A stretch of 64,000 nt of DNA from Thermotoga sp. Ku-13t. Its GTDB lineage: Bacteria; Thermotogota; Thermotogae; Thermotogales; DSM-5069. A model generated the notes under the pieces. The model was given only the letters and a program-made list of their open reading frames with translations, did no database searches and was not told where the DNA came from. The stretch's first letter is position 1; each line of letters starts with the position of its first letter. The DNA lies in contig NZ_LNFY01000001.1 in NCBI RefSeq assembly GCF_011057685.1, positions 1-64,000 of the forward strand, written 5' to 3'. A program made the translations under genes and the position numbers. Of this stretch, positions 1 through 64,000 are shown piece after piece.

Positions 1-307
1 GATAAACAAAGGTGCAGAGGGTGTGGTGAGTCAGTTTGGAAAGATAGCAGAGCAGATAAACGCTATGGTGAGTCAGATAGAGAGTTTAGCGGCGAGTGCA
101 GAAGAACAAAGTGCAGCAGCGGAAGAGATGAGCAGTGCGATGGACACAGCGACAAAGTCGATCATGATGATAGCACAGCAAATGGAGGAGATGACGAAAG
201 CTGTGAAAGAGCAGGCGAATGCGAGTCAGAATGTGAGCAGTTTGTCTGAAGAGATGTCTTCAATTGCGGAAAGTCTGGTGCAGCAAGTGAGAAGGTTCAA
301 GATCTGA
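1..307 (+). CDS. Methyl-accepting chemotaxis protein, C-terminal end (5' part outside window)
   Basis: The reading frame is open from base 2 and ends at TGA 305-307, so only about the last 100 residues of a longer protein are present. They form a continuous heptad-type coiled coil rich in Ala, Glu, Ser and Met, with stretches such as SAEEQSAAAEEMSSAMD that are typical of the descending arm of a chemoreceptor signalling domain. The protein ends in VRRFKI; no pentapeptide tether for methylation enzymes is seen. The GTG at 23 is an internal codon and not a start. A strong intrinsic terminator follows at once. The ligand domain and membrane segments lie outside the window, so the stimulus cannot be inferred. 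Confidence 0.9.
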   Translation, partial: INKGAEGVVSQFGKIAEQINAMVSQIESLAASAEEQSAAAEEMSSAMDTATKSIMMIAQQMEEMTKAVKEQANASQNVSSLSEEMSSIAESLVQQVRRFKI

Positions 308-325
308 GAACACTCTGAAAAGAAG

Positions 326-350
326 ACGGGCCCCTTCGGGCCCGTTTTTC
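326..350 (+). terminator. Rho-independent terminator after chemoreceptor gene
   Basis: An 8-bp GC-rich stem (ACGGGCCC 326-333 / GGGCCCGT 338-345) closes a CTTC loop and runs into TTTTTC. On the other strand the hairpin is followed by TCTTCTTTTC, so it may also stop the liv operon, whose last gene ends at 377. Confidence 0.93.
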
Positions 351-376
351 TTTACCAAGCTATTACACTGAACGGT

Positions 377-1084
377 TCACATACCCAGATACGCTTTCTT
401 TACCAGATCGCTCTCGAGTAGCTCCTTTCCTGTACCGTGCGCGACAATTCTTCCGGTCTGGAGCACGTAGCCTCTGTCGGCTATCTCAAGGGCCTCCTGG
501 ACCTTTTGCTCGACCAGAAGGATAGCAACGCCTTTTTCTTTGTTTATCTGCTTCAAGGTATCAAGAACCCTGTCCACCATCACCGGCATGAGACCGAGCG
601 ACATCTCATCGACGAGTATCAGTTTTGGCTCAGACATGAGCGCTCTCGCTATAGCAAGCATCTGCTGCTCACCACCTGAAAGTGTCTCTGCTTTCTGGTT
701 TTCTCGTTCCTTCAAACGCGGGAACAGTTCGAAAACCTCGCTCAACAACCTGCTCACTTTCGTTCTGTCGTTCAATGTGTACGCACCCATAAGGAGGTTG
801 TCCTTCACGGACATCTTGCCGAAAACGTGTCTGCCCTCGGGCACGTGCGCTATGCCCAGCCGGACTATTTCGTGGGGTGTGAGTCTGTGTATCGACTTTC
901 CCTGGAACTCTATCTCACCCGATATGGGTTTCAACAATCCAGAGATCGTTCTCAATATCGTGGTCTTCCCAGCCCCGTTTGATCCAACTATCGCAACGAG
1001 TTCCGCTTCGTTGACCTCGAAAGAAACGTCAAAAACTACTGGAACACCGTCATAACCCGTGGTCAAGTTTTTTACTCTTAGCAT
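377..1084 (-). CDS. livF: Branched-chain amino acid ABC transporter ATPase LivF
   Basis: One of the two cytoplasmic ATPases that power import of Leu/Ile/Val or related compounds. The 235 residues show Walker A (GSNGAGKTTIL, near residue 35), the LSGGEQQ signature, Walker B (LILVDE) and the switch His region. The length and the C-terminal half (EMSLGLMP, VEQKVQEAL) are typical of LivF and not LivG. The ATG at 1082-1084 has a GGGGGAGAG ribosome site and overlaps the 3' end of livG by 35 bases, so the two are translationally coupled. It is the last gene of livK-H-M-G-F. The exact substrate is unknown because liv-type systems also carry amides, urea or aromatic compounds. Confidence 0.95.
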   Translation of the reverse strand: MLRVKNLTTGYDGVPVVFDVSFEVNEAELVAIVGSNGAGKTTILRTISGLLKPISGEIEFQGKSIHRLTPHEIVRLGIAHVPEGRHVFGKMSVKDNLLMGAYTLNDRTKVSRLLSEVFELFPRLKERENQKAETLSGGEQQMLAIARALMSEPKLILVDEMSLGLMPVMVDRVLDTLKQINKEKGVAILLVEQKVQEALEIADRGYVLQTGRIVAHGTGKELLESDLVKKAYLGM

Positions 1085-1805
1085 AGTATCTCTCCCCCAG
1101 ATACGCCTTGATGACTTCTTCGTTGTTCGTGACCTCGTCCGGACTGCCTTCCGCGATCTTTTTGCCTGCGTTCAGAACGATCACTCTGTGAGATATCGGC
1201 ATTATCGCTTCCATGATGTGTTCCACGATCAAAAGGGTTATTCCTGACCTGTTCAGGTTCACACACAGCTCCATTGCTTCCTTTATCTCCGACTGGTTGA
1301 GTCCTGCCATCGCCTCGTCGAGCATGACCATCTTCGGCTTTGTGGCGAGGACCCGTGCTATTTCGAGCCTCTTCTTGTCCGCGATCGTCAGATTCCCGGC
1401 GAGCATATCCTTCTTCTCCCACAGATGCGTCAGATGGAGAACTTCATCAGTTATTCTCTCCGCTTCTTTTCTGCTTGCGGCTCTCAAAAAAGCTCCGACG
1501 AGCACGTTGTCTCTGACCGTCATGTCCTTCAGCGGCTTGACGATCTGAAAGGTTCTGGTCAATCCCATCAGGGTTATTTCGTGTGGCGGTTTGCCCGTTA
1601 TGTCTTTCCCCTCGAAGAACACCCTTCCGCTGAAAGGTTTGTAGAAACCGCTGATGCAGTTGAAGAGAGTTGTCTTCCCTGCCCCGTTCGGTCCGATGAG
1701 GCTGACGATCTCACCTTCGTTCACGGAAAAAGAGACATTATCGTTTGCGACAAGACTTCCAAACTTCATCGTGATGCCCTGAACCTCAAGCAGCGCTCCT
1801 ACCAT
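1050..1805 (-). CDS. livG: Branched-chain amino acid ABC transporter ATPase LivG
   Basis: Second ATPase of the liv system, about 251 residues. Walker A (GPNGAGKTTLFN), an ABC signature in the form LTIADKKRLEIARVLA (a common LivG variant of LSGGQ), Walker B (MVMLDE) and the LivG-typical AGLNQSEI stretch are all visible. The frame is open further upstream, but the ATG at 1803-1805 is chosen because an AAGGAGG ribosome site sits just before it (about 1810-1816); the start overlaps the end of livM by 20 bases. It pairs with LivF as a heterodimer on the LivH/LivM permease. Confidence 0.94.
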   Translation of the reverse strand: MVGALLEVQGITMKFGSLVANDNVSFSVNEGEIVSLIGPNGAGKTTLFNCISGFYKPFSGRVFFEGKDITGKPPHEITLMGLTRTFQIVKPLKDMTVRDNVLVGAFLRAASRKEAERITDEVLHLTHLWEKKDMLAGNLTIADKKRLEIARVLATKPKMVMLDEAMAGLNQSEIKEAMELCVNLNRSGITLLIVEHIMEAIMPISHRVIVLNAGKKIAEGSPDEVTNNEEVIKAYLGERYYAKSKKLDHGL

Positions 1806-2751
1806 AGTCGAGCCTCCTTCTGCGTCTTCTGAGGAGTCCCAGTATGCCTCTCGGCTCGAAGACCACAACGAGTACTATCAGAACGCCATAGATCATGAGA
1901 TCGATTCCTCTCCCCGTGCCACCTAGCAGGGTCCTCGTGTATTCGGAAAGAGGTACGAGCACCGCCGCCCCGACAATGGGACCGTATATGTTACCGAGCC
2001 CTCCCAGGACCGTGAGCAGAACGATCTTCATGGACACATCGAGCCCGAACACCATGAACGGATCTATGTAGAGTATGTACTGTGCGTAGAGTGTTCCAAA
2101 GAGCGCCGTAAGCATGGAGCTCACAACCATTGCAGCGAGCTTGTACCTGGACGTGTTTATACCGAGTGCCTCAGCGGCCTCGTGACTTTCGCGTATCGCT
2201 TTCAGATAATAACCCATCCTGTTTCTCTCGATGAGCACGGCTACGAACAGAACAAAAACGAACAGACTGTAAGCGATTAACACGTACGGAATCTTCGAGC
2301 GATGAAACTGCATTGCCCAGAAACTGTCCTCAACCACCGGTATGGAAATTCCCGTGGCACCCTCAACATAATCCCAGCTCACAAAGAGCTGCTTTATGAT
2401 CTCCGCAACGGCGAGCGTCGCTATGGCGAAGTAATGACCCTTCAATCTGAAGCACGGATAACTCACTATGAAAGCTACGATGCCTGCGAACAGAGAACCA
2501 AGGATCATGCCGATCCAGGGTGAAACGCCGAATCTATAGAAGAGAACTGTGGAGGTGTAGGCACCGATGCCAAAGAACGCGGCGTGACCGAACGAGGTCT
2601 GACCCGCGAAACCCGTGATGATGTTCCATGCCTCTCCGAGACCCGCGAATATGAGAGTCATCAACATGACGTGCTGGAAGTTCACGTCTCTCACAACCAA
2701 TGGAAGGATCAACAGAATTGCGAGAATGATCAGAAGCGGCATTCTCTTCAT
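1786..2751 (-). CDS. livM: Branched-chain amino acid ABC transporter permease LivM
   Basis: Inner-membrane permease of 321 residues with about eight to ten hydrophobic segments. It carries LivM-family stretches: GQTSFGHAAFFGIGAY in the first third, and AIRESHEAAEALGINTSRYK, the cytoplasmic loop that contacts the ATPase. The C-terminus GGLGNIYGPIVGA matches the mirrored motif in LivH. It sits 6 bases downstream of livH and overlaps livG, as expected for a single transcript. Together with LivH it forms the pathway through which the LivK-delivered amino acid passes. Confidence 0.95.
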   Translation of the reverse strand: MKRMPLLIILAILLILPLVVRDVNFQHVMLMTLIFAGLGEAWNIITGFAGQTSFGHAAFFGIGAYTSTVLFYRFGVSPWIGMILGSLFAGIVAFIVSYPCFRLKGHYFAIATLAVAEIIKQLFVSWDYVEGATGISIPVVEDSFWAMQFHRSKIPYVLIAYSLFVFVLFVAVLIERNRMGYYLKAIRESHEAAEALGINTSRYKLAAMVVSSMLTALFGTLYAQYILYIDPFMVFGLDVSMKIVLLTVLGGLGNIYGPIVGAAVLVPLSEYTRTLLGGTGRGIDLMIYGVLIVLVVVFEPRGILGLLRRRRRRLDYGRSAA

Positions 2752-2757
2752 CGCCTT

Positions 2758-3612
2758 TCACCACCCGAAGAGCCCTCTGGGCCTGAACTGCAGCACGAGC
2801 AAATATATGAGGAAAGCGATCGCGTACTTGAACTGGGTTCCAAGGTAAAAACCTCCTATCGTTTCCGCGAGTCCGATCATGATCCCGGCGTAGAAAGCCC
2901 CCCATATGTTTCCAAAACCACCCAGTGCCACGATGACGAACGCCAGCAAGCCGTACATCGCTCCGGATTCTGGATAGACGGGAAAAATGCCGGACAGAAG
3001 GCTGCCTGCAGCACCAACGCAAATCCCGGAGATCGCGAACGTGAACATGTAAACTTTTTCGGTATCAACCCCCATGAGTTCTGCGATCTCTTTACTCTGC
3101 GCCGTTGCCTGTATCGCTTTTCCGAATTTCGTTTTCTTGATGAACAGAGCCACTGCGAACGTCATGGCGATGCTCCCGATCGCAGCCACAAGCTGGGGAA
3201 GTCCTATGATCACATCGAACACTATGAACCTTTTACCGGACAGGATCGACTCGCCGACGAATCTGTAGTTCGGGCTCCACAGAAACTGAGCAAAATTTCG
3301 AATGAACAGGCTCAGACCAAACGTGGCAAGCAGTGCCATGAGGCTTGGTGAATTCAAAACTCTTTTGATGACAAGCTTATAAGTCACAAGACCTATCGCG
3401 GCCGTCACGATCGCGGCTACAGGCAGGGACACGAGTGGGTCCCATTTCAGCAAGGCGTAGAGCCAGAAGACCGTGTACATAGATATCATCATGAAATCAC
3501 CGTGGGCGAAGTTGATTATGTCCATCAACCCCCAGACGAGCGTCAGGCCCACGGCCACAAGAGAATAGACACTACCCACGAGCACACCTGTAACGATAAG
3601 CTGTGCGAGCAT
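2758..3612 (-). CDS. livH: Branched-chain amino acid ABC transporter permease LivH
   Basis: Inner-membrane permease of about 284 residues. Family stretches are GSVYSLVAVGLTLVWGLMDIINFAHGDF at the N-terminus (read here only as the NFAHGDF core), IQATAQSKEIAELMGV in the ATPase-contact loop and ALGGFGNIWGAF near the end. Two ATG codons (3616-3618 and 3610-3612) are in frame; the second is preferred because GGAAGGGG ends exactly at the first and gives a 6-base spacing to the second. A GC-rich stem-loop separates it from livK upstream. It heterodimerises with LivM. Confidence 0.94.
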   Translation of the reverse strand: MLAQLIVTGVLVGSVYSLVAVGLTLVWGLMDIINFAHGDFMMISMYTVFWLYALLKWDPLVSLPVAAIVTAAIGLVTYKLVIKRVLNSPSLMALLATFGLSLFIRNFAQFLWSPNYRFVGESILSGKRFIVFDVIIGLPQLVAAIGSIAMTFAVALFIKKTKFGKAIQATAQSKEIAELMGVDTEKVYMFTFAISGICVGAAGSLLSGIFPVYPESGAMYGLLAFVIVALGGFGNIWGAFYAGIMIGLAETIGGFYLGTQFKYAIAFLIYLLVLQFRPRGLFGW

Positions 3613-3637
3613 GCTCATCCCCTTCCAGATTTTTTAA

Positions 3638-3657
3638 TGGGGGGCGGCTGCCCCCCA
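3638..3657 (-). promoter_or_regulatory. GC-rich stem-loop between livK and livH
   Basis: A 7-bp stem (TGGGGGG 3638-3644 / CCCCCCA 3651-3657) with a 6-base loop lies just after the livK stop and before livH. In the direction of transcription it is followed by an A-rich rather than a U-rich stretch, so it is not a canonical terminator. It could protect the livK 3' end and raise binding protein over permease output, as intercistronic hairpins do in other transporter operons. Confidence 0.6.
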
Positions 3658-3662
3658 GCTTT

Positions 3663-4901
3663 TTATCTCTTGTTCCAGTCTGGGAACTGCGGTACTGGTT
3701 CGTGCGTCTGGTATTCTTCAGGCCAGACGGCTTCGTACACTCCGTTGAAGATTTGAGTCATAACGGAGGCAGAGTAAATGTTCTGTCCATCTGGACCGAA
3801 CTGGATCTTTCCAGAAACGAAGTAAGGAGCTTCGAACACGTAGTTCCTCAGAACCTCGAGGACCTTTTCTGGCTCTGTCGTTCCGGCGATGTTGATCGCC
3901 TCAGCTATGACGAGAGCGGACGCAAAGTCTTCCAGAGTTGGACCGTCGATATCGACACCGGACTTTGCCTTGTACATCTCGTTGATCCTGGAAAGGATCG
4001 CCATCTTGGAGAACAGGGCAGGCGTTGTTGCGTTAGTCCCTGAGAAATAGTCTGCGTCTTTGCCGAGGTTCACAACGAACTGTGGATCCTGATAACCACC
4101 GCAGTACGACAGGACCACCTTGGGAACGACGTTGAACTCTTTGTACTTCTTGACGAACATGGTCATGTCACCTATGTACGAGGCGTGGAATATCGCGTCT
4201 GGCCGAGCAGATTTGATCTTCTGGACTTCGATGTCAACGTTGGTCGCATTCACGGGATATTTCACATCGGCCACGAGGCTGAACTCGGGGAAGTTCTTTA
4301 TCTTCTCTTTGACCATCTGCGCGGCGTGCACTCCGTACTCGTTGTCGATGTACACCACGGCCACTCTCTTGATGTTGGCGTTGTATTTTTCGTTGAGGTA
4401 TCTTAAATACTCAAAGAAGAATACCGTTTCCATACCGTCGTGCGGAGCGATCCTGAAGAACCATTTGAGGCCTCTTTCCGTGAGTGCAGCAGAGCTCGAC
4501 GAACCTGCAACGAAAGGTATACCATATTTTTCAGCGATCTGACTCGCAGGTTTCGTGCACGAAGATTGGTAACAACCGATCAGAGCGACAACCTTTTCGT
4601 TTCTGATCAGTCTCTCCGCTTCCGCCATGGCGAGTTCCGGGTTGCCTTGATGGTCAGCGAAAATGAACTGTACCTTTGCCCCTCCGAGGTTTGGCAAACC
4701 GGCAGACTTTGCGAGCGACAGGTTGATGTCAGGATACACACCGTTGATGATCTCTTGTGCGACCTCGATGGCGTACTTGATCTTTACCCCTGTCGCGGCG
4801 GCTGCTCCTGTGAGTGGAAAGATAGCACCGATCTTGATGATTTCCTGTGCGAAAACGATGAAACTGAGAAGCGCCACCAGCACCACGAGCAATTTCTTCA
4901 T
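3663..4901 (-). CDS. livK: Branched-chain amino acid ABC transporter substrate-binding protein
   Basis: Secreted periplasmic-type binding protein of 412 residues and first gene of the liv operon. A Sec signal peptide is clear (KK, a hydrophobic core LLVVLVALLSFIVF, then AQE cleavage site). The mature part begins IIKIGAIFPLTGAAAATG, the usual start of the Leu/Ile/Val-binding-protein fold (PBP type 1), and contains the hinge-region stretch AVVYIDNEYGVHAAQMVKE. There is no lipobox Cys, so it is probably soluble in the periplasm. The ATG has GAGGAGGTG upstream and a near-consensus promoter lies at 4965-4994. It is somewhat longer than E. coli LivK, and amide- or urea-binding relatives cannot be excluded. 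Confidence 0.93.
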   Translation of the reverse strand: MKKLLVVLVALLSFIVFAQEIIKIGAIFPLTGAAAATGVKIKYAIEVAQEIINGVYPDINLSLAKSAGLPNLGGAKVQFIFADHQGNPELAMAEAERLIRNEKVVALIGCYQSSCTKPASQIAEKYGIPFVAGSSSSAALTERGLKWFFRIAPHDGMETVFFFEYLRYLNEKYNANIKRVAVVYIDNEYGVHAAQMVKEKIKNFPEFSLVADVKYPVNATNVDIEVQKIKSARPDAIFHASYIGDMTMFVKKYKEFNVVPKVVLSYCGGYQDPQFVVNLGKDADYFSGTNATTPALFSKMAILSRINEMYKAKSGVDIDGPTLEDFASALVIAEAINIAGTTEPEKVLEVLRNYVFEAPYFVSGKIQFGPDGQNIYSASVMTQIFNGVYEAVWPEEYQTHEPVPQFPDWNKR

Positions 4902-4964
4902 ACCAGCACCTCCTCAAATTTTGGTGTGTTATGGGGATGTTAAGAACTTTTCACAGCCCTTCTC

Positions 4965-4994
4965 ATTATAACGTTTCTGATTCGCTCCTGTCAA
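4965..4994 (-). promoter_or_regulatory. Sigma-70-type promoter of the liv operon
   Basis: On the minus strand a perfect -35 TTGACA (plus 4989-4994) and a perfect -10 TATAAT (plus 4965-4970) are separated by 18 bases, about 65 bases upstream of the livK ATG. No obvious operator was seen. Confidence 0.88.
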
Positions 4995-5090
4995 AATTTC
5001 ATCCGTTTGGGCTCCTCATGGACTCTGGACACGTTTTTCCACACACTTCATTTGAGAATGGCAAAATAGGATTGAAGGGAGCGAAGAACA

Positions 5091-5663
5091 GTGCGTAAAT
5101 GGACTCTGGCACTAGCATTCGTTCTGCTTTTCTGGATCGTTGTCGTTTTCTATTTCGGTACCAGAAACGCGATCGTTTCTTCGAAGCAAGCTCGCTGGGC
5201 CTACAACGTTTTGAAGAAAATTGACCAAATGCTGGATTTTTCACAGACGAAACTGTTCACGAAGGTCAAGAATAGTTTGAACAGACTCTGGTTTGGCAAC
5301 AAGAAGATGCCATCGATCGAACTCGTTCGAAAATCTGCACATTTTGGCCTGTACATGATACTCGGGATCATGGTTTTCTGGTTCACATTGGTTTATTCTC
5401 AAAAATTGTTGATCGCTACACTCATGGCTGTTTAGTTAGCTGCGCTCGTAGCGAGCCTGGACGAATACTCTCAACAGTTCAGAGGAAGAGGAGCTTCGCT
5501 CAACGATGTCGTGATCGACATCTCAGGAGCACTGGCAGGAACGATCCTCTGTTTGATCATCTTCAGTGTTGTGAGACTGCTAAGGACTTTGTCGAAGGGA
5601 AAGATGGGATCGCTCGACAAAAAGGTCCAGGATGAAAATTGCTCAGAACGTTCGTCACTTTAG
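5091..5663 (+). pseudogene. VanZ-like membrane protein interrupted by an in-frame TAG
   Basis: From the GTG at 5091 the frame encodes 114 residues, meets TAG at 5433-5435, and then stays open in the same frame to TAG 5661-5663 (191 codons in all). Both halves are VanZ-like: the first has an N-terminal membrane segment, RKSAHFGLYMILG and a second membrane segment; the part after the stop begins LAALVASLDEYSQQF, continues with GRGASLNDVVIDISGALAG, which are the second VanZ signature, and ends in a third membrane segment. The stop falls within the membrane helix just before the signature. A substitution, a sequencing error or amber readthrough would all fit; no frameshift is needed. VanZ-family proteins are small membrane proteins of poorly defined role. 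Confidence 0.8.
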
Positions 5664-5672
5664 CATGAACGA

Positions 5673-7646
5673 TCATCGAATTTTGATGTTCTGTGGCAGC
5701 AACGACGGGAGCAACAGCAAGCTGTACATCGCGGCGAGTAACATGCCAACGAATATGAGCGTTGCTATGTGCACGTGAACCTTCATGGGTGAAAGGAACA
5801 ACACAGAGAATCCCAGAGCAACGCCGAACGCGTTGGCGACGATGGGCCTTCGTGTGAGTCTGTAGGCTTCCACAACGGATTTGTGTTTCAGATACGCACA
5901 ACCGAAGTGTATCGCGTAATCGATGCCCGCACCGAGCACTATGTTCATAAGGCACGCGCTGATGGCGTTCAGGGGGATTCTGAACAATCCCATCGCCCCG
6001 TAGAGGCTCAGCAGCGTCATCGCGATGGGTAAACACGCCACAAGGCCGAATTTGAAGTTCTTGAATGTGAAACCCATCATGAGTGCGATGGCGAGTAGTG
6101 CAAAGATCAAGCTGGTACGCAGATTTTCTATGACGAATTCGTTCATCTCCATGTATTTAAAATCTTCGCCGGAAAGTTTGATCGACTTTATCGAACCTTC
6201 AGCGAGAGAAGACGCGATCGTCTCGATCCGCTTGTACGTTTTACTATCGACACGTTTTGGAAAGGCCAGCATGAGTGCGGAATTGTTCTTCCTGTCAAAA
6301 AGGATGCCTTCTGGCAGGATTGTCAGAGCGAGATTTCTGAGAGGTTGTGGCAGCAGTTCGTACAGATCCAGCAATGAGAAAGTCCTTTCGCAGTGATCCT
6401 TCAGACTGTCTCTCACCATCTTCAGCGATTCGAGGCCTTCCCGACTCTGAACGTCCACGTTGAGATCGATCTTCAAGAAGATGGGAACCTTTATGCCCGC
6501 AATCGCTTCGATCACCCTAGCGCCTTTCATGACCTTGGAACCGGATCTGAAGAAAATCAACGAGTGAAACTCTGCTTCCACCCTTCCGGCGAAGGTGCAG
6601 AAAAAGATGAACACACCGAGAAAGATGAGAATGTTCATCCACCTATTCTTCAACATTCCGCTGGTTGTGATTGTTCGCGGGGACCTTCTGACTTCCAGCA
6701 GAGTGACTGTGGGGGGCAGAAAAATGAATGTAGCTACGCCCGCCGTTGCAACACCGAGTGCACCGCTGAAGCCCAGTTCTCTCATCACAGGTGAGCTCGT
6801 TAGACCGAGGCTTAAAAATCCTACAACCGTTGTGAGAACTGTCATCAGCAAGGCAAAAAAGGTTTCACGGAAAGAGATATAGGCCTTTTCGAACCTGTCA
6901 GGATCTTTCAGTCTCAAGTACCTGTTGACGTAGTGCAACGCCGCGGAGCTACCCATTATCAGCGTGATGAAGGGCATCAAGACGTTTTCCATCGTCACGG
7001 GTTTGTCGATCGCGGCGTAGAAACCGAGCAGATAAACCGTCGCGAGTACACTCGGAAGGAACGCGAGTACCGCAGCCCAGAAGCTCTTCAAAGTGAAGTA
7101 GAACACAAAAAACATGATCAGCAGCGCTACCGGGGTAAGATAGGAAAGGATCATCTTCACATAATCCATAGCCATCGCACCGATGTAAGAAATTCCGAAG
7201 ACCAGACCATCTTTCGGTGCGACGGTTTTGTAGATCCTCCGGGAAGTATCCTCAGGGCTCTTTGAGATGAACGCAACCAGCAGTGCGTAATCTTTTCCCT
7301 CAAACTGGCCGATCAGTTTCAGTTTCTGGGCCAGTGCGGTGTTGTTGGCCATGGTGAGTGGAAATTCGAACGGATTGATCACCATCAGAACCCCATCGAG
7401 GTTTCGAAGGTTCTGAACCGTGTCGAAAACCTCTTCGCGGGTTTTGTAAGGTACGGCGACGATGGCCACGTCCCTGAGATAAAAGGTTCTCGATATCTCT
7501 CTTTCTGCAACGACGTATTGCGATTCTCTGGAAACCTGTGACTTGAAATAAGCCCTCACCTTCAACTTTGGAAGTTGTGAAGCTGAAAGGATACCTAGAA
7601 TGAGCATCAAGCTCAGCGCGAGCCAGGGTTTCTTTATCCAGGCCAT
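5673..7646 (-). CDS. RND-superfamily (MMPL/SSD-type) membrane exporter
   Basis: A protein of about 657 residues with the duplicated RND plan: an N-terminal membrane segment, an extracytoplasmic loop (about 30-170), a five-segment membrane bundle, a second extracytoplasmic loop (about 360-500) and a second bundle. The sequences FITLIMGSSAALHYVNRYL and IVLGAGIDYAIHFGCAYL are the paired segment-4 motifs of this family; the second has the typical G-x-D. The ATG at 7644-7646 is chosen over an upstream in-frame codon because AGGAGAAAGG precedes it. It stands alone, divergent from tatD, without a membrane-fusion or outer-membrane partner. Relatives move lipids or hydrophobic compounds; the substrate here is unknown. 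Confidence 0.82.
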   Translation of the reverse strand: MAWIKKPWLALSLMLILGILSASQLPKLKVRAYFKSQVSRESQYVVAEREISRTFYLRDVAIVAVPYKTREEVFDTVQNLRNLDGVLMVINPFEFPLTMANNTALAQKLKLIGQFEGKDYALLVAFISKSPEDTSRRIYKTVAPKDGLVFGISYIGAMAMDYVKMILSYLTPVALLIMFFVFYFTLKSFWAAVLAFLPSVLATVYLLGFYAAIDKPVTMENVLMPFITLIMGSSAALHYVNRYLRLKDPDRFEKAYISFRETFFALLMTVLTTVVGFLSLGLTSSPVMRELGFSGALGVATAGVATFIFLPPTVTLLEVRRSPRTITTSGMLKNRWMNILIFLGVFIFFCTFAGRVEAEFHSLIFFRSGSKVMKGARVIEAIAGIKVPIFLKIDLNVDVQSREGLESLKMVRDSLKDHCERTFSLLDLYELLPQPLRNLALTILPEGILFDRKNNSALMLAFPKRVDSKTYKRIETIASSLAEGSIKSIKLSGEDFKYMEMNEFVIENLRTSLIFALLAIALMMGFTFKNFKFGLVACLPIAMTLLSLYGAMGLFRIPLNAISACLMNIVLGAGIDYAIHFGCAYLKHKSVVEAYRLTRRPIVANAFGVALGFSVLFLSPMKVHVHIATLIFVGMLLAAMYSLLLLPSLLPQNIKIR

Positions 7647-7695
7647 ACACCTTTCTCCTGATACAATTCTAACTGTGAGAGGAGGTTTCAAAGCC

Positions 7696-8463
7696 GTGAG
7701 ACTGGTAGACACACACGCGCATCTTCATTTTCACCAGTTCGAGAAGGATCTGGATCAGATCATCAAGAAGCTCGATTCGCACAAGTTCGCCTTCGTTGTC
7801 AACGTGGGTATAGATGTTGAAGATTCGAAAAAAGCCCTCGCTCTGAGTGAGAAGTACGAAAAACTCTATTGCTCCATAGGAATCCATCCCCACGAAGCTG
7901 GGCGTGCACCGGAAGATTTCCTTCACACTTTCGAGGAATTACTGAAAAACAAAAAAGTCGTTGCGATCGGAGAATGTGGTTTGGATTACTACAGAATGCT
8001 TTCTCCGAAAGAATTACAGCGCGAGGTCTTCGAGAAGCAGCTGAAGTTCGCAAAGGATGTGGACATGCCCCTGATAGTTCACATCAGGGACGCTTACGAA
8101 GACGCCTACGAAATTCTCAGCAGGGTTGGACTGCCAACGAACGGTGGTGTCGTACATGCGTTCTCCGCTGATGAGGAATGGGCGCTGAAGTTCGTTGAGC
8201 TCGGCATGTATATAGGTATAGGTGGTCCTATCACCTACCCGAATAACCACACGCTCAGACGCGTTGTGAGAGTGGTGGGAATCGAAAACATCCTGATCGA
8301 AACCGACTGTCCTTATCTGGCTCCGCAACCGGTAAGGGGTAAGAGGAACGAGCCGATCTACGTGAGGTTCGTCGTTGAAGAGATAGCAAAGATTTTGGAC
8401 ATGGACATAGAGGATGTGGCAGAAACCACCGTGAAGAACGCGGAAGAACTCTTCAAGCCCTGA
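7696..8463 (+). CDS. tatD: TatD-family metal-dependent hydrolase/DNase
   Basis: A 255-residue TIM-barrel metallohydrolase. Metal-ligand motifs are present in order: DTHAHLH at the N-terminus, GECGLDYYR (acidic ligand), IVHIRDA (His), VVHAFSA (His) and ETDCPYLAPQPVRGKRNEP (Asp, C-terminal family box). The GTG at 7696-7698 is chosen because GGAGG precedes it and the text VRLVDTHAHLH then starts exactly like other TatD proteins; an upstream ATG in frame would add 32 unrelated residues that overlap the divergent gene. The family acts as 3'-5' DNase or D-aminoacyl hydrolase. Its 3' end overlaps the convergent MFS gene by 11 bases. Confidence 0.93.
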   Translation: MRLVDTHAHLHFHQFEKDLDQIIKKLDSHKFAFVVNVGIDVEDSKKALALSEKYEKLYCSIGIHPHEAGRAPEDFLHTFEELLKNKKVVAIGECGLDYYRMLSPKELQREVFEKQLKFAKDVDMPLIVHIRDAYEDAYEILSRVGLPTNGGVVHAFSADEEWALKFVELGMYIGIGGPITYPNNHTLRRVVRVVGIENILIETDCPYLAPQPVRGKRNEPIYVRFVVEEIAKILDMDIEDVAETTVKNAEELFKP

Positions 8464-9628
8464 TCCTCTCGGCGTATCTATGATACCATCTCAGCGCCGG
8501 GATCGCGCTGATCAGGCTCGCTGTGAAGATGAGTGAAGATGTTAAAAACACCCACCTGTGGCCGAGCTTCCCTGCGATCTGGGTTGAAACCACAGGTACG
8601 AAGGTCCTACTCAGAATGTTGAGTCCCTGGAAAAAACCTTCCCACCTGCCGAGCTCCCTCGGTGAGAGGCTCATCTTTATGTGTTCCTTTGCCGGAAACC
8701 ACAGAATGAACCCCAGACCCATGATCGTGTGTGAAATGAAGAACACGTACACGTTCGGCACGAACCAGGCGACGAACGTGAGGATGATCAAAACAGAACC
8801 AATGATGAGATTCCTGACCGAACTGGAATTGACCCTTTTCTTCCACAGATACGACACAACTACAGAGATGGAAAAAACCATCTCGAACAGGAAGGGAGAA
8901 GAGCTATCCAGCTTGAAGTGGTCTATGAGGTAATAAGAGATGACCAGAAAGCTCGAGAAACTGAAAGACAGATACGCCAGATACTGATGGAACATCATAG
9001 AAATGAACGCCCCATTCGTGTTTCCAGCCGGAACGTGACTTTCGTGCAGGCTCGAACCAGTTTCAACGTGTGGCAACACCTTCACCAGAGAGAATGCATA
9101 GAACAGATTTGCAACGAACATGGAACCGAAGATAAAGGTGAGAAATCTCAGATCTTTCATCTGCCTCGCCAGAAGGAAGACAAGCAGGAAGTAAACCACG
9201 GCTTTGGTGAACTCGGTGATCAAAAATTGCATCGAATAAATCTCTTCACGCTGTTTCGGTGGGAAGAGCGCCCTTTCGTACATGACCTGGCAGGGATAGA
9301 AAACGTCCGTGACGCCGAGCAAGAGCTGTGCGACCACGAACGTGTAGGCGTTCTTCGTGAGAATGAACAGCAAGCTCCCCATGGCGAAGAAAAACCTTGC
9401 GATCGCGTAACCATGGTTCACGCTGATCGTCTCGAACTTCTTTCCTAAGAAGTACGTGAGGATGGCCTGAAAAACGTAGGCAGCACTGAAGAGCCATCCG
9501 ATCTTTTCTATCGAGATGTTGAGCAATCTTCCAAGAGTTGGAGCGGCGATGAAAGCGGAAAAAGAGAAACCGCTCAGAGAATAGAAGAGCAAATACCGTT
9601 TCACCTGCTTCGGCAAGTTCTTCCACAT
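8453..9628 (-). CDS. Major facilitator superfamily transporter
   Basis: About 391 residues with twelve hydrophobic segments in two sets of six. The start ATG (9626-9628) follows AGGTGAGAC; an upstream in-frame start would add 30 residues lacking a ribosome site. Loop motifs of the MFS type are degenerate (for example FLGKKFETISVNHGYAIARF after segment 2, and SPRELGRWEGFFQGLN in the second half, which resembles the corresponding loop in drug and sugar exporters). The substrate is unknown. The gene is convergent with tatD, overlapping it by 11 bases, and starts close to the tRNA-Asn gene on the other strand. Confidence 0.82.
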   Translation of the reverse strand: MWKNLPKQVKRYLLFYSLSGFSFSAFIAAPTLGRLLNISIEKIGWLFSAAYVFQAILTYFLGKKFETISVNHGYAIARFFFAMGSLLFILTKNAYTFVVAQLLLGVTDVFYPCQVMYERALFPPKQREEIYSMQFLITEFTKAVVYFLLVFLLARQMKDLRFLTFIFGSMFVANLFYAFSLVKVLPHVETGSSLHESHVPAGNTNGAFISMMFHQYLAYLSFSFSSFLVISYYLIDHFKLDSSSPFLFEMVFSISVVVSYLWKKRVNSSSVRNLIIGSVLIILTFVAWFVPNVYVFFISHTIMGLGFILWFPAKEHIKMSLSPRELGRWEGFFQGLNILSRTFVPVVSTQIAGKLGHRWVFLTSSLIFTASLISAIPALRWYHRYAERIRA

Positions 9629-9675
9629 GAGTCTCACCTGTTTCAACGTTAATGCAACAGTAATGAAATCTACAC

Positions 9676-9703
9676 TTGAAATGGAATGAGCCTTTGATAG
9701 AAT
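9676..9703 (+). promoter_or_regulatory. Promoter of tRNA-Asn
   Basis: TTGAAA (9676-9681), a 16-base spacer, then TAGAAT (9698-9703), about 20 bases before the mature tRNA 5' end. Confidence 0.75.
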
Positions 9704-9723
9704 AATTAGCGAAAACAATTCGC

Positions 9724-9799
9724 TCCGGCGTAGCTCAACCGGCAGAGCGGGTGGCTGTTAACCACTAGGTTGCAGGTTCGAGTCCTGCCGCCGGAGCCA
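9724..9799 (+). tRNA. tRNA-Asn (GTT)
   Basis: A 76-base cloverleaf: acceptor TCCGGCG/CGCCGGA, D-arm with GCTCAACCGGCAGAGC, anticodon loop CTGTTAA closed by GGTGG/CCACT (anticodon GTT), T-arm with GTTCGAGTC, discriminator G and an encoded CCA. A terminator follows. Confidence 0.96.
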
Positions 9800-9829
9800 G
9801 GGTTGAAATCGATTTCGTTTTAAGCGATG

Positions 9830-9855
9830 GCGGGTCGAACACGACCCGCATTTTT
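9830..9855 (+). terminator. Terminator after tRNA-Asn
   Basis: An 8-bp stem GCGGGTCG/CGACCCGC (9830-9837/9842-9849), loop AACA, followed by ATTTTTG. Confidence 0.9.
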
Positions 9856-9877
9856 GTTTTCGAGACGAACGGGCAAG

Positions 9878-9908
9878 AAAAACCGCTCCATACGGAGCGG
9901 TCTTTTTT
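9878..9908. terminator. Bidirectional terminator between tRNA-Asn and tRNA-Glu
   Basis: An 8-bp stem ACCGCTCC/GGAGCGGT (9882-9889/9894-9901) with CTTTTTT after it on the plus strand and TTTTTC after it on the minus strand. It serves the minus-strand tRNA-Glu and backs up the preceding plus-strand terminator. Confidence 0.88.
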
Positions 9909-9913
9909 CATGC

Positions 9914-9989
9914 TGGCGCCCCCAAGGGGATTCGAACCCCTGCTTCTGGCTTGAAAGGCCAGTGTCCTAGGCCGCTAGACGATGGGGGC
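9914..9989 (-). tRNA. tRNA-Glu (TTC)
   Basis: A 76-base cloverleaf on the minus strand: acceptor GCCCCCA/TGGGGGC, anticodon loop CTTTCAA closed by TGGC/GCCA pairs (anticodon TTC), T-arm GGTTCGAATCC, discriminator G and encoded CCA at plus 9914-9916. Confidence 0.96.
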
Positions 9990-10040
9990 AACCAACGTTA
10001 TCTTACAACAACTCTTTCAAATGGTCAAGTATCTTTTTTC

Positions 10041-10062
10041 AAAAAAGGCGGCAACCGCCGCC
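10041..10062 (-). terminator. Terminator after tRNA-Pro (GGG)
   Basis: On the minus strand the stem GGCGGC/GCCGCC with loop GGTT runs into TTTTTT, starting immediately after the tRNA CCA end. Confidence 0.9.
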
Positions 10063-10140
10063 TGGTCGGGGCGACTGGACTTGAACCAGCGACCTCTTGC
10101 GCCCCATGCAAGCGCGCTAGCCAACCTGCGCCACGCCCCG
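10063..10140 (-). tRNA. tRNA-Pro (GGG)
   Basis: A 78-base cloverleaf on the minus strand: acceptor CGGGGCG/CGCCCCG with C1-G72 and discriminator A as in proline tRNAs, anticodon stem CTTGC/GCAAG around ATGGGGC (anticodon GGG), T-loop TTCAAGT, encoded CCA. Confidence 0.94.
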
Positions 10141-10148
10141 CACCATCC

Positions 10149-10177
10149 ATTCTACCACGATCTTCTTTTTTGTGCAA
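10149..10177 (-). promoter_or_regulatory. Promoter of tRNA-Pro (GGG)
   Basis: Minus-strand TTGCAC (plus 10172-10177), a 17-base spacer and TAGAAT (plus 10149-10154), about 9 bases before the tRNA. Confidence 0.82.
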
Positions 10178-10198
10178 GCGGTTTTGACTTTCTGACAG

Positions 10199-10227
10199 TT
10201 GTCAAGGTCCTTCGTGTGTGGTATCAT
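10199..10227 (+). promoter_or_regulatory. Promoter of tRNA-Pro (CGG)
   Basis: TTGTCA (10199-10204), a 17-base spacer and TATCAT (10222-10227), about 11 bases before the tRNA. It stands back to back with the promoter of the other proline tRNA. Confidence 0.84.
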
Positions 10228-10238
10228 TTTTATTGGCT

Positions 10239-10315
10239 CAGGGGGTAGTTCAGTTGGCCAGAACGCCGGAATCGGGGTCCGGAGGTCGAGGGTTCAAGTC
10301 CCTCCCCCCTGACCA
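10239..10315 (+). tRNA. tRNA-Pro (CGG)
   Basis: A 77-base cloverleaf: acceptor CAGGGGG/CCCCCTG (C1-G72, discriminator A), anticodon stem CCGGA/TCCGG around ATCGGGG (anticodon CGG), T-loop TTCAAGT, encoded CCA at 10313-10315. Its last 22 bases are also the antisense of the 3' end of meaB. No plus-strand terminator was seen after it. Confidence 0.93.
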
Positions 10316-11178
10316 TTCTTTAAGCGTTCGCACATCGATCTGAGTGCTGCTTCCACGCCTTCGTAAGGATCTTCCAGATCCGCGAGCGATAGATACTTCT
10401 GCAGAGTCCTTCTTGCGAGATTTTCTGCGTGGTGCTTCAGCCTCTGCTTTCTCAGCTCCTTCAGCTTTCCGGTTTCTGCAAATTTCTCCCAGAGCGTTGT
10501 TATTTTGTTCACCAGCTCTTCGATTCCCTGTGCGTTCAGGGCAGAAGTTTTCACTACGCTCGAAACGTCCCGGCCGGCGAACGTGAGAAAACTCACCAGC
10601 TGATCGTACAGAGAATCGGTTCCCACCAGATCCGCTTTGTTCACCACATATATGTCTGCGATCTCCATGATACCGGCCTTCAGAAGCTGCATTTCGTCCC
10701 CGAAACCTGGTGAAAGGACCAGCACCACCACGTCAGCCACGTATCGCACTTCGACCTCGGCCTGTCCTACCCCTACGGTTTCCACCAGAACGTAATCGAA
10801 ACCAACAGATTCGAACAACTCCACAACATCGTAGATGCTTTCGTTCAAACCACCTAAGGCACCGCGTGACGCCATACTGCGTATGAAGACACCGTCGTCC
10901 AGAAAATGTTTTTTCATTCTTACCCTGTCGCCCAGAAAAGCCCCTTGGCTGAACGGACTCGAAGGATCGACTGCGACGACTGCGACTGTTTTTCCTGAGG
11001 ATCTGAGCTTTGCGATCACCTGATCTATCAGCGTGCTCTTGCCAACCCCAGGGCTACCTGTGAAACCAATCACCGGTGCCGTCCTTCTGGGCAGATTGCT
11101 CAATATTTCTTTTGCCTTCTCGGGTGTGTTTTCCAGCAAAGTTATGAGTCTGGCGATGCTTTTATGATCCACTTGCAC
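10294..11178 (-). CDS. meaB: MeaB/ArgK-type GTPase, methylmalonyl-CoA mutase chaperone
   Basis: A G3E-family P-loop GTPase of 294 residues. Motifs in order: Walker [35 protein letters not shown] (family box), [12 protein letters not shown] (switch II), [10 protein letters not shown] (NKxD for guanine). MeaB protects and reloads B12-dependent mutases. It is third in the mutase cluster, overlapping the cobalamin-binding subunit gene by 17 bases, which settles it as MeaB and not a lysine/arginine transport kinase as older names suggest. The last residues GQGGGT and the TGA (10294-10296) are read from the antisense of the tRNA-Pro 3' end, so the C-terminal tail is probably not functional. Confidence 0.94.
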
Positions 11179-11575
11179 TCGTCACTCCTTCCAGAACTTC
11201 CTTGACCTCCTGAACGATTCTCGACAGCGGTGTTCCGGGTCCGAACACGCGACACACACCTATCTCGAGCAATTTCGGCACATCGTCCGGAGGGATGATG
11301 CCACCGACGAAGACCGGTACGTGCCCTATGCCTTCTTTTTTCATCAGATCGATGACTTTCTTCGACAGCTGCAGATGCGCTCCTGAGAGGATCGAAAGTC
11401 CTATCAGATCGACGTCTTCCTGAATGGCAGTTTTCACGATCTGTTCAGGCGTTTGCCTCAAACCTGTGTATATGACTTCAAAGCCTGCGTCGCGCAGGGC
11501 GTGGGCCACCACCTTTGCTCCGCGGTCGTGGCCATCCAGACCAGGTTTTGCGATCAGTATCCTGTACTTCTTCAT
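11162..11575 (-). CDS. Methylmalonyl-CoA mutase, cobalamin-binding subunit
   Basis: About 137 residues forming the B12-binding domain that in many bacteria is the C-terminal part of the mutase. The core motif [13 protein letters not shown] (DxHxxG, with the lower-axial His), [10 protein letters not shown] (SxL) and GGIIPPDDV (GG) are all present, so the cofactor is bound base-off/His-on. ATG 11573-11575 is used since AGGAGGTGATCTGG precedes it; an upstream GTG lies within that ribosome site. It sits between the large subunit (13 bases upstream) and meaB (17-base overlap). With the 559-residue subunit it makes the split-type enzyme. Confidence 0.95.
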
Positions 11576-11588
11576 CCAGATCACCTCC

Positions 11589-13268
11589 TCAGATCGCAGT
11601 ACTCTCGGTGTATTCGCCGTAGACTTCTCTCAGGACATCGCTTATCTCACCGAGTGTCGCGTAGCATTTTACTGCTTCGAACACGTATGGAACGATGTTT
11701 CTACCTTCCTGTGCGGCCTGTTTCAGCTCTTTCAGTGCGTTTGCCACAGCGTTGTTGTCCCGTTCTTTTTTCAACTGCCTCAGCGCTTCTTTCTGTTTTT
11801 CCTCGAGTGTGGGGTCAACCTTCAGAATGTTCTCTATGGGTTTTTCTTCGCTGACCTGGAACGCGTTCACACCAACGACGATCTGTTCACCTTTCTCTAT
11901 GGCGAGCTGCTGTTCGTAGGCACTCTTGTGGATCTCCTTCTGAACGTAACCGAGCTCTATCGCGCGGACCATACCACCCAGAGAGTCGATCTTTTCCAAA
12001 TATTCCCAGACCTTCTCTTCGATCTGGTTCGTCAGCGCCTCGATCGCGAAAGAGCCTGCCAGAGGATCGACGATGTCCGCAACACCGGACTCGTACGCGA
12101 TGATCTGCTGGGTTCTCAAAGCAACCTGAACGGACTGTTCCGTCGGGAGCCCGAGCGCTTCATCGTACGAATTGGTGTGCAAAGACTGAGTGCCTCCGAG
12201 CACCGCGGCGAGCGCCTGTATCGCCACACGCACGATGTTGTTCAGCGGCTGCTGTGCCGTGAGGGTGGAACCAGCTGTCTGGGTGTGGAACCTCAGTCTC
12301 AGCGCTTCCGGGTTGCTGACGTTGAAACGTTCCTTCATGATCTTCGCCCAGATGCGCCTTGCGGCTCTGAACTTTGCGATTTCTTCCAGGAAGTTGTTGT
12401 GCGCGGCGAAAAAGAAAGAGAGCTGTCTTCCGAACACGTTCGGGTCCAGCCCCGCCTTGATGGCCGCTTCCACGTACGCGATCGCATCGCCGAACGTGAA
12501 CGCGAGCTCCTGAACGGCGTTGGCACCAGCTTCCCTTATGTGATAACCGCTGATGCTTATAGTGTTCCATTTGGGCATGTGCTTGGCGCAGAATTCGAAA
12601 ATGTCTGTGACTATCTTCATGGATGGTTCTGGTGGGAATATGTAAGTACCCCTGGCAATGTATTCTTTCAGGATGTCGTTCTGTATCGTGCCCCTGAGTT
12701 CCTCGAGCTCCGCGCCCTGTTTCTGCGCCGTCACAGCGTACATGCTCAGCAGTATGACAGCGGTGGAGTTTATCGTCATCGACGTGCTCACATCTTTCAG
12801 TGGAATTCCATCGAAAAGGATTTCTATGTCCCGCAAAGAATCAACCGCGACTCCCACGCGCCCGACTTCACCTTCGGCCAGGGGATGGTCAGAGTCGTAG
12901 CCGATCTGTGTTGGTAAATCGAACGCCACGGAGAGACCCGTCTGACCCTGTTGGAGCAGGTACTTGAAGCGCTTGTTGGTTTCCTCAGCGGTACCGAAGC
13001 CCGCGTACTGTCTCATCGTCCACAGTCTGCCACGGTACATCGTTCTCTGAACTCCGCGCGTGTAGGGGTACTCTCCGGGCATGTTGAGATCTCTCAGATA
13101 ATCCATTCCTGCCACATCGAGGGGAGTGTAGCATCTTTTGAACTCATAACCGGAGCTCGACAGGAACTTTTCCTTTCTCTCAGGGAACTTCCTCAGATCG
13201 TTCTCCAGCTGCGCCTGCCATTGTTGGAGAGCTTCTTCAATTCTCTTGAGATGTTCTTTATCGTACAT
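11589..13268 (-). CDS. Methylmalonyl-CoA mutase, large (catalytic) subunit
   Basis: A 559-residue acyl-CoA mutase TIM barrel, without its own B12 domain. Family motifs: [32 protein letters not shown] (read as TRGVQ and [11 protein letters not shown]), [18 protein letters not shown], the active-site text [18 protein letters not shown] and [10 protein letters not shown], and [14 protein letters not shown]. These agree with methylmalonyl-CoA mutase; isobutyryl-CoA or ethylmalonyl-CoA mutases are close relatives and cannot be ruled out. Starting at ATG 13268, it overlaps the radical SAM gene by 11 bases. No methylmalonyl-CoA epimerase or decarboxylase gene is in the window. Confidence 0.94.
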
Positions 13269-14067
13269 CCTTCAACACCCCCGTCTTCAAAAGTTTTACC
13301 AATACGAACGAACAACAACCTTTGAAATCTGGTTCAGTTCCGAACGCTGGCTTAACCATCACATGTGTGAACTCTCTTACTGATTCCTGAAGGGATCGTC
13401 TGTACTCACCGCGAGGTTGCATGCAACCGAGAGTGACAAGATCGAATTTTTCAGATGCGTATTGGAATATTTTCTTCACCTCCGACAGATCCGGTGGTAA
13501 GGCTCTGGAAAATTTGGTATTCTGCGTTGGGACGAACACGTTCAGAACAACGGCGTTGAAAAATCCTGACAGCGTTTCCAATGCCTCGTACTCGTGCGTG
13601 ATACGACCTTCGAAGATTCCGACCGTCACGTGTGGGATTGCTGGAACGCTGGTCTGTAAGATGGCGTTCAGAAGCTGCGTTGGTGGAACAGAAAATCCGT
13701 AGACTTTCTGCATGATCTTCGAATCGGCAAAGAAGTCGAAGCTCACGACGTCCGCCAGACCTTCAAGTTCTCTCAAAGGTGACAGTGGAAAACCGACGTG
13801 GAAATTGTAAGAAAGGCCGTATCTTCTTTTGAATTCCCAGAGTGTGCGCATGTGTTCTCTGAACGGCACGAGCAGATCCTTTTCCAGCCCGCCACTTATG
13901 AGAAAGCTTTTGTGGCCTTCCTGCGCGAGCTTTTCCATCTCCTGCAAGGTTTTCATGTGAGCAAGGTAGTGTCCACCGCAGTGTGCACAGTTCATCCGGC
14001 ACACATTGTTGGTCAGAGAAATAGGGATCGTTCCGCTCGGATCGACAAAGATCAAACCGATCACCAA
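13258..14067 (-). CDS. Radical SAM protein upstream of methylmalonyl-CoA mutase
   Basis: A 269-residue radical SAM enzyme. The [4Fe-4S] motif is canonical CX3CX2C at Cys23, Cys27 and Cys30 (VCRMNCAHC), close to the N-terminus, and GGLEKD near residue 62 matches the SAM-binding GGE position. Two adjacent Cys near the C-terminus (FKGCCSF) may hold another cluster or be structural. The product is unknown. It is first in the mutase operon and overlaps the large-subunit gene by 11 bases, so it is co-translated with the B12 enzyme. The start is TTG 14065-14067 or GTG 14062-14064; there is no ribosome site and a -10-like TATGAT ends only 5 bases upstream, so the mRNA may be leaderless. Confidence 0.82.
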
Positions 14068-14071
14068 AACA

Positions 14072-14108
14072 AATCATACCATCTTGTCCCGCACTTCGTG
14101 GTATGATT
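14072..14108. promoter_or_regulatory. Inverted repeat with divergent extended -10 elements
   Basis: AATCATACCA (14072-14081) and TGGTATGATT (14099-14108) are perfect inverted copies 17 bases apart. Each arm carries TGGTATGAT, an extended -10, pointing outward: plus toward the D-aminopeptidase gene, minus toward the radical SAM gene. No good -35 matches at the usual spacing. It may be two weak extended -10 promoters or a regulator-binding site covering both. Confidence 0.6.
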
Positions 14109-14137
14109 CGAGAAGGTAGAGGGTGAGGAGGGATCGC

Positions 14138-14980
14138 ATGAAGGTCTATATATCTGTTGACATGGAAGGGCTCGCCGGGATCGCCACCTGGGGGGAAGTC
14201 GATACTAGCAAGAAGGAAGCTTCCGAAGTGTTGTACGAACATTTGACAGCGTTGCTGCAGGGCCTGTTCTCCGCAAGGGTTCACATTGAGCACGTGCTGA
14301 TCTCCGATGCACACGGTTCGGGCACGGCCATACCCTACAGGATATGTGAAGACTTCGACAGGGTCAGTCTGGTGCACGGTCCGATCAGGAAAGATTACAT
14401 GATGAGCGGGTTGGACTCGTCGTACGACAGGGTCATCTTCCTCGGATACCACGCGGGTATCGGTACGAAGCACGGCATCATGGACCACACGTATTCGAGT
14501 TCTCTGATACACAGCGTCTGGATCAACAACAAGAGGATGAACGAGGCACTCATAAACGCAGCCTTTGCGGCTCATCATGGGGTGCCCATTTGCCTTGTTG
14601 TGGGAGACGAAGCGCTCGGTGAAGAGCTTAGGAACGAGTTCAACGGTAGATGGCTCTTCGTGTCCACAAAGACGGGACTGGGACGTTACGCGGCGATCAT
14701 GAAACCGAAGAGACAGTTATTTGAAGAGATAAAAAGCGCGGCAGCGCAGGCTCTCGAGATCCCCAGAAACGAACTGCCGCTCTTCAAATTTGAAAAGCCT
14801 GTGGAGCTGAAGATAGAACTGAAAGATACAGTGTACGCGGACCTTGCCGAGCTGATCCCGGGTGTGGAGAGGATCGACGGTCGCACAGTGAAATTCGTTC
14901 ACGACGACTACTCTGTGGTCTTCAACGCCATTATGGCCATAGTCTACGTGGCGATGGCTGCGAGGGACTGGAGGTCGTGA
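14138..14980 (+). CDS. M55-family D-aminopeptidase (DppA-like)
   Basis: A 280-residue zinc aminopeptidase. The metal ligands of B. subtilis DppA are in place: Asp8 and Glu10 in SVDMEG, His in SDAHGSG, His in LGYHAGIGT, and the MDHTYSS stretch. ATG 14138-14140 is chosen because GAGGAGG precedes it and the protein then starts MKVYISVDMEG like its relatives. DppA removes D-amino acids from peptides and is usually tied to peptide or peptidoglycan recycling. It is the first gene of an operon with a phosphate acyltransferase (3-base gap) and a degenerate sigma-54-type regulator, suggesting a link to amino-acid catabolism. Confidence 0.92.
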   Translation: MKVYISVDMEGLAGIATWGEVDTSKKEASEVLYEHLTALLQGLFSARVHIEHVLISDAHGSGTAIPYRICEDFDRVSLVHGPIRKDYMMSGLDSSYDRVIFLGYHAGIGTKHGIMDHTYSSSLIHSVWINNKRMNEALINAAFAAHHGVPICLVVGDEALGEELRNEFNGRWLFVSTKTGLGRYAAIMKPKRQLFEEIKSAAAQALEIPRNELPLFKFEKPVELKIELKDTVYADLAELIPGVERIDGRTVKFVHDDYSVVFNAIMAIVYVAMAARDWRS

Positions 14981-14983
14981 GCG

Positions 14984-15883
14984 ATGATGAGATCTCTTCG
15001 CGAGCTGCTCGAAAAGGCGAAACAGGCTGGAAGGAAGAATCTCGTCGTCGTCGGTGCTGAAGATGCAGAGGCTGTGGAAGCCACACTGATGGCGAAAAAG
15101 GAGGGTCTGGTGGGGCGAATCTTTCTTGTTGGAAACGCTCAGAAATTGAAAAGTTATGAGAACCTCACCGATATCGAGATCGTGGATAGCTGCGACGAGG
15201 TGGACGCGAGCGAGAAAGGGGTAAAGCTCGTTTCTTCGAAGAAAGCGGACGTTCTCGTCAAAGGATTGGTGAAAACTTCAGTCCTTCTCAAAGCTGTCTT
15301 GAATAAGGAATGGGGTCTCAGGGGTTCAGGTCTTTTGACGCACATCGTGGCGGTGGAAGTTCCCGTCCTCGACAGGGTCGTGTTCGTATCCGATGGGGGC
15401 ATCCTCATAAGGCCGTCGCTGGAAGAGAAGGTGAAGTTGATCAACAACGCGGTTGAGGTGATGCGCAAGCTCGGTTACGAAGCGCCGAAAGTCGCTCTGA
15501 TATGTGCCGTTGAGACGGTGAATCCGGCCATGCCGGAAACTGTGGAAGCAGCCATCCTCGCGAAGATGAACCAGCGTGGTGAAATCAGAAATTGCGTAGT
15601 GGATGGTCCGCTGGGGTTAGACAACGCTCTGGACCTGAGGGCAGCCGAGGTCAAGGGCGTGAAGAGTCCGGTCGCTGGACGCGCGGATCTTTTGATCGTG
15701 CCAGACATCCATTCCGGTAACTTCTTAGGAAAATCGGCGATTTACTTTGCGGGCGGTAAGATTGCTGGGATGGTCATCGGTTCGAAGGCGCCCATAGTGC
15801 TCGTTTCGAGGGCCGACACGGCGGAAAGCAAGTTACTTTCGATAGCCATGGCGTGTGCCACGAGTGGAGGAACGGGTGAATGA
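14984..15883 (+). CDS. ptb: Phosphate acetyl/butyryltransferase
   Basis: A 299-residue enzyme of the phosphate acyltransferase family that exchanges CoA and phosphate on short acyl groups. Features: VKGLVKTSVLLKAVLNKE and SGLLTHIVAVEVP in the middle, and DGPLGLDNAL with LLIVPDIHSGNFLGKSAIY in the second half, all of the Ptb rather than the longer Pta type. Butyryl, isobutyryl or acetyl substrates cannot be told apart. No butyrate kinase lies next to it. Its TGA overlaps the next ATG by 4 bases, so the regulator that follows is coupled to it. Confidence 0.9.
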   Translation: MMRSLRELLEKAKQAGRKNLVVVGAEDAEAVEATLMAKKEGLVGRIFLVGNAQKLKSYENLTDIEIVDSCDEVDASEKGVKLVSSKKADVLVKGLVKTSVLLKAVLNKEWGLRGSGLLTHIVAVEVPVLDRVVFVSDGGILIRPSLEEKVKLINNAVEVMRKLGYEAPKVALICAVETVNPAMPETVEAAILAKMNQRGEIRNCVVDGPLGLDNALDLRAAEVKGVKSPVAGRADLLIVPDIHSGNFLGKSAIYFAGGKIAGMVIGSKAPIVLVSRADTAESKLLSIAMACATSGGTGE

Positions 15884-16812
15884 TAAAGATACTGCTACCT
15901 GCGAATGTCCTCGGCAGTGTTGAGCTGTCATCCACCAAGGAAAAGTTGTTCATCGATGTCTACAACGATGGCGACTACGAAAAAAAGTTGCTCGAAGAAT
16001 TCTGGGACATCGTGATGGGACCCAAGAAGTTCGACACTTTCACCACCATCTTCGTGAGTTCCACCGATGCCGTGTCACTGGCCATCAAGTACCTTGAGAG
16101 CAGGATAGAGCTGGAGGAGATGAAGAAACGACACGAAGTGCTCTATAGCTACGCGGAACTGCAGGGGCCTACCTGTCACCAGGTTCTGAGAGAACTTCAA
16201 AAACTCAAACACGGTCCAGAGCAGATGATCGTCCTGGTCGCTGAAAGGGGAGTGCATTTGCTCGCGTATCTGGAATACCTTTCGGCTGGTAGATATTCTC
16301 AGATTGAGGAAACCGTTTTTGAAGTGCATTTAGATGGCAAAGCGAAGATGGTCCTTTTCAGTGAACACCCACTGGAGGGTTTCTACAATTTCCGCATCCC
16401 ACCGTTGAGGGAAAGGAAGAACGATATACCTTACATGGTGGACTGGACACTCTCTTCGATACATCAGAAACATAAATACCTGCCTGTGAACTTTCCCAGT
16501 GAGGAGATAATGGATCTGTTCCTGAAATACGACTGGCCGGGAAACACGGAAGAACTCATCAAGGTGGTTCACATGTACTCCGCCGGTCTCGACGTGATAG
16601 GTTATTTCGCCAGCTCGCTCCCGAACGTGGAGAAGGAAGAAGTCAGGCTGGTTGACTATGTGAAGAAGATCGTTGCCACCGTCGAGAAGAGAACCATAAA
16701 GACCATGCTCGAAAAGTACAAGTGGAATCGCAAGAAAGTTGCATCGATTCTTGGTTTGAACTACAAAACTCTATGTTACAAAATCAAGAAGTACGGTATC
16801 ACGAGACACTGA
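15880..16812 (+). CDS. Degenerate sigma-54-activator-like regulator with Fis-type HTH
   Basis: A 310-residue protein whose C-terminal half clearly derives from NtrC-type activators: FRIPPLRERKNDIPYMVDW, then YDWPGNTEELIKVV (the C-terminal end of the AAA+ domain), and a Fis-type helix-turn-helix at about 284-308 (RKKVASILGLNYKTLCYKIKKYGI pattern). Yet Walker A, Walker B and the GAFTGA loop that contacts sigma-54 are not recognisable; the region before it (about 80-165) has only weak similarity. It should bind DNA but not remodel sigma-54. Its 4-base overlap with ptb suggests control of the dppA-ptb operon or related amino-acid/acyl genes. In Firmicutes the ptb cluster is controlled by the sigma-54 activator BkdR, a plausible ancestor. 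Confidence 0.82.
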   Translation: MIKILLPANVLGSVELSSTKEKLFIDVYNDGDYEKKLLEEFWDIVMGPKKFDTFTTIFVSSTDAVSLAIKYLESRIELEEMKKRHEVLYSYAELQGPTCHQVLRELQKLKHGPEQMIVLVAERGVHLLAYLEYLSAGRYSQIEETVFEVHLDGKAKMVLFSEHPLEGFYNFRIPPLRERKNDIPYMVDWTLSSIHQKHKYLPVNFPSEEIMDLFLKYDWPGNTEELIKVVHMYSAGLDVIGYFASSLPNVEKEEVRLVDYVKKIVATVEKRTIKTMLEKYKWNRKKVASILGLNYKTLCYKIKKYGITRH

Positions 16813-16841
16813 AGACACACAGCCCCGCGGGGACTGCGCTC

Positions 16842-17591
16842 TCACGCACCGAGCTTTTTCGATATCTCCCTGGCGGTGTTCTTAACCTCTTCGGCGATCT
16901 TCGGAATGTTTTCCTCGTTCAAAGAACCGGACGCAGCAGTGACGCTGATCGCACCGATGACTCTGCCCGTGTAATCGAAGATTGGTGCTCCGACACATTT
17001 GACTCCGTATTCGTTCTCCTCGTTGTCCACCGCGTAGCCTCTTCCTCTGACCAGCGCCAGCTCCTGTTTGAGTTTTTCAGGATCAATGATCGTGTTCGGC
17101 GTGTACCTGACCAGCTGGGTGTGCCTGAGGTATTGTTCGAGTTCTTCTTCACTTAAAAACGCCAGGATCGCTTTGCCGAAAGCGGTCGAGTACAGTCTCA
17201 TCTTCATGCCGATCCTGGAAATGGTGGGAATCGTTCTGGCGCTCTCCACTTTGTCTATGTATACGCCTTCAAAACCGTCTCTCAGTGCGAAATGAACGGT
17301 CATGCTGGTTTTTTCCATCAGCTCGACGAGTAGCGGGTGAGCTATCTCACGAACTTCTATGTTCCTGAGCACCATGCTCCCGAGTTCAGCCAGCTTGTAC
17401 GAAGCGAAGTAACGGTGCGTGCCGGGATCTTTGAACACGTAACCACATTTCAGGAGCGTCTCAAGGTGTTTGAAGGCGGCGGGAGCCGTGATGTGCAAGA
17501 AATCCGCCACATCGCGAACTCTCACGCCGCTTTTCTTCGAGGCCACGAACTCAAGGATTTTCAACGCTCTCTCCACCGAATAAATGGCCAT
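16842..17591 (-). CDS. kdgR: IclR-family transcriptional regulator
   Basis: A 249-residue regulator: winged HTH at residues 1-65 (SVERALKILEFVA, then VRVRDVADFLHITAPAAFKHLETL) and an IclR effector domain (FEGVYIDKVES, FGKAILAFLSEEELEQYL, VDNEENEYGVKCVGAPIFDYTGRVIGAISV). It lies 7 bases downstream of the KDG kinase gene. T. maritima has a similar IclR (KdgR) next to its kdgA and kdgK, so control of uronate/pectin breakdown with 2-keto-3-deoxygluconate or a derivative as ligand is a reasonable inference; the aldolase gene is not here. A probable operator stands upstream of kdgK. Confidence 0.9.
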   Translation of the reverse strand: MAIYSVERALKILEFVASKKSGVRVRDVADFLHITAPAAFKHLETLLKCGYVFKDPGTHRYFASYKLAELGSMVLRNIEVREIAHPLLVELMEKTSMTVHFALRDGFEGVYIDKVESARTIPTISRIGMKMRLYSTAFGKAILAFLSEEELEQYLRHTQLVRYTPNTIIDPEKLKQELALVRGRGYAVDNEENEYGVKCVGAPIFDYTGRVIGAISVTAASGSLNEENIPKIAEEVKNTAREISKKLGA

Positions 17592-17598
17592 GTTGTTT

Positions 17599-18621
17599 TC
17601 ACCTCACGACCCTGCCGCTTCCAGCACCTTTCATAAGGCTCTTCACTTCTTCGACGCTCACCTCGTTGAAATCCCCCATGATCGTGTGCTTGAGACAGGA
17701 AGCGGCGACGGCGAATTCCAGCGTCTCATGTGGTTTCATACCCGTGAGGCAACCGTAGATGATACCTGCCGCGAAGGAATCTCCCGCACCCACTCTGTCC
17801 ACGATGTGTACTGTGTACTGTCTGGCACTGTAGAAATCGTCACCATCGAGCAGCACACCCGACCATCCGTTCAGATTCGCAACCACACTTTCACGCAGGC
17901 TGATCGCGACTTTCTTGAAGCCGAACCGTTCCTTCAACCTGCGACAGACCTGCTCGTATCCCTTCAAACTGAGTTTGCCCTCGACCACGTTGCTCTCGTC
18001 AGCCTTGATGCCGAAGACCTTCTCTGCGTCTTCTTCGTTCGCGAACAGGACATCGACGTACTTGACCAGCTCGGACATCACCTTTCGAGCCTTTTCTTCG
18101 CTCCAAAGCTTTGCCCTGTAGTTCAGATCGCACGAAACGGTTACACCTTTTTCCTTAGCTTTCTTGAGGGCATCGAGGCAGCTCTGAACTAAGTTCTCTC
18201 CGAGTGCGGGGGTTATGCCCGTGAAGTGGAACCAGTTAGCCCCGTCGAAGATTTTGTCCCAGTCGTATTCTTCTGGCTTAGAAAGGGCAAAGGCTGAGTT
18301 CGCCCTGTCGTAGATGACCTTGGAAGGTCTCTGTGAATATCCCGTCTCGAGGAAGTATATTCCCAGTCTGCCTTCTCCGAATATGATGTGGGATGTGTCC
18401 ACACCGTACTGTTTCAGGTGGCGCACCACGGCGGTTCCAAATTCGTTCTTCGGAAGCTTCGTAACGAAAGATGCTTCCACACCGAAGTTTGCGAGCGACA
18501 CGGCCACGTTAGCCTCGGCTCCCGCGTACGTGACGTCGAAAGACCTGGTTTGAACGAACCTCAGAAAGTTTGGAGTTGCGAGCCTCATCATGATCTCACC
18601 AAACGTCACCACTCTCGACAT
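17599..18621 (-). CDS. kdgK: 2-keto-3-deoxygluconate kinase (PfkB family)
   Basis: A 340-residue ribokinase-fold sugar kinase. It starts VVTFGEIMMRLATP, the usual KdgK opening, has YAGAEANVAVSLANFG in the lid region, YFLETGYSQRPSKVIYDRANSAF (substrate contact region of KDG kinases; quoted only as RPSKVIYDR), and the catalytic GAGDSFAAGIIYG with the base Asp. It phosphorylates KDG to KDPG for cleavage to pyruvate and glyceraldehyde-3-phosphate. It is first of a two-gene operon with the IclR regulator. ATG follows GGAGGTGCGCCC. Fructokinase or other PfkB sugars are the main alternatives. Confidence 0.9.
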   Translation of the reverse strand: MSRVVTFGEIMMRLATPNFLRFVQTRSFDVTYAGAEANVAVSLANFGVEASFVTKLPKNEFGTAVVRHLKQYGVDTSHIIFGEGRLGIYFLETGYSQRPSKVIYDRANSAFALSKPEEYDWDKIFDGANWFHFTGITPALGENLVQSCLDALKKAKEKGVTVSCDLNYRAKLWSEEKARKVMSELVKYVDVLFANEEDAEKVFGIKADESNVVEGKLSLKGYEQVCRRLKERFGFKKVAISLRESVVANLNGWSGVLLDGDDFYSARQYTVHIVDRVGAGDSFAAGIIYGCLTGMKPHETLEFAVAASCLKHTIMGDFNEVSVEEVKSLMKGAGSGRVVR

Positions 18622-18634
18622 GGGCGCACCTCCA

Positions 18635-18647
18635 TAACTGATAGTTA
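18635..18647 (-). promoter_or_regulatory. Possible IclR operator upstream of kdgK
   Basis: A 13-base palindrome TAACT-GAT-AGTTA directly in front of the ribosome site of kdgK (GGAGGTG). A TTGACC -35-like box lies upstream on the minus strand, so a protein bound here would block the start of the transcript. Confidence 0.55.
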
Positions 18648-18704
18648 ATATGGAAAATCTTTGGTCAACACCGTAACAGATTCTATCACACAGTTCCCGT
18701 CATT

Positions 18705-18732
18705 TTGGATTGGAAATCGACTGAGGTAAAAT
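18705..18732 (+). promoter_or_regulatory. Promoter upstream of mnmA
   Basis: TTGGAT (18705-18710), 16-base spacer, TAAAAT (18727-18732). It may start the whole 15-kb run of genes that follows. Confidence 0.68.
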
Positions 18733-18753
18733 GAAATTGGGAGGCAAGATGAG

Positions 18754-19803
18754 TTGAAAGTAGGAGTACTGCTGAGTGGTGGTGTGGACAGCGCAGTCGC
18801 ACTGTACAGTCTGCTCGAAGCCGGTCACGAAGTGATCGCCTACCACATCAAAACTGTACCGGACGAGTTCTACCTCTCTCGACAGATAAAACACAAAGTG
18901 TGCTGTTCACCAGCCGACACTTTCGATGCACAGTTAATAGCTCAACATTTCAAAGTTCCCTTCAAGGTGCTTCACATAGAGGAGTTCTTCCACCGAAATA
19001 TAATTCAGTACTACCTGAGTGAGTACAAAAATGGAAGAACACCGAATCCATGTTATCTGTGCAACAGGCTGGTGAAGTTCGGACTCGTGATGGACCTGAT
19101 CCTGAAGGACGGCGCCGATATGGTGGCGAGCGGGCATTATGCCAGGATCGTGGATGGAAAGCTCTACAGGGCGATCGACAGAGAGAAAGATCAGTCTTAC
19201 TTTCTCGCTTCGATAGAGAAAGAAAGGCTTTCGAAGATAGTCTTTCCGAACGGTGATAAAACCAAAGTGCAGGTGAGAGAGATCGCTTCCAGAGTGAAGA
19301 TCCACGTTCATTCGAAAGAAGAATCGCAAGATTTGTGCTTCATACCCGATGGTGATCAGGAACGTTTCTTCAAAGAGCATGGAATAGAATTCGATGAAGG
19401 CCCCATCTACGATTCTTCCGGTAAGGAGCTGGGCAAACATAGAGGTTTGATCCACTACACGATCGGACAGAGAAAGCTCGGAGTTTCCTTGGGTTCGAGA
19501 ATGTACGTGGTGCGAATCGATGCGAAGAACAACGCCATAATCGTCGGGAAAGAAGAGGAGGTCTACCGGGACAGGTTCACAGTAACGCACTTCAACCCCC
19601 TGGTGGATCTACCTGGGAGGTTCACAGCATCGGTGAAGGTGAGGAAGAACAGCGATGAAGTTGCGTGTTCGGTCAGCCAGAAGGATGGAGTGGTCGAGGT
19701 AAAGACGAAAGAGCCCATTTTCGCTGTCACGCCAGGCCAGGTGGCGGTTTTCTACGATGGTGATCTCGTGCTCGGTAGCGGCATTATCGAAGAAGTTTTG
19801 TGA
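18754..19803 (+). CDS. mnmA: tRNA-specific 2-thiouridylase MnmA
   Basis: A 349-residue PP-loop ATPase that adds sulfur at U34 of Lys, Glu and Gln tRNAs. Motifs: LLSGGVDSAVAL (PP loop), NPCYLCNRLVKFG with the first catalytic Cys, ASGHYAR, DQSYFLAS, and SQDLCF with the second catalytic Cys. The start is TTG 18754-18756, placed 9 bases after GGGAGG; the nearby ATG at 18749 runs straight into a stop. This is the first gene of a long co-directional run. Confidence 0.95.
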   Translation: MKVGVLLSGGVDSAVALYSLLEAGHEVIAYHIKTVPDEFYLSRQIKHKVCCSPADTFDAQLIAQHFKVPFKVLHIEEFFHRNIIQYYLSEYKNGRTPNPCYLCNRLVKFGLVMDLILKDGADMVASGHYARIVDGKLYRAIDREKDQSYFLASIEKERLSKIVFPNGDKTKVQVREIASRVKIHVHSKEESQDLCFIPDGDQERFFKEHGIEFDEGPIYDSSGKELGKHRGLIHYTIGQRKLGVSLGSRMYVVRIDAKNNAIIVGKEEEVYRDRFTVTHFNPLVDLPGRFTASVKVRKNSDEVACSVSQKDGVVEVKTKEPIFAVTPGQVAVFYDGDLVLGSGIIEEVL

Positions 19804-19842
19804 TAAAATTCGAAGTTAAGAACGCAGAAAGGAAGTGATGGT

Positions 19843-20550
19843 TTGCTTCCCCTTTACGATACGATACCAAGCAGAAGAAAACCATACGTCGTTTATGCAC
19901 TCATAGGTCTCAATGTGGTGGTGTTTTTCTACCAGCTGTCGCTCTCCAGAGTCGAGCTCATCCAGTTCATGTACAATTTCGGACTTGTTCCGGCCAGATT
20001 CACTTTGAACCGGTGGAGTACGATATGGCAGATTCGCACCGGTTTGAGCCTTTACTCCAACAAATGGCTCACGTTCCTGACACACATGTTCCTGCACGGT
20101 GGCTGGTCACACTTGATCGGGAACATGTGGTTTTTGGGATTGTTCGGGGACAACGTTGAGGATACGCTCGGACACTTCAGGTTTCTGCTTTTCTATCTTT
20201 CCGGGGGCATACTCGCCAGCTTGGCACACTTTTCGTTGAACTTGAGCTCTCAGGTGCCGATGGTCGGGGCATCGGGTGCGATATCGGCGGTGATGGGTGC
20301 CTATTTCGTGCTGTTTCCATATTCTCGTATCGTTTCGATCGTTCCGTTTTTCTTCTTTTTTATGCCTGCCCTGGTCGCCGTTCCGGCGTTCACGTACCTG
20401 TTTTTCTGGTTCATTTTCCAGGTTCTCAGTGGATTGTTCGACAGCCCTACAGGCTCCGGTGTGGCGTACTGGGCGCACATAGGTGGCTTCGTCGTGGGTA
20501 TGGTGTATGGTTACATCTACCGCGTTCGGAGGAGAAGATACTACTGGTGA
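19843..20550 (+). CDS. Rhomboid-family intramembrane serine protease
   Basis: A 235-residue membrane protease with six or seven hydrophobic segments. The typical first-loop text HGGWSHLIGNMWFL, the catalytic Ser in MVGASGAISAVMGAY, and the catalytic His in WAHIGGFVVG are present. The start is TTG 19843-19845 after AAGGAAG. It cleaves transmembrane helices of unknown targets. It lies 11 bases upstream of gatA. Confidence 0.94.
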   Translation: MLPLYDTIPSRRKPYVVYALIGLNVVVFFYQLSLSRVELIQFMYNFGLVPARFTLNRWSTIWQIRTGLSLYSNKWLTFLTHMFLHGGWSHLIGNMWFLGLFGDNVEDTLGHFRFLLFYLSGGILASLAHFSLNLSSQVPMVGASGAISAVMGAYFVLFPYSRIVSIVPFFFFFMPALVAVPAFTYLFFWFIFQVLSGLFDSPTGSGVAYWAHIGGFVVGMVYGYIYRVRRRRYYW

Positions 20551-20561
20551 GGAGGTTCACC

Positions 20562-21974
20562 ATGTTTCAGAAGATGACGATCGAAGATTGTCTCGAGGCC
20601 GAGAGGGACAATCTGGTGAAGGAATCCCTGCAGAGGATAGAGGAGATCGACCATGTTCTGAGAAGTTTCATCACGGTACTGAAAGCAGAACAGATCGAGG
20701 TCAAAGACGGCCCGTTCAGAGGGATCCCTGTGGCGGTGAAGGACAACATCGTCACGAAAGGTGTAAGGACCACGTGCGCTTCAAGGATCCTCGAAAACTA
20801 CGTACCTCCCTACGATGCGACTGTCGTTAGAAAGCTCAGAGAGGTTGGATTCGCCATCGTCGGAAAGACCAACCTGGACGAGTTCGCGATGGGTTCGAGT
20901 ACGGAACGTTCCGCCTTCTTTGTGACGCGTAACCCGTGGGACCTTTCCTGCGTGCCCGGTGGGAGTAGTGGAGGTTCAGCGGCAGCGGTCGCGAGCGGCG
21001 AGGTGGTAGCGGCTCTCGGCAGCGACACGGGTGGTTCTGTGAGGCAACCTGCGGCGTTCTGCGGCATTGTAGGTTTCAAACCTACCTACGGACTGGTCTC
21101 TAGGTACGGACTGGTGGCGTTCGCCTCTTCGCTGGACCAGATAGGCCCGATGACCAAGAGCGTTCGCGATGCCGCCATCTTGATGCAGATCATACATGGA
21201 AGAGATCCCATGGATTCGACGACCGTGGACGTGAAGATGGACTTTCTTTCACACATAGAAGAGGGGATAGAGAACTTCCGTTTTGCCGTTCCAGAAGAAG
21301 TTTACGAGTACGAAGGTCTGGACGGCGAGGTCGCAGAAAGGTTCGAAGAGTGTGTAAGGCTCATCGAGAAACTCGGCGGGAGAGTGAGAAAGGTAAGGAT
21401 ATCCACGTTGAAGTACGCTGTGGCGACTTACTACGTGATTGCTCCAGCCGAGGCGAGTTCGAACCTTGCGAGGTACGACGGTGTGAAGTACGGATTGAGA
21501 GCCGAGAAAACGGGATTGAAGGAGACTTACTCCACGACGAGGACTGAAGGTTTTGGCGAAGAAGTCAGAAGGAGGATCGTGCTCGGCACGTTCACCCTGA
21601 GCGCAACTTACTACGAAGCTTATTTCAACAGGGCACAGAAGGTTCGAAGGCTCATCGCCAACGATCTCAACACCACGTTCGATGAATTCGACGCGATCCT
21701 GACGCCCACATCCCCGATACCCGCTTTCAAGATCGGTTCCATCACCGATCCGCTCGCTTACTACTTGATGGACGTGTTCACAACGTTTGCGAATCTCGCG
21801 GGTGTACCTGCACTGAGCGTGCCATTTGGTTTCGCCCGGGGACTGCCGGTTGGAATTCAGATAGTTGGCAAAAGGTTCGACGATCCAAAAGTTTTGAGGA
21901 TCGGCAGAGCAATCGAGAAGTCTTCCCCGTACAACGAGAACGGACGTTTCCCCACGCCGGTGGTGAGAGTATGA
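20562..21974 (+). CDS. gatA: Aspartyl/glutamyl-tRNA amidotransferase subunit A
   Basis: A 470-residue amidase-signature protein that releases ammonia from glutamine for Gln-tRNA (and Asn-tRNA) formation. The Ser-cisSer-Lys triad is visible: Lys in [10 protein letters not shown], and the Ser residues in [14 protein letters not shown] and [19 protein letters not shown] 20562 has GAGGAGG in front; an in-frame ATG 15 bases earlier lies inside the ribosome site. The gene overlaps gatB by 4 bases. GatC is not in the window, so the third subunit must be elsewhere. Transamidation here agrees with no glnS in the window. Confidence 0.96.
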
Positions 21975-23410
21975 AGTTCAGGACGGTTATCGGTTTGGAG
22001 ATACACGTTCAGCTTTCGACCAGAACGAAGGCGTTCTGCAGTTGCCCTGCAGACGTGTTCGACTTGCCTCCGAACACGGCTGTTTGTCCGGTGTGTACGG
22101 GACAGCCCGGGGCTCTACCCGTGGTGAACAAACAGATGGTGGATTACGCAATAAAGCTGGCACTGGCGCTCAATTGTCGGGTGAACGAGTATTCGAGGTT
22201 CGACAGGAAGAATTACTTCTATCCGGATTTACCGAAGGGTTATCAGATAAGCCAGTATTTCTACCCACTCGCGGTGGGGGGCTACATGGACATAGATGTG
22301 GACGGAACTACGAAACGCATAAGGATAAGGAGGTTACACCTAGAGGAAGATGCGGGCAAGCTCGTGCACGAGGGTGATTCGATAACTCAGGCGAAGTATT
22401 CTTTAGTGGACATGAACAGGTGCGGAGTGCCCCTGGTCGAAATAGTCACCGAACCCGATCTGTCTTCGCCGAAAGAGGCCCGTATCTTCACCGAGAAGTT
22501 GCGATCCATACTGAGGTATTTGAAGATCAGCAGTGGGGATATGGAAAAGGGTGCTTTGAGATGCGATGCCAACATCTCTGTCGTCGATCTCGAAAGGAAC
22601 GTTTCGAGCAACAGGGTTGAGGTCAAAAACATGAACTCGTTCAGGTTCATCGAAAAGGCACTGGAGTATGAAGAACAAAGGATCATGGAAGCGCTCATGA
22701 GAGGCGAGAACGTTGAGAAGGAGACACGCGGCTGGGATCTCGCGACGAAAACCACCGTGTCCATGAGAGGGAAGGAAGAAGAGAGCGATTATCGTTATTT
22801 CCCGGAGCCAGACATCCCCCCGATCGTTGTGAGCAAAGAGGAGATCGAGAGGCTGAGGTCGTCCTTGCCGGAACTGCCTGACGAGAAAAAGTTGCGCTTC
22901 GTGCAGGTTTACGGTCTTCCCGAGTACGACGCGTCCGTACTCACGATGGACGAATTCGTTGCGGACTTTTTCGAATCGTGCGTGGAGTTGACCGGCAAAC
23001 CTAAGGAGACCAGCAACTGGATCATGACCGAGATGCTGAGGGAGATGAAGGAACTCGAGAACGAAGAACTGAAGATAAAACCCGAGCACATAGCGGAACT
23101 CATAAAAATGGTGGATCAGGGTGAGATATCCATAAAGACGGCAAAAGAGATCTTCCCCGAGGTGTTCAGGACCGGCAAGATGCCCAGCCAGATCGTCGAG
23201 GAAAGAGGTTTAAGACAGCTGAGCGACGAGCGCACCATTTTTGAGATCGCAAAGAAGGTCATAGACGAAAACCCACAGGTGGTGAGTCAGTACAGATCTG
23301 GAAAGAAGAGCGTGCTTTCCTTCTTTGTCGGACAGGTGATGAAACAGACTAGGGGGACAGCGAACCCGAAACTCGTGAACGAAGTGCTGAGGAGGTTGCT
23401 CGAAGGGTGA
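21971..23410 (+). CDS. gatB: Aspartyl/glutamyl-tRNA amidotransferase subunit B
   Basis: A 479-residue kinase-like subunit that activates the misacylated tRNA. Family text: [16 protein letters not shown], the Cys set of the zinc site (CSC near 24 and CPVC near 40), [28 protein letters not shown] and [10 protein letters not shown], then the GatB/YqeY helical tail at the C-terminus. It overlaps gatA by 4 bases and the following gene by 4 bases (GTGA). Confidence 0.96.
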
Positions 23411-24165
23411 GGCTGAAACTTTCGATACTGCTGATTTTTCTAAGTTCGATTCTTTTAGGAGTAGAGATGCTCTACGTTGATGGTCTGACACATTTCATCG
23501 ATGTCGGTAACTTCCTGATCAGGGTCTTGGAAAACGATCTTCAGTTTGGAGCGATCTATCAGCATGAGAAGGCCAGCGTACGGAAGATCGGATTTTTGAG
23601 GATAAAAGAAGGAGAAGCGCAATTGAAAGCAGGTTTCACCGTGGGGAAGAGCTGGTCTGCGATCGTTTCCTTCGACGTCGAACGTTATGGTTTAACCCCG
23701 GCGAACTACAGGTTGCTTTTCTGTCTCTCACCGGATGAATCTTACGCTTTCATAGACGCAACGCAGAAACTCTTCCTTGGAAACTACGCGGTGAACATTT
23801 CTTCGTTCGATGTCTTCGGGCCTGTAACGATGGGAATGAGCAGGGTATATCTAAAGATGCAGAACCGGGAGATCGGCTTCTACGCGCTCGATCGGGCTGT
23901 TTTCGCAGGTTTTTATCCTTTAACGAGAGGTCAGACGGGTGACGAGGGGTTCTTCATGGGTGTGGGATGGCACGAGGGATTCTCAGGCGCACTGGCAACG
24001 AAGTTCAGGGTTCCACTTGGAAAGTCTTCACTGTTCTTTGACCTTGTTCTGGCGCTCGGGCAGGAAGAGGCATCGGTTGGTATCAGGGGTGAATGGGTTG
24101 GCGAAAGATTCAAGTTCGACGCGTGTTTCATTGATGGAAAGTTTGTCTTCAGAGTTAGTTTCTGA
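23407..24165 (+). CDS. Exported protein of unknown function, possible beta-barrel
   Basis: A 252-residue protein, not assigned to a family. It begins with a signal peptide ([19 protein letters not shown]) without a lipobox Cys. The mature part alternates hydrophobic and polar residues in many short stretches and ends ...GKFVFRVSF with a terminal Phe, the pattern of the last strand of outer-membrane barrels. That is an inference; a soluble beta-rich periplasmic protein would look alike. The GTG start overlaps the gatB stop, and its 3' end overlaps the HemW-like gene by 32 bases, so it is translated within the operon. Confidence 0.65.
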
Positions 24166-25267
24166 CGACGCGGGTCTGTACGTACATGTTCCCTTCTGCA
24201 GAAGCAGATGCAGATATTGTGATTTTGTTTCTTACACGGATTTTTCGCTTGTGGATGAATACTTCAAAGCCCTCTGGAGAGAGATCGAATTGTGGACCAG
24301 TTTGTTGCCAGAGGTTCGTGTTGGAAGCATCTACTTCGGAGGGGGTAGCCCGAGCGACATCCCTTTCGAATTGCTCGAAAAAACAGTTGATCTCATCGCG
24401 AAGCGTTTCCGTCTGAAAAGCGATATCGAATTCACGGTCGAAGTCAACCCGAACTGCGGCTTTCCAGTTGAAAAATTGAAACTGCTCGGTGTGAACAGGG
24501 TGAGTGTTGGATTACAGGCGGCCGATGATTCGGTGCTTCAGCGTGTCAGAAGGAGACATACTGTGAGTGATTTCTTCAAAGTTTTCGAGTCGGCAAAAAG
24601 TTTCGCCAAAGTGAACGTGGATTTCATCGTTGGTTTGCCTGGTGAGAGCGATCGAACCATAGACGAAGATGTCTGTGTGGTTGAAAGGCTGAAACCTGAC
24701 CATGTTTCCATCTACCTGCTTGAGATTCACGAACCGGATTTGAACCAACCGCCCTGCGAGGAAGTGGAAGCTCGTTACGAGCGATTCGTCGAATCCGTAC
24801 AGTCGATTGGCTATCTTCGATACGAGATCTCCAATTTTGCCTTGAACGGAAACTTATGCAGGCACAATTTGAAATACTGGCGGAACGAAGATTACATCGG
24901 TTTGGGAATAGCTGCAGGCGGGCATCTGGGCAGGATCAGGTACGTCAACACTTCGAAGATGGTCGAGTACGTCTCGCAGATTTGGAAAAAAGAATTCGCG
25001 TTCGAGTATTTTTCTGAGAACGACGAACTCCAGGAATTGAAAGAGAGTCTCTTCATGGGTTTGAGACTGCGAGAAGGGATTAGCGTCGAACGCCTGAGGA
25101 GTCTCTGCCCAGCGTTCGATCTTGAAGTTCTCTTTTCAGACCTCCTGGGCGAACTGTTGCAGCTTGAAGATGGATTTCTCAGGCTCACCGAAAAAGGTTT
25201 TGATCTATCGGCTCGGGTGCTCGCCGATGTCATAGATCGTATTTCTTCGATAGCCGTTGGGAGGTGA
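24134..25267 (+). CDS. hemW: HemW-like radical SAM protein (coproporphyrinogen oxidase family)
   Basis: About 377 residues. The [4Fe-4S] motif is Cys22, Cys26, Cys29 (FCRSRCRYCDF), preceded by LYVHVPF as in HemN/HemW; GGGSPSDIP (SAM-binding), NRVSVGLQA and GLPGESDRTIDEDV follow. The start ATG 24134 lies inside the end of the preceding gene. It lacks the extra N-terminal residues of true HemN, so a heme chaperone role (HemW) is more likely than oxidation of coproporphyrinogen; no heme biosynthesis genes are nearby, and the function in this organism is open. Confidence 0.86.
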   Translation: MESLSSELVSDDAGLYVHVPFCRSRCRYCDFVSYTDFSLVDEYFKALWREIELWTSLLPEVRVGSIYFGGGSPSDIPFELLEKTVDLIAKRFRLKSDIEFTVEVNPNCGFPVEKLKLLGVNRVSVGLQAADDSVLQRVRRRHTVSDFFKVFESAKSFAKVNVDFIVGLPGESDRTIDEDVCVVERLKPDHVSIYLLEIHEPDLNQPPCEEVEARYERFVESVQSIGYLRYEISNFALNGNLCRHNLKYWRNEDYIGLGIAAGGHLGRIRYVNTSKMVEYVSQIWKKEFAFEYFSENDELQELKESLFMGLRLREGISVERLRSLCPAFDLEVLFSDLLGELLQLEDGFLRLTEKGFDLSARVLADVIDRISSIAVGR

Positions 25268-25272
25268 TCGGG

Positions 25273-25854
25273 ATGGTCTTTGTGGAGAGTTTACAGAAGT
25301 ACAACCTTCATTATCCTGCCAACGTTGCGCTGGTATGCAGCATGTACGAAGAAAGGATCAACGTGATGGCTGCCGCATGGCACACGCAGCTTTCTCACGA
25401 TCCACCTCTCTATGGGGTCTCGATCTCGTCGAAGAGGTTGACGCACGATCTGATTCTGTCTTCGAAAGAGTTCACCGTGAACTTCATAAGGTACGATCAG
25501 AGCAGGCTGGCCGCCTTCGTCGGTAAAACTTCTGGTAGGGACATAGATAAACTCAACGTCTTTGAGATAAACCTCACCAACGGGAGGAAGGTCAAAGTAC
25601 CGGTGTTGAGCGACTGCTATGCTGCGTACGAGTGCAAGCTCGTCGATTTCAGGCGCACAGGTGATCACACCTTCTTCATAGGCCAGATCGTCGGAGTCCA
25701 CTACGATCCGAACGCCTTCGGACAGATTCTGGCGGTTCAACCGACGCTGTATCTCGGCTCGGACCATTACGTGACGGTCGATTTCTCCACCAAGCGAGTT
25801 CATGACGAAAAGCAGGTGAAGGATTATCTGTCAAGGTGGGTGCAGGGAGGATGA
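25273..25854 (+). CDS. Flavin reductase-like FMN-binding protein
   Basis: About 193 residues of the flavoredoxin/flavin reductase fold: YPANVALVCSMYEERINVMAAAW at the start, YGVSISSKRLTHDLI and SKEFTVNFI in the middle. Such proteins bind FMN and pass electrons to oxygen-linked or metal enzymes. ATG 25273 is preferred to the GTG at 25264 since GGGAGGTGA is well spaced for the former. It follows hemW by 5 bases and overlaps the next gene by 4. Confidence 0.86.
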   Translation: MVFVESLQKYNLHYPANVALVCSMYEERINVMAAAWHTQLSHDPPLYGVSISSKRLTHDLILSSKEFTVNFIRYDQSRLAAFVGKTSGRDIDKLNVFEINLTNGRKVKVPVLSDCYAAYECKLVDFRRTGDHTFFIGQIVGVHYDPNAFGQILAVQPTLYLGSDHYVTVDFSTKRVHDEKQVKDYLSRWVQGG

Positions 25855-26831
25855 CGAAGTTTTTGTCTGTGGTATCGGAACTCATGTCTAAGGACAACGT
25901 TCTCGTTCTGGGCCACGTGATGCCAGACGGAGACGACATAAGCAGTGTGGCGTGCCTTGCCGAAGGATTGCGGCGGCTCGGAAAAACTGCGAGAGCCGGC
26001 ATAGACGACCAGATCGCCTGGTATTACAAGCTCTTTTTCGCCGTCGATAAGATAGAATCTTTCGAACAATTGCAGGATTTCAGTCCAGATTTGATAGTCG
26101 TTGTGGATTGCTCTTCACCAGACAGGGTTGGTAGGTTTCAGGATCTTTTGAAAAAGGCAAAACTGGTAGTGATAGACCACCACGAAACGAATGCACTGTT
26201 CGGAGACCTCAATCTGGTTGATGTTTCCAGTGCTTCAACGGCTCAGATCGTTTATAATATAAACAAAGCCATGGAGGTGAGTTACGATCCGCAACTCGCA
26301 ACGACCAATCTGCTCGGCATCATGACGGACACGGGCTTCTTCAGGTATTCCAACACCGATGGGAACGTACTCAGAACTGCGGCAGAGCTCGTTGAGCTTG
26401 GTGCACAACCGTACTTCGTCGCATCGACCATCCTTGAGAACAGAACACCTGAACAGTTCAAGCTTCTTGAAAAGATGATCGAACACATGAAGGTGGAAGA
26501 TGGATTAGTTTATTCCTGGCTGAGCTATGAAGATTACCTATCGCTGGGCTGTACGGAGGACGACAGTAGTGGCTTCGTATCGGAACTCAGATCCATGAAG
26601 GATATAGAGGTTGCGATTCTCTTCACCGAATTTCCTGAAGGTGAAGTCCACGTGAGTTTCAGATCAAAACATTGGTTGAATGTGAGCAAGATCGCTGCCG
26701 CTCTCGGTGGTGGGGGTCACGCACGAGCGGCAGGTTGTTCTTACAAGAACGTCGAGTTGAATAAGGTGATCGATGAGGTACTCAGACTGACTCGTGAAGC
26801 ACTTGCGGGGGGAAGACATGAGACTGATTAG
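25851..26831 (+). CDS. nrnA: DHH/DHHA1 phosphoesterase (NrnA-like oligoribonuclease)
   Basis: About 326 residues. The DHH domain holds GHVMPDGDDISS (a variant of HxxPDxDxxGS), VVVDCSSPDRVG and VIDHHETN; the DHHA1 domain ends with GGGGHARAAGC. This set fits NrnA, which degrades 2-5 nucleotide RNA and, in many bacteria, pApA or pAp. ATGA overlap with the preceding gene. The next gene ends in a GGDEF domain and then comes RNase R, so the neighbourhood combines nanoRNA or cyclic dinucleotide turnover with a diguanylate cyclase and an exoribonuclease. Confidence 0.88.
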   Translation: MTKFLSVVSELMSKDNVLVLGHVMPDGDDISSVACLAEGLRRLGKTARAGIDDQIAWYYKLFFAVDKIESFEQLQDFSPDLIVVVDCSSPDRVGRFQDLLKKAKLVVIDHHETNALFGDLNLVDVSSASTAQIVYNINKAMEVSYDPQLATTNLLGIMTDTGFFRYSNTDGNVLRTAAELVELGAQPYFVASTILENRTPEQFKLLEKMIEHMKVEDGLVYSWLSYEDYLSLGCTEDDSSGFVSELRSMKDIEVAILFTEFPEGEVHVSFRSKHWLNVSKIAAALGGGGHARAAGCSYKNVELNKVIDEVLRLTREALAGGRHETD

Positions 26832-29800
26832 GCTCTTGAGGCAGACTTACAGCGGGGATGAATTTCTGATTCTCGAACAGGAGACTTACAAGAGGCTGAA
26901 AATTGTACCCAAGGAGGCCGTAGGTGATAAAGCAGAGGAGCTTGCAGATTTTCTCACGAAGTTGTCGCGTTTGAAACATCCTGCGATCATGCCGATCGAG
27001 GGTTTCGATTTCCGTTCTGAAACGCCTCAGATTTTCTTCGCCTACTTTGGTGGGGAAGATATCGATTTTCTTGAACCACAAGAGGCCGAACGGTTCGCCG
27101 GGTTCTTGCTGAGCTTGTTGAGGGAGCTCATACACTACGGGATGGCAATTCCGGTCATTGGTCTGCAGGACTTTTTGAAAAGGGACGAAGATTTTTACAT
27201 GATCGCCCCGTGCTGGCGCAATCCTAGGAAATTTCCCAAGCAAGAAATCTTCATCGCGCCGGAATTTGCAAGCTATGGTGAGTCTTCCATCGCTTCGACT
27301 GCCTACGTGTTTGGCAAGTTGATCCTCTCGCTTTCGAAAGACGAATCCATAAAGGATATAGTGAGCAAGTTCACCCAAGAAGAACCATCGGAAAGAAAAT
27401 TACACTTTGTGGTCGCGGCGAACTCTCTTGGTGGACTGTCAGGACGTGTCAGGATCAGGCCAGTGGTTCTCGCACGACGTGAGGAAACGGAGATCCTGGA
27501 CCTGATTAAAAATCTCAAACCCAAACTCAACACGATCCTGATCTACGGGCCTCAGAGGAGTGGGAAGACCACCCTGTTGAGTTTGCTCATTGACGATTTT
27601 CGTCGCATGGGCATGCCCGCCGTCTGGGTAACGAGCGTGGAAAACCTCGTGATGGACCTGGTTCAGCTGCTGGATAACGAAACTTACTCGAGCTTGGATG
27701 AGACAACCAAGAATAACATATCGAGGCTCATGTCGTTGGAGCAGCTTTTTTCCGATGAGGCGATCCTGACCGTTGCAAAGCTGCTGACCAGGATGTGGCC
27801 CATCGTCTTTCTGGTTGACGATGCACACGAAATGAGTACAAGTGTGAAGATACTGTTCAAACAGCTCGGAGAATATGTTTATCCTCAGGGCCACATTCTG
27901 CTTTTGAGTTCCATACAGGACGAAACGGATATACACGTCGATTTCAGGGTACAAGTTAATCCGTTGAGTTTCGAAGAAGCGCTGAAGCTGGTCAGTCAGT
28001 CGCTGGCGATCGGTGAGAAAAATATTCCACAGGAATTCGTTCAATGGTTGTACACCGTCACTCAGGGTCTGGCAGGAAAGATCACACAGGTGCTGAAGGT
28101 CCTGGCCAAGGAGAACAAGCTGAGTGTTTCAGGGGACAGTCTGCACATGGATGAAACCTTTCTCACGAGCAACTTCAACGATGTGCTTGGGCTGTCGGTG
28201 GAAAAGTACAAATCGACGAAGACGGCTTTTCTAAGTCTGTGCGGAGAAAAATTCTCTCCTGTAGAAATTCAAGTGCTCTGCGAAGCGATCGATCTGGAGA
28301 AAGAAGAACTGGGCCGTTCTCTGCGAAATCTGATGAACGACGGTCTGATTTACTTCGAAAACGATAGATTCAGATTCACTCTGCCTGAGCTCTGGCGATC
28401 GTTGTACGAGAGCGTTGAGCGATCGATTCGCGACAGGGTACACAGTTCTCTGGCTCTGAAAGCCCCAAGCTATGAAAAGAGGGCATGGCACCTCAGGATG
28501 CTGGGCAAAGCCGTGTCCGCCGCGGCGATGTACCTGAGAGCTGCCAGGAAAGAGATCGACTCTTATGGAGCCGTTTCCGCCGCGCTGGACTACATAAGCA
28601 AAGCTCAGGAATTTTTGAAAGACAGAACGAGTTACGCACTGACCAGTTTGAAGTTCAAAGTGCTCAGTATCAAAGGTGAGCCAAAGAGTTTGAAGCAGTT
28701 CAGTGAGGAACTCAAAACTGTGGGAAAATTCTCGTTTTTCCGTTATGCCGCACTCGTAGTGGCGGGCGAAGTGGACGAGGCCATGAAGCTCGAACAGAAA
28801 ATAGATTTCAAAGGGAAGACACCTTACTCCGAGCTGTTCAAACTTGGCTACAAAGTTCGCAGAATGCTCAGAACAGGTCAGAAGATCGATCAGGAAACCA
28901 TCAGAAGATTGTCGTTTCTGGTTGCACAACTGTCGAATTTGCCTTTGCACAATAAATTGAAGGCCAGCGCGCTGACGCTGATTGCTCGTGCGCGGGGCAT
29001 CGAATCCATCCAAGCACTCGAGCTTCTGAACACGGCAAAGTTGCTCGCTGAAGAAGGGCGGTTCTACGACGTGCTCGCAGAAACGCTTTTGCTTCTTGGT
29101 ACCCGCTTGACTGCCGCCCCTGAAGCTCAGAGGCTCTTCGAGCAGGTGGTGGAGATCGCAAACAGGATTGGTTCTCACGATCTCATGATGGTTGCACTGA
29201 GCAACATGATGTGGATGAATCTGTACAGGGGCGAAACAGAAAAGATGTTCGTGGCGATACACCGGCTCAGGGAACTTTCAAAAATGGTTGATAGCACCGC
29301 AACGGAGGCCTACACGTACTTCGTTGAAGCCCAGTACCATGCGTACAACAAACAGCTCGAAGAAGCTCTGGAAGATCTGGAGAGGGAAAGATCGATAGAG
29401 AAGCAGCTTGGGATTGAAGAGCGTGGGTTGAGGGCAACGGTTGCTGCCTACGCACTGAACGGACACCTGGAAGAAGCAAGAAAACTGGTGAAAGAAAACA
29501 TCGATAATCCCGCTCTGAACAATCCAACGTTTGTTGAGTTCAGAGACCTGATACTCGCTGAAAGTGACGAAGATTTGTTGAAAGCCTGGAAAAGATTCGT
29601 CAATAAGGATCATCTGTACTGGATGCAGGAAGCCTGCCAGACATTCGGTGCGAGAATTGCTCTGCTTGACAGAGATTCGTTCTTCAGATTCGCTGAAAGG
29701 CTTGAGAGATCTGCCATAAAAGATGGAACATTCCTTTCGCTCGCCCAGGTGCTTGAAGGCATGGCTCTGGCTTACAAAGCCCTCGGTGAAGAGTTGATGG

Positions 29801-30873
29801 CTTTGAACTACGCGGAAAGGGCCGTCACGATCTACAGGACCCACGGGTTCGATTCTGCGGCCGAATGGCTCGAGCAAAAAGTGGGCATGACCTCGGCGAT
29901 GAGCAGACTCGTGCGATTGTTTGATACCACAAGGATAGACGAGGGAGACGTAAGATCGATGATGAAAGAGTTGAGGTCGCTGCTGAAAAGTTTCATCGAT
30001 GCACATGCTGTGACGCAGTACGCGCTCGACACGCTCAAGGTCGCCGACTTTCAAGATGATTTGAAGTCGATTCTGGATTTTTTGCTCTCGAGGATGATGA
30101 ACATCCTTCCCATCAACTCGGCGGCGCTGATGTTGGTGGACGGTTCTGGGAAGATCGTCGAATTTTCCGCCTTCAACGTGAGAGACATTCCGCAGAAGTT
30201 GGTATCGTCGTACGAACCGTTTGAGGTTTACCACGTGGTCCAGCTCGAGCACAATTACAGATTGCACATGTACCTGGCGAACAGGTCTCTGTTCGTGAAC
30301 AGGGCACAGGGTGAAAATCTGATGAAGATCATTCTGAACCTCCAGGAAGTTGCGGCGCACATTCTGAGGAACGCGATTTCCTACAGACGCAGCATCACGG
30401 ACCCTCTCACAGGCCTCTACACCAGGTGGTACTTCCTCCGCAGGCTACGCGAGGAGTTCGAAAGAGTTAAAAGGTACGGCGGCAGCTTCTCCGTCGTCAT
30501 GGCAGACATAGACGATTTCAAAAAGATAAACGATACCTACGGTCACAGGATCGGCGATGAGGTGCTCAAGTTCATCGCTTCTCTGATGAGGAGTCACACT
30601 CGCTCAACGGACATACTGGGTCGATACGGTGGAGAGGAATTCATAATGATATTGCCGAACACGGATAAAGAAAGTGCCGCGCTGGTTTGTGAAAAGATAC
30701 TGCGCAACATGTTCTCCATGAATCCGTTCGATTTCAAGGTAACCATGAGTTTCGGTGTAGCTGGTTATCCGGAGGACGATGTGTTCGAACCGGACGAACT
30801 CATCGCTCTGGCAGACAAAGCCATGTACACATCTAAGGAAAGGGGTAAGGCCTGTGTCACCATCTACAGATGA
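26818..30873 (+). CDS. Large signalling protein: pseudokinase, P-loop ATPase, helical repeats, GAF-like, GGDEF
   Basis: A 1351-residue multidomain protein. Residues 1-200 resemble a protein kinase fold: RLKHPAIMPIEGF in the N-lobe, an APE motif at 147-149 (IAPEF), then a kinase-like C-lobe (AYVFGKLILSLS... FTQEEPSERK). No HRD or DFG motif is found, so it is probably an inactive kinase. Next comes a P-loop ATPase: Walker A GPQRSGKT (244-251) and Walker B IVFLVDDAHE (Asp334/335). A long helical, TPR-like region (about 550-1050) and a GAF-like part (about 1080-1180) follow. The end is a complete GGDEF domain: DPLTGLYTR, GGEEF at 1271-1275 and an intact RxxD inhibitory site at 1262-1265. It should make c-di-GMP. 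ATG 26818 follows GGGGGGAAG. Confidence 0.85.
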   Translation: MRLIRLLRQTYSGDEFLILEQETYKRLKIVPKEAVGDKAEELADFLTKLSRLKHPAIMPIEGFDFRSETPQIFFAYFGGEDIDFLEPQEAERFAGFLLSLLRELIHYGMAIPVIGLQDFLKRDEDFYMIAPCWRNPRKFPKQEIFIAPEFASYGESSIASTAYVFGKLILSLSKDESIKDIVSKFTQEEPSERKLHFVVAANSLGGLSGRVRIRPVVLARREETEILDLIKNLKPKLNTILIYGPQRSGKTTLLSLLIDDFRRMGMPAVWVTSVENLVMDLVQLLDNETYSSLDETTKNNISRLMSLEQLFSDEAILTVAKLLTRMWPIVFLVDDAHEMSTSVKILFKQLGEYVYPQGHILLLSSIQDETDIHVDFRVQVNPLSFEEALKLVSQSLAIGEKNIPQEFVQWLYTVTQGLAGKITQVLKVLAKENKLSVSGDSLHMDETFLTSNFNDVLGLSVEKYKSTKTAFLSLCGEKFSPVEIQVLCEAIDLEKEELGRSLRNLMNDGLIYFENDRFRFTLPELWRSLYESVERSIRDRVHSSLALKAPSYEKRAWHLRMLGKAVSAAAMYLRAARKEIDSYGAVSAALDYISKAQEFLKDRTSYALTSLKFKVLSIKGEPKSLKQFSEELKTVGKFSFFRYAALVVAGEVDEAMKLEQKIDFKGKTPYSELFKLGYKVRRMLRTGQKIDQETIRRLSFLVAQLSNLPLHNKLKASALTLIARARGIESIQALELLNTAKLLAEEGRFYDVLAETLLLLGTRLTAAPEAQRLFEQVVEIANRIGSHDLMMVALSNMMWMNLYRGETEKMFVAIHRLRELSKMVDSTATEAYTYFVEAQYHAYNKQLEEALEDLERERSIEKQLGIEERGLRATVAAYALNGHLEEARKLVKENIDNPALNNPTFVEFRDLILAESDEDLLKAWKRFVNKDHLYWMQEACQTFGARIALLDRDSFFRFAERLERSAIKDGTFLSLAQVLEGMALAYKALGEELMALNYAERAVTIYRTHGFDSAAEWLEQKVGMTSAMSRLVRLFDTTRIDEGDVRSMMKELRSLLKSFIDAHAVTQYALDTLKVADFQDDLKSILDFLLSRMMNILPINSAALMLVDGSGKIVEFSAFNVRDIPQKLVSSYEPFEVYHVVQLEHNYRLHMYLANRSLFVNRAQGENLMKIILNLQEVAAHILRNAISYRRSITDPLTGLYTRWYFLRRLREEFERVKRYGGSFSVVMADIDDFKKINDTYGHRIGDEVLKFIASLMRSHTRSTDILGRYGGEEFIMILPNTDKESAALVCEKILRNMFSMNPFDFKVTMSFGVAGYPEDDVFEPDELIALADKAMYTSKERGKACVTIYR

Positions 30874-33016
30874 ACTCAGAGGGTTGATTCTTTCTCTTTT
30901 CAAAGCCGACAGCAAGTACACCTTGAAAGCGATTTACAAGGCGCTCAAGGTGAAATCGAAAGCTGATAAACGCATTGTCAGGGATATCGTGAAACAACTT
31001 TCAGAGGAAGGTTTGCTGATCAGGGATGGGAAGGGGTACTATCACTCAGCAGAATCGAGCAACCTCGTTTCCGGAACGATCGAATTTTCAAGGAGGGGTA
31101 CCATAGCGTTCGTCACCACCGAAGATGGAAAAGAGATCGCGGTACCGATCGAATTTACCTCGGGCGCGATACATGGCGACAGAGTGCTGGTTGAAATCGT
31201 TGGCCGATGGCGAAACCTGCCGATGGGAAAAGTTGTGCGCGTTCTGAAGCGTAGCAAGGAGAGAATCGTGGGCGTTCTCGAGCTGAGGAGGGCCTTCGCC
31301 TTCATCGCTCCGGACGACCCGAAGATTATCTACGATTTCTACGTTCCTGTCGAGTGCATAGGTGGTGCGAGGCCGGGCCAGCGTGTCGTCGCCAGGATCA
31401 TCAAATGGCCGAAGAAGGGAAGAAATCCTGAGGCGTGTGTGGAAACTGTTCTGGGCAATGTGGACGATCCAAGAACGGATATACCTGCCGTGATGGCGAA
31501 GTACGATCTCACAGACAGATTCCCGGACGAGGTACTTGAGGAGTTGAAACAGTTACCTGACGACGTGACGGAAAAGGACATCGAAGGCAGACTCGATCTG
31601 AGGGATGAGATCATCTTCACGATAGACGGTGAAGATGCAAAAGATTTCGATGATGCAGTATCGATAAAGAAGCTTCCGAAAGGAAGGTACCTGCTCGGTG
31701 TTCACATCGCCGACGTGTCCCATTACGTGAAGGAAGGCTCGGCGCTCGACAGAGAAGCCTTTCGCAGAGGAACGAGCGTTTATCTTCTGGATACAGTTGT
31801 GCCCATGTTGCCTTTCAAGCTTTCGAACAATCTGTGCAGCCTAGTGGAAGGGAAGGATCGTCTCACCTTCACCGTCGAGATGATCATCGACAACGAAGGA
31901 CAGTTGCTGGATTTCACCATTTCCCCGAGCGTCATAAAGAGCAAGAAGAGACTGACCTACACGATCGTGAACAGACTGCTTGGGGGCGACGAATCGGTTG
32001 AGTGTGCTCTGGGGAAGGAGATTTCGAACGCTTTGAGAACGATGCACGAACTTTCCATGATCCTGAGACAGGCCCGGAAGGCTCGTGGTGCGATAACTGA
32101 TATAGAGGGTGGAGAAGTTGAAGTTGTGATGAACGAAAAGGGTGAGGTTCTGGACATAGTGCCCAGGAAGAGGGGACCGGGGGAGATATTGATCGAAGAA
32201 TTCATGATAAAGGCGAACGAAACGGTGGCGGAGATTTTTCACAACGCGGGTCTTCCATTCGTCTACAGAGTTCACGAAGAGCCGGATCCGGATACGATAA
32301 TGCAGTTGAAAGAATACGTGGAAGCGCTCGGTGTGAAGCTGAGGTTTCCAAAGACGATCCATCCGAGCATCCTTCAGAAAGTGCTCGAGCTGGTCAAGAA
32401 TCACCCACTGCGTTCCAGCGTAGAGAAACTGATGGTCAGATCCATGAAGCGTGCCATGTATTCACCAACGAACATTGGACACTTCGGACTGGCATCGTAC
32501 GCGTACACGCATTTCACTTCCCCGATCAGAAGGTATCCAGACCTGGTTGTCCACCGTTTGTTGAAGCTCTATTTGAGACAGGGTAACAGGTTCACTGAAA
32601 AGCAGATCGAATTCTATTCGAAGCTTTTACCCAAGATTGCCGAACACTGCAGCAAGCGTGAGAGGATCGCGGATGAAGCCGAATGGGACCTGCTGGCGAT
32701 GAAGAAGGTGGAGTACATAAGCAAACACATGGACGAGATCTTTGAGGCTGTCGTCACGAACGTCACACGCTTCGGTCTCTTCGTCGAGATACCTGAGAAA
32801 CTGATCTCAGGTTTGGTGCACGTATCTACACTCGATGATTACTATATCTACGACGAGAGGAAAAACATCCTCGTGGGAGAAAGGACCGGAAGGATCTTTA
32901 AGATAGGCGACATGCTCGGAGTGAGAGTTTTGAGGGCGGACAAGATCACCGGGGAGATAGATTTCGAACTGGTGGAGGAGAAGAAGAATGTGGATAAAGG
33001 AGATTCAAGGAACTGA
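30854..33016 (+). CDS. rnr: Ribonuclease R (RNB family exoribonuclease)
   Basis: About 720 residues with the RNase R order: winged-helix N-terminus (residues 1-60), cold-shock domains, RNB catalytic domain and C-terminal S1 domain. Catalytic text is EDAKDFDDAVS (the acidic metal ligands) and GVHIADVSHYVKEGS; the C-terminal S1 starts at DEIFEAVVTNVTRFGLFVEI. It degrades structured RNA 3' to 5'. The GTG at 30854 is chosen (VSPSTDELRGL) because it follows AAGGGGTAAGG and gives a 20-base overlap with the previous gene; an in-frame upstream ATG would lie deep in that gene. Confidence 0.94.
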   Translation: MSPSTDELRGLILSLFKADSKYTLKAIYKALKVKSKADKRIVRDIVKQLSEEGLLIRDGKGYYHSAESSNLVSGTIEFSRRGTIAFVTTEDGKEIAVPIEFTSGAIHGDRVLVEIVGRWRNLPMGKVVRVLKRSKERIVGVLELRRAFAFIAPDDPKIIYDFYVPVECIGGARPGQRVVARIIKWPKKGRNPEACVETVLGNVDDPRTDIPAVMAKYDLTDRFPDEVLEELKQLPDDVTEKDIEGRLDLRDEIIFTIDGEDAKDFDDAVSIKKLPKGRYLLGVHIADVSHYVKEGSALDREAFRRGTSVYLLDTVVPMLPFKLSNNLCSLVEGKDRLTFTVEMIIDNEGQLLDFTISPSVIKSKKRLTYTIVNRLLGGDESVECALGKEISNALRTMHELSMILRQARKARGAITDIEGGEVEVVMNEKGEVLDIVPRKRGPGEILIEEFMIKANETVAEIFHNAGLPFVYRVHEEPDPDTIMQLKEYVEALGVKLRFPKTIHPSILQKVLELVKNHPLRSSVEKLMVRSMKRAMYSPTNIGHFGLASYAYTHFTSPIRRYPDLVVHRLLKLYLRQGNRFTEKQIEFYSKLLPKIAEHCSKRERIADEAEWDLLAMKKVEYISKHMDEIFEAVVTNVTRFGLFVEIPEKLISGLVHVSTLDDYYIYDERKNILVGERTGRIFKIGDMLGVRVLRADKITGEIDFELVEEKKNVDKGDSRN

Positions 33017-33740
33017 AGGCCATGTGGTCGTTGTGCACGGCCTCGGTGAACATGCGAAGCGTTACCGATGGCTTGTTGAGTTACTCTCACCCAGATACGG
33101 CATCACACTGTTCGATCTACCTGGTCACGGAGAAAGTGAAGGAAAACGGGGCCACGCAGCTTTCTCACAGATATTCATGATCATCGATGAGTTGGTTTCA
33201 AGACATCCTAACAGTTTTCTCATGGGTCACAGCCTCGGTGGCTTGATCGCCATCAGGTACGCGGAACTGAGGAACAACATCAAAGGCTTGATAGTCACCT
33301 CACCCGCTCTTCATCTTCCAAACAGTAGCTTTGCTTTGAGGGCGATCGCTTCGGTGTTTTCTTTACTGGCACCTGGCCTGAGCTTCGACAACGGCATAGA
33401 TCCGAACGATCTTTCCACAAATCCAGATGCGGTACAGAGATACGTGTCTGATCCGCTCGTGCACAGAAAAATCTCTGCAAAACTCGTCGCCGATCTTTTC
33501 AAACACAGCAGGTTGGCGATAGAAGAAGCTCACAGAATAAACGTACCATGTTTCGTTGCGGTGGGCAGTGAGGACAGAGTGACCCTTCCGAATGGAGCGA
33601 AGGAATTTTTCGAAAGATTGAAGGTTGAAGACAAAGTTCTGAAGGTCTATGAAGGCGCGTACCACGAGCTGTTCGAAGATACAAAAAACGCTGAAAAATT
33701 CAAGGCAGATCTTCTCAACTGGATCGATTCACATTGTTGA
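32988..33740 (+). CDS. Alpha/beta hydrolase, monoacylglycerol lipase-like
   Basis: A 250-residue hydrolase. Oxyanion text VVVHGLGEHAKRY, then DLPGHGESEGKRGH, nucleophile in MGHSLGGLIAIRY, Asp in AVGSEDRVTLP and His in GAYHELFED complete the Ser-Asp-His triad. The HGLGEHAKRY and GHG.S.G patterns fit monoacylglycerol lipases and lysophospholipases. It overlaps rnr by 29 bases and is the last gene of the run; its end is 3 bases from the convergent M23 gene. Confidence 0.9.
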   Translation: MWIKEIQGTEGHVVVVHGLGEHAKRYRWLVELLSPRYGITLFDLPGHGESEGKRGHAAFSQIFMIIDELVSRHPNSFLMGHSLGGLIAIRYAELRNNIKGLIVTSPALHLPNSSFALRAIASVFSLLAPGLSFDNGIDPNDLSTNPDAVQRYVSDPLVHRKISAKLVADLFKHSRLAIEEAHRINVPCFVAVGSEDRVTLPNGAKEFFERLKVEDKVLKVYEGAYHELFEDTKNAEKFKADLLNWIDSHC

Positions 33741-33743
33741 GTC

Positions 33744-34574
33744 TCATTCGCCACCCATACCTTCCGTGGTTTCCGTCAGAACGTAAACCTTCGTTGAAGA
33801 AGGCAGGTAGGCTAAAGGATTCACGGTTTCTCCTTTGTTCAGAACTTCGATCTCAAAATGTAGATGCGGCCCCGTACTAACTCCAGTGCTGCCAACGCGC
33901 CCTATCAACGTGCCTCTCTCAACCCTCTGACCGACGTACACGGTGATTTTCGACAGATGTGCGTATCTGAAAATCTCTCTTGAGCCTTTCACCTCCACCA
34001 GAAGACCGTAACCAACCTTTTCACCTGCAAAGATGACGGTACCTGGTGCTGAGGCAAAAACCGGAGTACCCTCCGGTGCCGCTATGTCTATGCCAGAATG
34101 GAAAGACATCTGCTTGGTTATCGGATGTCTTCTCCAGCCAAAAGGAGAAGAGATCACACCGTAAGTGGGCCAGATGTAGCCTTTCTCCGTGTTGAACGCC
34201 TTACCTATCGAGTTGATGGGAACGAAGATCTTTTGACCCACGACGATGTTGTCAGAGCTCAGATCGTTTGCCAACTTCAAATCGGCCACAGACGTGAAAA
34301 ACGATTTCGCTATGGAATAGAGCGTATCACCTTTCTTTACGGTGTATATCAATCCTTCCGGTTGCGGTATCACCAGTCTCTGACCGGGAGAAAGTCTGAG
34401 TGGATTCACATTGTTCCAATCCAGGATAGTCGAAGGAGAGACTTTGAATTTTCGAGCGATGTCGTAGAGTGTATCACCCTGTTGCACGATGTAAGTTACG
34501 GTCAGATACCCCCCAACAGCGATGGCAAAAAGCGAGATCAACAGCAAAAAGCAAAGAGTTCTTCGCACGTTCAT
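33744..34574 (-). CDS. LysM and M23-domain cell-wall peptidase
   Basis: A 276-residue exported protein: an N-terminal signal anchor (RRTLCFLLLISLFAIAVGGYL), two LysM domains at about 28-72 and 75-118 (VQQGDTLYDIARKF, VKKGDTLYSIAKSF) and an M23 metallopeptidase at about 145-250 with the zinc ligands in HSGIDIAAP and HLHFEIE. LytM-type enzymes cut peptidoglycan cross-links; the HLHFE and HxxxD sets are complete so it should be active. It has its own promoter inside the end of cheB. Confidence 0.94.
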   Translation of the reverse strand: MNVRRTLCFLLLISLFAIAVGGYLTVTYIVQQGDTLYDIARKFKVSPSTILDWNNVNPLRLSPGQRLVIPQPEGLIYTVKKGDTLYSIAKSFFTSVADLKLANDLSSDNIVVGQKIFVPINSIGKAFNTEKGYIWPTYGVISSPFGWRRHPITKQMSFHSGIDIAAPEGTPVFASAPGTVIFAGEKVGYGLLVEVKGSREIFRYAHLSKITVYVGQRVERGTLIGRVGSTGVSTGPHLHFEIEVLNKGETVNPLAYLPSSTKVYVLTETTEGMGGE

Positions 34575-34608
34575 CTCCCCTCTGTTTTTTTGCTGGTGTT
34601 TCTTTCAT

Positions 34609-34638
34609 ATTATAGCAATTGACGGTACTTCAAACCAA
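34609..34638 (-). promoter_or_regulatory. Promoter of the LysM/M23 gene
   Basis: Minus-strand TTGGTT (plus 34633-34638), 18-base spacer and a perfect TATAAT (plus 34609-34614), about 35 bases before the ATG. The -35 box lies in the last codons of cheB. Confidence 0.7.
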
Positions 34639-35667
34639 CTCGATCAGTTTTTCGGCTATCTTGTCGGCAGGCAGAACATGATCGGCGTATCCTTCCTCGA
34701 CGACCGCTTTCGGCATGCCGTAGACAACGCACGTGGACTCATGTTCAGCTATGACCTTCCCACCGTAGTACTTTACCATGAACGCTCCTTTGGTTCCATC
34801 TCTACCCATACCCGTCAGTATCACCGCGATGGTGTTGGCCTTGTAGATCTCCGCAACTTTCATTAGTGTGAAATCCACGGCCGGCCTGACGTTGTTGATC
34901 TTTTCGGACTTGTCAAGGAACACCTGCACGTTTGAGTTGACCATTCGAATACCCATGTGAAAATCACCCGGTGCGACGTAGACCGTACCTTTCTTAACGA
35001 TCTCACCATCCTCTGCTTCCTTAACAGTCAATTTGGATATCGAATTGAGTCTCATTGCGAGAGACTTGGTGAACACGGGTGGCATGTGCTGCACCAAGAA
35101 TACAGGAGCTGGAAAGTTCTCCGGCAGGGCTGGTATTATCAGATCGAGCGATTTTGGCCCACCCGTTGAAGCACCGATGACCACCGCTTTGTTACCAAGA
35201 GAGATTTTCTTCGGTGCTGTCAGGGCAGGTTTGGCGATCTGCCTTGCGAAGAGATTCTTAGGATCAACGAGCATCGCGTTCCTTATCTTTGTCAGCAAGG
35301 CATCTGCAACTTCACGGAACGTCAACGAGGTCGAACCCGAGGGTTTGGTTAGAAAATCCACCGCACCTAACGTCAACGCGGTTATCGTTATGTCGGCGCC
35401 CTCTTCAGTCAGGCTGCTGACCATGATGACTCTGATGGGATATTTCTGCGCGATCCTCTTCAGCACCTCTATTCCATTCATCTTCGGCATCTCAACATCC
35501 AGCGTGACGACGTCCGGTTTTTTCTCTTCTATGATCTGAAGCGCCTCAAGGCCATCTTTGGCAACACCGACTACCTGCATGTCAGGTTGAGAATCGATGA
35601 TGTCCTTCAAAACCATCCTCATGAAGGCGGAATCATCAACAACGACGACTCTTATCTTTTGCGCCAT
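34630..35667 (-). CDS. cheB: Chemotaxis response regulator protein-glutamate methylesterase CheB
   Basis: A 345-residue two-domain protein. The receiver domain (1-120) has VVVDDSAFMR, the phospho-acceptor in VVTLDVEMPKMNG and Lys in LTKP. The methylesterase domain (about 155-345) has the Ser in VIGASTGGPKSL, His in LVQHMPPVFTKS and Asp in GMGRDGTKGAF. It removes methyl groups from receptors such as the one at the window start. The start ATG 35667 follows GGAGG by 11 bases; the frame extends upstream without support. CheR and the rest of the chemotaxis genes are not here. It overlaps dgkA by 16 bases. Confidence 0.95.
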   Translation of the reverse strand: MAQKIRVVVVDDSAFMRMVLKDIIDSQPDMQVVGVAKDGLEALQIIEEKKPDVVTLDVEMPKMNGIEVLKRIAQKYPIRVIMVSSLTEEGADITITALTLGAVDFLTKPSGSTSLTFREVADALLTKIRNAMLVDPKNLFARQIAKPALTAPKKISLGNKAVVIGASTGGPKSLDLIIPALPENFPAPVFLVQHMPPVFTKSLAMRLNSISKLTVKEAEDGEIVKKGTVYVAPGDFHMGIRMVNSNVQVFLDKSEKINNVRPAVDFTLMKVAEIYKANTIAVILTGMGRDGTKGAFMVKYYGGKVIAEHESTCVVYGMPKAVVEEGYADHVLPADKIAEKLIELV

Positions 35668-36167
35668 AAGTTCGATAACCTCCATATCAACGACACGATA
35701 GGGAAGATCAGGACGAAGATCAACGCAATGAGTTTTCCAATTGAATGGTCCCAGTTGAACAGGGCTCTTCCCAAGATTATCACACCCACTACCACTGCAA
35801 AGAGAGAATACCACAGAACGATTCCGGCTGCGATATCCTTCACAAACTTGACGGTTGGATTCGGCCTCGTTTCGTACAGATCCATGATCGATTCGACGAG
35901 CGTGTTGAGCAGTTCCATACCGATGACCGAGAAAACCGCAAAGATGATCCACAGTAACTCGCTGGTTGTGAGTTTCAAGGTGTATGCGAGTACCATGACG
36001 GCCGAACCAATCACGAAGTGTATTCTCAAATTCCTTTCTCTTTCGATCGCTTCGACGAATCCTTCGACTGCGTGGACAAACGATGATAACACTTCACTCA
36101 AAACCGAGGGTTCTGACTCTCTGTTCTGATCTGATCCTGTACTCTTTCGTGGTAGATTCATATCCAT
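35652..36167 (-). CDS. dgkA: Diacylglycerol/undecaprenol kinase, DgkA family
   Basis: A membrane protein of up to 171 residues with an N-terminal soluble part, then three or four hydrophobic segments. The DgkA core is EAIERERNLRIHFVIG followed by MELLNTLVESIMDLY (catalytic Glu region) and VKDIAAGIVLW. Ours has a fourth hydrophobic segment at the C-terminus. The ATG at 36167 has GAGG 9 bases upstream but overlaps korC by 74 bases; TTG 36101, giving an 8-base overlap and a family-like N-terminus, is an alternative. In Gram-positive relatives it phosphorylates undecaprenol for cell-wall lipid recycling. Confidence 0.88.
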   Translation of the reverse strand: MDMNLPRKSTGSDQNRESEPSVLSEVLSSFVHAVEGFVEAIERERNLRIHFVIGSAVMVLAYTLKLTTSELLWIIFAVFSVIGMELLNTLVESIMDLYETRPNPTVKFVKDIAAGIVLWYSLFAVVVGVIILGRALFNWDHSIGKLIALIFVLIFPIVSLIWRLSNLWRKR

Positions 36168-36696
36168 ACTGGATCGCCTCGATGTTCATCTTGACGTACC
36201 TTTCAGAAACGATCTCCTCAACGGCCTTTAGCAACGATTCGATGCTCACCAGTCGTGTTGCCTTGACCAGCACCCCCAGGCCTATCATGTTCGCCACGAT
36301 CGGAGTTTTGAATTTCTCTATCGCCATCCTTTCAAGTGGAAGCGCGATCACTTTCTTCGTCAAGGTGAGGAGCTTCTGAGGTATGCCCTGCAGAAAGGTG
36401 TAGTCGAGCAACACGATACCGTTAACTCTGAGCAGTTTGTAGTACGCCTTGATGACATCAGGATGCATCAGATACATCACATCGAACTGGGTTGCTTCAG
36501 GGAAATCTATCCATTCATCGTCTATCAGTACATCGCAGTGGCTTATACCACCACGCACCTGCGCACCATAGAGCTGTGTCTGGACGACGTGCTTGCCATC
36601 GAACACGGCAGCCTGTGCGAGTATTCTCCCGGTGAGAACGCTTCCCTGTCCACCGCTGCCGGCGATTCTCACCGCGATGGGTTCAGATAGTGCCAT
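36094..36696 (-). CDS. korC: 2-oxoacid:ferredoxin oxidoreductase, gamma subunit
   Basis: A 200-residue subunit starting AVRIAGSGGQGSVLTGRILAQAA, the family glycine-rich opening, with QTQLYGAQVRGGISHCDV, the CoA/TPP-contact region. Oxoacid:ferredoxin enzymes decarboxylate a 2-oxoacid to acyl-CoA and reduce ferredoxin. It follows korB by 4 bases. The alpha subunit, which defines the oxoacid, and the ferredoxin-like delta subunit are not in the window. Confidence 0.92.
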   Translation of the reverse strand: MALSEPIAVRIAGSGGQGSVLTGRILAQAAVFDGKHVVQTQLYGAQVRGGISHCDVLIDDEWIDFPEATQFDVMYLMHPDVIKAYYKLLRVNGIVLLDYTFLQGIPQKLLTLTKKVIALPLERMAIEKFKTPIVANMIGLGVLVKATRLVSIESLLKAVEEIVSERYVKMNIEAIQYGYESTTKEYRIRSEQRVRTLGFE

Positions 36697-36700
36697 AGTT

Positions 36701-37519
36701 TCACTCCTTTCTCACGGTTTCGATGATCCTTTTGTACCTGTCCAGGAGAGTCGGTCTCTCTTCCACGTGGAATTCTCCAATGACTATCTTGTCTTTGAGT
36801 TCTTCCTGGCTCATGTTTTTTGCTCTTTCAAAAGTGACGGAGTTCTTCTTGAAGTATTCGATCATTTGCGCCGCATCTCCGATTTTGTTGTAGCGGCCAT
36901 AATAGGTATGGCAGTTCGTCATGGCTTCCACGACCGCGGTCCCGCGGTGGCTCAGCGCGTGCTTTATGTATTGTACCAGCAGTGGATAATGGTACACTGT
37001 CGCTCTCGCCACGTAAGTTGCACCAGCAGCGATGGCCATTTTCACGGTGTCGAACGGTGGTTCTGTGTTCCCGAACGGGGCTGTGGACGCAACCTTCTCG
37101 ACGGGCGTTGTGGGCGAAACCTGTCCACCCGTCATTCCGTAGATCATATTGTTGAAGACGATGATCGTCAGGTCTATGTTTCTCCTGCAGGCGTGGATGA
37201 AGTGATTGCCTCCGATCGCGAGGATGTCCCCATCTCCTCCGAGTACAACAACGTGGAAATCGGGCTTTGCGAGCTTTACACCGGTCGCAAACGCTATCGC
37301 TCTTCCGTGAAGCGTGTGCAGTGTATTGAAGTCTATGTAACCGGTTGCACGCGAAGAACATCCTATTCCGGAAACCGCGGCTATTCTGTCTTTACTCAAT
37401 CCCAGCTCGTGGACTGCCTGAAGAAACGCTTTGAGCACGATACCGTTACCACAGCCCGGGCACCATATGGTTGGCCACCTTTCGCTCCTCAAATATTCCT
37501 GCAGAGCCTCAACCTTCAA
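36701..37519 (-). CDS. korB: 2-oxoacid:ferredoxin oxidoreductase, beta subunit (TPP-binding)
   Basis: About 272 residues. WCPGCGNG, GIGCSSR, HGRAIAFATGVKLA and the TPP motif GGDGDILAIGGNH with NNMIYGMTGGQ are present, as in KorB/ForB. TTG 37517-37519 fits best because GGAGG precedes it by 8 bases; an upstream TTG lies inside that ribosome site. The usual order alpha-beta-gamma is broken: a dCMP deaminase gene stands where korA should be, overlapping by 11 bases. 2-oxoglutarate or 2-oxoisovalerate are likely substrates. Confidence 0.92.
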   Translation of the reverse strand: MKVEALQEYLRSERWPTIWCPGCGNGIVLKAFLQAVHELGLSKDRIAAVSGIGCSSRATGYIDFNTLHTLHGRAIAFATGVKLAKPDFHVVVLGGDGDILAIGGNHFIHACRRNIDLTIIVFNNMIYGMTGGQVSPTTPVEKVASTAPFGNTEPPFDTVKMAIAAGATYVARATVYHYPLLVQYIKHALSHRGTAVVEAMTNCHTYYGRYNKIGDAAQMIEYFKKNSVTFERAKNMSQEELKDKIVIGEFHVEERPTLLDRYKRIIETVRKE

Positions 37520-38039
37520 CTGGTTCACCTCCAATCACTCTGTCAACAGTGATCTCACAGGTGCTGAAAAAGTAATCCGTCAAGGGATCGGGATAATTCT
37601 GCTCGTACACGACCCTCACGATACCCGCGTTGATGATCAAACGTGCGCAGACAGAACATGGTTTCGTCGTTACGTAGATAGTAGCTCCCCGAGTGGATAT
37701 TCCAAACTTCGCCGCCTGCATGAGGGCGTTTTGCTCTGCGTGCAGGCCAAAACAGATCTCCTGATTTTTTCCCGAAGCTATCGACAGTGCGTCTCGTATG
37801 CAACCGATGGAATCGCAATGCGGAAAGCCTGACGGTGGCTGGTTGTATCCTGTCGCTAATATTCTGTTCTCTCGCACGATGAGTGCGCCAACCTTTCTGT
37901 GCAAGCAAGTGGAACGCTCACTCACCATGCGGCTGATGCGCATGAAATAAACGTCCCAGGACACTCTGTTGTCGTGGGATTTTGAGAAGTTCAGATTTTT
38001 AAGGTACTCCTCCAATCGGGTCGTGAGATCCTGTTTCAT
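37509..38039 (-). CDS. comEB: dCMP deaminase family protein (ComEB-like)
   Basis: About 176 residues. The zinc-deaminase motifs are complete: LHAEQNAL (HAE) and KPCSVCARLI (PCxxC); SERSTCLHRKVGALIV and GYNQPPSGFPHC are dCMP deaminase features that include the extra Cys/His site. It makes dUMP for dTMP synthesis. ATG 38037-38039 is used; the frame is open 25 codons further but without a ribosome site. The start region carries a TATTAT box close to the ATG, so a very short leader is possible. Confidence 0.9.
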   Translation of the reverse strand: MKQDLTTRLEEYLKNLNFSKSHDNRVSWDVYFMRISRMVSERSTCLHRKVGALIVRENRILATGYNQPPSGFPHCDSIGCIRDALSIASGKNQEICFGLHAEQNALMQAAKFGISTRGATIYVTTKPCSVCARLIINAGIVRVVYEQNYPDPLTDYFFSTCEITVDRVIGGEPVEG

Positions 38040-38341
38040 ACCATTTAGAATAATACACCTTGATGGACTTCCAGAAGAAATTTGAACCCGTATTCCTCTG
38101 TCTCGATCAATCATGTGAGCTGAACATGATAAGCGTCAAAATCGGTCAAGTATTCAGGACTATCAGGGAGGTCACCTTTCACTGAGTCTAGGTAAATGGA
38201 AAAGTTGCAAACATTTCTTAAAGATGTCCTCACATCACTTCCTGTCGGATGGTTTTATAATGACTACGTAACTTGACCGAGTGTGATTATAATACTTAAC
38301 AGGTAGGAGAAGCGGCTCATTAAGCATACCGGGGTGTTACC
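38040..38341. promoter_or_regulatory. Intergenic regulatory region before the polyamine cluster
   Basis: About 300 bases without a gene. A 10-bp inverted pair TCGGTCAAGT (38141-38150) and ACTTGACCGA (38271-38280) is separated by 120 bases. Two TATAAT boxes stand at 38256-38261 and 38288-38293; neither has a good -35, and the second repeat arm ends 7 bases before the latter. A regulator binding both arms could loop the DNA. A GGGGTG ribosome site precedes the regulator ATG at 38342. Confidence 0.5.
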
Positions 38342-38875
38342 ATGAACATCGGTGAAAAGATCAGAAGGTTGAGGATGTCCAGAGGCTTGACACAGGAAGA
38401 ACTCGCGGTGCGAACCGATCTTTCAAGAAGTTTCATATCGCAGCTGGAGAGCAACAAAACGTCGTTGTCTCTGGACACGCTCGAGAAAATACTCAGGGCG
38501 CTGGGTACGGATCTGAAATCGTTCTTTTCCGACTTGGACGAGGAGAAGATCGTGTTCAAGAAAGAGGATAGGGTCCCACTTTACGATCAACCGGAGGGTG
38601 TTGCCGCCTATCTGTTGATGAGCGATGTGGAGACGAAAAAGGTGGATCCAGTGCTCGTTGTGCTTGGGCCTGGGGCCCAAACTGAAGAAGAAGGTTACCA
38701 CGAAGGAGACGAGTTCGGTTACGTTCTGCAGGGCAAGGTGGATCTCTGGTTGGACGGTGTGAGATACAGACTCTCACAGGGAGATTGCTTCTACTACAAG
38801 GCTGACAAGAAACACATGCTCAAGAATCCGAGCAAGAAGAAGGAGGCCGTGGTCCTCTGGATCGAAATAGACTGA
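38342..38875 (+). CDS. XRE-cupin transcriptional regulator of the polyamine cluster
   Basis: A 177-residue regulator: XRE helix-turn-helix at 1-60 ([34 protein letters not shown] pattern) and a cupin sensor at about 105-175 ([39 protein letters not shown]). Architecture and position next to speD and speE match PuuR-type polyamine sensors. It probably controls its own operon, whose upstream region holds an inverted repeat. speD begins 16 bases downstream. Confidence 0.88.
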
Positions 38876-38891
38876 AGGGGAGGGATTAGAA

Positions 38892-39297
38892 ATGGAGAAA
38901 AGCCTGGGTAGGCACTTGATCGCAGAATTTTATGAGTGTGATCCTCGCGCGATCGACGACGTGGAATACGTCAAAGAAAAGATGAAGAACGCTGCGCTGA
39001 ACGCTGGCGCGACGATCGTTGGTAGTTCGTTCCACCGGTTCCTCCCCTACGGAGTGAGCGGTGTGGTGGTTATCAGCGAGTCACACCTGACGATCCACAC
39101 GTGGCCGGAGTATGGTTATGCGGCGATCGATCTGTTCACGTGCGGCGATGACACAGACCCATGGAAGGCGTTCGAATATTTGAAGCAGGCGTTCAAGGCG
39201 AAGAGGACCCAGGTATTCGAACATCGCAGAGGAGATTACAAGATGATCGGTATACCTTTCGAAGCCTCACACAAGGCCGTCAAAGGAGGAGTAAAAC

Positions 39298-39305
<8 letters not shown>
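38892..39305 (+). CDS. speD: S-adenosylmethionine decarboxylase proenzyme
   Basis: A 137-residue class 1B (SpeH) proenzyme. The self-cleavage site is at SES64HLTIHTWPE: cleavage before Ser64 makes the pyruvoyl group; His69 and the Cys in DLFTCGD complete the active site. It provides decarboxylated SAM to spermidine synthase, whose gene overlaps by 8 bases. GGGGAGGGATTAGA precedes the ATG. Confidence 0.96.
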
Positions 39306-41455
<2,150 letters not shown>

Positions 41456-41482
41456 CACGCTGGTCAAAATAGGAGGAAGAGG

Positions 41483-42040
41483 ATGCGCGACGGAAAACTC
41501 ATTGAGGGATTGAGACGCGGTGATGAGAAAGCCTTTAGGATTCTTTATAGAGAGTACGCAGGAAAGATCGGGTCCATAGCGAGATCTTACTTGGGTTCCG
41601 ACGACGTTGACGATGTGGTACAGGATGTGATGTTGAGAATCTTTAAAAGTATAAGGAAGTTCAAGGGAGACTCAAAGCTTTCAACGTGGATATACAGGAT
41701 AACCGTCAACGTGTGTAAAGATTATCTGGCGAGGTACAAAAGAAGGAGCGAAATTCTGACGGACTTTGCTGAAGACGAGGAACATCCGACCCAACATCCT
41801 GTTTCAGAGATCGATACGGAAGAATCAGTTGTGGGCGAACTGGAGTACGAGAGGATCGTCAACGCGCTCGAGAAGCTATCACCTGAAGATAGATTGCTCA
41901 TCAAGCTGCGGGATGTGGATGGTTTGAGTTACGAAGAAATAAGCAGGATCGTCTCAAAACCAATCGGAAGTGTCAAAAGCAGTCTACACTACGCGAGAAA
42001 GAGATTAAAGAAGTTGCTGGAGGAGGCTCACAATGAGTGA
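41483..42040 (+). CDS. ECF-type RNA polymerase sigma factor
   Basis: A 185-residue group 4 sigma factor: region 2 (YREYAGKIGSIARSYLGSDDVDDVVQDVMLRIFKSIRKF, then STWIYRITVNVCKDYLARYKRR) and region 4 (ALEKLSPEDRLLIKLRDVDGLSYEEISRIVSKPIGSVKSSLHYARKRLKKLL; quoted here only as landmarks, core GSVKSSLHYARKRL). It overlaps by 8 bases a small membrane protein that is the likely anti-sigma factor, and an RseB-like protein follows, as in sigma-E systems. It probably answers to envelope stress and controls its own operon. Confidence 0.93.
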   Translation: MRDGKLIEGLRRGDEKAFRILYREYAGKIGSIARSYLGSDDVDDVVQDVMLRIFKSIRKFKGDSKLSTWIYRITVNVCKDYLARYKRRSEILTDFAEDEEHPTQHPVSEIDTEESVVGELEYERIVNALEKLSPEDRLLIKLRDVDGLSYEEISRIVSKPIGSVKSSLHYARKRLKKLLEEAHNE

Positions 42041-42386
42041 GGAAAAGTTCAACAGCTTTCTTGACGGTGAGCTCGACGAGAAGGACCTCGATGAAGTAAC
42101 GAAGCGTGAAGTCGAAATGTACTCCGAAGCTTTGAAGGTCTTCCGAATGAGATGCGACTACAGGCCGAGCGCGAAACTCGAAGAAAAGATCATGAAAAGA
42201 TTCATCAGACCACGTAAAATACTCTGGGAGCTCGCGATCGGTGTCGCTGCCGCTGCAGCTATGTTCTATGTCGTCTTCAACGTGCCGCCGAAGCGGAACG
42301 TCGAGCCGCTGGTGCAGGAAACTAAGGTTGTATCTGAACTCTTCGATTATTTGAGCCTGGTCAAGCTGGTCAGCGATGGATTTTGA
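42033..42386 (+). CDS. Probable membrane anti-sigma factor
   Basis: A 117-residue protein with a short acidic cytoplasmic part (EEKFNSFLDGELDEKDLDEV, which resembles the start of zinc-less anti-sigma domains), one membrane helix (ELAIGVAAAAAMFYVVFNV, about 72-90) and a short outside tail. No HxxxCxxC zinc motif is present. Position (8-base overlap after the ECF sigma gene) and topology support an RseA-like role; the sequence itself is not a strong family match. Confidence 0.75.
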   Translation: MSEEKFNSFLDGELDEKDLDEVTKREVEMYSEALKVFRMRCDYRPSAKLEEKIMKRFIRPRKILWELAIGVAAAAAMFYVVFNVPPKRNVEPLVQETKVVSELFDYLSLVKLVSDGF

Positions 42387-42408
42387 AAGTTCGGGAGAGT
42401 AAGCCTGG

Positions 42409-43227
42409 ATGAAGAGAACGTTGTTCTCGATTTTTGTAGTTGTTGTCGTGAGCTTTGCTCTTGCACAGTCTTTTATAGAGTTGTATCTGAACTCGTCCTA
42501 TTTTGGTAGGAGGATCGTGGTCGAAAAGGGCCCCACGAACAAGAACCGGATCGAGATGGTCTACAGATGGCCCAACGATAAGATCGTTCATGTCCTTGAT
42601 CCTGTGTTCCTTGTTTGGGCGAAGCACTCTGAATTATTCATCATGGGACAGCTGAACAACTATCGGAATTCCCCACTGGAGATACTCGATCTGGAGGATC
42701 TTTTCATCAAGCAGTTGAAAGAGCGGGGGATAACGAAACTGGAGAAACTGGGTAACAGGTATAAAGTCACCGTTGAATCGCCGTCTGGTCTGTTCACCGC
42801 GTTCATCAGTGAAACGGGTCTGCCGGAGAAAATCATCAGGGTTTTCAACAACGTGACAACGGAGCTGACCTATGAACATGTCGAGCCACTGAAAGAAACT
42901 TTTGAGCAAGTAGCGCAGCGCTACGGAATCAAGTCTGCTGAGCAAACCGTCAACCTCCCGAGCGAAATAAAGTTGATCCTTAGCAACGTGAACTGGTACA
43001 CGGTGTCGAGGTTGAACGTCGGCGAAGAACAGGTTCTCATGATCATCGCGAACCACAAGTCAGGTTCCGTCATAAAACTGGTGTGCTCCTCCAGGGAAGT
43101 GATCGTCAACACGGAACAGAACGAGCAGTTGCTCAGGATCAGGGGCGAAAATTATTACCTCTACGTCATAGCACAGAACCAGGCAGTCCTGGAACAGGTG
43201 AAGGAACTCCTCACCAAGGAGAGATGA
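42409..43227 (+). CDS. Exported RseB/LolA-like protein
   Basis: A 272-residue secreted protein: signal peptide (KRTLFSIFVVVVVSFALAQ), then an N-terminal half with the alternating strands of LolA/RseB folds and a C-terminal part with a second small domain. The pattern ...GLFTAFISETGLPEKIIRVF is like the RseB text for lipid- or LPS-sensing proteins. It is the third gene of the ECF cassette. By position it may protect or sense for the anti-sigma factor. Family assignment is inferred rather than certain. Confidence 0.55.
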   Translation: MKRTLFSIFVVVVVSFALAQSFIELYLNSSYFGRRIVVEKGPTNKNRIEMVYRWPNDKIVHVLDPVFLVWAKHSELFIMGQLNNYRNSPLEILDLEDLFIKQLKERGITKLEKLGNRYKVTVESPSGLFTAFISETGLPEKIIRVFNNVTTELTYEHVEPLKETFEQVAQRYGIKSAEQTVNLPSEIKLILSNVNWYTVSRLNVGEEQVLMIIANHKSGSVIKLVCSSREVIVNTEQNEQLLRIRGENYYLYVIAQNQAVLEQVKELLTKER

Positions 43228-44888
43228 ATCGATCGAAAATGCGTGCCCTGATAATCGATGGCTACGTGGATGAACCTGCCGCACTGGGTGTGCCCCCATA
43301 CGTCAGTCACTACGTTCGATACGCCGCAGGTATCTTGATGATGAAAGACTTTTCAGTCGACTATCTCACGATAGATCAGCTGCGTGGTTTTACTGACCTC
43401 GGCAGGTTGAGAGATTACGAACTCGTTCTCATCGTTGGTGGGGTCGCTGTACCTGGAAAATACGTTGGTGGCGAGCCGATCAAACCGTTCGAAGTTGAAA
43501 AGATCTTCAAGAGTTTGCCTCCATCCTGTTTGCGTTTGCTGGCAGGGCCTTACGCCCGCTTCCAGGCAGCCCGGGGTGGAACGTTCGCGACAACAAAGCT
43601 TCTGGGTGCCGACGCGTGTCTCGGACCAGACCTGGCGGTAGAACTGTACAATTTTCTGTTCAAAACTGAGCGACAGAGTAACGATTGGAGCCTGGTGAGG
43701 CAGGCGAGTGCGCTCGGTGCCAGTGTTATCAAGCAGCATCCACGTTATCCTAACATCATCTGCGAGATAGAGCTTTCCAGGGGTTGTGAGAGACGAACGC
43801 ACTGTTCCTTCTGCATCGAACCTGTCTTCTATCCGAAGTTCACTTCCAGGCCTGTTGAGGATGTGGTCGAAGAAGTGGCAGAACTCTACAGGCAAGGCTG
43901 CAGGGCCTTCAGGTTCGGCCGGTCAGCGAACGTTCTGGCGTACTTTTCTGAAAGAAATGCGGGCAGACCTGTTCCAGAGGTGTTCGAAGAGCTGTATCGG
44001 AGTGTGTGGAGCAGTTGTCCTGAACTAGAAGTCCTTCACCACGACAACGCGAACCCGATGTACATCGTGCAGTACGAGAAGGAGTGCCGCAGAATACTTG
44101 AAACGATGGTCAAATACAACACACCTGCCGACGTGCTATCTTTCGGTGTGGAAAGCTTCGATGTCAACGTGCTGAGAAAAAACAACATAGCGAACGAACC
44201 AGAAAAAATCCTGAGGGCGATCGAAATCGTCAACGAGATAGGTGCCACGAGAGTCGACGGCATTCCGAAGCTCTTGCCCGGGCTGAATTTGCTTTACGGT
44301 TTGATCGGCGAGACAAAACAGACTTACGAAGAGAACCTGAAATGGCTCAGAAAGATTCTTGAACGGGGATTGCTCGTGAGGAGGATAAACATCAGGCAGG
44401 TGATCGTCGAGCCCGGAACACCCCTGTGGCGCTACGCGCAGATCAAGAAACTGAAGGGACCGGATCCAAGGCTTTACAAAGTTTACAGAGAGATCGTCAG
44501 GCGTGAGATAGACGTTCCCATGTTCAAGCGAGTCGTTCCCGAAGGCAGCGTGCTCAGAAAGGTTTATCCTGAGTATCGTGAAGGCAAAATCACCTTTGCC
44601 CGCCAGCTGGGTACGTACCCCTTCCTGGTGGGGATCGTTGGAAAGATAGAGAATCCAGTGGACGTCGTCGTCGTGGACCACGGCCCAAGGTCTCTCACGG
44701 TACTGAAGTATCCTGTGAATCTGAACACGGCGAGTCACGATGAACTCAAATATCTGCCCGGAATCGGTGAGAAAAGGGCGAGCAGGATAATCCTTTCCCG
44801 TCCGATTAAAAGTTACGAGCATCTCAAAGAGATCCTGGAAGATGAAGCGATCGTCGAGAGACTCCAGCGGATCGGTGTTGTGTTATGA
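43224..44888 (+). CDS. Radical SAM protein with CX5CX2C motif and helix-hairpin-helix tail
   Basis: A 554-residue protein. The N-terminal ~175 residues look like a cobalamin-like Rossmann part without a DxHxxG His. The radical SAM core has its cluster Cys at 188, 194 and 197 (SRGCERRTHCSFC), that is CX5CX2C rather than CX3CX2C. GVESFDVNVLRKNN and LPGLNLLYGLIGET continue the barrel. The last ~60 residues are a helix-hairpin-helix (LNTASHDELKYLPGIGEKRASRIILSRP), which binds nucleic acid. Similar proteins occur in archaea and Thermotogota; the function is unknown, perhaps RNA modification. ATG 43224 lies 2 bases after AAGGAG; ATG 43239 is an alternative. Confidence 0.82.
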   Translation: MNRSKMRALIIDGYVDEPAALGVPPYVSHYVRYAAGILMMKDFSVDYLTIDQLRGFTDLGRLRDYELVLIVGGVAVPGKYVGGEPIKPFEVEKIFKSLPPSCLRLLAGPYARFQAARGGTFATTKLLGADACLGPDLAVELYNFLFKTERQSNDWSLVRQASALGASVIKQHPRYPNIICEIELSRGCERRTHCSFCIEPVFYPKFTSRPVEDVVEEVAELYRQGCRAFRFGRSANVLAYFSERNAGRPVPEVFEELYRSVWSSCPELEVLHHDNANPMYIVQYEKECRRILETMVKYNTPADVLSFGVESFDVNVLRKNNIANEPEKILRAIEIVNEIGATRVDGIPKLLPGLNLLYGLIGETKQTYEENLKWLRKILERGLLVRRINIRQVIVEPGTPLWRYAQIKKLKGPDPRLYKVYREIVRREIDVPMFKRVVPEGSVLRKVYPEYREGKITFARQLGTYPFLVGIVGKIENPVDVVVVDHGPRSLTVLKYPVNLNTASHDELKYLPGIGEKRASRIILSRPIKSYEHLKEILEDEAIVERLQRIGVVL

Positions 44889-44913
44889 TGGGATTCTGAG
44901 GAGGGGACAGATC

Positions 44914-46179
44914 TTGAAATACGAAAGGATCAAGGGTACACAGGACGTGTTCGGTGAAGAGGTGAACTACTGGTACTTCATCGAGGAGAATGCTCGCACG
45001 GTTGCAAACCTTTACGGTTACGAGGAGATAAGGACTCCCATAATAGAACCCACCGAACTGTTCGTGCGGGGCGTCGGAGAGGAAACCGACATCGTCCAGA
45101 AGGAGATGTACACGTTTACGGACAAGGGTGGTCGAAGCATCACGCTCAGACCCGAAGGTACGGCCCCCACGGTTCGTGCGTTCATAGAGAATTCCCTGAT
45201 CAACGAGGGCCTTCCCCAGAGATTCTTTTACATAGGTCCGATGTTCCGTTATGAGAGACCCCAGGCGGGGCGCCTGAGACAGTTCCATCAGTTCGGTGTT
45301 GAGCTCATCGGATCAGCTCACCCATCTGCAGATGTAGAAGTTCTGCTTGTTGCAAAACACTTCCTTGACAGGATTGGCGTTCGCGACTATGTGGTGCATC
45401 TGAATTCGATCGGTTGCCCCAGGTGCAGACCCACGTACAGACAGAAGCTGAAAGAGTACTACGAATCACATTTCGATCAACTCTGTGACGATTGCAAACG
45501 TCGTCTGAACACGAACGTGCTCAGGCTGCTCGACTGCAAGATCGATGCAGCTCTTGCCGAGGGAGCACCTAAGTCGTTCGAATTTCTCTGCGACGATTGT
45601 CGTGCGCACTACGAAGAGTTGAAACAGAGGCTTGTCTATCTGAAGTTCGAATTCGTCGAGGATGGAACGCTCGTCAGGGGGTTGGATTATTACACGAGGA
45701 CCGTCTTTGAAGTGCGGCACAGAGAACTCGGTGCCCAGAACACGATCCTGGCTGGGGGAAGGTACGACGGCCTGTTCGAAGAGCTTGGAGGTCAGCCCAC
45801 ACCTGCACTCGGTTTTGCCAGTGGAATAGAGAGGCTCATCCTCACGTTGAAGAACCAGGGCGTGCAGGTTGCACGAAAAGAAAAGTGCTCTGTGTACATC
45901 GCAACCCTGGGATTGAAAGCTTCGATCGAGGGGTTCAGGATCGCCGAAGAGCTGAGGAAAAAGGGTGTGCCGGTCGTCACGGATGTCAACGATAGAAAGC
46001 TCAACGCCCAGTTGAAGCACGCGAACAAGCTGGGTGCCAGGGTGGCGGTGATTCTCGGCGACGATGAACTGGCAAGATCGATCGCCCACGTGAAACTGCT
46101 CGAGAATTTCACCCAGGTGGAAGTCAGCCTCGATGTGGTGGTTGAATACGTGATCGAATTGCTTCAGTCTCGCACCTGA
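44914..46179 (+). CDS. hisS: Histidyl-tRNA synthetase
   Basis: A 421-residue class II synthetase. It starts YERIKGTQDVFGEE, has motif 2 (FYIGPMFRYERPQAGRLRQFHQFGVE), the His-binding text VRGLDYYTRTVFE, and motif 3 (ALGFASGIERLIL). A C-terminal anticodon-binding domain follows (YIATLGLKA...). A Cys-rich insertion (CPRC, CDDCKRR, CDDCRAHY) is seen, likely a zinc site. TTG 44914 follows GAGGAGGGG. A terminator ends the transcript at 46211. Confidence 0.96.
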   Translation: MKYERIKGTQDVFGEEVNYWYFIEENARTVANLYGYEEIRTPIIEPTELFVRGVGEETDIVQKEMYTFTDKGGRSITLRPEGTAPTVRAFIENSLINEGLPQRFFYIGPMFRYERPQAGRLRQFHQFGVELIGSAHPSADVEVLLVAKHFLDRIGVRDYVVHLNSIGCPRCRPTYRQKLKEYYESHFDQLCDDCKRRLNTNVLRLLDCKIDAALAEGAPKSFEFLCDDCRAHYEELKQRLVYLKFEFVEDGTLVRGLDYYTRTVFEVRHRELGAQNTILAGGRYDGLFEELGGQPTPALGFASGIERLILTLKNQGVQVARKEKCSVYIATLGLKASIEGFRIAEELRKKGVPVVTDVNDRKLNAQLKHANKLGARVAVILGDDELARSIAHVKLLENFTQVEVSLDVVVEYVIELLQSRT

Positions 46180-46201
46180 GACCCGGCCTCACCTTACATT
46201 G

Positions 46202-46236
46202 AAAAAACGATGGCCCCGCAGCGGGGGCCAATTTTT
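46202..46236. terminator. Bidirectional terminator between hisS and glyA
   Basis: A TGGCCCC/GGGGCCA stem (46211-46217/46224-46230) with loop GCAGCG, followed on plus by ATTTTTG and on minus by TCGTTTTTTC. It closes both convergent transcripts. Confidence 0.92.
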
Positions 46237-46243
46237 GTGAGAA

Positions 46244-47518
46244 TCAGAAGCTTATCTTGTTGATGTAAAGAGGAAACTTCTCGCAAAGCTGTTTGACCTG
46301 CATCTGGACCTCGCTCTGAACGGCATCTGGTATGGTACCTTCCTCGTCTGTTATGCTCGAAAGGACCCTGTATATGAGGCGCGCTATCTGTTTCATCTCG
46401 GCTTCTTTCATTCCCCTCGTGGTGACTGCCGGTGTGCCGATGCGTATACCGCTTGCCACGAAAGGCGGGCGCGTTTCGTTTGGAATGGTGTTCTTGTTCA
46501 CAGTTATTCCACAGCTTTCAAGGGCTTTTTCGGCAGCCTTTCCCGTCACGTTCAGTGGGGTCAGATCGACCAGCATGAGGTGCGTGTCCGTACCGTTCGA
46601 AACGATCCTCAAACCGAGCCTTGACAACTCTTCAGCGAGCGCTTTTGCGTTCACCACGATCTGTTTCTGGTATTCCACGAACCCGGGACTGAGCGCTTCT
46701 TTGAAGCACACGGCCTTCGCCGCGATCACGTGCATGAGAGGCCCACCTTGAGTTCCGGGAAAGACCCACTTGTTGATCTGCTTGTAAAGTTCTGCGTCGT
46801 TCGTCAGTATCAGCCCTCCCCTTGGGCCTCTGAGTGTTTTGTGCGTGGTGGAAGTCACGATGTGTGCGTATTCTGCAGGATTTGGGTAGAGTCCTGCCGC
46901 CACCAGACCTGCGAAATGTGCCATGTCGACGATCAGATAAGCCCCCACCTCGTCCGCGATCTCACGGAACTTCTTGAAATCTATGATCCGCGAATACGCA
47001 CTTCCGCCGGCCACGATGATCTTTGGCTTGTGCTCGAGCGCGAGTTTCCTGACCGCATCGTAGTCTATCGTTTCGGTTTTAGGATCCACTCCGTACTGAA
47101 CTACCCTAAAGAACTTTCCGGAAAAGTTAACATTCGCACCGTGCGTCAAATGTCCTCCGTGTGACAGGCTCATACCCATCAGCACGTCCCCGGGCTCGGC
47201 CACGGCGAGGTAAGCAGCCATGTTCGCCTGAGAACCTGAGTGAGGCTGAACGTTGGCGTACTTGACTTTGAACAGCTGTTTGGCCCTCTCTCTGGCGAGC
47301 TCTTCTGCTTTGTCGACCCATTCGCAGCCTCCGTAATAGCGCTTTCCGGGGTAACCTTCCGCGTACTTGTTTGTCAGCACGCTGCCCATAGCTTCCATCA
47401 CGGCCGGTGAGACGAAGTTTTCGGATGCGATCAATTCCAGACCGTACTCCTGTCTCTTCAGTTCGTTCACGATCACTTCGTATATTTCAGGATCGACGAG
47501 CTTAACGTGTTCCCACAT
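46244..47518 (-). CDS. glyA: Serine hydroxymethyltransferase
   Basis: A 424-residue PLP enzyme that interconverts serine and glycine with tetrahydrofolate. Text includes [55 protein letters not shown] and [12 protein letters not shown] with the PLP Lys. It is the last of the ogg-gltX-cysS-glyA group, 3 bases downstream of cysS. Confidence 0.97.
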
Positions 47519-47521
47519 CGT

Positions 47522-48919
47522 TCATACCTCCTTCAGAAAAGAATACGTTGAACCTTCGCGTGTATCGCGCACTTCGATCCCAAGACTCTTCAATCTGTCC
47601 CTTATCGAGTCAGCAAGATCGTAAAGTTTTCGTTCCCGCAGTTCTTTACGCACGTCCAGGATCAGTCGCACGAACGGATCCAGCTCTGTTTCTTGAGACT
47701 GCGCCCCGGCTTCGAACAATCCAAGCACAGAACAGAATTCTCTCCGCAACAAATGGTAAGTTTTCAGCGCTTTCTCCTCGTTTGCCTCACTCATGAACTT
47801 GTTCAGTTCCCCTACGAGCTCGAAGATCTGTGCCACAGCCTTGGGAGTGTTGAAATCGTCATCGAGCGCTTCGACGAACTTCTGTCTCTGCTCGCTCATC
47901 CACGCGTCGCTTTTGGGTACGGGAATGCTGGAAAACCTCGATTCGAAATTCCTGAAACTTTCCGCAATCCTTCTGGCAGCCTTCGCACTCGCTTCGAGGG
48001 CCTCGATGGAGAAGTCTATGGGGCTCCTGTAATGTTTCGACAGAAAGTAGAGTTTCAGTCCATCCGCCCCGAACTTTTTCAGAGCTTCTCTAAGGATGAA
48101 TATGTTGCCCAGAGATTTGCTCATCTTGTCACCGGAAACACGAACCAGAGCGTTGTGGAGCCAGTAACGAACGAACGGTTTTCCCGTTAAAGCTTCACTC
48201 TGAGCCTTCTCGTTTTCGTGGTGCGGAAAGATGAGATCCTCTCCGCCCGCGTGGATGTCGAGCGTGGAACCGAGAAGTTTTGTAGACATGATCGTGCACT
48301 CTATGTGCCAGCCCGGTCTTCCCTTGCCCCACGGACTGTCCCAGGAAGGTTCACCGGATTTTGCCGCCTTCCAGAGCGCAAAGTCCAGAGGGAATCTTTT
48401 TTTCTCGCTCACCTCGACGCGCGCGCCGGCGATCATCTCGTCCAGGCTCCTGTGGGAAAGTTCCCCGTATTTTGGAAAACTTTTCACGTCGAAATACACA
48501 TCCCCGTCCACAACGTACGCGTGTCCTTTCCTTACCAACTGCTCTATGGCGTTCACGATCTCCGGCACGAAGTCGGACGTCTTCGGAGCAAAGTTTGGAG
48601 CTCTGACACCGAGCGCGCTCGCGTCCCTCCAGTATTCCTGAATGAAGGCCTCTGCCACGTCTTTGAAGTCGACGTTCCATTCATTCGCACGGTTTATGAT
48701 CTTGTCATCGATGTCCGTGAAGTTTTGAACCATGATCACCCGGTAGCCTCTGTATTCGAAATACCTCCTGAGGGCGTCGAAGACGATCATGGGCCTCGCA
48801 TTACCCACGTGTATGAGTCCGTAGACTGTGGGCCCGCACACGTACATCCGCACAACGCCAGGTTCGAGAGTTTCAAGCTTTTCAAGGCGGCCACTCAACG
48901 TGTTTTTCAAAAACATCAT
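47522..48919 (-). CDS. cysS: Cysteinyl-tRNA synthetase
   Basis: A 465-residue class I synthetase with the HIGH motif in [10 protein letters not shown], the zinc-site text YVCGPTVYG and [21 protein letters not shown] and KMSKS in [11 protein letters not shown]. The ATG overlaps the gltX stop (ATGA). A second ATG directly follows. Confidence 0.97.
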
Positions 48920-50334
48920 TCTACCCCCAGTGCCTTCTTGATTCTCAGCGCCGTTTCGGCCGGTCCGAGCAGAGTAACGATGTCCACCAGTTCGGGTCCT
49001 TCACTCTTACCCGTGAGGGCCTTTCTCAAATTCATGTAGAAATCCTTTGCGTTCAGCTTCGACGTTTTCACCACTTCGCGGAACACGTTGACCAGCTGCT
49101 CCTTGGTCAAATCGTTCTCCTGCTGCAACCTTGAGGCGCATTCCAGCAGACCTTTTCGTATGGGCTCATCCACTTGTAGTGAGACGTTGGGCTTGATGAA
49201 GAAGAAATCTGCCAGGTCTGTGATTTCTTCGAGAGAATGCATGCGATCTCTGATGCACAGAAAAACGTGCTTCAACCACTCTTTGTTTTTGTAAGTCCAT
49301 CCTCTCGATTCGATGTACGGGATGAGTGAGTCCACAATCTTTTCAGGTTCTACCTTTCTTATGTAGTACCCATTCATCCATCTGAGTTTGCCGGGGTCGA
49401 ATATGGCTGGATTCTTGCTCACACGGTCCAGGGAGAATTTCTCGATCATTTCTTCCACGGACATGATTTCATGGGCATCGGGTGGAGACCAGCCGAGCAG
49501 GGCAAGGTAGTTCACCAGCGCTTCCGGTAAGTACCCTCTGGCTCTGAACTCTTCCACGGAGGTGGCACCGTGCCGTTTGCTGAGCTTCTTACCGTCCGGT
49601 CCGAGGATCATCGACACGTGTCCTATCTGAGGCGGCTCGACTCCAAACGCTTCGTAAATGGCAAGCTGCTTGACCGTGTTCGGCAGATGATCGTCTCCCC
49701 TTATCACGTGTGTGATCCTCATGAGCATGTCGTCAACGACGCACGCGAAGTTGTAGGTGGGCATGCCGTTACTCCTCAGCAGTGCAAAATCGCCCACCGA
49801 ACCTTCGCCGAACACGACCTGACCCTTTATTAGATCGTTGTGAACGATCGTTTTCCTCGGCATCGAGAAGTAGATGGCTGGTTGCAGGCCTTTCTCTTCG
49901 TACTCTCTTATCCTCTCTCTTGTGGCGAACTGTTCGAACATCTCTCTGGTGTAGTGAGGCGGCAAGTTCTTGCTCAGCAGTTCCTCTCTGAGTTTTTCTA
50001 TCTCTTCGGGATACGCATAAACTTTGTACGCCTTGTCCTCTCTGACCAGCTTTTCAGCGTACTCTCTGTAGATGTGGAGTCTCTCGCTCTGTCTGTACGG
50101 ACCGTACGGTCCACCCACGTCAGGGCCTTCGTCCCAATGAATGCCGAGCCAGCGGAGTGATTCCATCAGTTTCTCTTCGAAAATGCGTTCCGAACGGGCT
50201 AAGTCTGTGTCTTCAATCCTTAGAACGAAGACGCCGTTGAAGCGCCTCGCGAACAGGTAGTTGAAAAGCGCCGTTCGTGCTCCACCAACGTGCAAAAAAC
50301 CTGTAGGACTCGGTGCGAACCTGACTCTCACCAT
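48916..50334 (-). CDS. gltX: Glutamyl-tRNA synthetase
   Basis: A 472-residue class I synthetase: HIGH motif in [21 protein letters not shown] and [10 protein letters not shown]. The C-terminal anticodon-binding region is helical as in bacterial GluRS. Together with GatAB in this window it is expected to be non-discriminating and to make Glu-tRNAGln, although some Thermotogota carry two GltX copies. It overlaps cysS by 4 bases. Confidence 0.96.
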
Positions 50335-50346
50335 GCTTTTTTCCTC

Positions 50347-50967
50347 CTATTTCTCAACGGTTCTCTTGACGAAGTACCAGAGGTACAGATCGAACTTACC
50401 CAATGTTTCACCGAAAACCTCAGCCTCGTGTTTCAACAAAGATTCTAACTGCAGATACCTCTGTTTCGTGAGGCTCGATGGCAACGAAGCTATCAAGCCG
50501 TACTCGAGCATAAGTGAAAGCACGTGCCTGTCGAGTATGGCCAGTTCTTCGATTCCCACGTTCCTCAGAAAATGGCTCGCCTCTTTGTATCCTATTCCAA
50601 CCACATTCTTCACGAGCCATTCGCGCGCCTGTATTGCATCTAAAGAGAGCAAAGGTCTCAGCTTGCCTAGGACCCATCTGTTCCTCACTATGTAAGAGGA
50701 ACGGGCTTTTGGATAGCGATGGTGCAGTCTGGTCAGCATCTCTGTCAGCTCTTCTTCGCTCATCGTGATGAAACCGTCTCCGATCAGCTTCTGAGCTTTA
50801 ATGCCTCCGCTCGCGCTCCAGTTGGCCGTGAGTATGCAGAAACACAGCTCGCTATAGAGCTGTTCTTCAGTTCCTTTCTCGCCCAGTTCTTTGAATTGTT
50901 TAAAGCGTTCCTCGACGAGCGGTTTGGCCTCTTGTCTGATCGATTCTAAGGCTTGAGCGAGTCTTAT
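50347..50967 (-). CDS. ogg: 8-oxoguanine DNA glycosylase/AP lyase (Ogg2), AUA start proposed
   Basis: A base-excision repair enzyme of about 206 residues. The HhH-GPD core reads VVGIGYKEASHFLRNVGIEELAILDRHVL, with the catalytic Lys of GYKEAS and the Asp of LDRHV, as in Thermotogota Ogg2. The conserved part starts at about RLAQALESIRQEAKPLVE. No ATG, GTG or TTG is found there in frame: the nearest is ATG 51000, which lies across a TATAAT box and upstream of GGAGG (50977-50981). ATA 50965-50967 stands 9 bases after that ribosome site and is taken as the start. gltX begins 13 bases later. The alternative start at 51000 would add 11 residues. Confidence 0.85.
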   Translation of the reverse strand: MRLAQALESIRQEAKPLVEERFKQFKELGEKGTEEQLYSELCFCILTANWSASGGIKAQKLIGDGFITMSEEELTEMLTRLHHRYPKARSSYIVRNRWVLGKLRPLLSLDAIQAREWLVKNVVGIGYKEASHFLRNVGIEELAILDRHVLSLMLEYGLIASLPSSLTKQRYLQLESLLKHEAEVFGETLGKFDLYLWYFVKRTVEK

Positions 50968-50988
50968 CGCAACACACCTCCAGCTTTC

Positions 50989-50994
50989 ATTATA
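50989..50994 (-). promoter_or_regulatory. -10 box of the ogg-gltX-cysS-glyA transcript
   Basis: TATAAT on the minus strand, 21 bases before the proposed ATA start; no good -35 is visible. Transcripts starting near 50982 would carry the GGAGG ribosome site at their very beginning. Confidence 0.55.
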
Positions 50995-51122
50995 GAACAT
51001 CTCCGAATCGGATTCTCATGCGCGGCGTCGTACAGTTGATGTGCGCCGGTGGACAGAGTTGAGAGTGTTACCAACTTTTGAGGCGAAGCGTTCGTTTATC
51101 GAGTGAAGTATCTTTACATTTT

Positions 51123-51170
51123 AATGCAATGAGCATTTGAAAGGCTCGGAGTGGATGAAGGTGTTATAAT
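51123..51170 (+). promoter_or_regulatory. Palindrome and -10 box upstream of fur
   Basis: AATGC-AATGA-GCATT (51123-51137) is a perfect 5-bp-arm palindrome with a few extra matching bases outside, a candidate Fur or PerR autoregulation site. TATAAT at 51165-51170 is 19 bases before the ATG. No good -35 spacing was seen. The rest of 51001-51122 holds nothing recognised. Confidence 0.5.
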
Positions 51171-51188
51171 TCTTCAGGAGGTTGTCGA

Positions 51189-51584
51189 ATGACGATAAGT
51201 CAAATTGCGGAGATGCTCAGAAGTAAAGGTTTGAAAGTTACACCACAGAGAGTCGAGGTCATAAGGTTTCTGCAAGCGCACAGAATCCATCCGACGGCAC
51301 AGCAGATATACGAGCACGTCCTGCGCAAAGTCGGCAGCGTTTCTTTCACAACGATCTACAACACCCTGCGTGTGCTCGAACAGATGGGTGAGGTGAGAAA
51401 GATACCCATCAACGACACAACGACCGTGTACGACGTCAACACCTCGGATCACGGTCATTTCGTCTGTGAGGTCTGTGGAAATATCTACGACATACCTTAC
51501 GAAGCTTCGTTCCGCGTCCCGGGTGAAGTCAGAAGGACTGAACTCATAGTCTACGGCGTTTGCGAAAAGTGCTCTTCTCAGTGA
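51189..51584 (+). CDS. Fur-family transcriptional regulator
   Basis: A 131-residue metalloregulator: winged helix (residues 1-80, LKVTPQRVEVIRFL, SFTTIYNTLRVLEQMGEV) and a dimerisation domain with HGHFVCEVCGNIYDI and the C-terminal CEKC. Both CxxC pairs for structural zinc are present and the HxHFxC text fits the PerR/Fur group. The metal sensed (iron, manganese/peroxide or zinc) is not clear. The stop is 2 bases from the convergent infB stop. Confidence 0.93.
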   Translation: MTISQIAEMLRSKGLKVTPQRVEVIRFLQAHRIHPTAQQIYEHVLRKVGSVSFTTIYNTLRVLEQMGEVRKIPINDTTTVYDVNTSDHGHFVCEVCGNIYDIPYEASFRVPGEVRRTELIVYGVCEKCSSQ

Positions 51585-51586
51585 GT

Positions 51587-53605
51587 TCAGAGAGTCCGCT
51601 TGACCTCTCTGAGCTGGTAGAATTCCAATTCGTCTCCTTCCTGAAAGTCTAATCTGTTCTTGAACTTTATGCCACATTCCTGTGGTGCTTCAACTTGACT
51701 GACATCTTCTTTGAAGTGCTTGAGGTTCTCTATTTCGTCTGTGAACAGCAGGACACCGTTTCTGTACACCCGGACTCTGCTGTCGCGTGTGACTTTTCCT
51801 TCGAGCATTTGAACGCCTGCGACCTTGCCCACTTTCTTTATATCGAAGACCTTCTTGATCTCACCCCGGCCAACGAGTTCCTCAACGATCTGTGGTTTCA
51901 GCATGCCTTCCATCGCAAGTTTGAGGCTCTCGATCAAATCGTATATGACCTCGTAGGTCTTCACCTGAACGCCTTCCGCCTCGGCTGCCTTTCTCGCCTG
52001 TGGCTCCACTTTCACTCTGAATCCGATGACGATACCATCACAGGTGGAAGCAAGCATAATGTCACTCTCAGTAACGGGACCGACGGCCGCGTGAACGACA
52101 CTCACCTTTATTTCATCTGACCTCAATGATTCAACCGCACTCTGAACTGCGCTCAAGGAACCTAAGGTGTCCGCCTTCAGGATCAAGTTGAGCTCTTTTT
52201 TCTCCTTCTCTTCCATCATTTTCAAGAGTTCTTCCAGGGTCATTTTTCTTCTGGTCCGTCTCTCTTTCTCGACACGCGCTTTGATCTCTTCGCTCACCTG
52301 GCGGGCTGTTTCAAGGTCCTCCACGCTGTAAATCGTGTAACGCAGATCGGGCAATTCCTCGAATCCGACGATCATAACCGGCTGGGAAGGTTCAGCACTC
52401 TTGATGTGCTTACCCTTGTCATCGATCAGGGCTCGGACCTTCGCATATATGGGACCTGAGACCACGTAATCGCCGACTTTCAGAATTCCATCTTTTACTA
52501 TCACGTTTGCAACTGGTCCCAGTCCACGCTCAACCTTCGATTCTATGACGACGCACCTCGCGGGTCCTTTTGGATAGCACTTTATTTCCTTCAGTTCCGC
52601 TAAGAGCAGTATCATTTCGAGCAGCTCATCGATGCCCTGTCCGGTTCTCGCGGATATGGGGACAACGATCGTATCCCCACCCCAGTCCTCTGGAACCAGG
52701 TTCAATTTTGATACGAGCTGCTGCTTCGTAGCTTCGACGTTTGCGTTCGGCTTGTCTATCTTGTTTATCGCCACTATGACGGGCACGTTCGCTGCCTTTG
52801 CGTGGTTGTAAGCCTCGATGGTTTGAGGCATAACACCGTCGTCCGCTGCCACGACCAGTACGACTATGTCCGTTGCCTGAGCACCCCTGGCCCTCATCTC
52901 TGTGAACAGCTCGTGACCGGGCGTGTCGATGAAGGTTATTTTCTTGCCGTTGTAACTGACTTGGTACGCGCCTATCGACTGGGTTATTCCTCCGGCTTCT
53001 TGCTCGGCTATGCGGGTTTTCCTTATTCTGTCCAGGAGCGTTGTCTTGCCGTGGTCCACGTGTCCCATGACAGTTACGACCGGTGGTCTCTGAACGAGTT
53101 CATTCGCGTGCTTGGTGTACAACTCTTCGAAGTATTTCTCTATCTGTTGGAGTTTGCTGATGGACACCTCTGCCTGCTCCGTTTTCTCCTCCCGCAGTAT
53201 CTTCAGTTTGTAACCGTACATCTTCGCGATTTCCCTCGCCGTTTTTTCGTCCAGTTTCTGGTTGGGCTTGAGCACCACACCTTTCATGAACATGTCCTCA
53301 ATCACTTTGTTCAAAGGCACGCCTATCTTCAACACGAGCGTGTTGAGCTGGAGCTCTTCCTCCTTCAGGGTGACTTCTTCTCTGACCTCTTCCTCTATCT
53401 CCTCTTCCTTTTTTGTCTTCGCAACGGGTTTGGATTTTTCCACATCTTCCTCTTCAAAAAGTTCGAGCAAGAGCTTGACTGTCTCTTCATCTATGTAACT
53501 CATGTGGTTCTTCACATCGAGTCCGAGCTCCTCAAGCTCCTGGAGGAGGTCTTTGGCAGACATATTCAACTTCTTCGCGAGTTCATAGACTCTCAACCTT
53601 GGCAC
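51587..53605 (-). CDS. infB: Translation initiation factor IF-2
   Basis: About 672 residues. An N-terminal IF2 domain ([25 protein letters not shown]), a charged linker (EE/KK repeats, about 60-105), the G domain with [15 protein letters not shown] (G1), DTPGHE (G3) and NKIDKP (G4), then the beta-barrel and C-terminal tRNA-binding domains. GTG 53603-53605 (PRLRVYELA) is favoured as it follows AAGGGG by 8 bases; an in-frame GTG is 9 bases earlier. It stands outside the usual nusA-infB context. It loads fMet-tRNA on the 30S subunit. Confidence 0.96.
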
Positions 53606-53658
53606 TCGTATCACCCCTTTAAGCCTTATATATTTTACAGCACAGCAGTGGAAAACGT

Positions 53659-53674
53659 ATCCTCTTCAGAGGAT
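53659..53674. promoter_or_regulatory. Palindrome between infB and the SIS-domain gene
   Basis: ATCCTCT-TC-AGAGGAT (7-bp arms, 2-base centre) lies between the divergent genes. A TAAAAT/TATATA-rich stretch stands closer to infB. It may bind a regulator of either gene, or simply fold in RNA. Confidence 0.4.
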
Positions 53675-53781
53675 CGTAATCAAGGACGCATCTGTTTAAA
53701 ATATGTGAATGTCGTGGTCTTCCTGGAAGCGTCTTCCACAGGAACACTTTTCTGTGTGCTTTCATCGGAACGGTCCCACTG

Positions 53782-53790
53782 TGGTATAAA
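53782..53790 (+). promoter_or_regulatory. Extended -10 element upstream of the SIS-domain gene
   Basis: TGGTATAAA, an extended -10 (TG-N-TATAAA), about 37 bases before ATG 53827. No clear -35 is present. A GAGGAGG ribosome site follows at about 53811-53817. Confidence 0.5.
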
Positions 53791-53826
53791 ATGGTAGGAC
53801 ATAGTGACAGAGGAGGTTCGATGTGA

Positions 53827-54831
53827 ATGTCAATTTTTGCGCAGGATTTCTCCGAGCAACCCAGGGCAGTGAAGGAACTGCTCACGTTCGCCGAGGAGAT
53901 CAAAAGAAAAGCGGCCTTCCTTCAACCGAGGAATGTTCTTTTACTGGGCATGGGAGCCTCCTATTATGCGGGACTGTACGCTACAGTCTACGCGAACACC
54001 ACGGGAATGAACTGCAGGTGCGAGGAGCTTTCCGAAGTCATCTGGTACTGGAGTGAGAACTCTTTCGATCTTTACGACACCCTCGTTTTGGTGTCACAAT
54101 CTGGTGAAACCGCAGAACTAAAGAAGCTCGTTGAAAAGTATCCGAAGATTCGAAAAAAATCTATTCTCGTGACCAACAATCCTAACAGTTCCGTGGCAAA
54201 GGTTCTTGGTGAAGATAGAGTGTTTGTGATCCACGCCGGACAGGAGAGGGCCATGGGCTCTACCAAAACGTTCGTGAACTGCATTGTGACGCTTTTGCTC
54301 ATATTTTCTCAGTGGGCAGGAAGGTCTTTGAATCTTGGTGGACTGGATGATCATCTTGAAAATGCGCTCGCAGTTAACATCCATGACTACGTTGAAAGTG
54401 TCGCGGCGAACGGACAGCTCGTTCTGGTGGGACGAGGTTTCTCCGTACCGATACTCCGCATGGCGCAGCTCACCCTGGCGGAAGTTGCCAGGTTCAACTG
54501 CTCGTGGTACAGCGGTGGAGGTTTTCGCCACGGTGCGATGGAGTTGATGGCAGGAGGAGTCATTTCAACGCTCGTCCATGTTGAGGGAAAAACATCCCAG
54601 ATCATGGCAAGGTTCATCCAGGAACTGTCCCGCTTCGATGGGTTGTGGCTGATAAGCAACGTCGAAACGTCCGTACCGCGGTGCGTGCGCCTCAGGGAGG
54701 GACTGTCCGAGGAACTGGCACCAATTCCCGCGATCGTTGTTTTCCAGAGGCTCGCGGATGAACTGGCTCGAAGGAGAGGTTATCCGAGCGGAGTTGGCAT
54801 GATCGCGACCAAAGTCACGAGCGAAGAATAA
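53827..54831 (+). CDS. SIS-domain sugar isomerase/deaminase (NagB-II/GlmS-C-like)
   Basis: A 334-residue protein of two SIS domains resembling the isomerase half of GlmS without a glutaminase domain. Text: LLGMGASYYAGLYATVYA, VSQSGETAELKKLVEKY, GQERAMGSTKTF, GRGFSVPILRMAQLTLAEVA, and FRHGAMELM. These residues are those that hold the phosphosugar. Relatives in Thermotogota are glucosamine-6-phosphate deaminases of the NagB-II type, which is the likely role; fructoselysine deglycases and AgaS are alternatives. Its 3' end overlaps the convergent radical SAM gene by 17 bases. Confidence 0.85.
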   Translation: MSIFAQDFSEQPRAVKELLTFAEEIKRKAAFLQPRNVLLLGMGASYYAGLYATVYANTTGMNCRCEELSEVIWYWSENSFDLYDTLVLVSQSGETAELKKLVEKYPKIRKKSILVTNNPNSSVAKVLGEDRVFVIHAGQERAMGSTKTFVNCIVTLLLIFSQWAGRSLNLGGLDDHLENALAVNIHDYVESVAANGQLVLVGRGFSVPILRMAQLTLAEVARFNCSWYSGGGFRHGAMELMAGGVISTLVHVEGKTSQIMARFIQELSRFDGLWLISNVETSVPRCVRLREGLSEELAPIPAIVVFQRLADELARRRGYPSGVGMIATKVTSEE

Positions 54832-56173
54832 GGGTTTTTCCATGCACCAGGTCTTTGAGCTTCTGTACCGTTGCTGCGTCCATGCCTGCCTTCCACCAGT
54901 AAGGTAAGACCGTGTTGTTCAGTAGCAGAGGATCAACGTCCGATGGCAGCATTCCTGAACGTGTCAACTCGATCCAGTCTCTCGTACCAGGAATGGGTGT
55001 GTATTCGTTCAGGGAAACCGAGATGGATGCCTTCTTGCAGACTTCTATCGCGGTCAACACATCCTGCACCGTTTGGTCGGGTATGTTGACCATGATGTAG
55101 GCTTGAATCTCGTTCGATGTGAAACCTGCGTTTCTCAGCAATTCTGCTGCTCTTAAAATGTCTTCATCGTACACCTTCCCACCGGTCCTGACCTGCAACG
55201 GACCGGAGGTTTCGTATCCGAGTTTGATGGTGACAAAATTCGCTCGCTTCAACAGCTGGGCAAGTTCTTCATCTATCAACCTCGCGTGTATTCCGTTGGG
55301 GAGGTGGTAGTTGACCCCAAGATCGAGCTCGATGAGTTCCCTCAGAAGGGGTTTGAAATGATTTTCTCTGTCTATGAGGGCGGCATCGTCGAAGAACACG
55401 ACATCTTTCACGTTGAACATGCGAACGTACTTCTGTATCATTTCGACGATCCTGTGAACACTTCTGTGCATCCATTTGCCGTACAGCTTTGGAGTCAGAC
55501 AGTAACTGCAATTGTACACGCATCCGAGTGACGTGAAGAAAACAAGATAACCCACCCTCCGGTACAGTTCGTACGCTGGATCGAACCTTTCGAACCAGTC
55601 ACTGAGATCCGCATCGAAATTTCCACCGAACAGTTCAGAGAGTAATTCGTTCAGTTTCGAGACGTCCTCGGTGTATATCACGTCGGCTCCACTGTGAAAT
55701 TTCGCGTGGTCCGGATAGATACGCGCGTACTTTCCTCCGAGCACCACCGGTACATTCGGGAACACGCTTTTGATGATCTCTATCGTTCGGCGAACACCGG
55801 GCCACCAGTAGGTCATGGAAGATGTCACGAAAAACGCATCTGGATTTTCGATCTGTTTCAGTCTGTGTACGAAAAACTCTTCGGGTGCCCCGTAACGCTT
55901 GTACTTCCTTGGGACAAAAGACAGTTCAGGCGGTTTCGAAATTTCCACGCTGTGGAACTTTCCTGTGCCGTACCGCTTGTCGGGCTTTGGCTTGACGAAC
56001 CTGGCAAGATCTGGATCGTGTCTGTTCAGAAGGTCTATGAGCACGACATCGAATCTGTAACTCAGCAGTACGGCTCCAACGTAGAGCAACCCGACAGGCT
56101 TGAGCCAGAAATCGTACGCGGCAAAATCGCAGATCCAGGGACTGATCAGAACGATCTTCTTTTTTCTTGCCAG
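54815..56173 (-). CDS. B12-binding-type radical SAM protein with no standard start codon
   Basis: An enzyme of up to 452 residues with a B12-type Rossmann domain (to about 170) and a radical SAM core holding canonical CX3CX2C in SLGCVYNCSYCLTP. No DxHxxG His is present, so cobalamin binding is doubtful. The conserved N-terminus IVLISPWICDFAAYDFWLKPVGLLYV is coded from 56155 on, but between the upstream in-frame stop (TAA, 56177-56179) and that point there is no ATG, GTG or TTG. CTG 56171-56173 or ATC 56153-56155 are the candidates; the first in-frame TTG (56087-56089) would lose 22 conserved residues. It overlaps coaX by 28 bases. The substrate is unknown. Confidence 0.8.
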   Translation of the reverse strand: MARKKKIVLISPWICDFAAYDFWLKPVGLLYVGAVLLSYRFDVVLIDLLNRHDPDLARFVKPKPDKRYGTGKFHSVEISKPPELSFVPRKYKRYGAPEEFFVHRLKQIENPDAFFVTSSMTYWWPGVRRTIEIIKSVFPNVPVVLGGKYARIYPDHAKFHSGADVIYTEDVSKLNELLSELFGGNFDADLSDWFERFDPAYELYRRVGYLVFFTSLGCVYNCSYCLTPKLYGKWMHRSVHRIVEMIQKYVRMFNVKDVVFFDDAALIDRENHFKPLLRELIELDLGVNYHLPNGIHARLIDEELAQLLKRANFVTIKLGYETSGPLQVRTGGKVYDEDILRAAELLRNAGFTSNEIQAYIMVNIPDQTVQDVLTAIEVCKKASISVSLNEYTPIPGTRDWIELTRSGMLPSDVDPLLLNNTVLPYWWKAGMDAATVQKLKDLVHGKTLILRS

Positions 56174-56910
56174 AACTTAAACATCCCCTTCAGTGTTAAA
56201 TCTAGGTCTAATACATCGTGCTCCACGAGCTTCTCCAGAACCTTACTCTGGCCACCCGTGAGAAACACCACGAATGGTTCTTTATAGTAAGCCTTTATCT
56301 CCTTCACCAGACCGTTCAGGGCATACGCGGTGCCTTTCACAACACCAATTCTAATGTTTTCTGAGGTGTCTTTCCCTACACAGTTCGTGGGTGCAAACAG
56401 ATCGACCTGGGGCAGCTTTGCGGTCTTCTCGAATAAGCTGTGGGCTGCGGTCATGAGACCGGGCATGATCACTCCACCTTCGTAATTACTGTCTTTCACC
56501 ACATCTATAGTGATCGCTGTTCCTGCGTCTATCACCAGCGAGTTGGGATGTTCTCGCACGACCGCGAAGACGTTTGCCACTCTGTCGGCACCTATTTCCG
56601 ATGGATTTTTCACGTTCCATTTCACTGTGGATACACCGTTTGCCTCCACCCATGTGCATTCTACTTTGAAATATTTCTCCACGAGCCTCTGAAAAACGTA
56701 GTTCAACGAAGGCACGACCGAGGCGATCACGGCACCCTGAAATTGTGGAATACCTCCGAGCTGTTTTTCGAGCAGAACTGATACCATCGCGAAGAGCTCG
56801 TCTTCTGTCTGAGATCTCTGTGTGGAAAACCTCCACTTGTGAAAGCTTGTACCATCCTTGCTGATGCCTGCCACCGTTTGTGTGTTCCCTATGTCGAAGA
56901 GAATGAGCAT
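56146..56910 (-). CDS. coaX: Type III pantothenate kinase
   Basis: About 254 residues; it phosphorylates pantothenate in CoA synthesis. The ASKHA motifs are present: LILFDIGNTQTVAGI (phosphate 1), SEIGADRVANVFA, VIDAGTAITIDVV (phosphate 2), GGVIMPGL and LTGGQS. ATG 56908-56910 with AGGTGGAGCG fits best; the frame is open further upstream, but that would run across the divergent promoter region. Confidence 0.95.
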   Translation of the reverse strand: MLILFDIGNTQTVAGISKDGTSFHKWRFSTQRSQTEDELFAMVSVLLEKQLGGIPQFQGAVIASVVPSLNYVFQRLVEKYFKVECTWVEANGVSTVKWNVKNPSEIGADRVANVFAVVREHPNSLVIDAGTAITIDVVKDSNYEGGVIMPGLMTAAHSLFEKTAKLPQVDLFAPTNCVGKDTSENIRIGVVKGTAYALNGLVKEIKAYYKEPFVVFLTGGQSKVLEKLVEHDVLDLDLTLKGMFKFWQEKRRSF

Positions 56911-56956
56911 CGCTCCACCTCCAACGGTTATATAATAAACGAAGGAGGTGCTTTGA
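56911..56956. promoter_or_regulatory. Divergent promoter region between coaX and the DUF554 gene
   Basis: TATAAT (56931-56936) points to the plus-strand gene and is followed within 8 bases by GGAGGTG (56944-56950). On the minus strand TATTAT/TATAT stretches face coaX. No clear -35 boxes. Confidence 0.45.
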
Positions 56957-57631
56957 ATCCATCCCTCTGTGCTCATCAACGCTGTTTGCGTGTTTGTTGG
57001 TTCTTCCATAGGAATGGCACTGGGCAAGGCTGTTTCCGAGAGGTTCAAGAAAATCCTCTTTCAAGCTGTCGGGCTGACAACGATCGGTGTCGGTATCAAA
57101 ATGACGCTGGACACCGCGAACTTCATAATCGTTCTGCTCTCGCTGGCCTTCGGTGCGATCCTTGGTGAGATGATAGACATTGAGGAAAAACTCTCGAGGG
57201 TTGGCAGGTTTTCAAAAGATTCAACGAGGTTTGCAAAAGGTTTCGTCGCCGCCACGACCCTGTTCCTCGTGGGTCCCATGACGATCGTCGGTTCCATAAG
57301 GGCGGGCCTTCTGAACGATGGCACACTGATCTATGTGAAGTCTGTTCTGGATTTCATTTCTTCCGTTGTACTGGCTTCGCTGTACGGTGTGGGAGTGTTC
57401 GTTACGGGTGTGGTTGTGCTGATCGTGCAGGGGAGCATGGTTCTACTGGCTTCTCAGCTTTCGTTCCTCACGCAGCAAAGTTATCTTGCGAATTTCACGG
57501 GTGTGGGAGGGCTGATAGTCCTCGCCATCGGTCTCAGGCTCCTCGAACTGAAAGATATAAAGGTGGGCAATTTCTTGCCCGCGCTGGTTCTTTCTCCACT
57601 CATTGACTTCATAGCAAGATTCTTCAAATGA
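56957..57631 (+). CDS. DUF554 family membrane protein, AUC start proposed
   Basis: About 224 residues with seven hydrophobic segments. DUF554 text: INAVCVFVGSSIGMALGK, GLTTIGVGIKM, GAILGEMIDIEEKL, FVAATTLFLVGPMTIVGSIRAGLLND and FTGVGGLIVLAIGLRLL. Function unknown, probably transport. An in-frame TGA is at 56954-56956. GGAGG (56944-56948) is 8 bases before ATC 56957 but 20 bases before the first GTG (56969). TTG 56953 is out of frame. ATC as start gives an N-terminus of the length seen in the family; GTG 56969 is the alternative. Confidence 0.85.
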   Translation: MHPSVLINAVCVFVGSSIGMALGKAVSERFKKILFQAVGLTTIGVGIKMTLDTANFIIVLLSLAFGAILGEMIDIEEKLSRVGRFSKDSTRFAKGFVAATTLFLVGPMTIVGSIRAGLLNDGTLIYVKSVLDFISSVVLASLYGVGVFVTGVVVLIVQGSMVLLASQLSFLTQQSYLANFTGVGGLIVLAIGLRLLELKDIKVGNFLPALVLSPLIDFIARFFK

Positions 57632-57644
57632 GAGGAGAATGTAG

Positions 57645-60600
57645 ATGAAGAAATGGGAAGAAGTCCTCTTGCACATAAGTATCATGGTGATCGCACTTCT
57701 GGCTAACAAGAGCATCACTTACGAGTTTAGCGTTCCAAAGTATGCTTTCGCAGCCTTGTTCACGTTGATCATAGCGTTTTTACTCGTGTTCGAATGGGCC
57801 AAGAAGAGAAAGTTCGAACTCACCGTTTATCTTTCATTCGCGAACATTCTGTGGTTCGTTTTTGCTGGGTTTGCCTTGCTTTCTACAGTTTACGTGCTTC
57901 GCAATAATCCTTATTATTTCAGATACTCCATTGATATAGCGTTGTACACGCTCCTGACGGCCTTTATGGCGCTGTGCTTTTCGAACAGGGTTAGCGACAA
58001 ACGGACGATGACGAGGCTTCTTCTCACGTTTCTGGCTTCGGGTATGGTCATAGCGATAGACAGTCTGCTCAATTTCTACACCGGAACGAGCATATTCTTT
58101 GGCAGGATCGGTGTGCCTTTCAACAGGGCGACGATAAGGGCGAGTGTCGGTAACGTCATCTTCGTGACGAACTATTTGGGAATGCTACTGCCAGTGAGCC
58201 TTTATTTCATGCTGTCCGACGATTACGGGTGGGAGAATGCGAAGAAGAAAGAATACGTGATGGTGAAGATATTCTCTCTGATTTATTTCCTTCTGTCACT
58301 GGTCGTGATCACGGTGGGACAGACGAGGTCTGAGTACATCGCACTGGCGATCATGCTTTCTCTCTTTTCTGGTTTCTACCTCATCTATCGTAAGGGAAAG
58401 GAAAAACAGGTAAGCATCTTCTCAGGGCAACTCAAGCGCTTCAACAGAGTCATCTTCATCCTGCTCGTTGTACTGTCCATCGTCGTGTTGATCGTGTACA
58501 ACACGAAGAATCCTTTGACCGGTCAGGGGCAAATTTCATTGGTTGAGAGGTTTGCCCCGCAAATTTTCGCATCGAATGCTGAAGAAAGATTGCTCGCCTG
58601 GCTTTCTTCGATAGAACAGTGGAAAGAAAGCAAGCTGATCGGTACAGGCATAGGTACCTATCAGATCCTCGCAATAGAAGAACTCGCCAAGGTGATGGAG
58701 AAACATCCGCGCTTTCTCTACGTGTGGAACAACTTCAAACGCACACACAACGATTACTTCCAGGTGCTTGGTGAAATGGGAATTTTTGGTTTCAGTGCGA
58801 TAGTAATCCTCGCAGTTCTTTTAGGTCTGTACGCCCTGAACCGATTCAGAAAATTGCAAAGATTAGATGATTTTCTTCTGTTTCTTTCAATGAGTATTGG
58901 ATTTGTTGGATTCATGATTCAGAGCTTTTTCAGCTTCCCCGCACATCTATTGCCCAATTCTCTACTTGCCATTTTTTACGCCTCCGTCGCGACGGGAGTT
59001 TACTTCAATTCCAGCGAGGACAACTTCCTTTCCTGGAAAGTGACACTCCGTGGTTTGAAACTCTCACTGGCGCTCGTGATCTTGCTGTTCACCGTAATCT
59101 CAACGACGTATTTGAAATGGAACTATTTCGTGTCCGAAGTTTACTTCAAGAGTGGAAGCGGTTCTTACAATCTGATTGCGAGCTTGGACAGTGAAAAGAG
59201 CATGCTGGAGCAGCTCGAGAAGGATATAACAGCTAGGCTGAAAGAACTTGAGGATTTGTCTGGTCAGTTCATGAGCCTGAGACCTGAGAATTTCAAGGTC
59301 GAGAACCTCGATCCTGTGGAGGTTGAGAAAAGAAGGATAAACCAGATCGTTTCGATAAGAAAGAGTCTTGAAAGTGACCTCGAAAAGGTCAGAAACAGGC
59401 TGAGCCAAGTTCAGCAGTTACAGTCGCAGCACTTGAAGCTGGCAAAGGAGAATCTTTTGAAATCCGTCTCGATGAACCACACTTACGGCAAATCTCACTT
59501 CTATCTGGCCTCGTTGTGCTTGAGGGGGGACAGGGTCAGTCTGCTATCGAACGCGCTGCGCCAGGGGAAAACTTCCGTCCTCACACAGAACTTCGACGAT
59601 TATCATAAAGTCATAGCACCGCAATTCAAAAGCTCGGATCTACTCTTCTTGATGGAATTGAAGAAGCTTTACCCAGACTCGGTCAACGAAGACACACTGG
59701 CGAACATCCAAATCTTGCTGGACTCCTGTGCGTTGTTCAAGACATCGCTGCTGAGTTTCAACGAAAGAAACACGTACAAAGCCCTCGCATCGAGGTACGC
59801 GATCCTCGCAAATAGTATGAAACAGCTCAGAGAGCGGCTGAGCTATCTACAGCAAGATGAAAAGGCCAGAATTTTTCTAAATAAGCTCGATGAACTCTAC
59901 GTGAAGTACAGAAGCGAGTTCGTCCACTGGGCCATGGGGACGGTGTACCGTCTGCCTGGTTCCTGGAACAGATATCCAGAGTGGAAAAATCCTGACACCG
60001 TGAGAGCCGCGCGGGGAGAAGATATCTACAGACTGCTGGCGGTTCAGATGTTGGGCATCGAACATCTCGTCAGTGATGTGACGATTGACTTTCTTTTAAA
60101 TCTTGCCCGTAAAGAGATCTGGGCGTGCGAAGCCATGGCAGCGAAAGGTGTGTGGGCCGTTCCCGATGGTGTGGCACCGGTTCTGCTGACTTCGATTCTA
60201 GCAGTGAGAGAGCGGGATCCAGCTCGTGCGGAGCAACTCTTGAAGGCGATGAAAGAAGACTACAGACCAAGTTACGATCGCATAGCGAACGAACTTCAAC
60301 GTTTAGACCTCAAAAGCGAGATAGAAAAATATCTTTCAGCAGTGTCGAGCGCGATCGCACAGATGTTAACCAAGGAAGACGTTCCAAGCGTGAAGATACG
60401 ATCGATACAATCAATCATCAAGGGTCTTGCGAACCAGATTGAAGATCAGCTCAAATCGGCAAACTGGAAGTCGGCCATAAGCAACGAACTGACGGCACTG
60501 AGAAATGGAGATGCCACTAAGGTATACGGTTTGATCTCGAACCTACCGAGTGCTCTGTTCAACGAACTGCAGAAACTCATCGCTGGTACGATGAAGGAGC

Positions 60601-60731
60601 AGAATAGGTTGAATCAGATTCTTCAGGATATGACAACGTTGCTGAACGACATACCATTGAACCTGAAACTCTGGGAGAGATATTCAAGATTCGTGGTGTT
60701 CTACAGTGTTCTTGAGGAGGTGAGCCAATGA
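57645..60731 (+). CDS. O-antigen-ligase-like membrane protein with large soluble C-terminal half
   Basis: A 1028-residue protein. Residues 1-480 hold about 12 membrane segments with the Wzy_C-type loop [14 protein letters not shown] and [18 protein letters not shown], the family landmark. Residues 480 on are outside that fold: a coiled coil at about 515-600 ([17 protein letters not shown], then [15 protein letters not shown]) and an all-helical repeat region to the end. Ligases join lipid-linked glycan chains to an acceptor; relatives polymerise or attach exopolysaccharide or glycosylate proteins. The C-terminal half is unusual for the family. No glycan synthesis genes are adjacent. The 3' end overlaps hslV by 4 bases. 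Confidence 0.82.
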
Positions 60732-61258
60732 GATGGAGATCGACGACGATACTCGTCGTTTCGAGGAACGGTAAAACCGTCATGGCCGGAGACGGTCAGG
60801 TGACGTACGGCAACACGGTGCTCAAGCACGGGGCAAAGAAGATAAGGAAGATCGCAGATGGTCAGGTCCTCGCCGGTTTTGCAGGTTCAGTGGCCGATGC
60901 CATGGCACTCTTCGATCGGTTCGAGTCGAAACTGAGAGAGTGGGGGAACAATTTGATCAAAGCAGCCGTTGAACTGGCAAAGGATTGGAGAACCGACAGG
61001 ATTTTGAGAAGGTTGGAAGCACTTCTGCTCGTGGCGGACAAGAACAACGTGCTTATAATATCTGGTACGGGAGAAGTCGTCCAACCCGACGACAACGTTG
61101 CGGCCATAGGGTCCGGTGCACCCTACGCACTTGCAGCGGCGCGAGCGCTGATACGAAACACCGATCTCGATGCGAGGACCATAGCTGAAAAGGCGATGCA
61201 GATCGCGAGCGAGATTTGCATATACACCAACAGTAATATAACGATAGAGGAACTGTAG
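60728..61258 (+). CDS. hslV: ATP-dependent protease peptidase subunit HslV
   Basis: A 176-residue proteasome-like peptidase. The mature N-terminus is TTILVV; Thr6 is the nucleophile after removal of [13 protein letters not shown] and [12 protein letters not shown] are family text, and Lys ([10 protein letters not shown]) is the expected catalytic helper. It forms the inner rings of HslVU. The Na+-site and the C-terminal I-EEL end are typical. hslU begins 14 bases on. Confidence 0.96.
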
Positions 61259-61272
61259 AGGAGTGGGATGAA

Positions 61273-62661
61273 ATGACCGATTTCGATGAACTGACACCGA
61301 GGCAGATAGTCGCCGAACTGGACAAGTACATAGTGGGACAGTATCAGGCCAAACGGGCCGTTGCGATAGCCATAAGGAACCGCATAAGACGCCAGAGATT
61401 ACCAGAGAAATGGCAGAAGGAAGTGTTGCCCAAAAACATTCTCATGATAGGTCCAACAGGTGTCGGAAAAACGGAAATTGCAAGGAGACTGGCACAGCTG
61501 TCCAGTTCGCCCTTTCTCAAGGTTGAAGCGACCAGGTTCACCGAGATCGGATACGTTGGTAAGAACGTTGAGTCCATGATAAGAGACCTGGTCGAAATAA
61601 GTGTGAACATGGTCAAAAAAGAAATGATGGAACAAGTGAAAGAAAAGGCCGAAGCTATGGTGGAAGAACGCATCCTGGACGCACTCGTACCGGACAGCAA
61701 AAGGCCCCAATCTTTGGGACTGATGGGACTTTTCGGCATGCAGCAGCAACCACAGCCGAGCATCGAAGAGAGGAGATTGATCAGGCAGAGGCGGGAAGAG
61801 ATGAGACAGAGACTCAGGAGTGGAGAACTCGAAAACGAAGTGATCGAGATCGAGATCGAAAAAGAGGCAGCTCCATTCATGGGAATCGTGGGTTCAGCGG
61901 AACTGGAAGATCTCGGAATAGATCTGGGCAACATGCTCGGCAGCATCCTGCCGAAGACGAAACAGAAAAGGAGGCTCACGGTTTCCGAAGCGCGCAAGGT
62001 ACTGTTACCTATCGAAGCTGAAAAGCTCATCGATACTGACAAAGCCATCCAGGAAGCGCTCGACAGGGCGCAAAACAGGGGTATCATATTCATAGACGAG
62101 CTCGACAAAATAGCGATCAAATCTTCGGGTGTGGGTCCAGATGTCTCCAGACAAGGTGTTCAGAGAGACCTCCTGCCCATCGTCGAAGGAACGACGGTCA
62201 TGACCAAGTACGGGCCGGTCAGAACGGATTACATACTCTTCATAGGTTCCGGCGCTTTCCACATGAGCAAGCCGTCGGATTTGATACCGGAGCTCCAGGG
62301 AAGGTTCCCGATCAGGGTTGAACTTTCACCGCTGAGTCAGAAGGACTTCGTGAGAATACTCACCGAGCCAGAAAATGCGATCACGAAGCAGTATCAGGCT
62401 CTGCTCGCGACCGAAGGGGTCGAACTGATCTTCACTGAAGACGGTGTTGAAGAGATCGCCAGGATCGCTTACGAACTCAACCAGAGACTCGAGAACATAG
62501 GTGCTCGAAGATTGTACACGGTTGTGGAGAAGGTCCTCGAAGACGTGTCCTTTGAAGCTCCAGACATATCGGAAAAGAGGATCGTCATCGATGCGAAGTA
62601 TGTGAGAGACAAGATCGGAGCCATAGCATCGGACGAAGATCTGAGCTCTTACATACTGTGA
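61273..62661 (+). CDS. hslU: ATP-dependent protease ATPase subunit HslU
   Basis: A 462-residue AAA+ unfoldase: [31 protein letters not shown], Walker [16 protein letters not shown], pore loop [11 protein letters not shown], Walker [12 protein letters not shown], sensor 1 ([29 protein letters not shown]; core GSGAFH) and the C-terminal SSYIL that docks into HslV. The I-domain (about 110-225) has a Gln/Pro-rich loop [13 protein letters not shown]. Confidence 0.97.
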
Positions 62662-62671
62662 GGGGGTTCGT

Positions 62672-63919
62672 GTGAAGAGCAAAGTCCGTGAGGCGATACT
62701 GGCTTACCTGTTCCTCGTGCCATCGTTCCTGATCCTGGGCACCTTCGTTTTCTGGCCCGTCGGTTTTTCGTTCGTGCTGAGCTTCTTCAGATGGGACTTC
62801 AAGAACATGAAAAGTCCTGTCTTCGCAGGGTTCGAAAATTACAGAGAGATATTCAGGTTTTTCCCTGCGATGGAGCATAGCTTTACGGAAGCGCTCCTTT
62901 GGACGCTCTTTCTGATCTTCGTTTCAGCAGTTTTCGTCGTCTCTATTTACGGTATCGCTTTCAAGAAAAGGATTTCGTGGCTTCTTTTGACATCAACCGT
63001 CTTTCTGTATTTCAGTGATTTGCCCTTGCTCCGGATCCTTCTTCTGCTCGTTTGCCTTTCTATTTTTACCATCGTCGTCTTGAGGACACGAAAAAATCTG
63101 TCACGGCACGTTGCAGGAATGGTTGCGATCATTACAGCTTTACTCGTACTGATGTTCGCCCTCGACAGACGTTTTTACACCGTCATCGATTTCTTGCTCG
63201 AAGGACGTGACAGGAACCTTTTCGTGAAAGCGATGTTCAACACCCTCTATTACGTGGTGCTCAGTGTGCCCATCACCATAGGCCTGGCTCTGGGCATCGC
63301 GTTGCTTTTGAATTCCAACGTGAAATTTCGTGCCTTTTTCAGAACTGCGTACTTTGTTCCGTTCGTCACTTCTGTGGTTGCGATATCACTGGTATGGCGC
63401 TGGATCTTCGATGACGCTTATGGTTTGCTGAACTATTTTCTGTCGTTTTTCAACGTTCAAAAGATTGCGTGGCTCAAAGACGAGCGCTGGACAATCCCCA
63501 CGGTAGCTATCGTGTCCATCTGGAGGACGGTCGGATACGACGCCGTGATCTTTCTAGCTGGCTTGCAGAATATAGATCGCTCTTATTACGAGGCGGCCGA
63601 TGTCGACGGTGCGAACAGCAGGCAGAAGTTCTTTTACATAACATGGCCATTACTCAGTCCCACGACTTTCTTCCTGCTGATCGTTTCGTTGATAAATGCG
63701 TTCAAGGTCTTCACCGAAGTGTACGTGCTTTACAGTGGCTTACCTGGACCGTACAACAACAGTGGACTGACGATGGTTTACTACGTCTTCGACAGGTTCT
63801 ACGTGCAGCAGAGAATGGGTATAGCGTGCGCGGCCGCGTACATCCTGTTCGCCATAATTTTAGTTTTCACGCTGATCCAGTTCAGAGTTGGCAGAAGCGT
63901 CGTTGAGTACGTGTCATGA
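62672..63919 (+). CDS. Sugar ABC transporter permease (MalF/UgpA type) with an insertion
   Basis: A 415-residue membrane protein. The first ~55 residues (YLFLVPSFLILGTFVFWPVGFSF, FAGFENYREIF) and the last ~200 (RNLFVKAMFNTLYYVVLSVPI..., then the EAA motif YYEAADVDGANSRQKFFYITWPLLSP) are like MalF-type permeases, which are usually about 300 residues. About 110 residues with three or four extra membrane segments (65-170) are inserted between the N-terminal segment and the conserved core. MalF of E. coli also has extra helices there, but this insertion shows no clear similarity. The sugar is unknown; the binding protein is not in the window. Confidence 0.88.
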   Translation: MKSKVREAILAYLFLVPSFLILGTFVFWPVGFSFVLSFFRWDFKNMKSPVFAGFENYREIFRFFPAMEHSFTEALLWTLFLIFVSAVFVVSIYGIAFKKRISWLLLTSTVFLYFSDLPLLRILLLLVCLSIFTIVVLRTRKNLSRHVAGMVAIITALLVLMFALDRRFYTVIDFLLEGRDRNLFVKAMFNTLYYVVLSVPITIGLALGIALLLNSNVKFRAFFRTAYFVPFVTSVVAISLVWRWIFDDAYGLLNYFLSFFNVQKIAWLKDERWTIPTVAIVSIWRTVGYDAVIFLAGLQNIDRSYYEAADVDGANSRQKFFYITWPLLSPTTFFLLIVSLINAFKVFTEVYVLYSGLPGPYNNSGLTMVYYVFDRFYVQQRMGIACAAAYILFAIILVFTLIQFRVGRSVVEYVS

Positions 63920-63929
63920 GGTGAAGGGA

Positions 63930-64000
63930 ATGCGTCGTCTTCTCGGCAATTTCTTGGTTTACACGTTGCTCTCAATAGGGGCTGTGGTCATGCTGATGCC
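63930..64000 (+). CDS. Second sugar ABC permease, N-terminal fragment (runs off the window)
   Basis: From ATG 63930-63932 after GGTGAAGGG the frame is open to the window end and reads MRRLLGNFLVYTLLSIGAVVML, the cytoplasmic start and first membrane segment typical of MalG/UgpE-type permeases. Its position 10 bases after the MalF-type gene supports a pair. Confidence 0.8.
   Translation, partial: MRRLLGNFLVYTLLSIGAVVMLM

Follow-up and report, generated by a model that had tools for sequence, protein, structure and literature searches.

What does a protein that resembles a sigma-54 activator do when its ATPase motor is gone, and did that motor decay because sigma-54 itself was lost? These questions are raised by an open reading frame beside a ptb-family phosphotransacylase gene of Thermotoga sp. 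Ku-13t, within the 64-kb stretch of DNA that was analyzed (the window). The original prediction regarded its product as an activator that was reshaped into a classical DNA-binding regulator, somewhat like TyrR, after the loss of sigma-54. We favor, with a probability of about 0.62, the reading that it is a sigma-54-independent, dimeric Fis-type factor derived from an NtrC-type activator, which acts in classical regulation, most likely of its own M55-ptb-regulator operon.

Loss of the motor motifs

The genes of the operon and the parts of the regulator are as follows.

14123 to 14980, forward strand: dppA-like D-aminopeptidase of the M55 family, which opens the operon and probably starts at ATG 14138
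14984 to 15883, forward strand: ptb-family phosphotransacylase, overlapping the regulator start by 4 bases
15880 to 16812, forward strand: motor-dead NtrC-type regulator, 310 aa, ATG start
15880 to 16149, forward strand: small alpha/beta N-domain and long linker helix, residues 1–90 (AF2 models, structure comparison, hhalign)
16150 to 16395, forward strand: shrunken AAA+ core, residues 91–172, from which the L1/GAFTGA hairpin and the strands of Walker B and sensor I have been lost by deletion
16240 to 16263, forward strand: dead P-loop AERGVHLL at the Walker A position, residues 121–128 (family alignment)
16408 to 16572, forward strand: AAA_lid_14, residues 177–231, with sensor II WPGNTEE
16672 to 16794, forward strand: Fis-type HTH (HTH_8), residues 265–305 (Pfam and structure comparison)

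The predicted coupling to ptb was borne out by the 4-base overlap and by the conserved neighborhood described below. Pfam searches identified AAA_lid_14 (E 1.3e-9) and HTH_8 (E 6e-12) in the regulator, confirming that the end of an NtrC-type AAA+ domain and a Fis HTH are clear, and the comparison with Sigma54_activat (PF00158) that had been proposed as a check gave no match even at E<=1. Matches to the NCBIfam models PrdR, DhaR, AtoC and NtrC were confined to residues ~170–308, and PHROGs added nothing further.

The family alignment showed Walker A, Walker B and GAFTGA to be missing, as had been claimed. The Walker A site reads AERGVHLL, versus the canonical GESGTGKE that the intact Ku-13t activator also has; deletions have removed GAFTGA, Walker B and sensor I; and no R-finger was recognizable in the alignment (there is no FRxDLYYRL). 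The Arg of sensor II has become Glu (WPGNTEE versus WPGNxRE). The core keeps ELQG (residues 93–96) and E122-x-G124, both of which are invariant across 13 aligned Thermotogales orthologues. The regulator is NtrC-type by descent, having AAA_lid_14, the Fis HTH and the NtrC fold, and shows none of the features of an active sigma-54 enhancer-binding protein (Walker A/B, GAFTGA, sensors, R-finger). A wrong frame or missed upstream motor exons were ruled out, as the ORF begins at the end of ptb and its orthologues share the start.

An AlphaFold model of the regulator, built from 8 sequences (pLDDT 85.7, pTM 0.60), matched NtrX (5m7p) with Z 12.0 over residues 1–307, the large rmsd being due to different domain placement, and NtrC1 (1ny5) with Z 11.5. 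Comparison with the AAA+ domains of FlrC, FleQ and NtrC1 gave Z ~11, the match covering no more than ~148 of ~250 residues, and in those of FlrC, FleQ and PspF ~148 residues aligned at ~3 Å. Residues 254–308 superposed on E. coli Fis with Z 9.2 and an rmsd of 1.0 Å. The model would place the regulator on the full-length NtrX/NtrC1 layout minus about 100 AAA+ residues. For the N-domain alone, the best structural match of the model had Z 6.4, with a receiver and the PrpR N-domain tied. Comparison with receivers by hhalign gave E 0.008, yet a probability of 5%, and the phosphoacceptor Asp is absent at the expected strand end of the N-domain (WDIVMG). No PAS signal was detected in the N-domain by hhalign against PAS profiles (E 0.18 or worse, full set). 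As modeled, the N-domain is alpha/beta and receiver- or PrpR_N-like; a PAS domain is not suggested.

Selection on the regulator gene

Orthologues of the regulator were found in 26 further Thermotogales genomes (27 with Ku-13t itself). The dN/dS (Nei-Gojobori, two nearest congeners) was 0.077 for the regulator versus 0.087 for ptb. Values by part between G000 and G001 were 0.04 for the N-domain, 0.08 for the AAA remnant and 0.05 for the HTH; that of the lid, 0.25, is noisy, with few synonymous changes. The low dN/dS in the N-domain and AAA remnant indicates that the leftover core is under selection and not the HTH alone. The reading as a pseudogene was ruled out by the overall dN/dS of 0.077 and by conservation in the 27 genomes.

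Sigma-54 in Ku-13t and in the class Thermotogae

The assumption that Thermotoga lacks rpoN failed for the Ku-13t genome and its family. In Ku-13t, rpoN was identified both by PF04552 (E 8.6e-25) and by a profile built from relatives (E 1.9e-117), with a GAFTGA-intact activator alongside. A spurious match was ruled out by the strength of this family-specific profile match and by the conserved RpoN box, SRRTVNKYRN. The presence of rpoN and of a functional Walker A/GAFTGA had been named together as observations that would speak against the original prediction; the first was found and the second was not.

All f1 genomes carry rpoN (in the incomplete MAG G005 as a fragment at the end of a contig), as do g6, g10 and g14 of f3, with the exception of the 60%-complete MAG G044, and most other families of the class. 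Sigma-54 in some Thermotogae has already been reported (PMC3162934). Profile searches found no rpoN in any of the 14 f2 genomes, in the Thermosipho group (g8, g11) or in f4. Weak PF04552 matches in f2 (E 1e-4) covered only ~36 HTH positions, in LacI-like or broken frames, and were counted as absent. There was no PF04552 match in T. maritima, one of the control genomes, and a literature search found no papers on Thermosipho and sigma-54.

The f5 rpoN is full length, at ~440 aa. The rpoN of f1 and f3 is short (~300–330 aa), with Pfam matches only to the DNA-binding domain and the initial portion of the core-binding domain, and its activity is putative. That of Ku-13t (G000:C10:271720) is unusually short at ~319 aa; its RpoN box is intact and no region I model matched. 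The exact -24/-12 consensus gave 1 match in the Ku-13t genome versus 6 for the reversed control, and since there was no enrichment the sigma-54 regulon is unreadable by exact consensus.

Order of motor decay among the relatives

In a tree with two kinds of GAFTGA-intact activator, 36 relatives of the regulator formed one clade (support 100/100), with long branches flagged within this motor-dead clade. An intact Walker A was found in 0/36, the nearest being GETGIDK in f4, and GAFTGA occurs in none of the relatives shown in the alignment. The f4 relatives, which keep GETGIDKL and VFFDNI, are closest to the ancestor. The f6/f10 and f5 relatives have a core that is full length but dead, and a Walker-B-like FIDDV strand is kept in f2 and deleted in f1 and the Thermosipho group. 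The Thermotogae relatives form a graded series of motor decay within one bacterial class. Activators that have given up sigma-54 are, as a rule, isolated examples whose AAA+ domain is complete.

Sixteen Thermotogales genomes without rpoN have the regulator gene. Motor-dead relatives coexist with rpoN in f5 (full-length) and in f1, and the least decayed P-loop is found in the rpoN-less f4, which indicated that decay in this family does not follow rpoN loss. The motor decayed long ago, and did so independently of rpoN.

The gene neighborhood is M55-ptb-regulator in g1 and g4 of f1, ptb-regulator in g3 of f1, M55-ptb-arcC-regulator in the Thermosipho group and g10, ptb-arcC-regulator in f5 and f6, and arcC-regulator in f4. 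The f2 regulator occupies the same chromosomal place as that of f1 g4, convergent with prfB/secA, and the operon-type ptb and M55 are gone from its side; the Fervidobacterium-type g6 has M55-ptb-arcC with the regulator absent. Based on the f2 and g6 arrangements, the targets of the regulator are not ptb alone. Outside f1 and f2, arcC (carbamate kinase) regularly accompanies ptb and the regulator (L109, L150–L154, L166, L101–L105), a partnership that points to fermentation of amino acids or purines.

The PAS-PAS activator as a natural control

The Ku-13t genome also encodes a PAS-PAS activator with intact GESGTGKE, GAFTGA and FLDEIG. Its G[AS]FTGA loop is kept in 21/21 rpoN-containing genomes of the order Thermotogales and lost its Thr in 8/8 rpoN-less genomes of the Thermosipho group (g8/g11). 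The altered g8/g11 loops read GAFLGA, GAFFGA, DAFMGT, GTFIGT or EPFLDK, or are deleted, and Walker A and B are intact. Outside these groups, G[AS]FTGA is also kept in the f5, f7, f8 and f11 genomes read, and the three rpoN-less f4 genomes have the same loss of the Thr. The rpoN-less f9 genomes have the loop deleted, but so do G090 and G100, in which there is an rpoN match and, besides the loop-deleted activator, a separate receiver-type one with GAFTGA; these exceptions show the rule connecting loop and rpoN to be imperfect outside the order. All these counts are of genomes and not of independent events, the losses numbering two or three.

The PAS-PAS activator is a case truly linked to rpoN loss, unlike the ptb-linked regulator, and its counterparts in the rpoN-less Thermosipho-group and f4 genomes are candidate AAA+ ATPases freed from sigma-54. 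Whether motor decay comes before or after the loss of sigma-54 is a question that can be answered directly in Thermotogae: in the ptb-linked regulator decay came before, and independently of, that loss, and in the PAS-PAS activator it is in genomes lacking rpoN that the contact loop disappears. The PAS-PAS activator loci surveyed were L002, L063–L091, L171 and L176–L178, those in the rpoN-less Thermosipho-group and f4 genomes having lost GAFTGA with Walker A/B intact.

The upstream inverted repeat

14072 to 14108, no strand assigned: inverted repeat AATCATACCA-N17-TGGTATGATT, between the divergent radical-SAM and M55 genes

The repeat that had been proposed upstream of the operon exists, with arms at 14072–14081 and 14099–14108, each of which is at the same time a plausible extended -10 (TGGTATGAT). 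Inverted repeats of similar size are not rare, with about 3 independent ones in the 64-kb window, so the value of this one rests on its conservation in congeners. Its position is kept in five congeners while the spacer drifts, with a single arm base changed in G002 and G003. Each genome has one copy of the repeat, which is confined to the genus. We consider it a candidate operator/promoter, and it may instead be a pair of divergent extended -10 promoters. No -24/-12 site was found within 2 mismatches between 12537 and 16727, and footprinting upstream of the gene in f2 and the Thermosipho group gave a -10-like sequence only, with no shared palindrome.

Divergent from M55-ptb, on the reverse strand (13258–14067), is a gene for a radical-SAM-like protein (CRMNCAHC), which is directly upstream of, and overlaps, the methylmalonyl-CoA mutase operon. 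The inverted repeat may also be part of the promoter of this gene, whose start codon nearly coincides with the predicted transcription start (leaderless). In L167 a comparable ORF is found near the PAS activator.

Comparison with known systems

Among the GAFTGA-less activators working at sigma-70 promoters are TyrR, DhaR, HupR, VpsR and the NtrC proteins of Rhodobacter and Caulobacter (PMC3162934, PMC10274813), and the regulator is an EBP homologue lacking GAFTGA as these have been defined (PMC3162934). It resembles the TyrR/VpsR/HupR kind in its NtrC-type lineage, Fis-type HTH and lost sigma-54 contact loop, and such proteins can coexist with rpoN (e.g., in Caulobacter), as the regulator does. 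Indirectly, its retention in rpoN-less genomes and the lack of a -24/-12 site near the operon point to sigma-54-independent action at sigma-70-type promoters. The regulator differs from these activators in having no P-loop, Walker B, sensors or R-finger, in the deletion of ~100 residues, and in forming a class-wide family. To our knowledge, the activators named keep a full-size AAA+ domain, mostly with a recognizable Walker A, and we know of none among TyrR, VpsR, HupR and Caulobacter NtrC that is as reduced. These four would be the analogues that the regulator works most like, and the TyrR-like action originally proposed was upheld as the best analogy.

With the NtrC/NtrX response regulators (receiver-AAA+-Fis) the regulator shares the domain order and, in the model, a whole-length structural match; it differs in having an N-domain cut to ~90 residues that is not provably a receiver, no phosphoacceptor and no motor.

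BkdR, the sigma-54 activator of the Firmicutes ptb-buk-bkd genes, is a PAS-type, GAFTGA-bearing protein. The regulator is like it only in its ptb neighborhood, and differs in showing no PAS signal against PAS profiles, in lying downstream of ptb and in having no bkd genes adjoining. The BkdR-type combination of GAFTGA and an rpoN-dependent ptb operon was not seen, as there is no GAFTGA and no -24/-12 site upstream within 2 mismatches. The alpha/beta N-domain left BkdR ancestry without support.

Proposed function

The retention of the regulator in rpoN-less genomes indicated that its function does not need sigma-54, and this persistence, together with the absence of an ATPase and of sigma-54 contact, argues for a classical DNA-binding regulator. 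A dimer would bind DNA via the C-terminal Fis domain, without the usual AAA+ ATP hydrolysis and without contacting sigma-54, and would repress or activate in the classical way at a housekeeping-sigma promoter, most likely that of its own operon. The N-domain and shrunken AAA+ core would be a scaffold and probably also the sensing part. The DNA target, the sign of regulation and the ligand are each ones that we infer.

It is possible, if unlikely, that the AAA+ remnant is a repurposed adenine-nucleotide/CoA pocket, through which the regulator would detect acyl-CoA, CoA or acyl-phosphate and adjust the expression of ptb. The invariant ELQG and E122-x-G124 flank the adenine pocket in AAA+ proteins, and the linkage to ptb and arcC is long; however, the invariance may be structural, and the f2 members have no ptb neighbor. 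A broader version, in which an ancient class-wide family turned the adenine pocket of the stripped motor into a CoA/acyl-CoA or acyl-phosphate sensor controlling the ptb-arcC operon, we consider doubtful. If true, it would be a one-component metabolite sensor evolved from a molecular motor.

Sigma-54-independent action is also preferred over an indirect service to sigma-54, in which the regulator, itself ATPase-dead, would partner or antagonize the intact PAS-PAS activator. Both rpoN and that activator coexist with it in Ku-13t, but it is kept where rpoN is absent, it lacks the surfaces on which an AAA+ ring assembles (R-finger, sensor II, L1) and the Fis domains of the two proteins differ, which makes this improbable. 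We give equally little credence to a Fis-like architectural protein that bends DNA at many sites with no effector: the C-terminal 55 residues do superpose on E. coli Fis, yet purifying selection is strong on both the N-domain and the AAA remnant, and the gene is tied to one metabolic operon in most lineages. That the regulator was reshaped into a classical one because sigma-54 was lost is very improbable, and is refuted for this lineage by its rpoN. Although T. maritima gave no PF04552 match, rpoN is absent from f2 and the Thermosipho group, and many of these genomes still carry the gene, rpoN is present in Ku-13t and throughout f1, motor-dead f5 relatives stand beside an rpoN of ~440 aa, and the activator that changes with rpoN absence is another protein.

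Another locus in Ku-13t

A divergent RNA polymerase beta'-like ORF (YNADFDGD) and a broken beta-like fragment were observed elsewhere in the genome (G000:C9, L094:2325-7694). This ORF adjoins CRISPR cas4/Cas_TM1802 genes and an HTH-less, sigma-54-activator-like AAA+ protein (GAYTDA), orthologues of which are also found in rpoN-less genomes.
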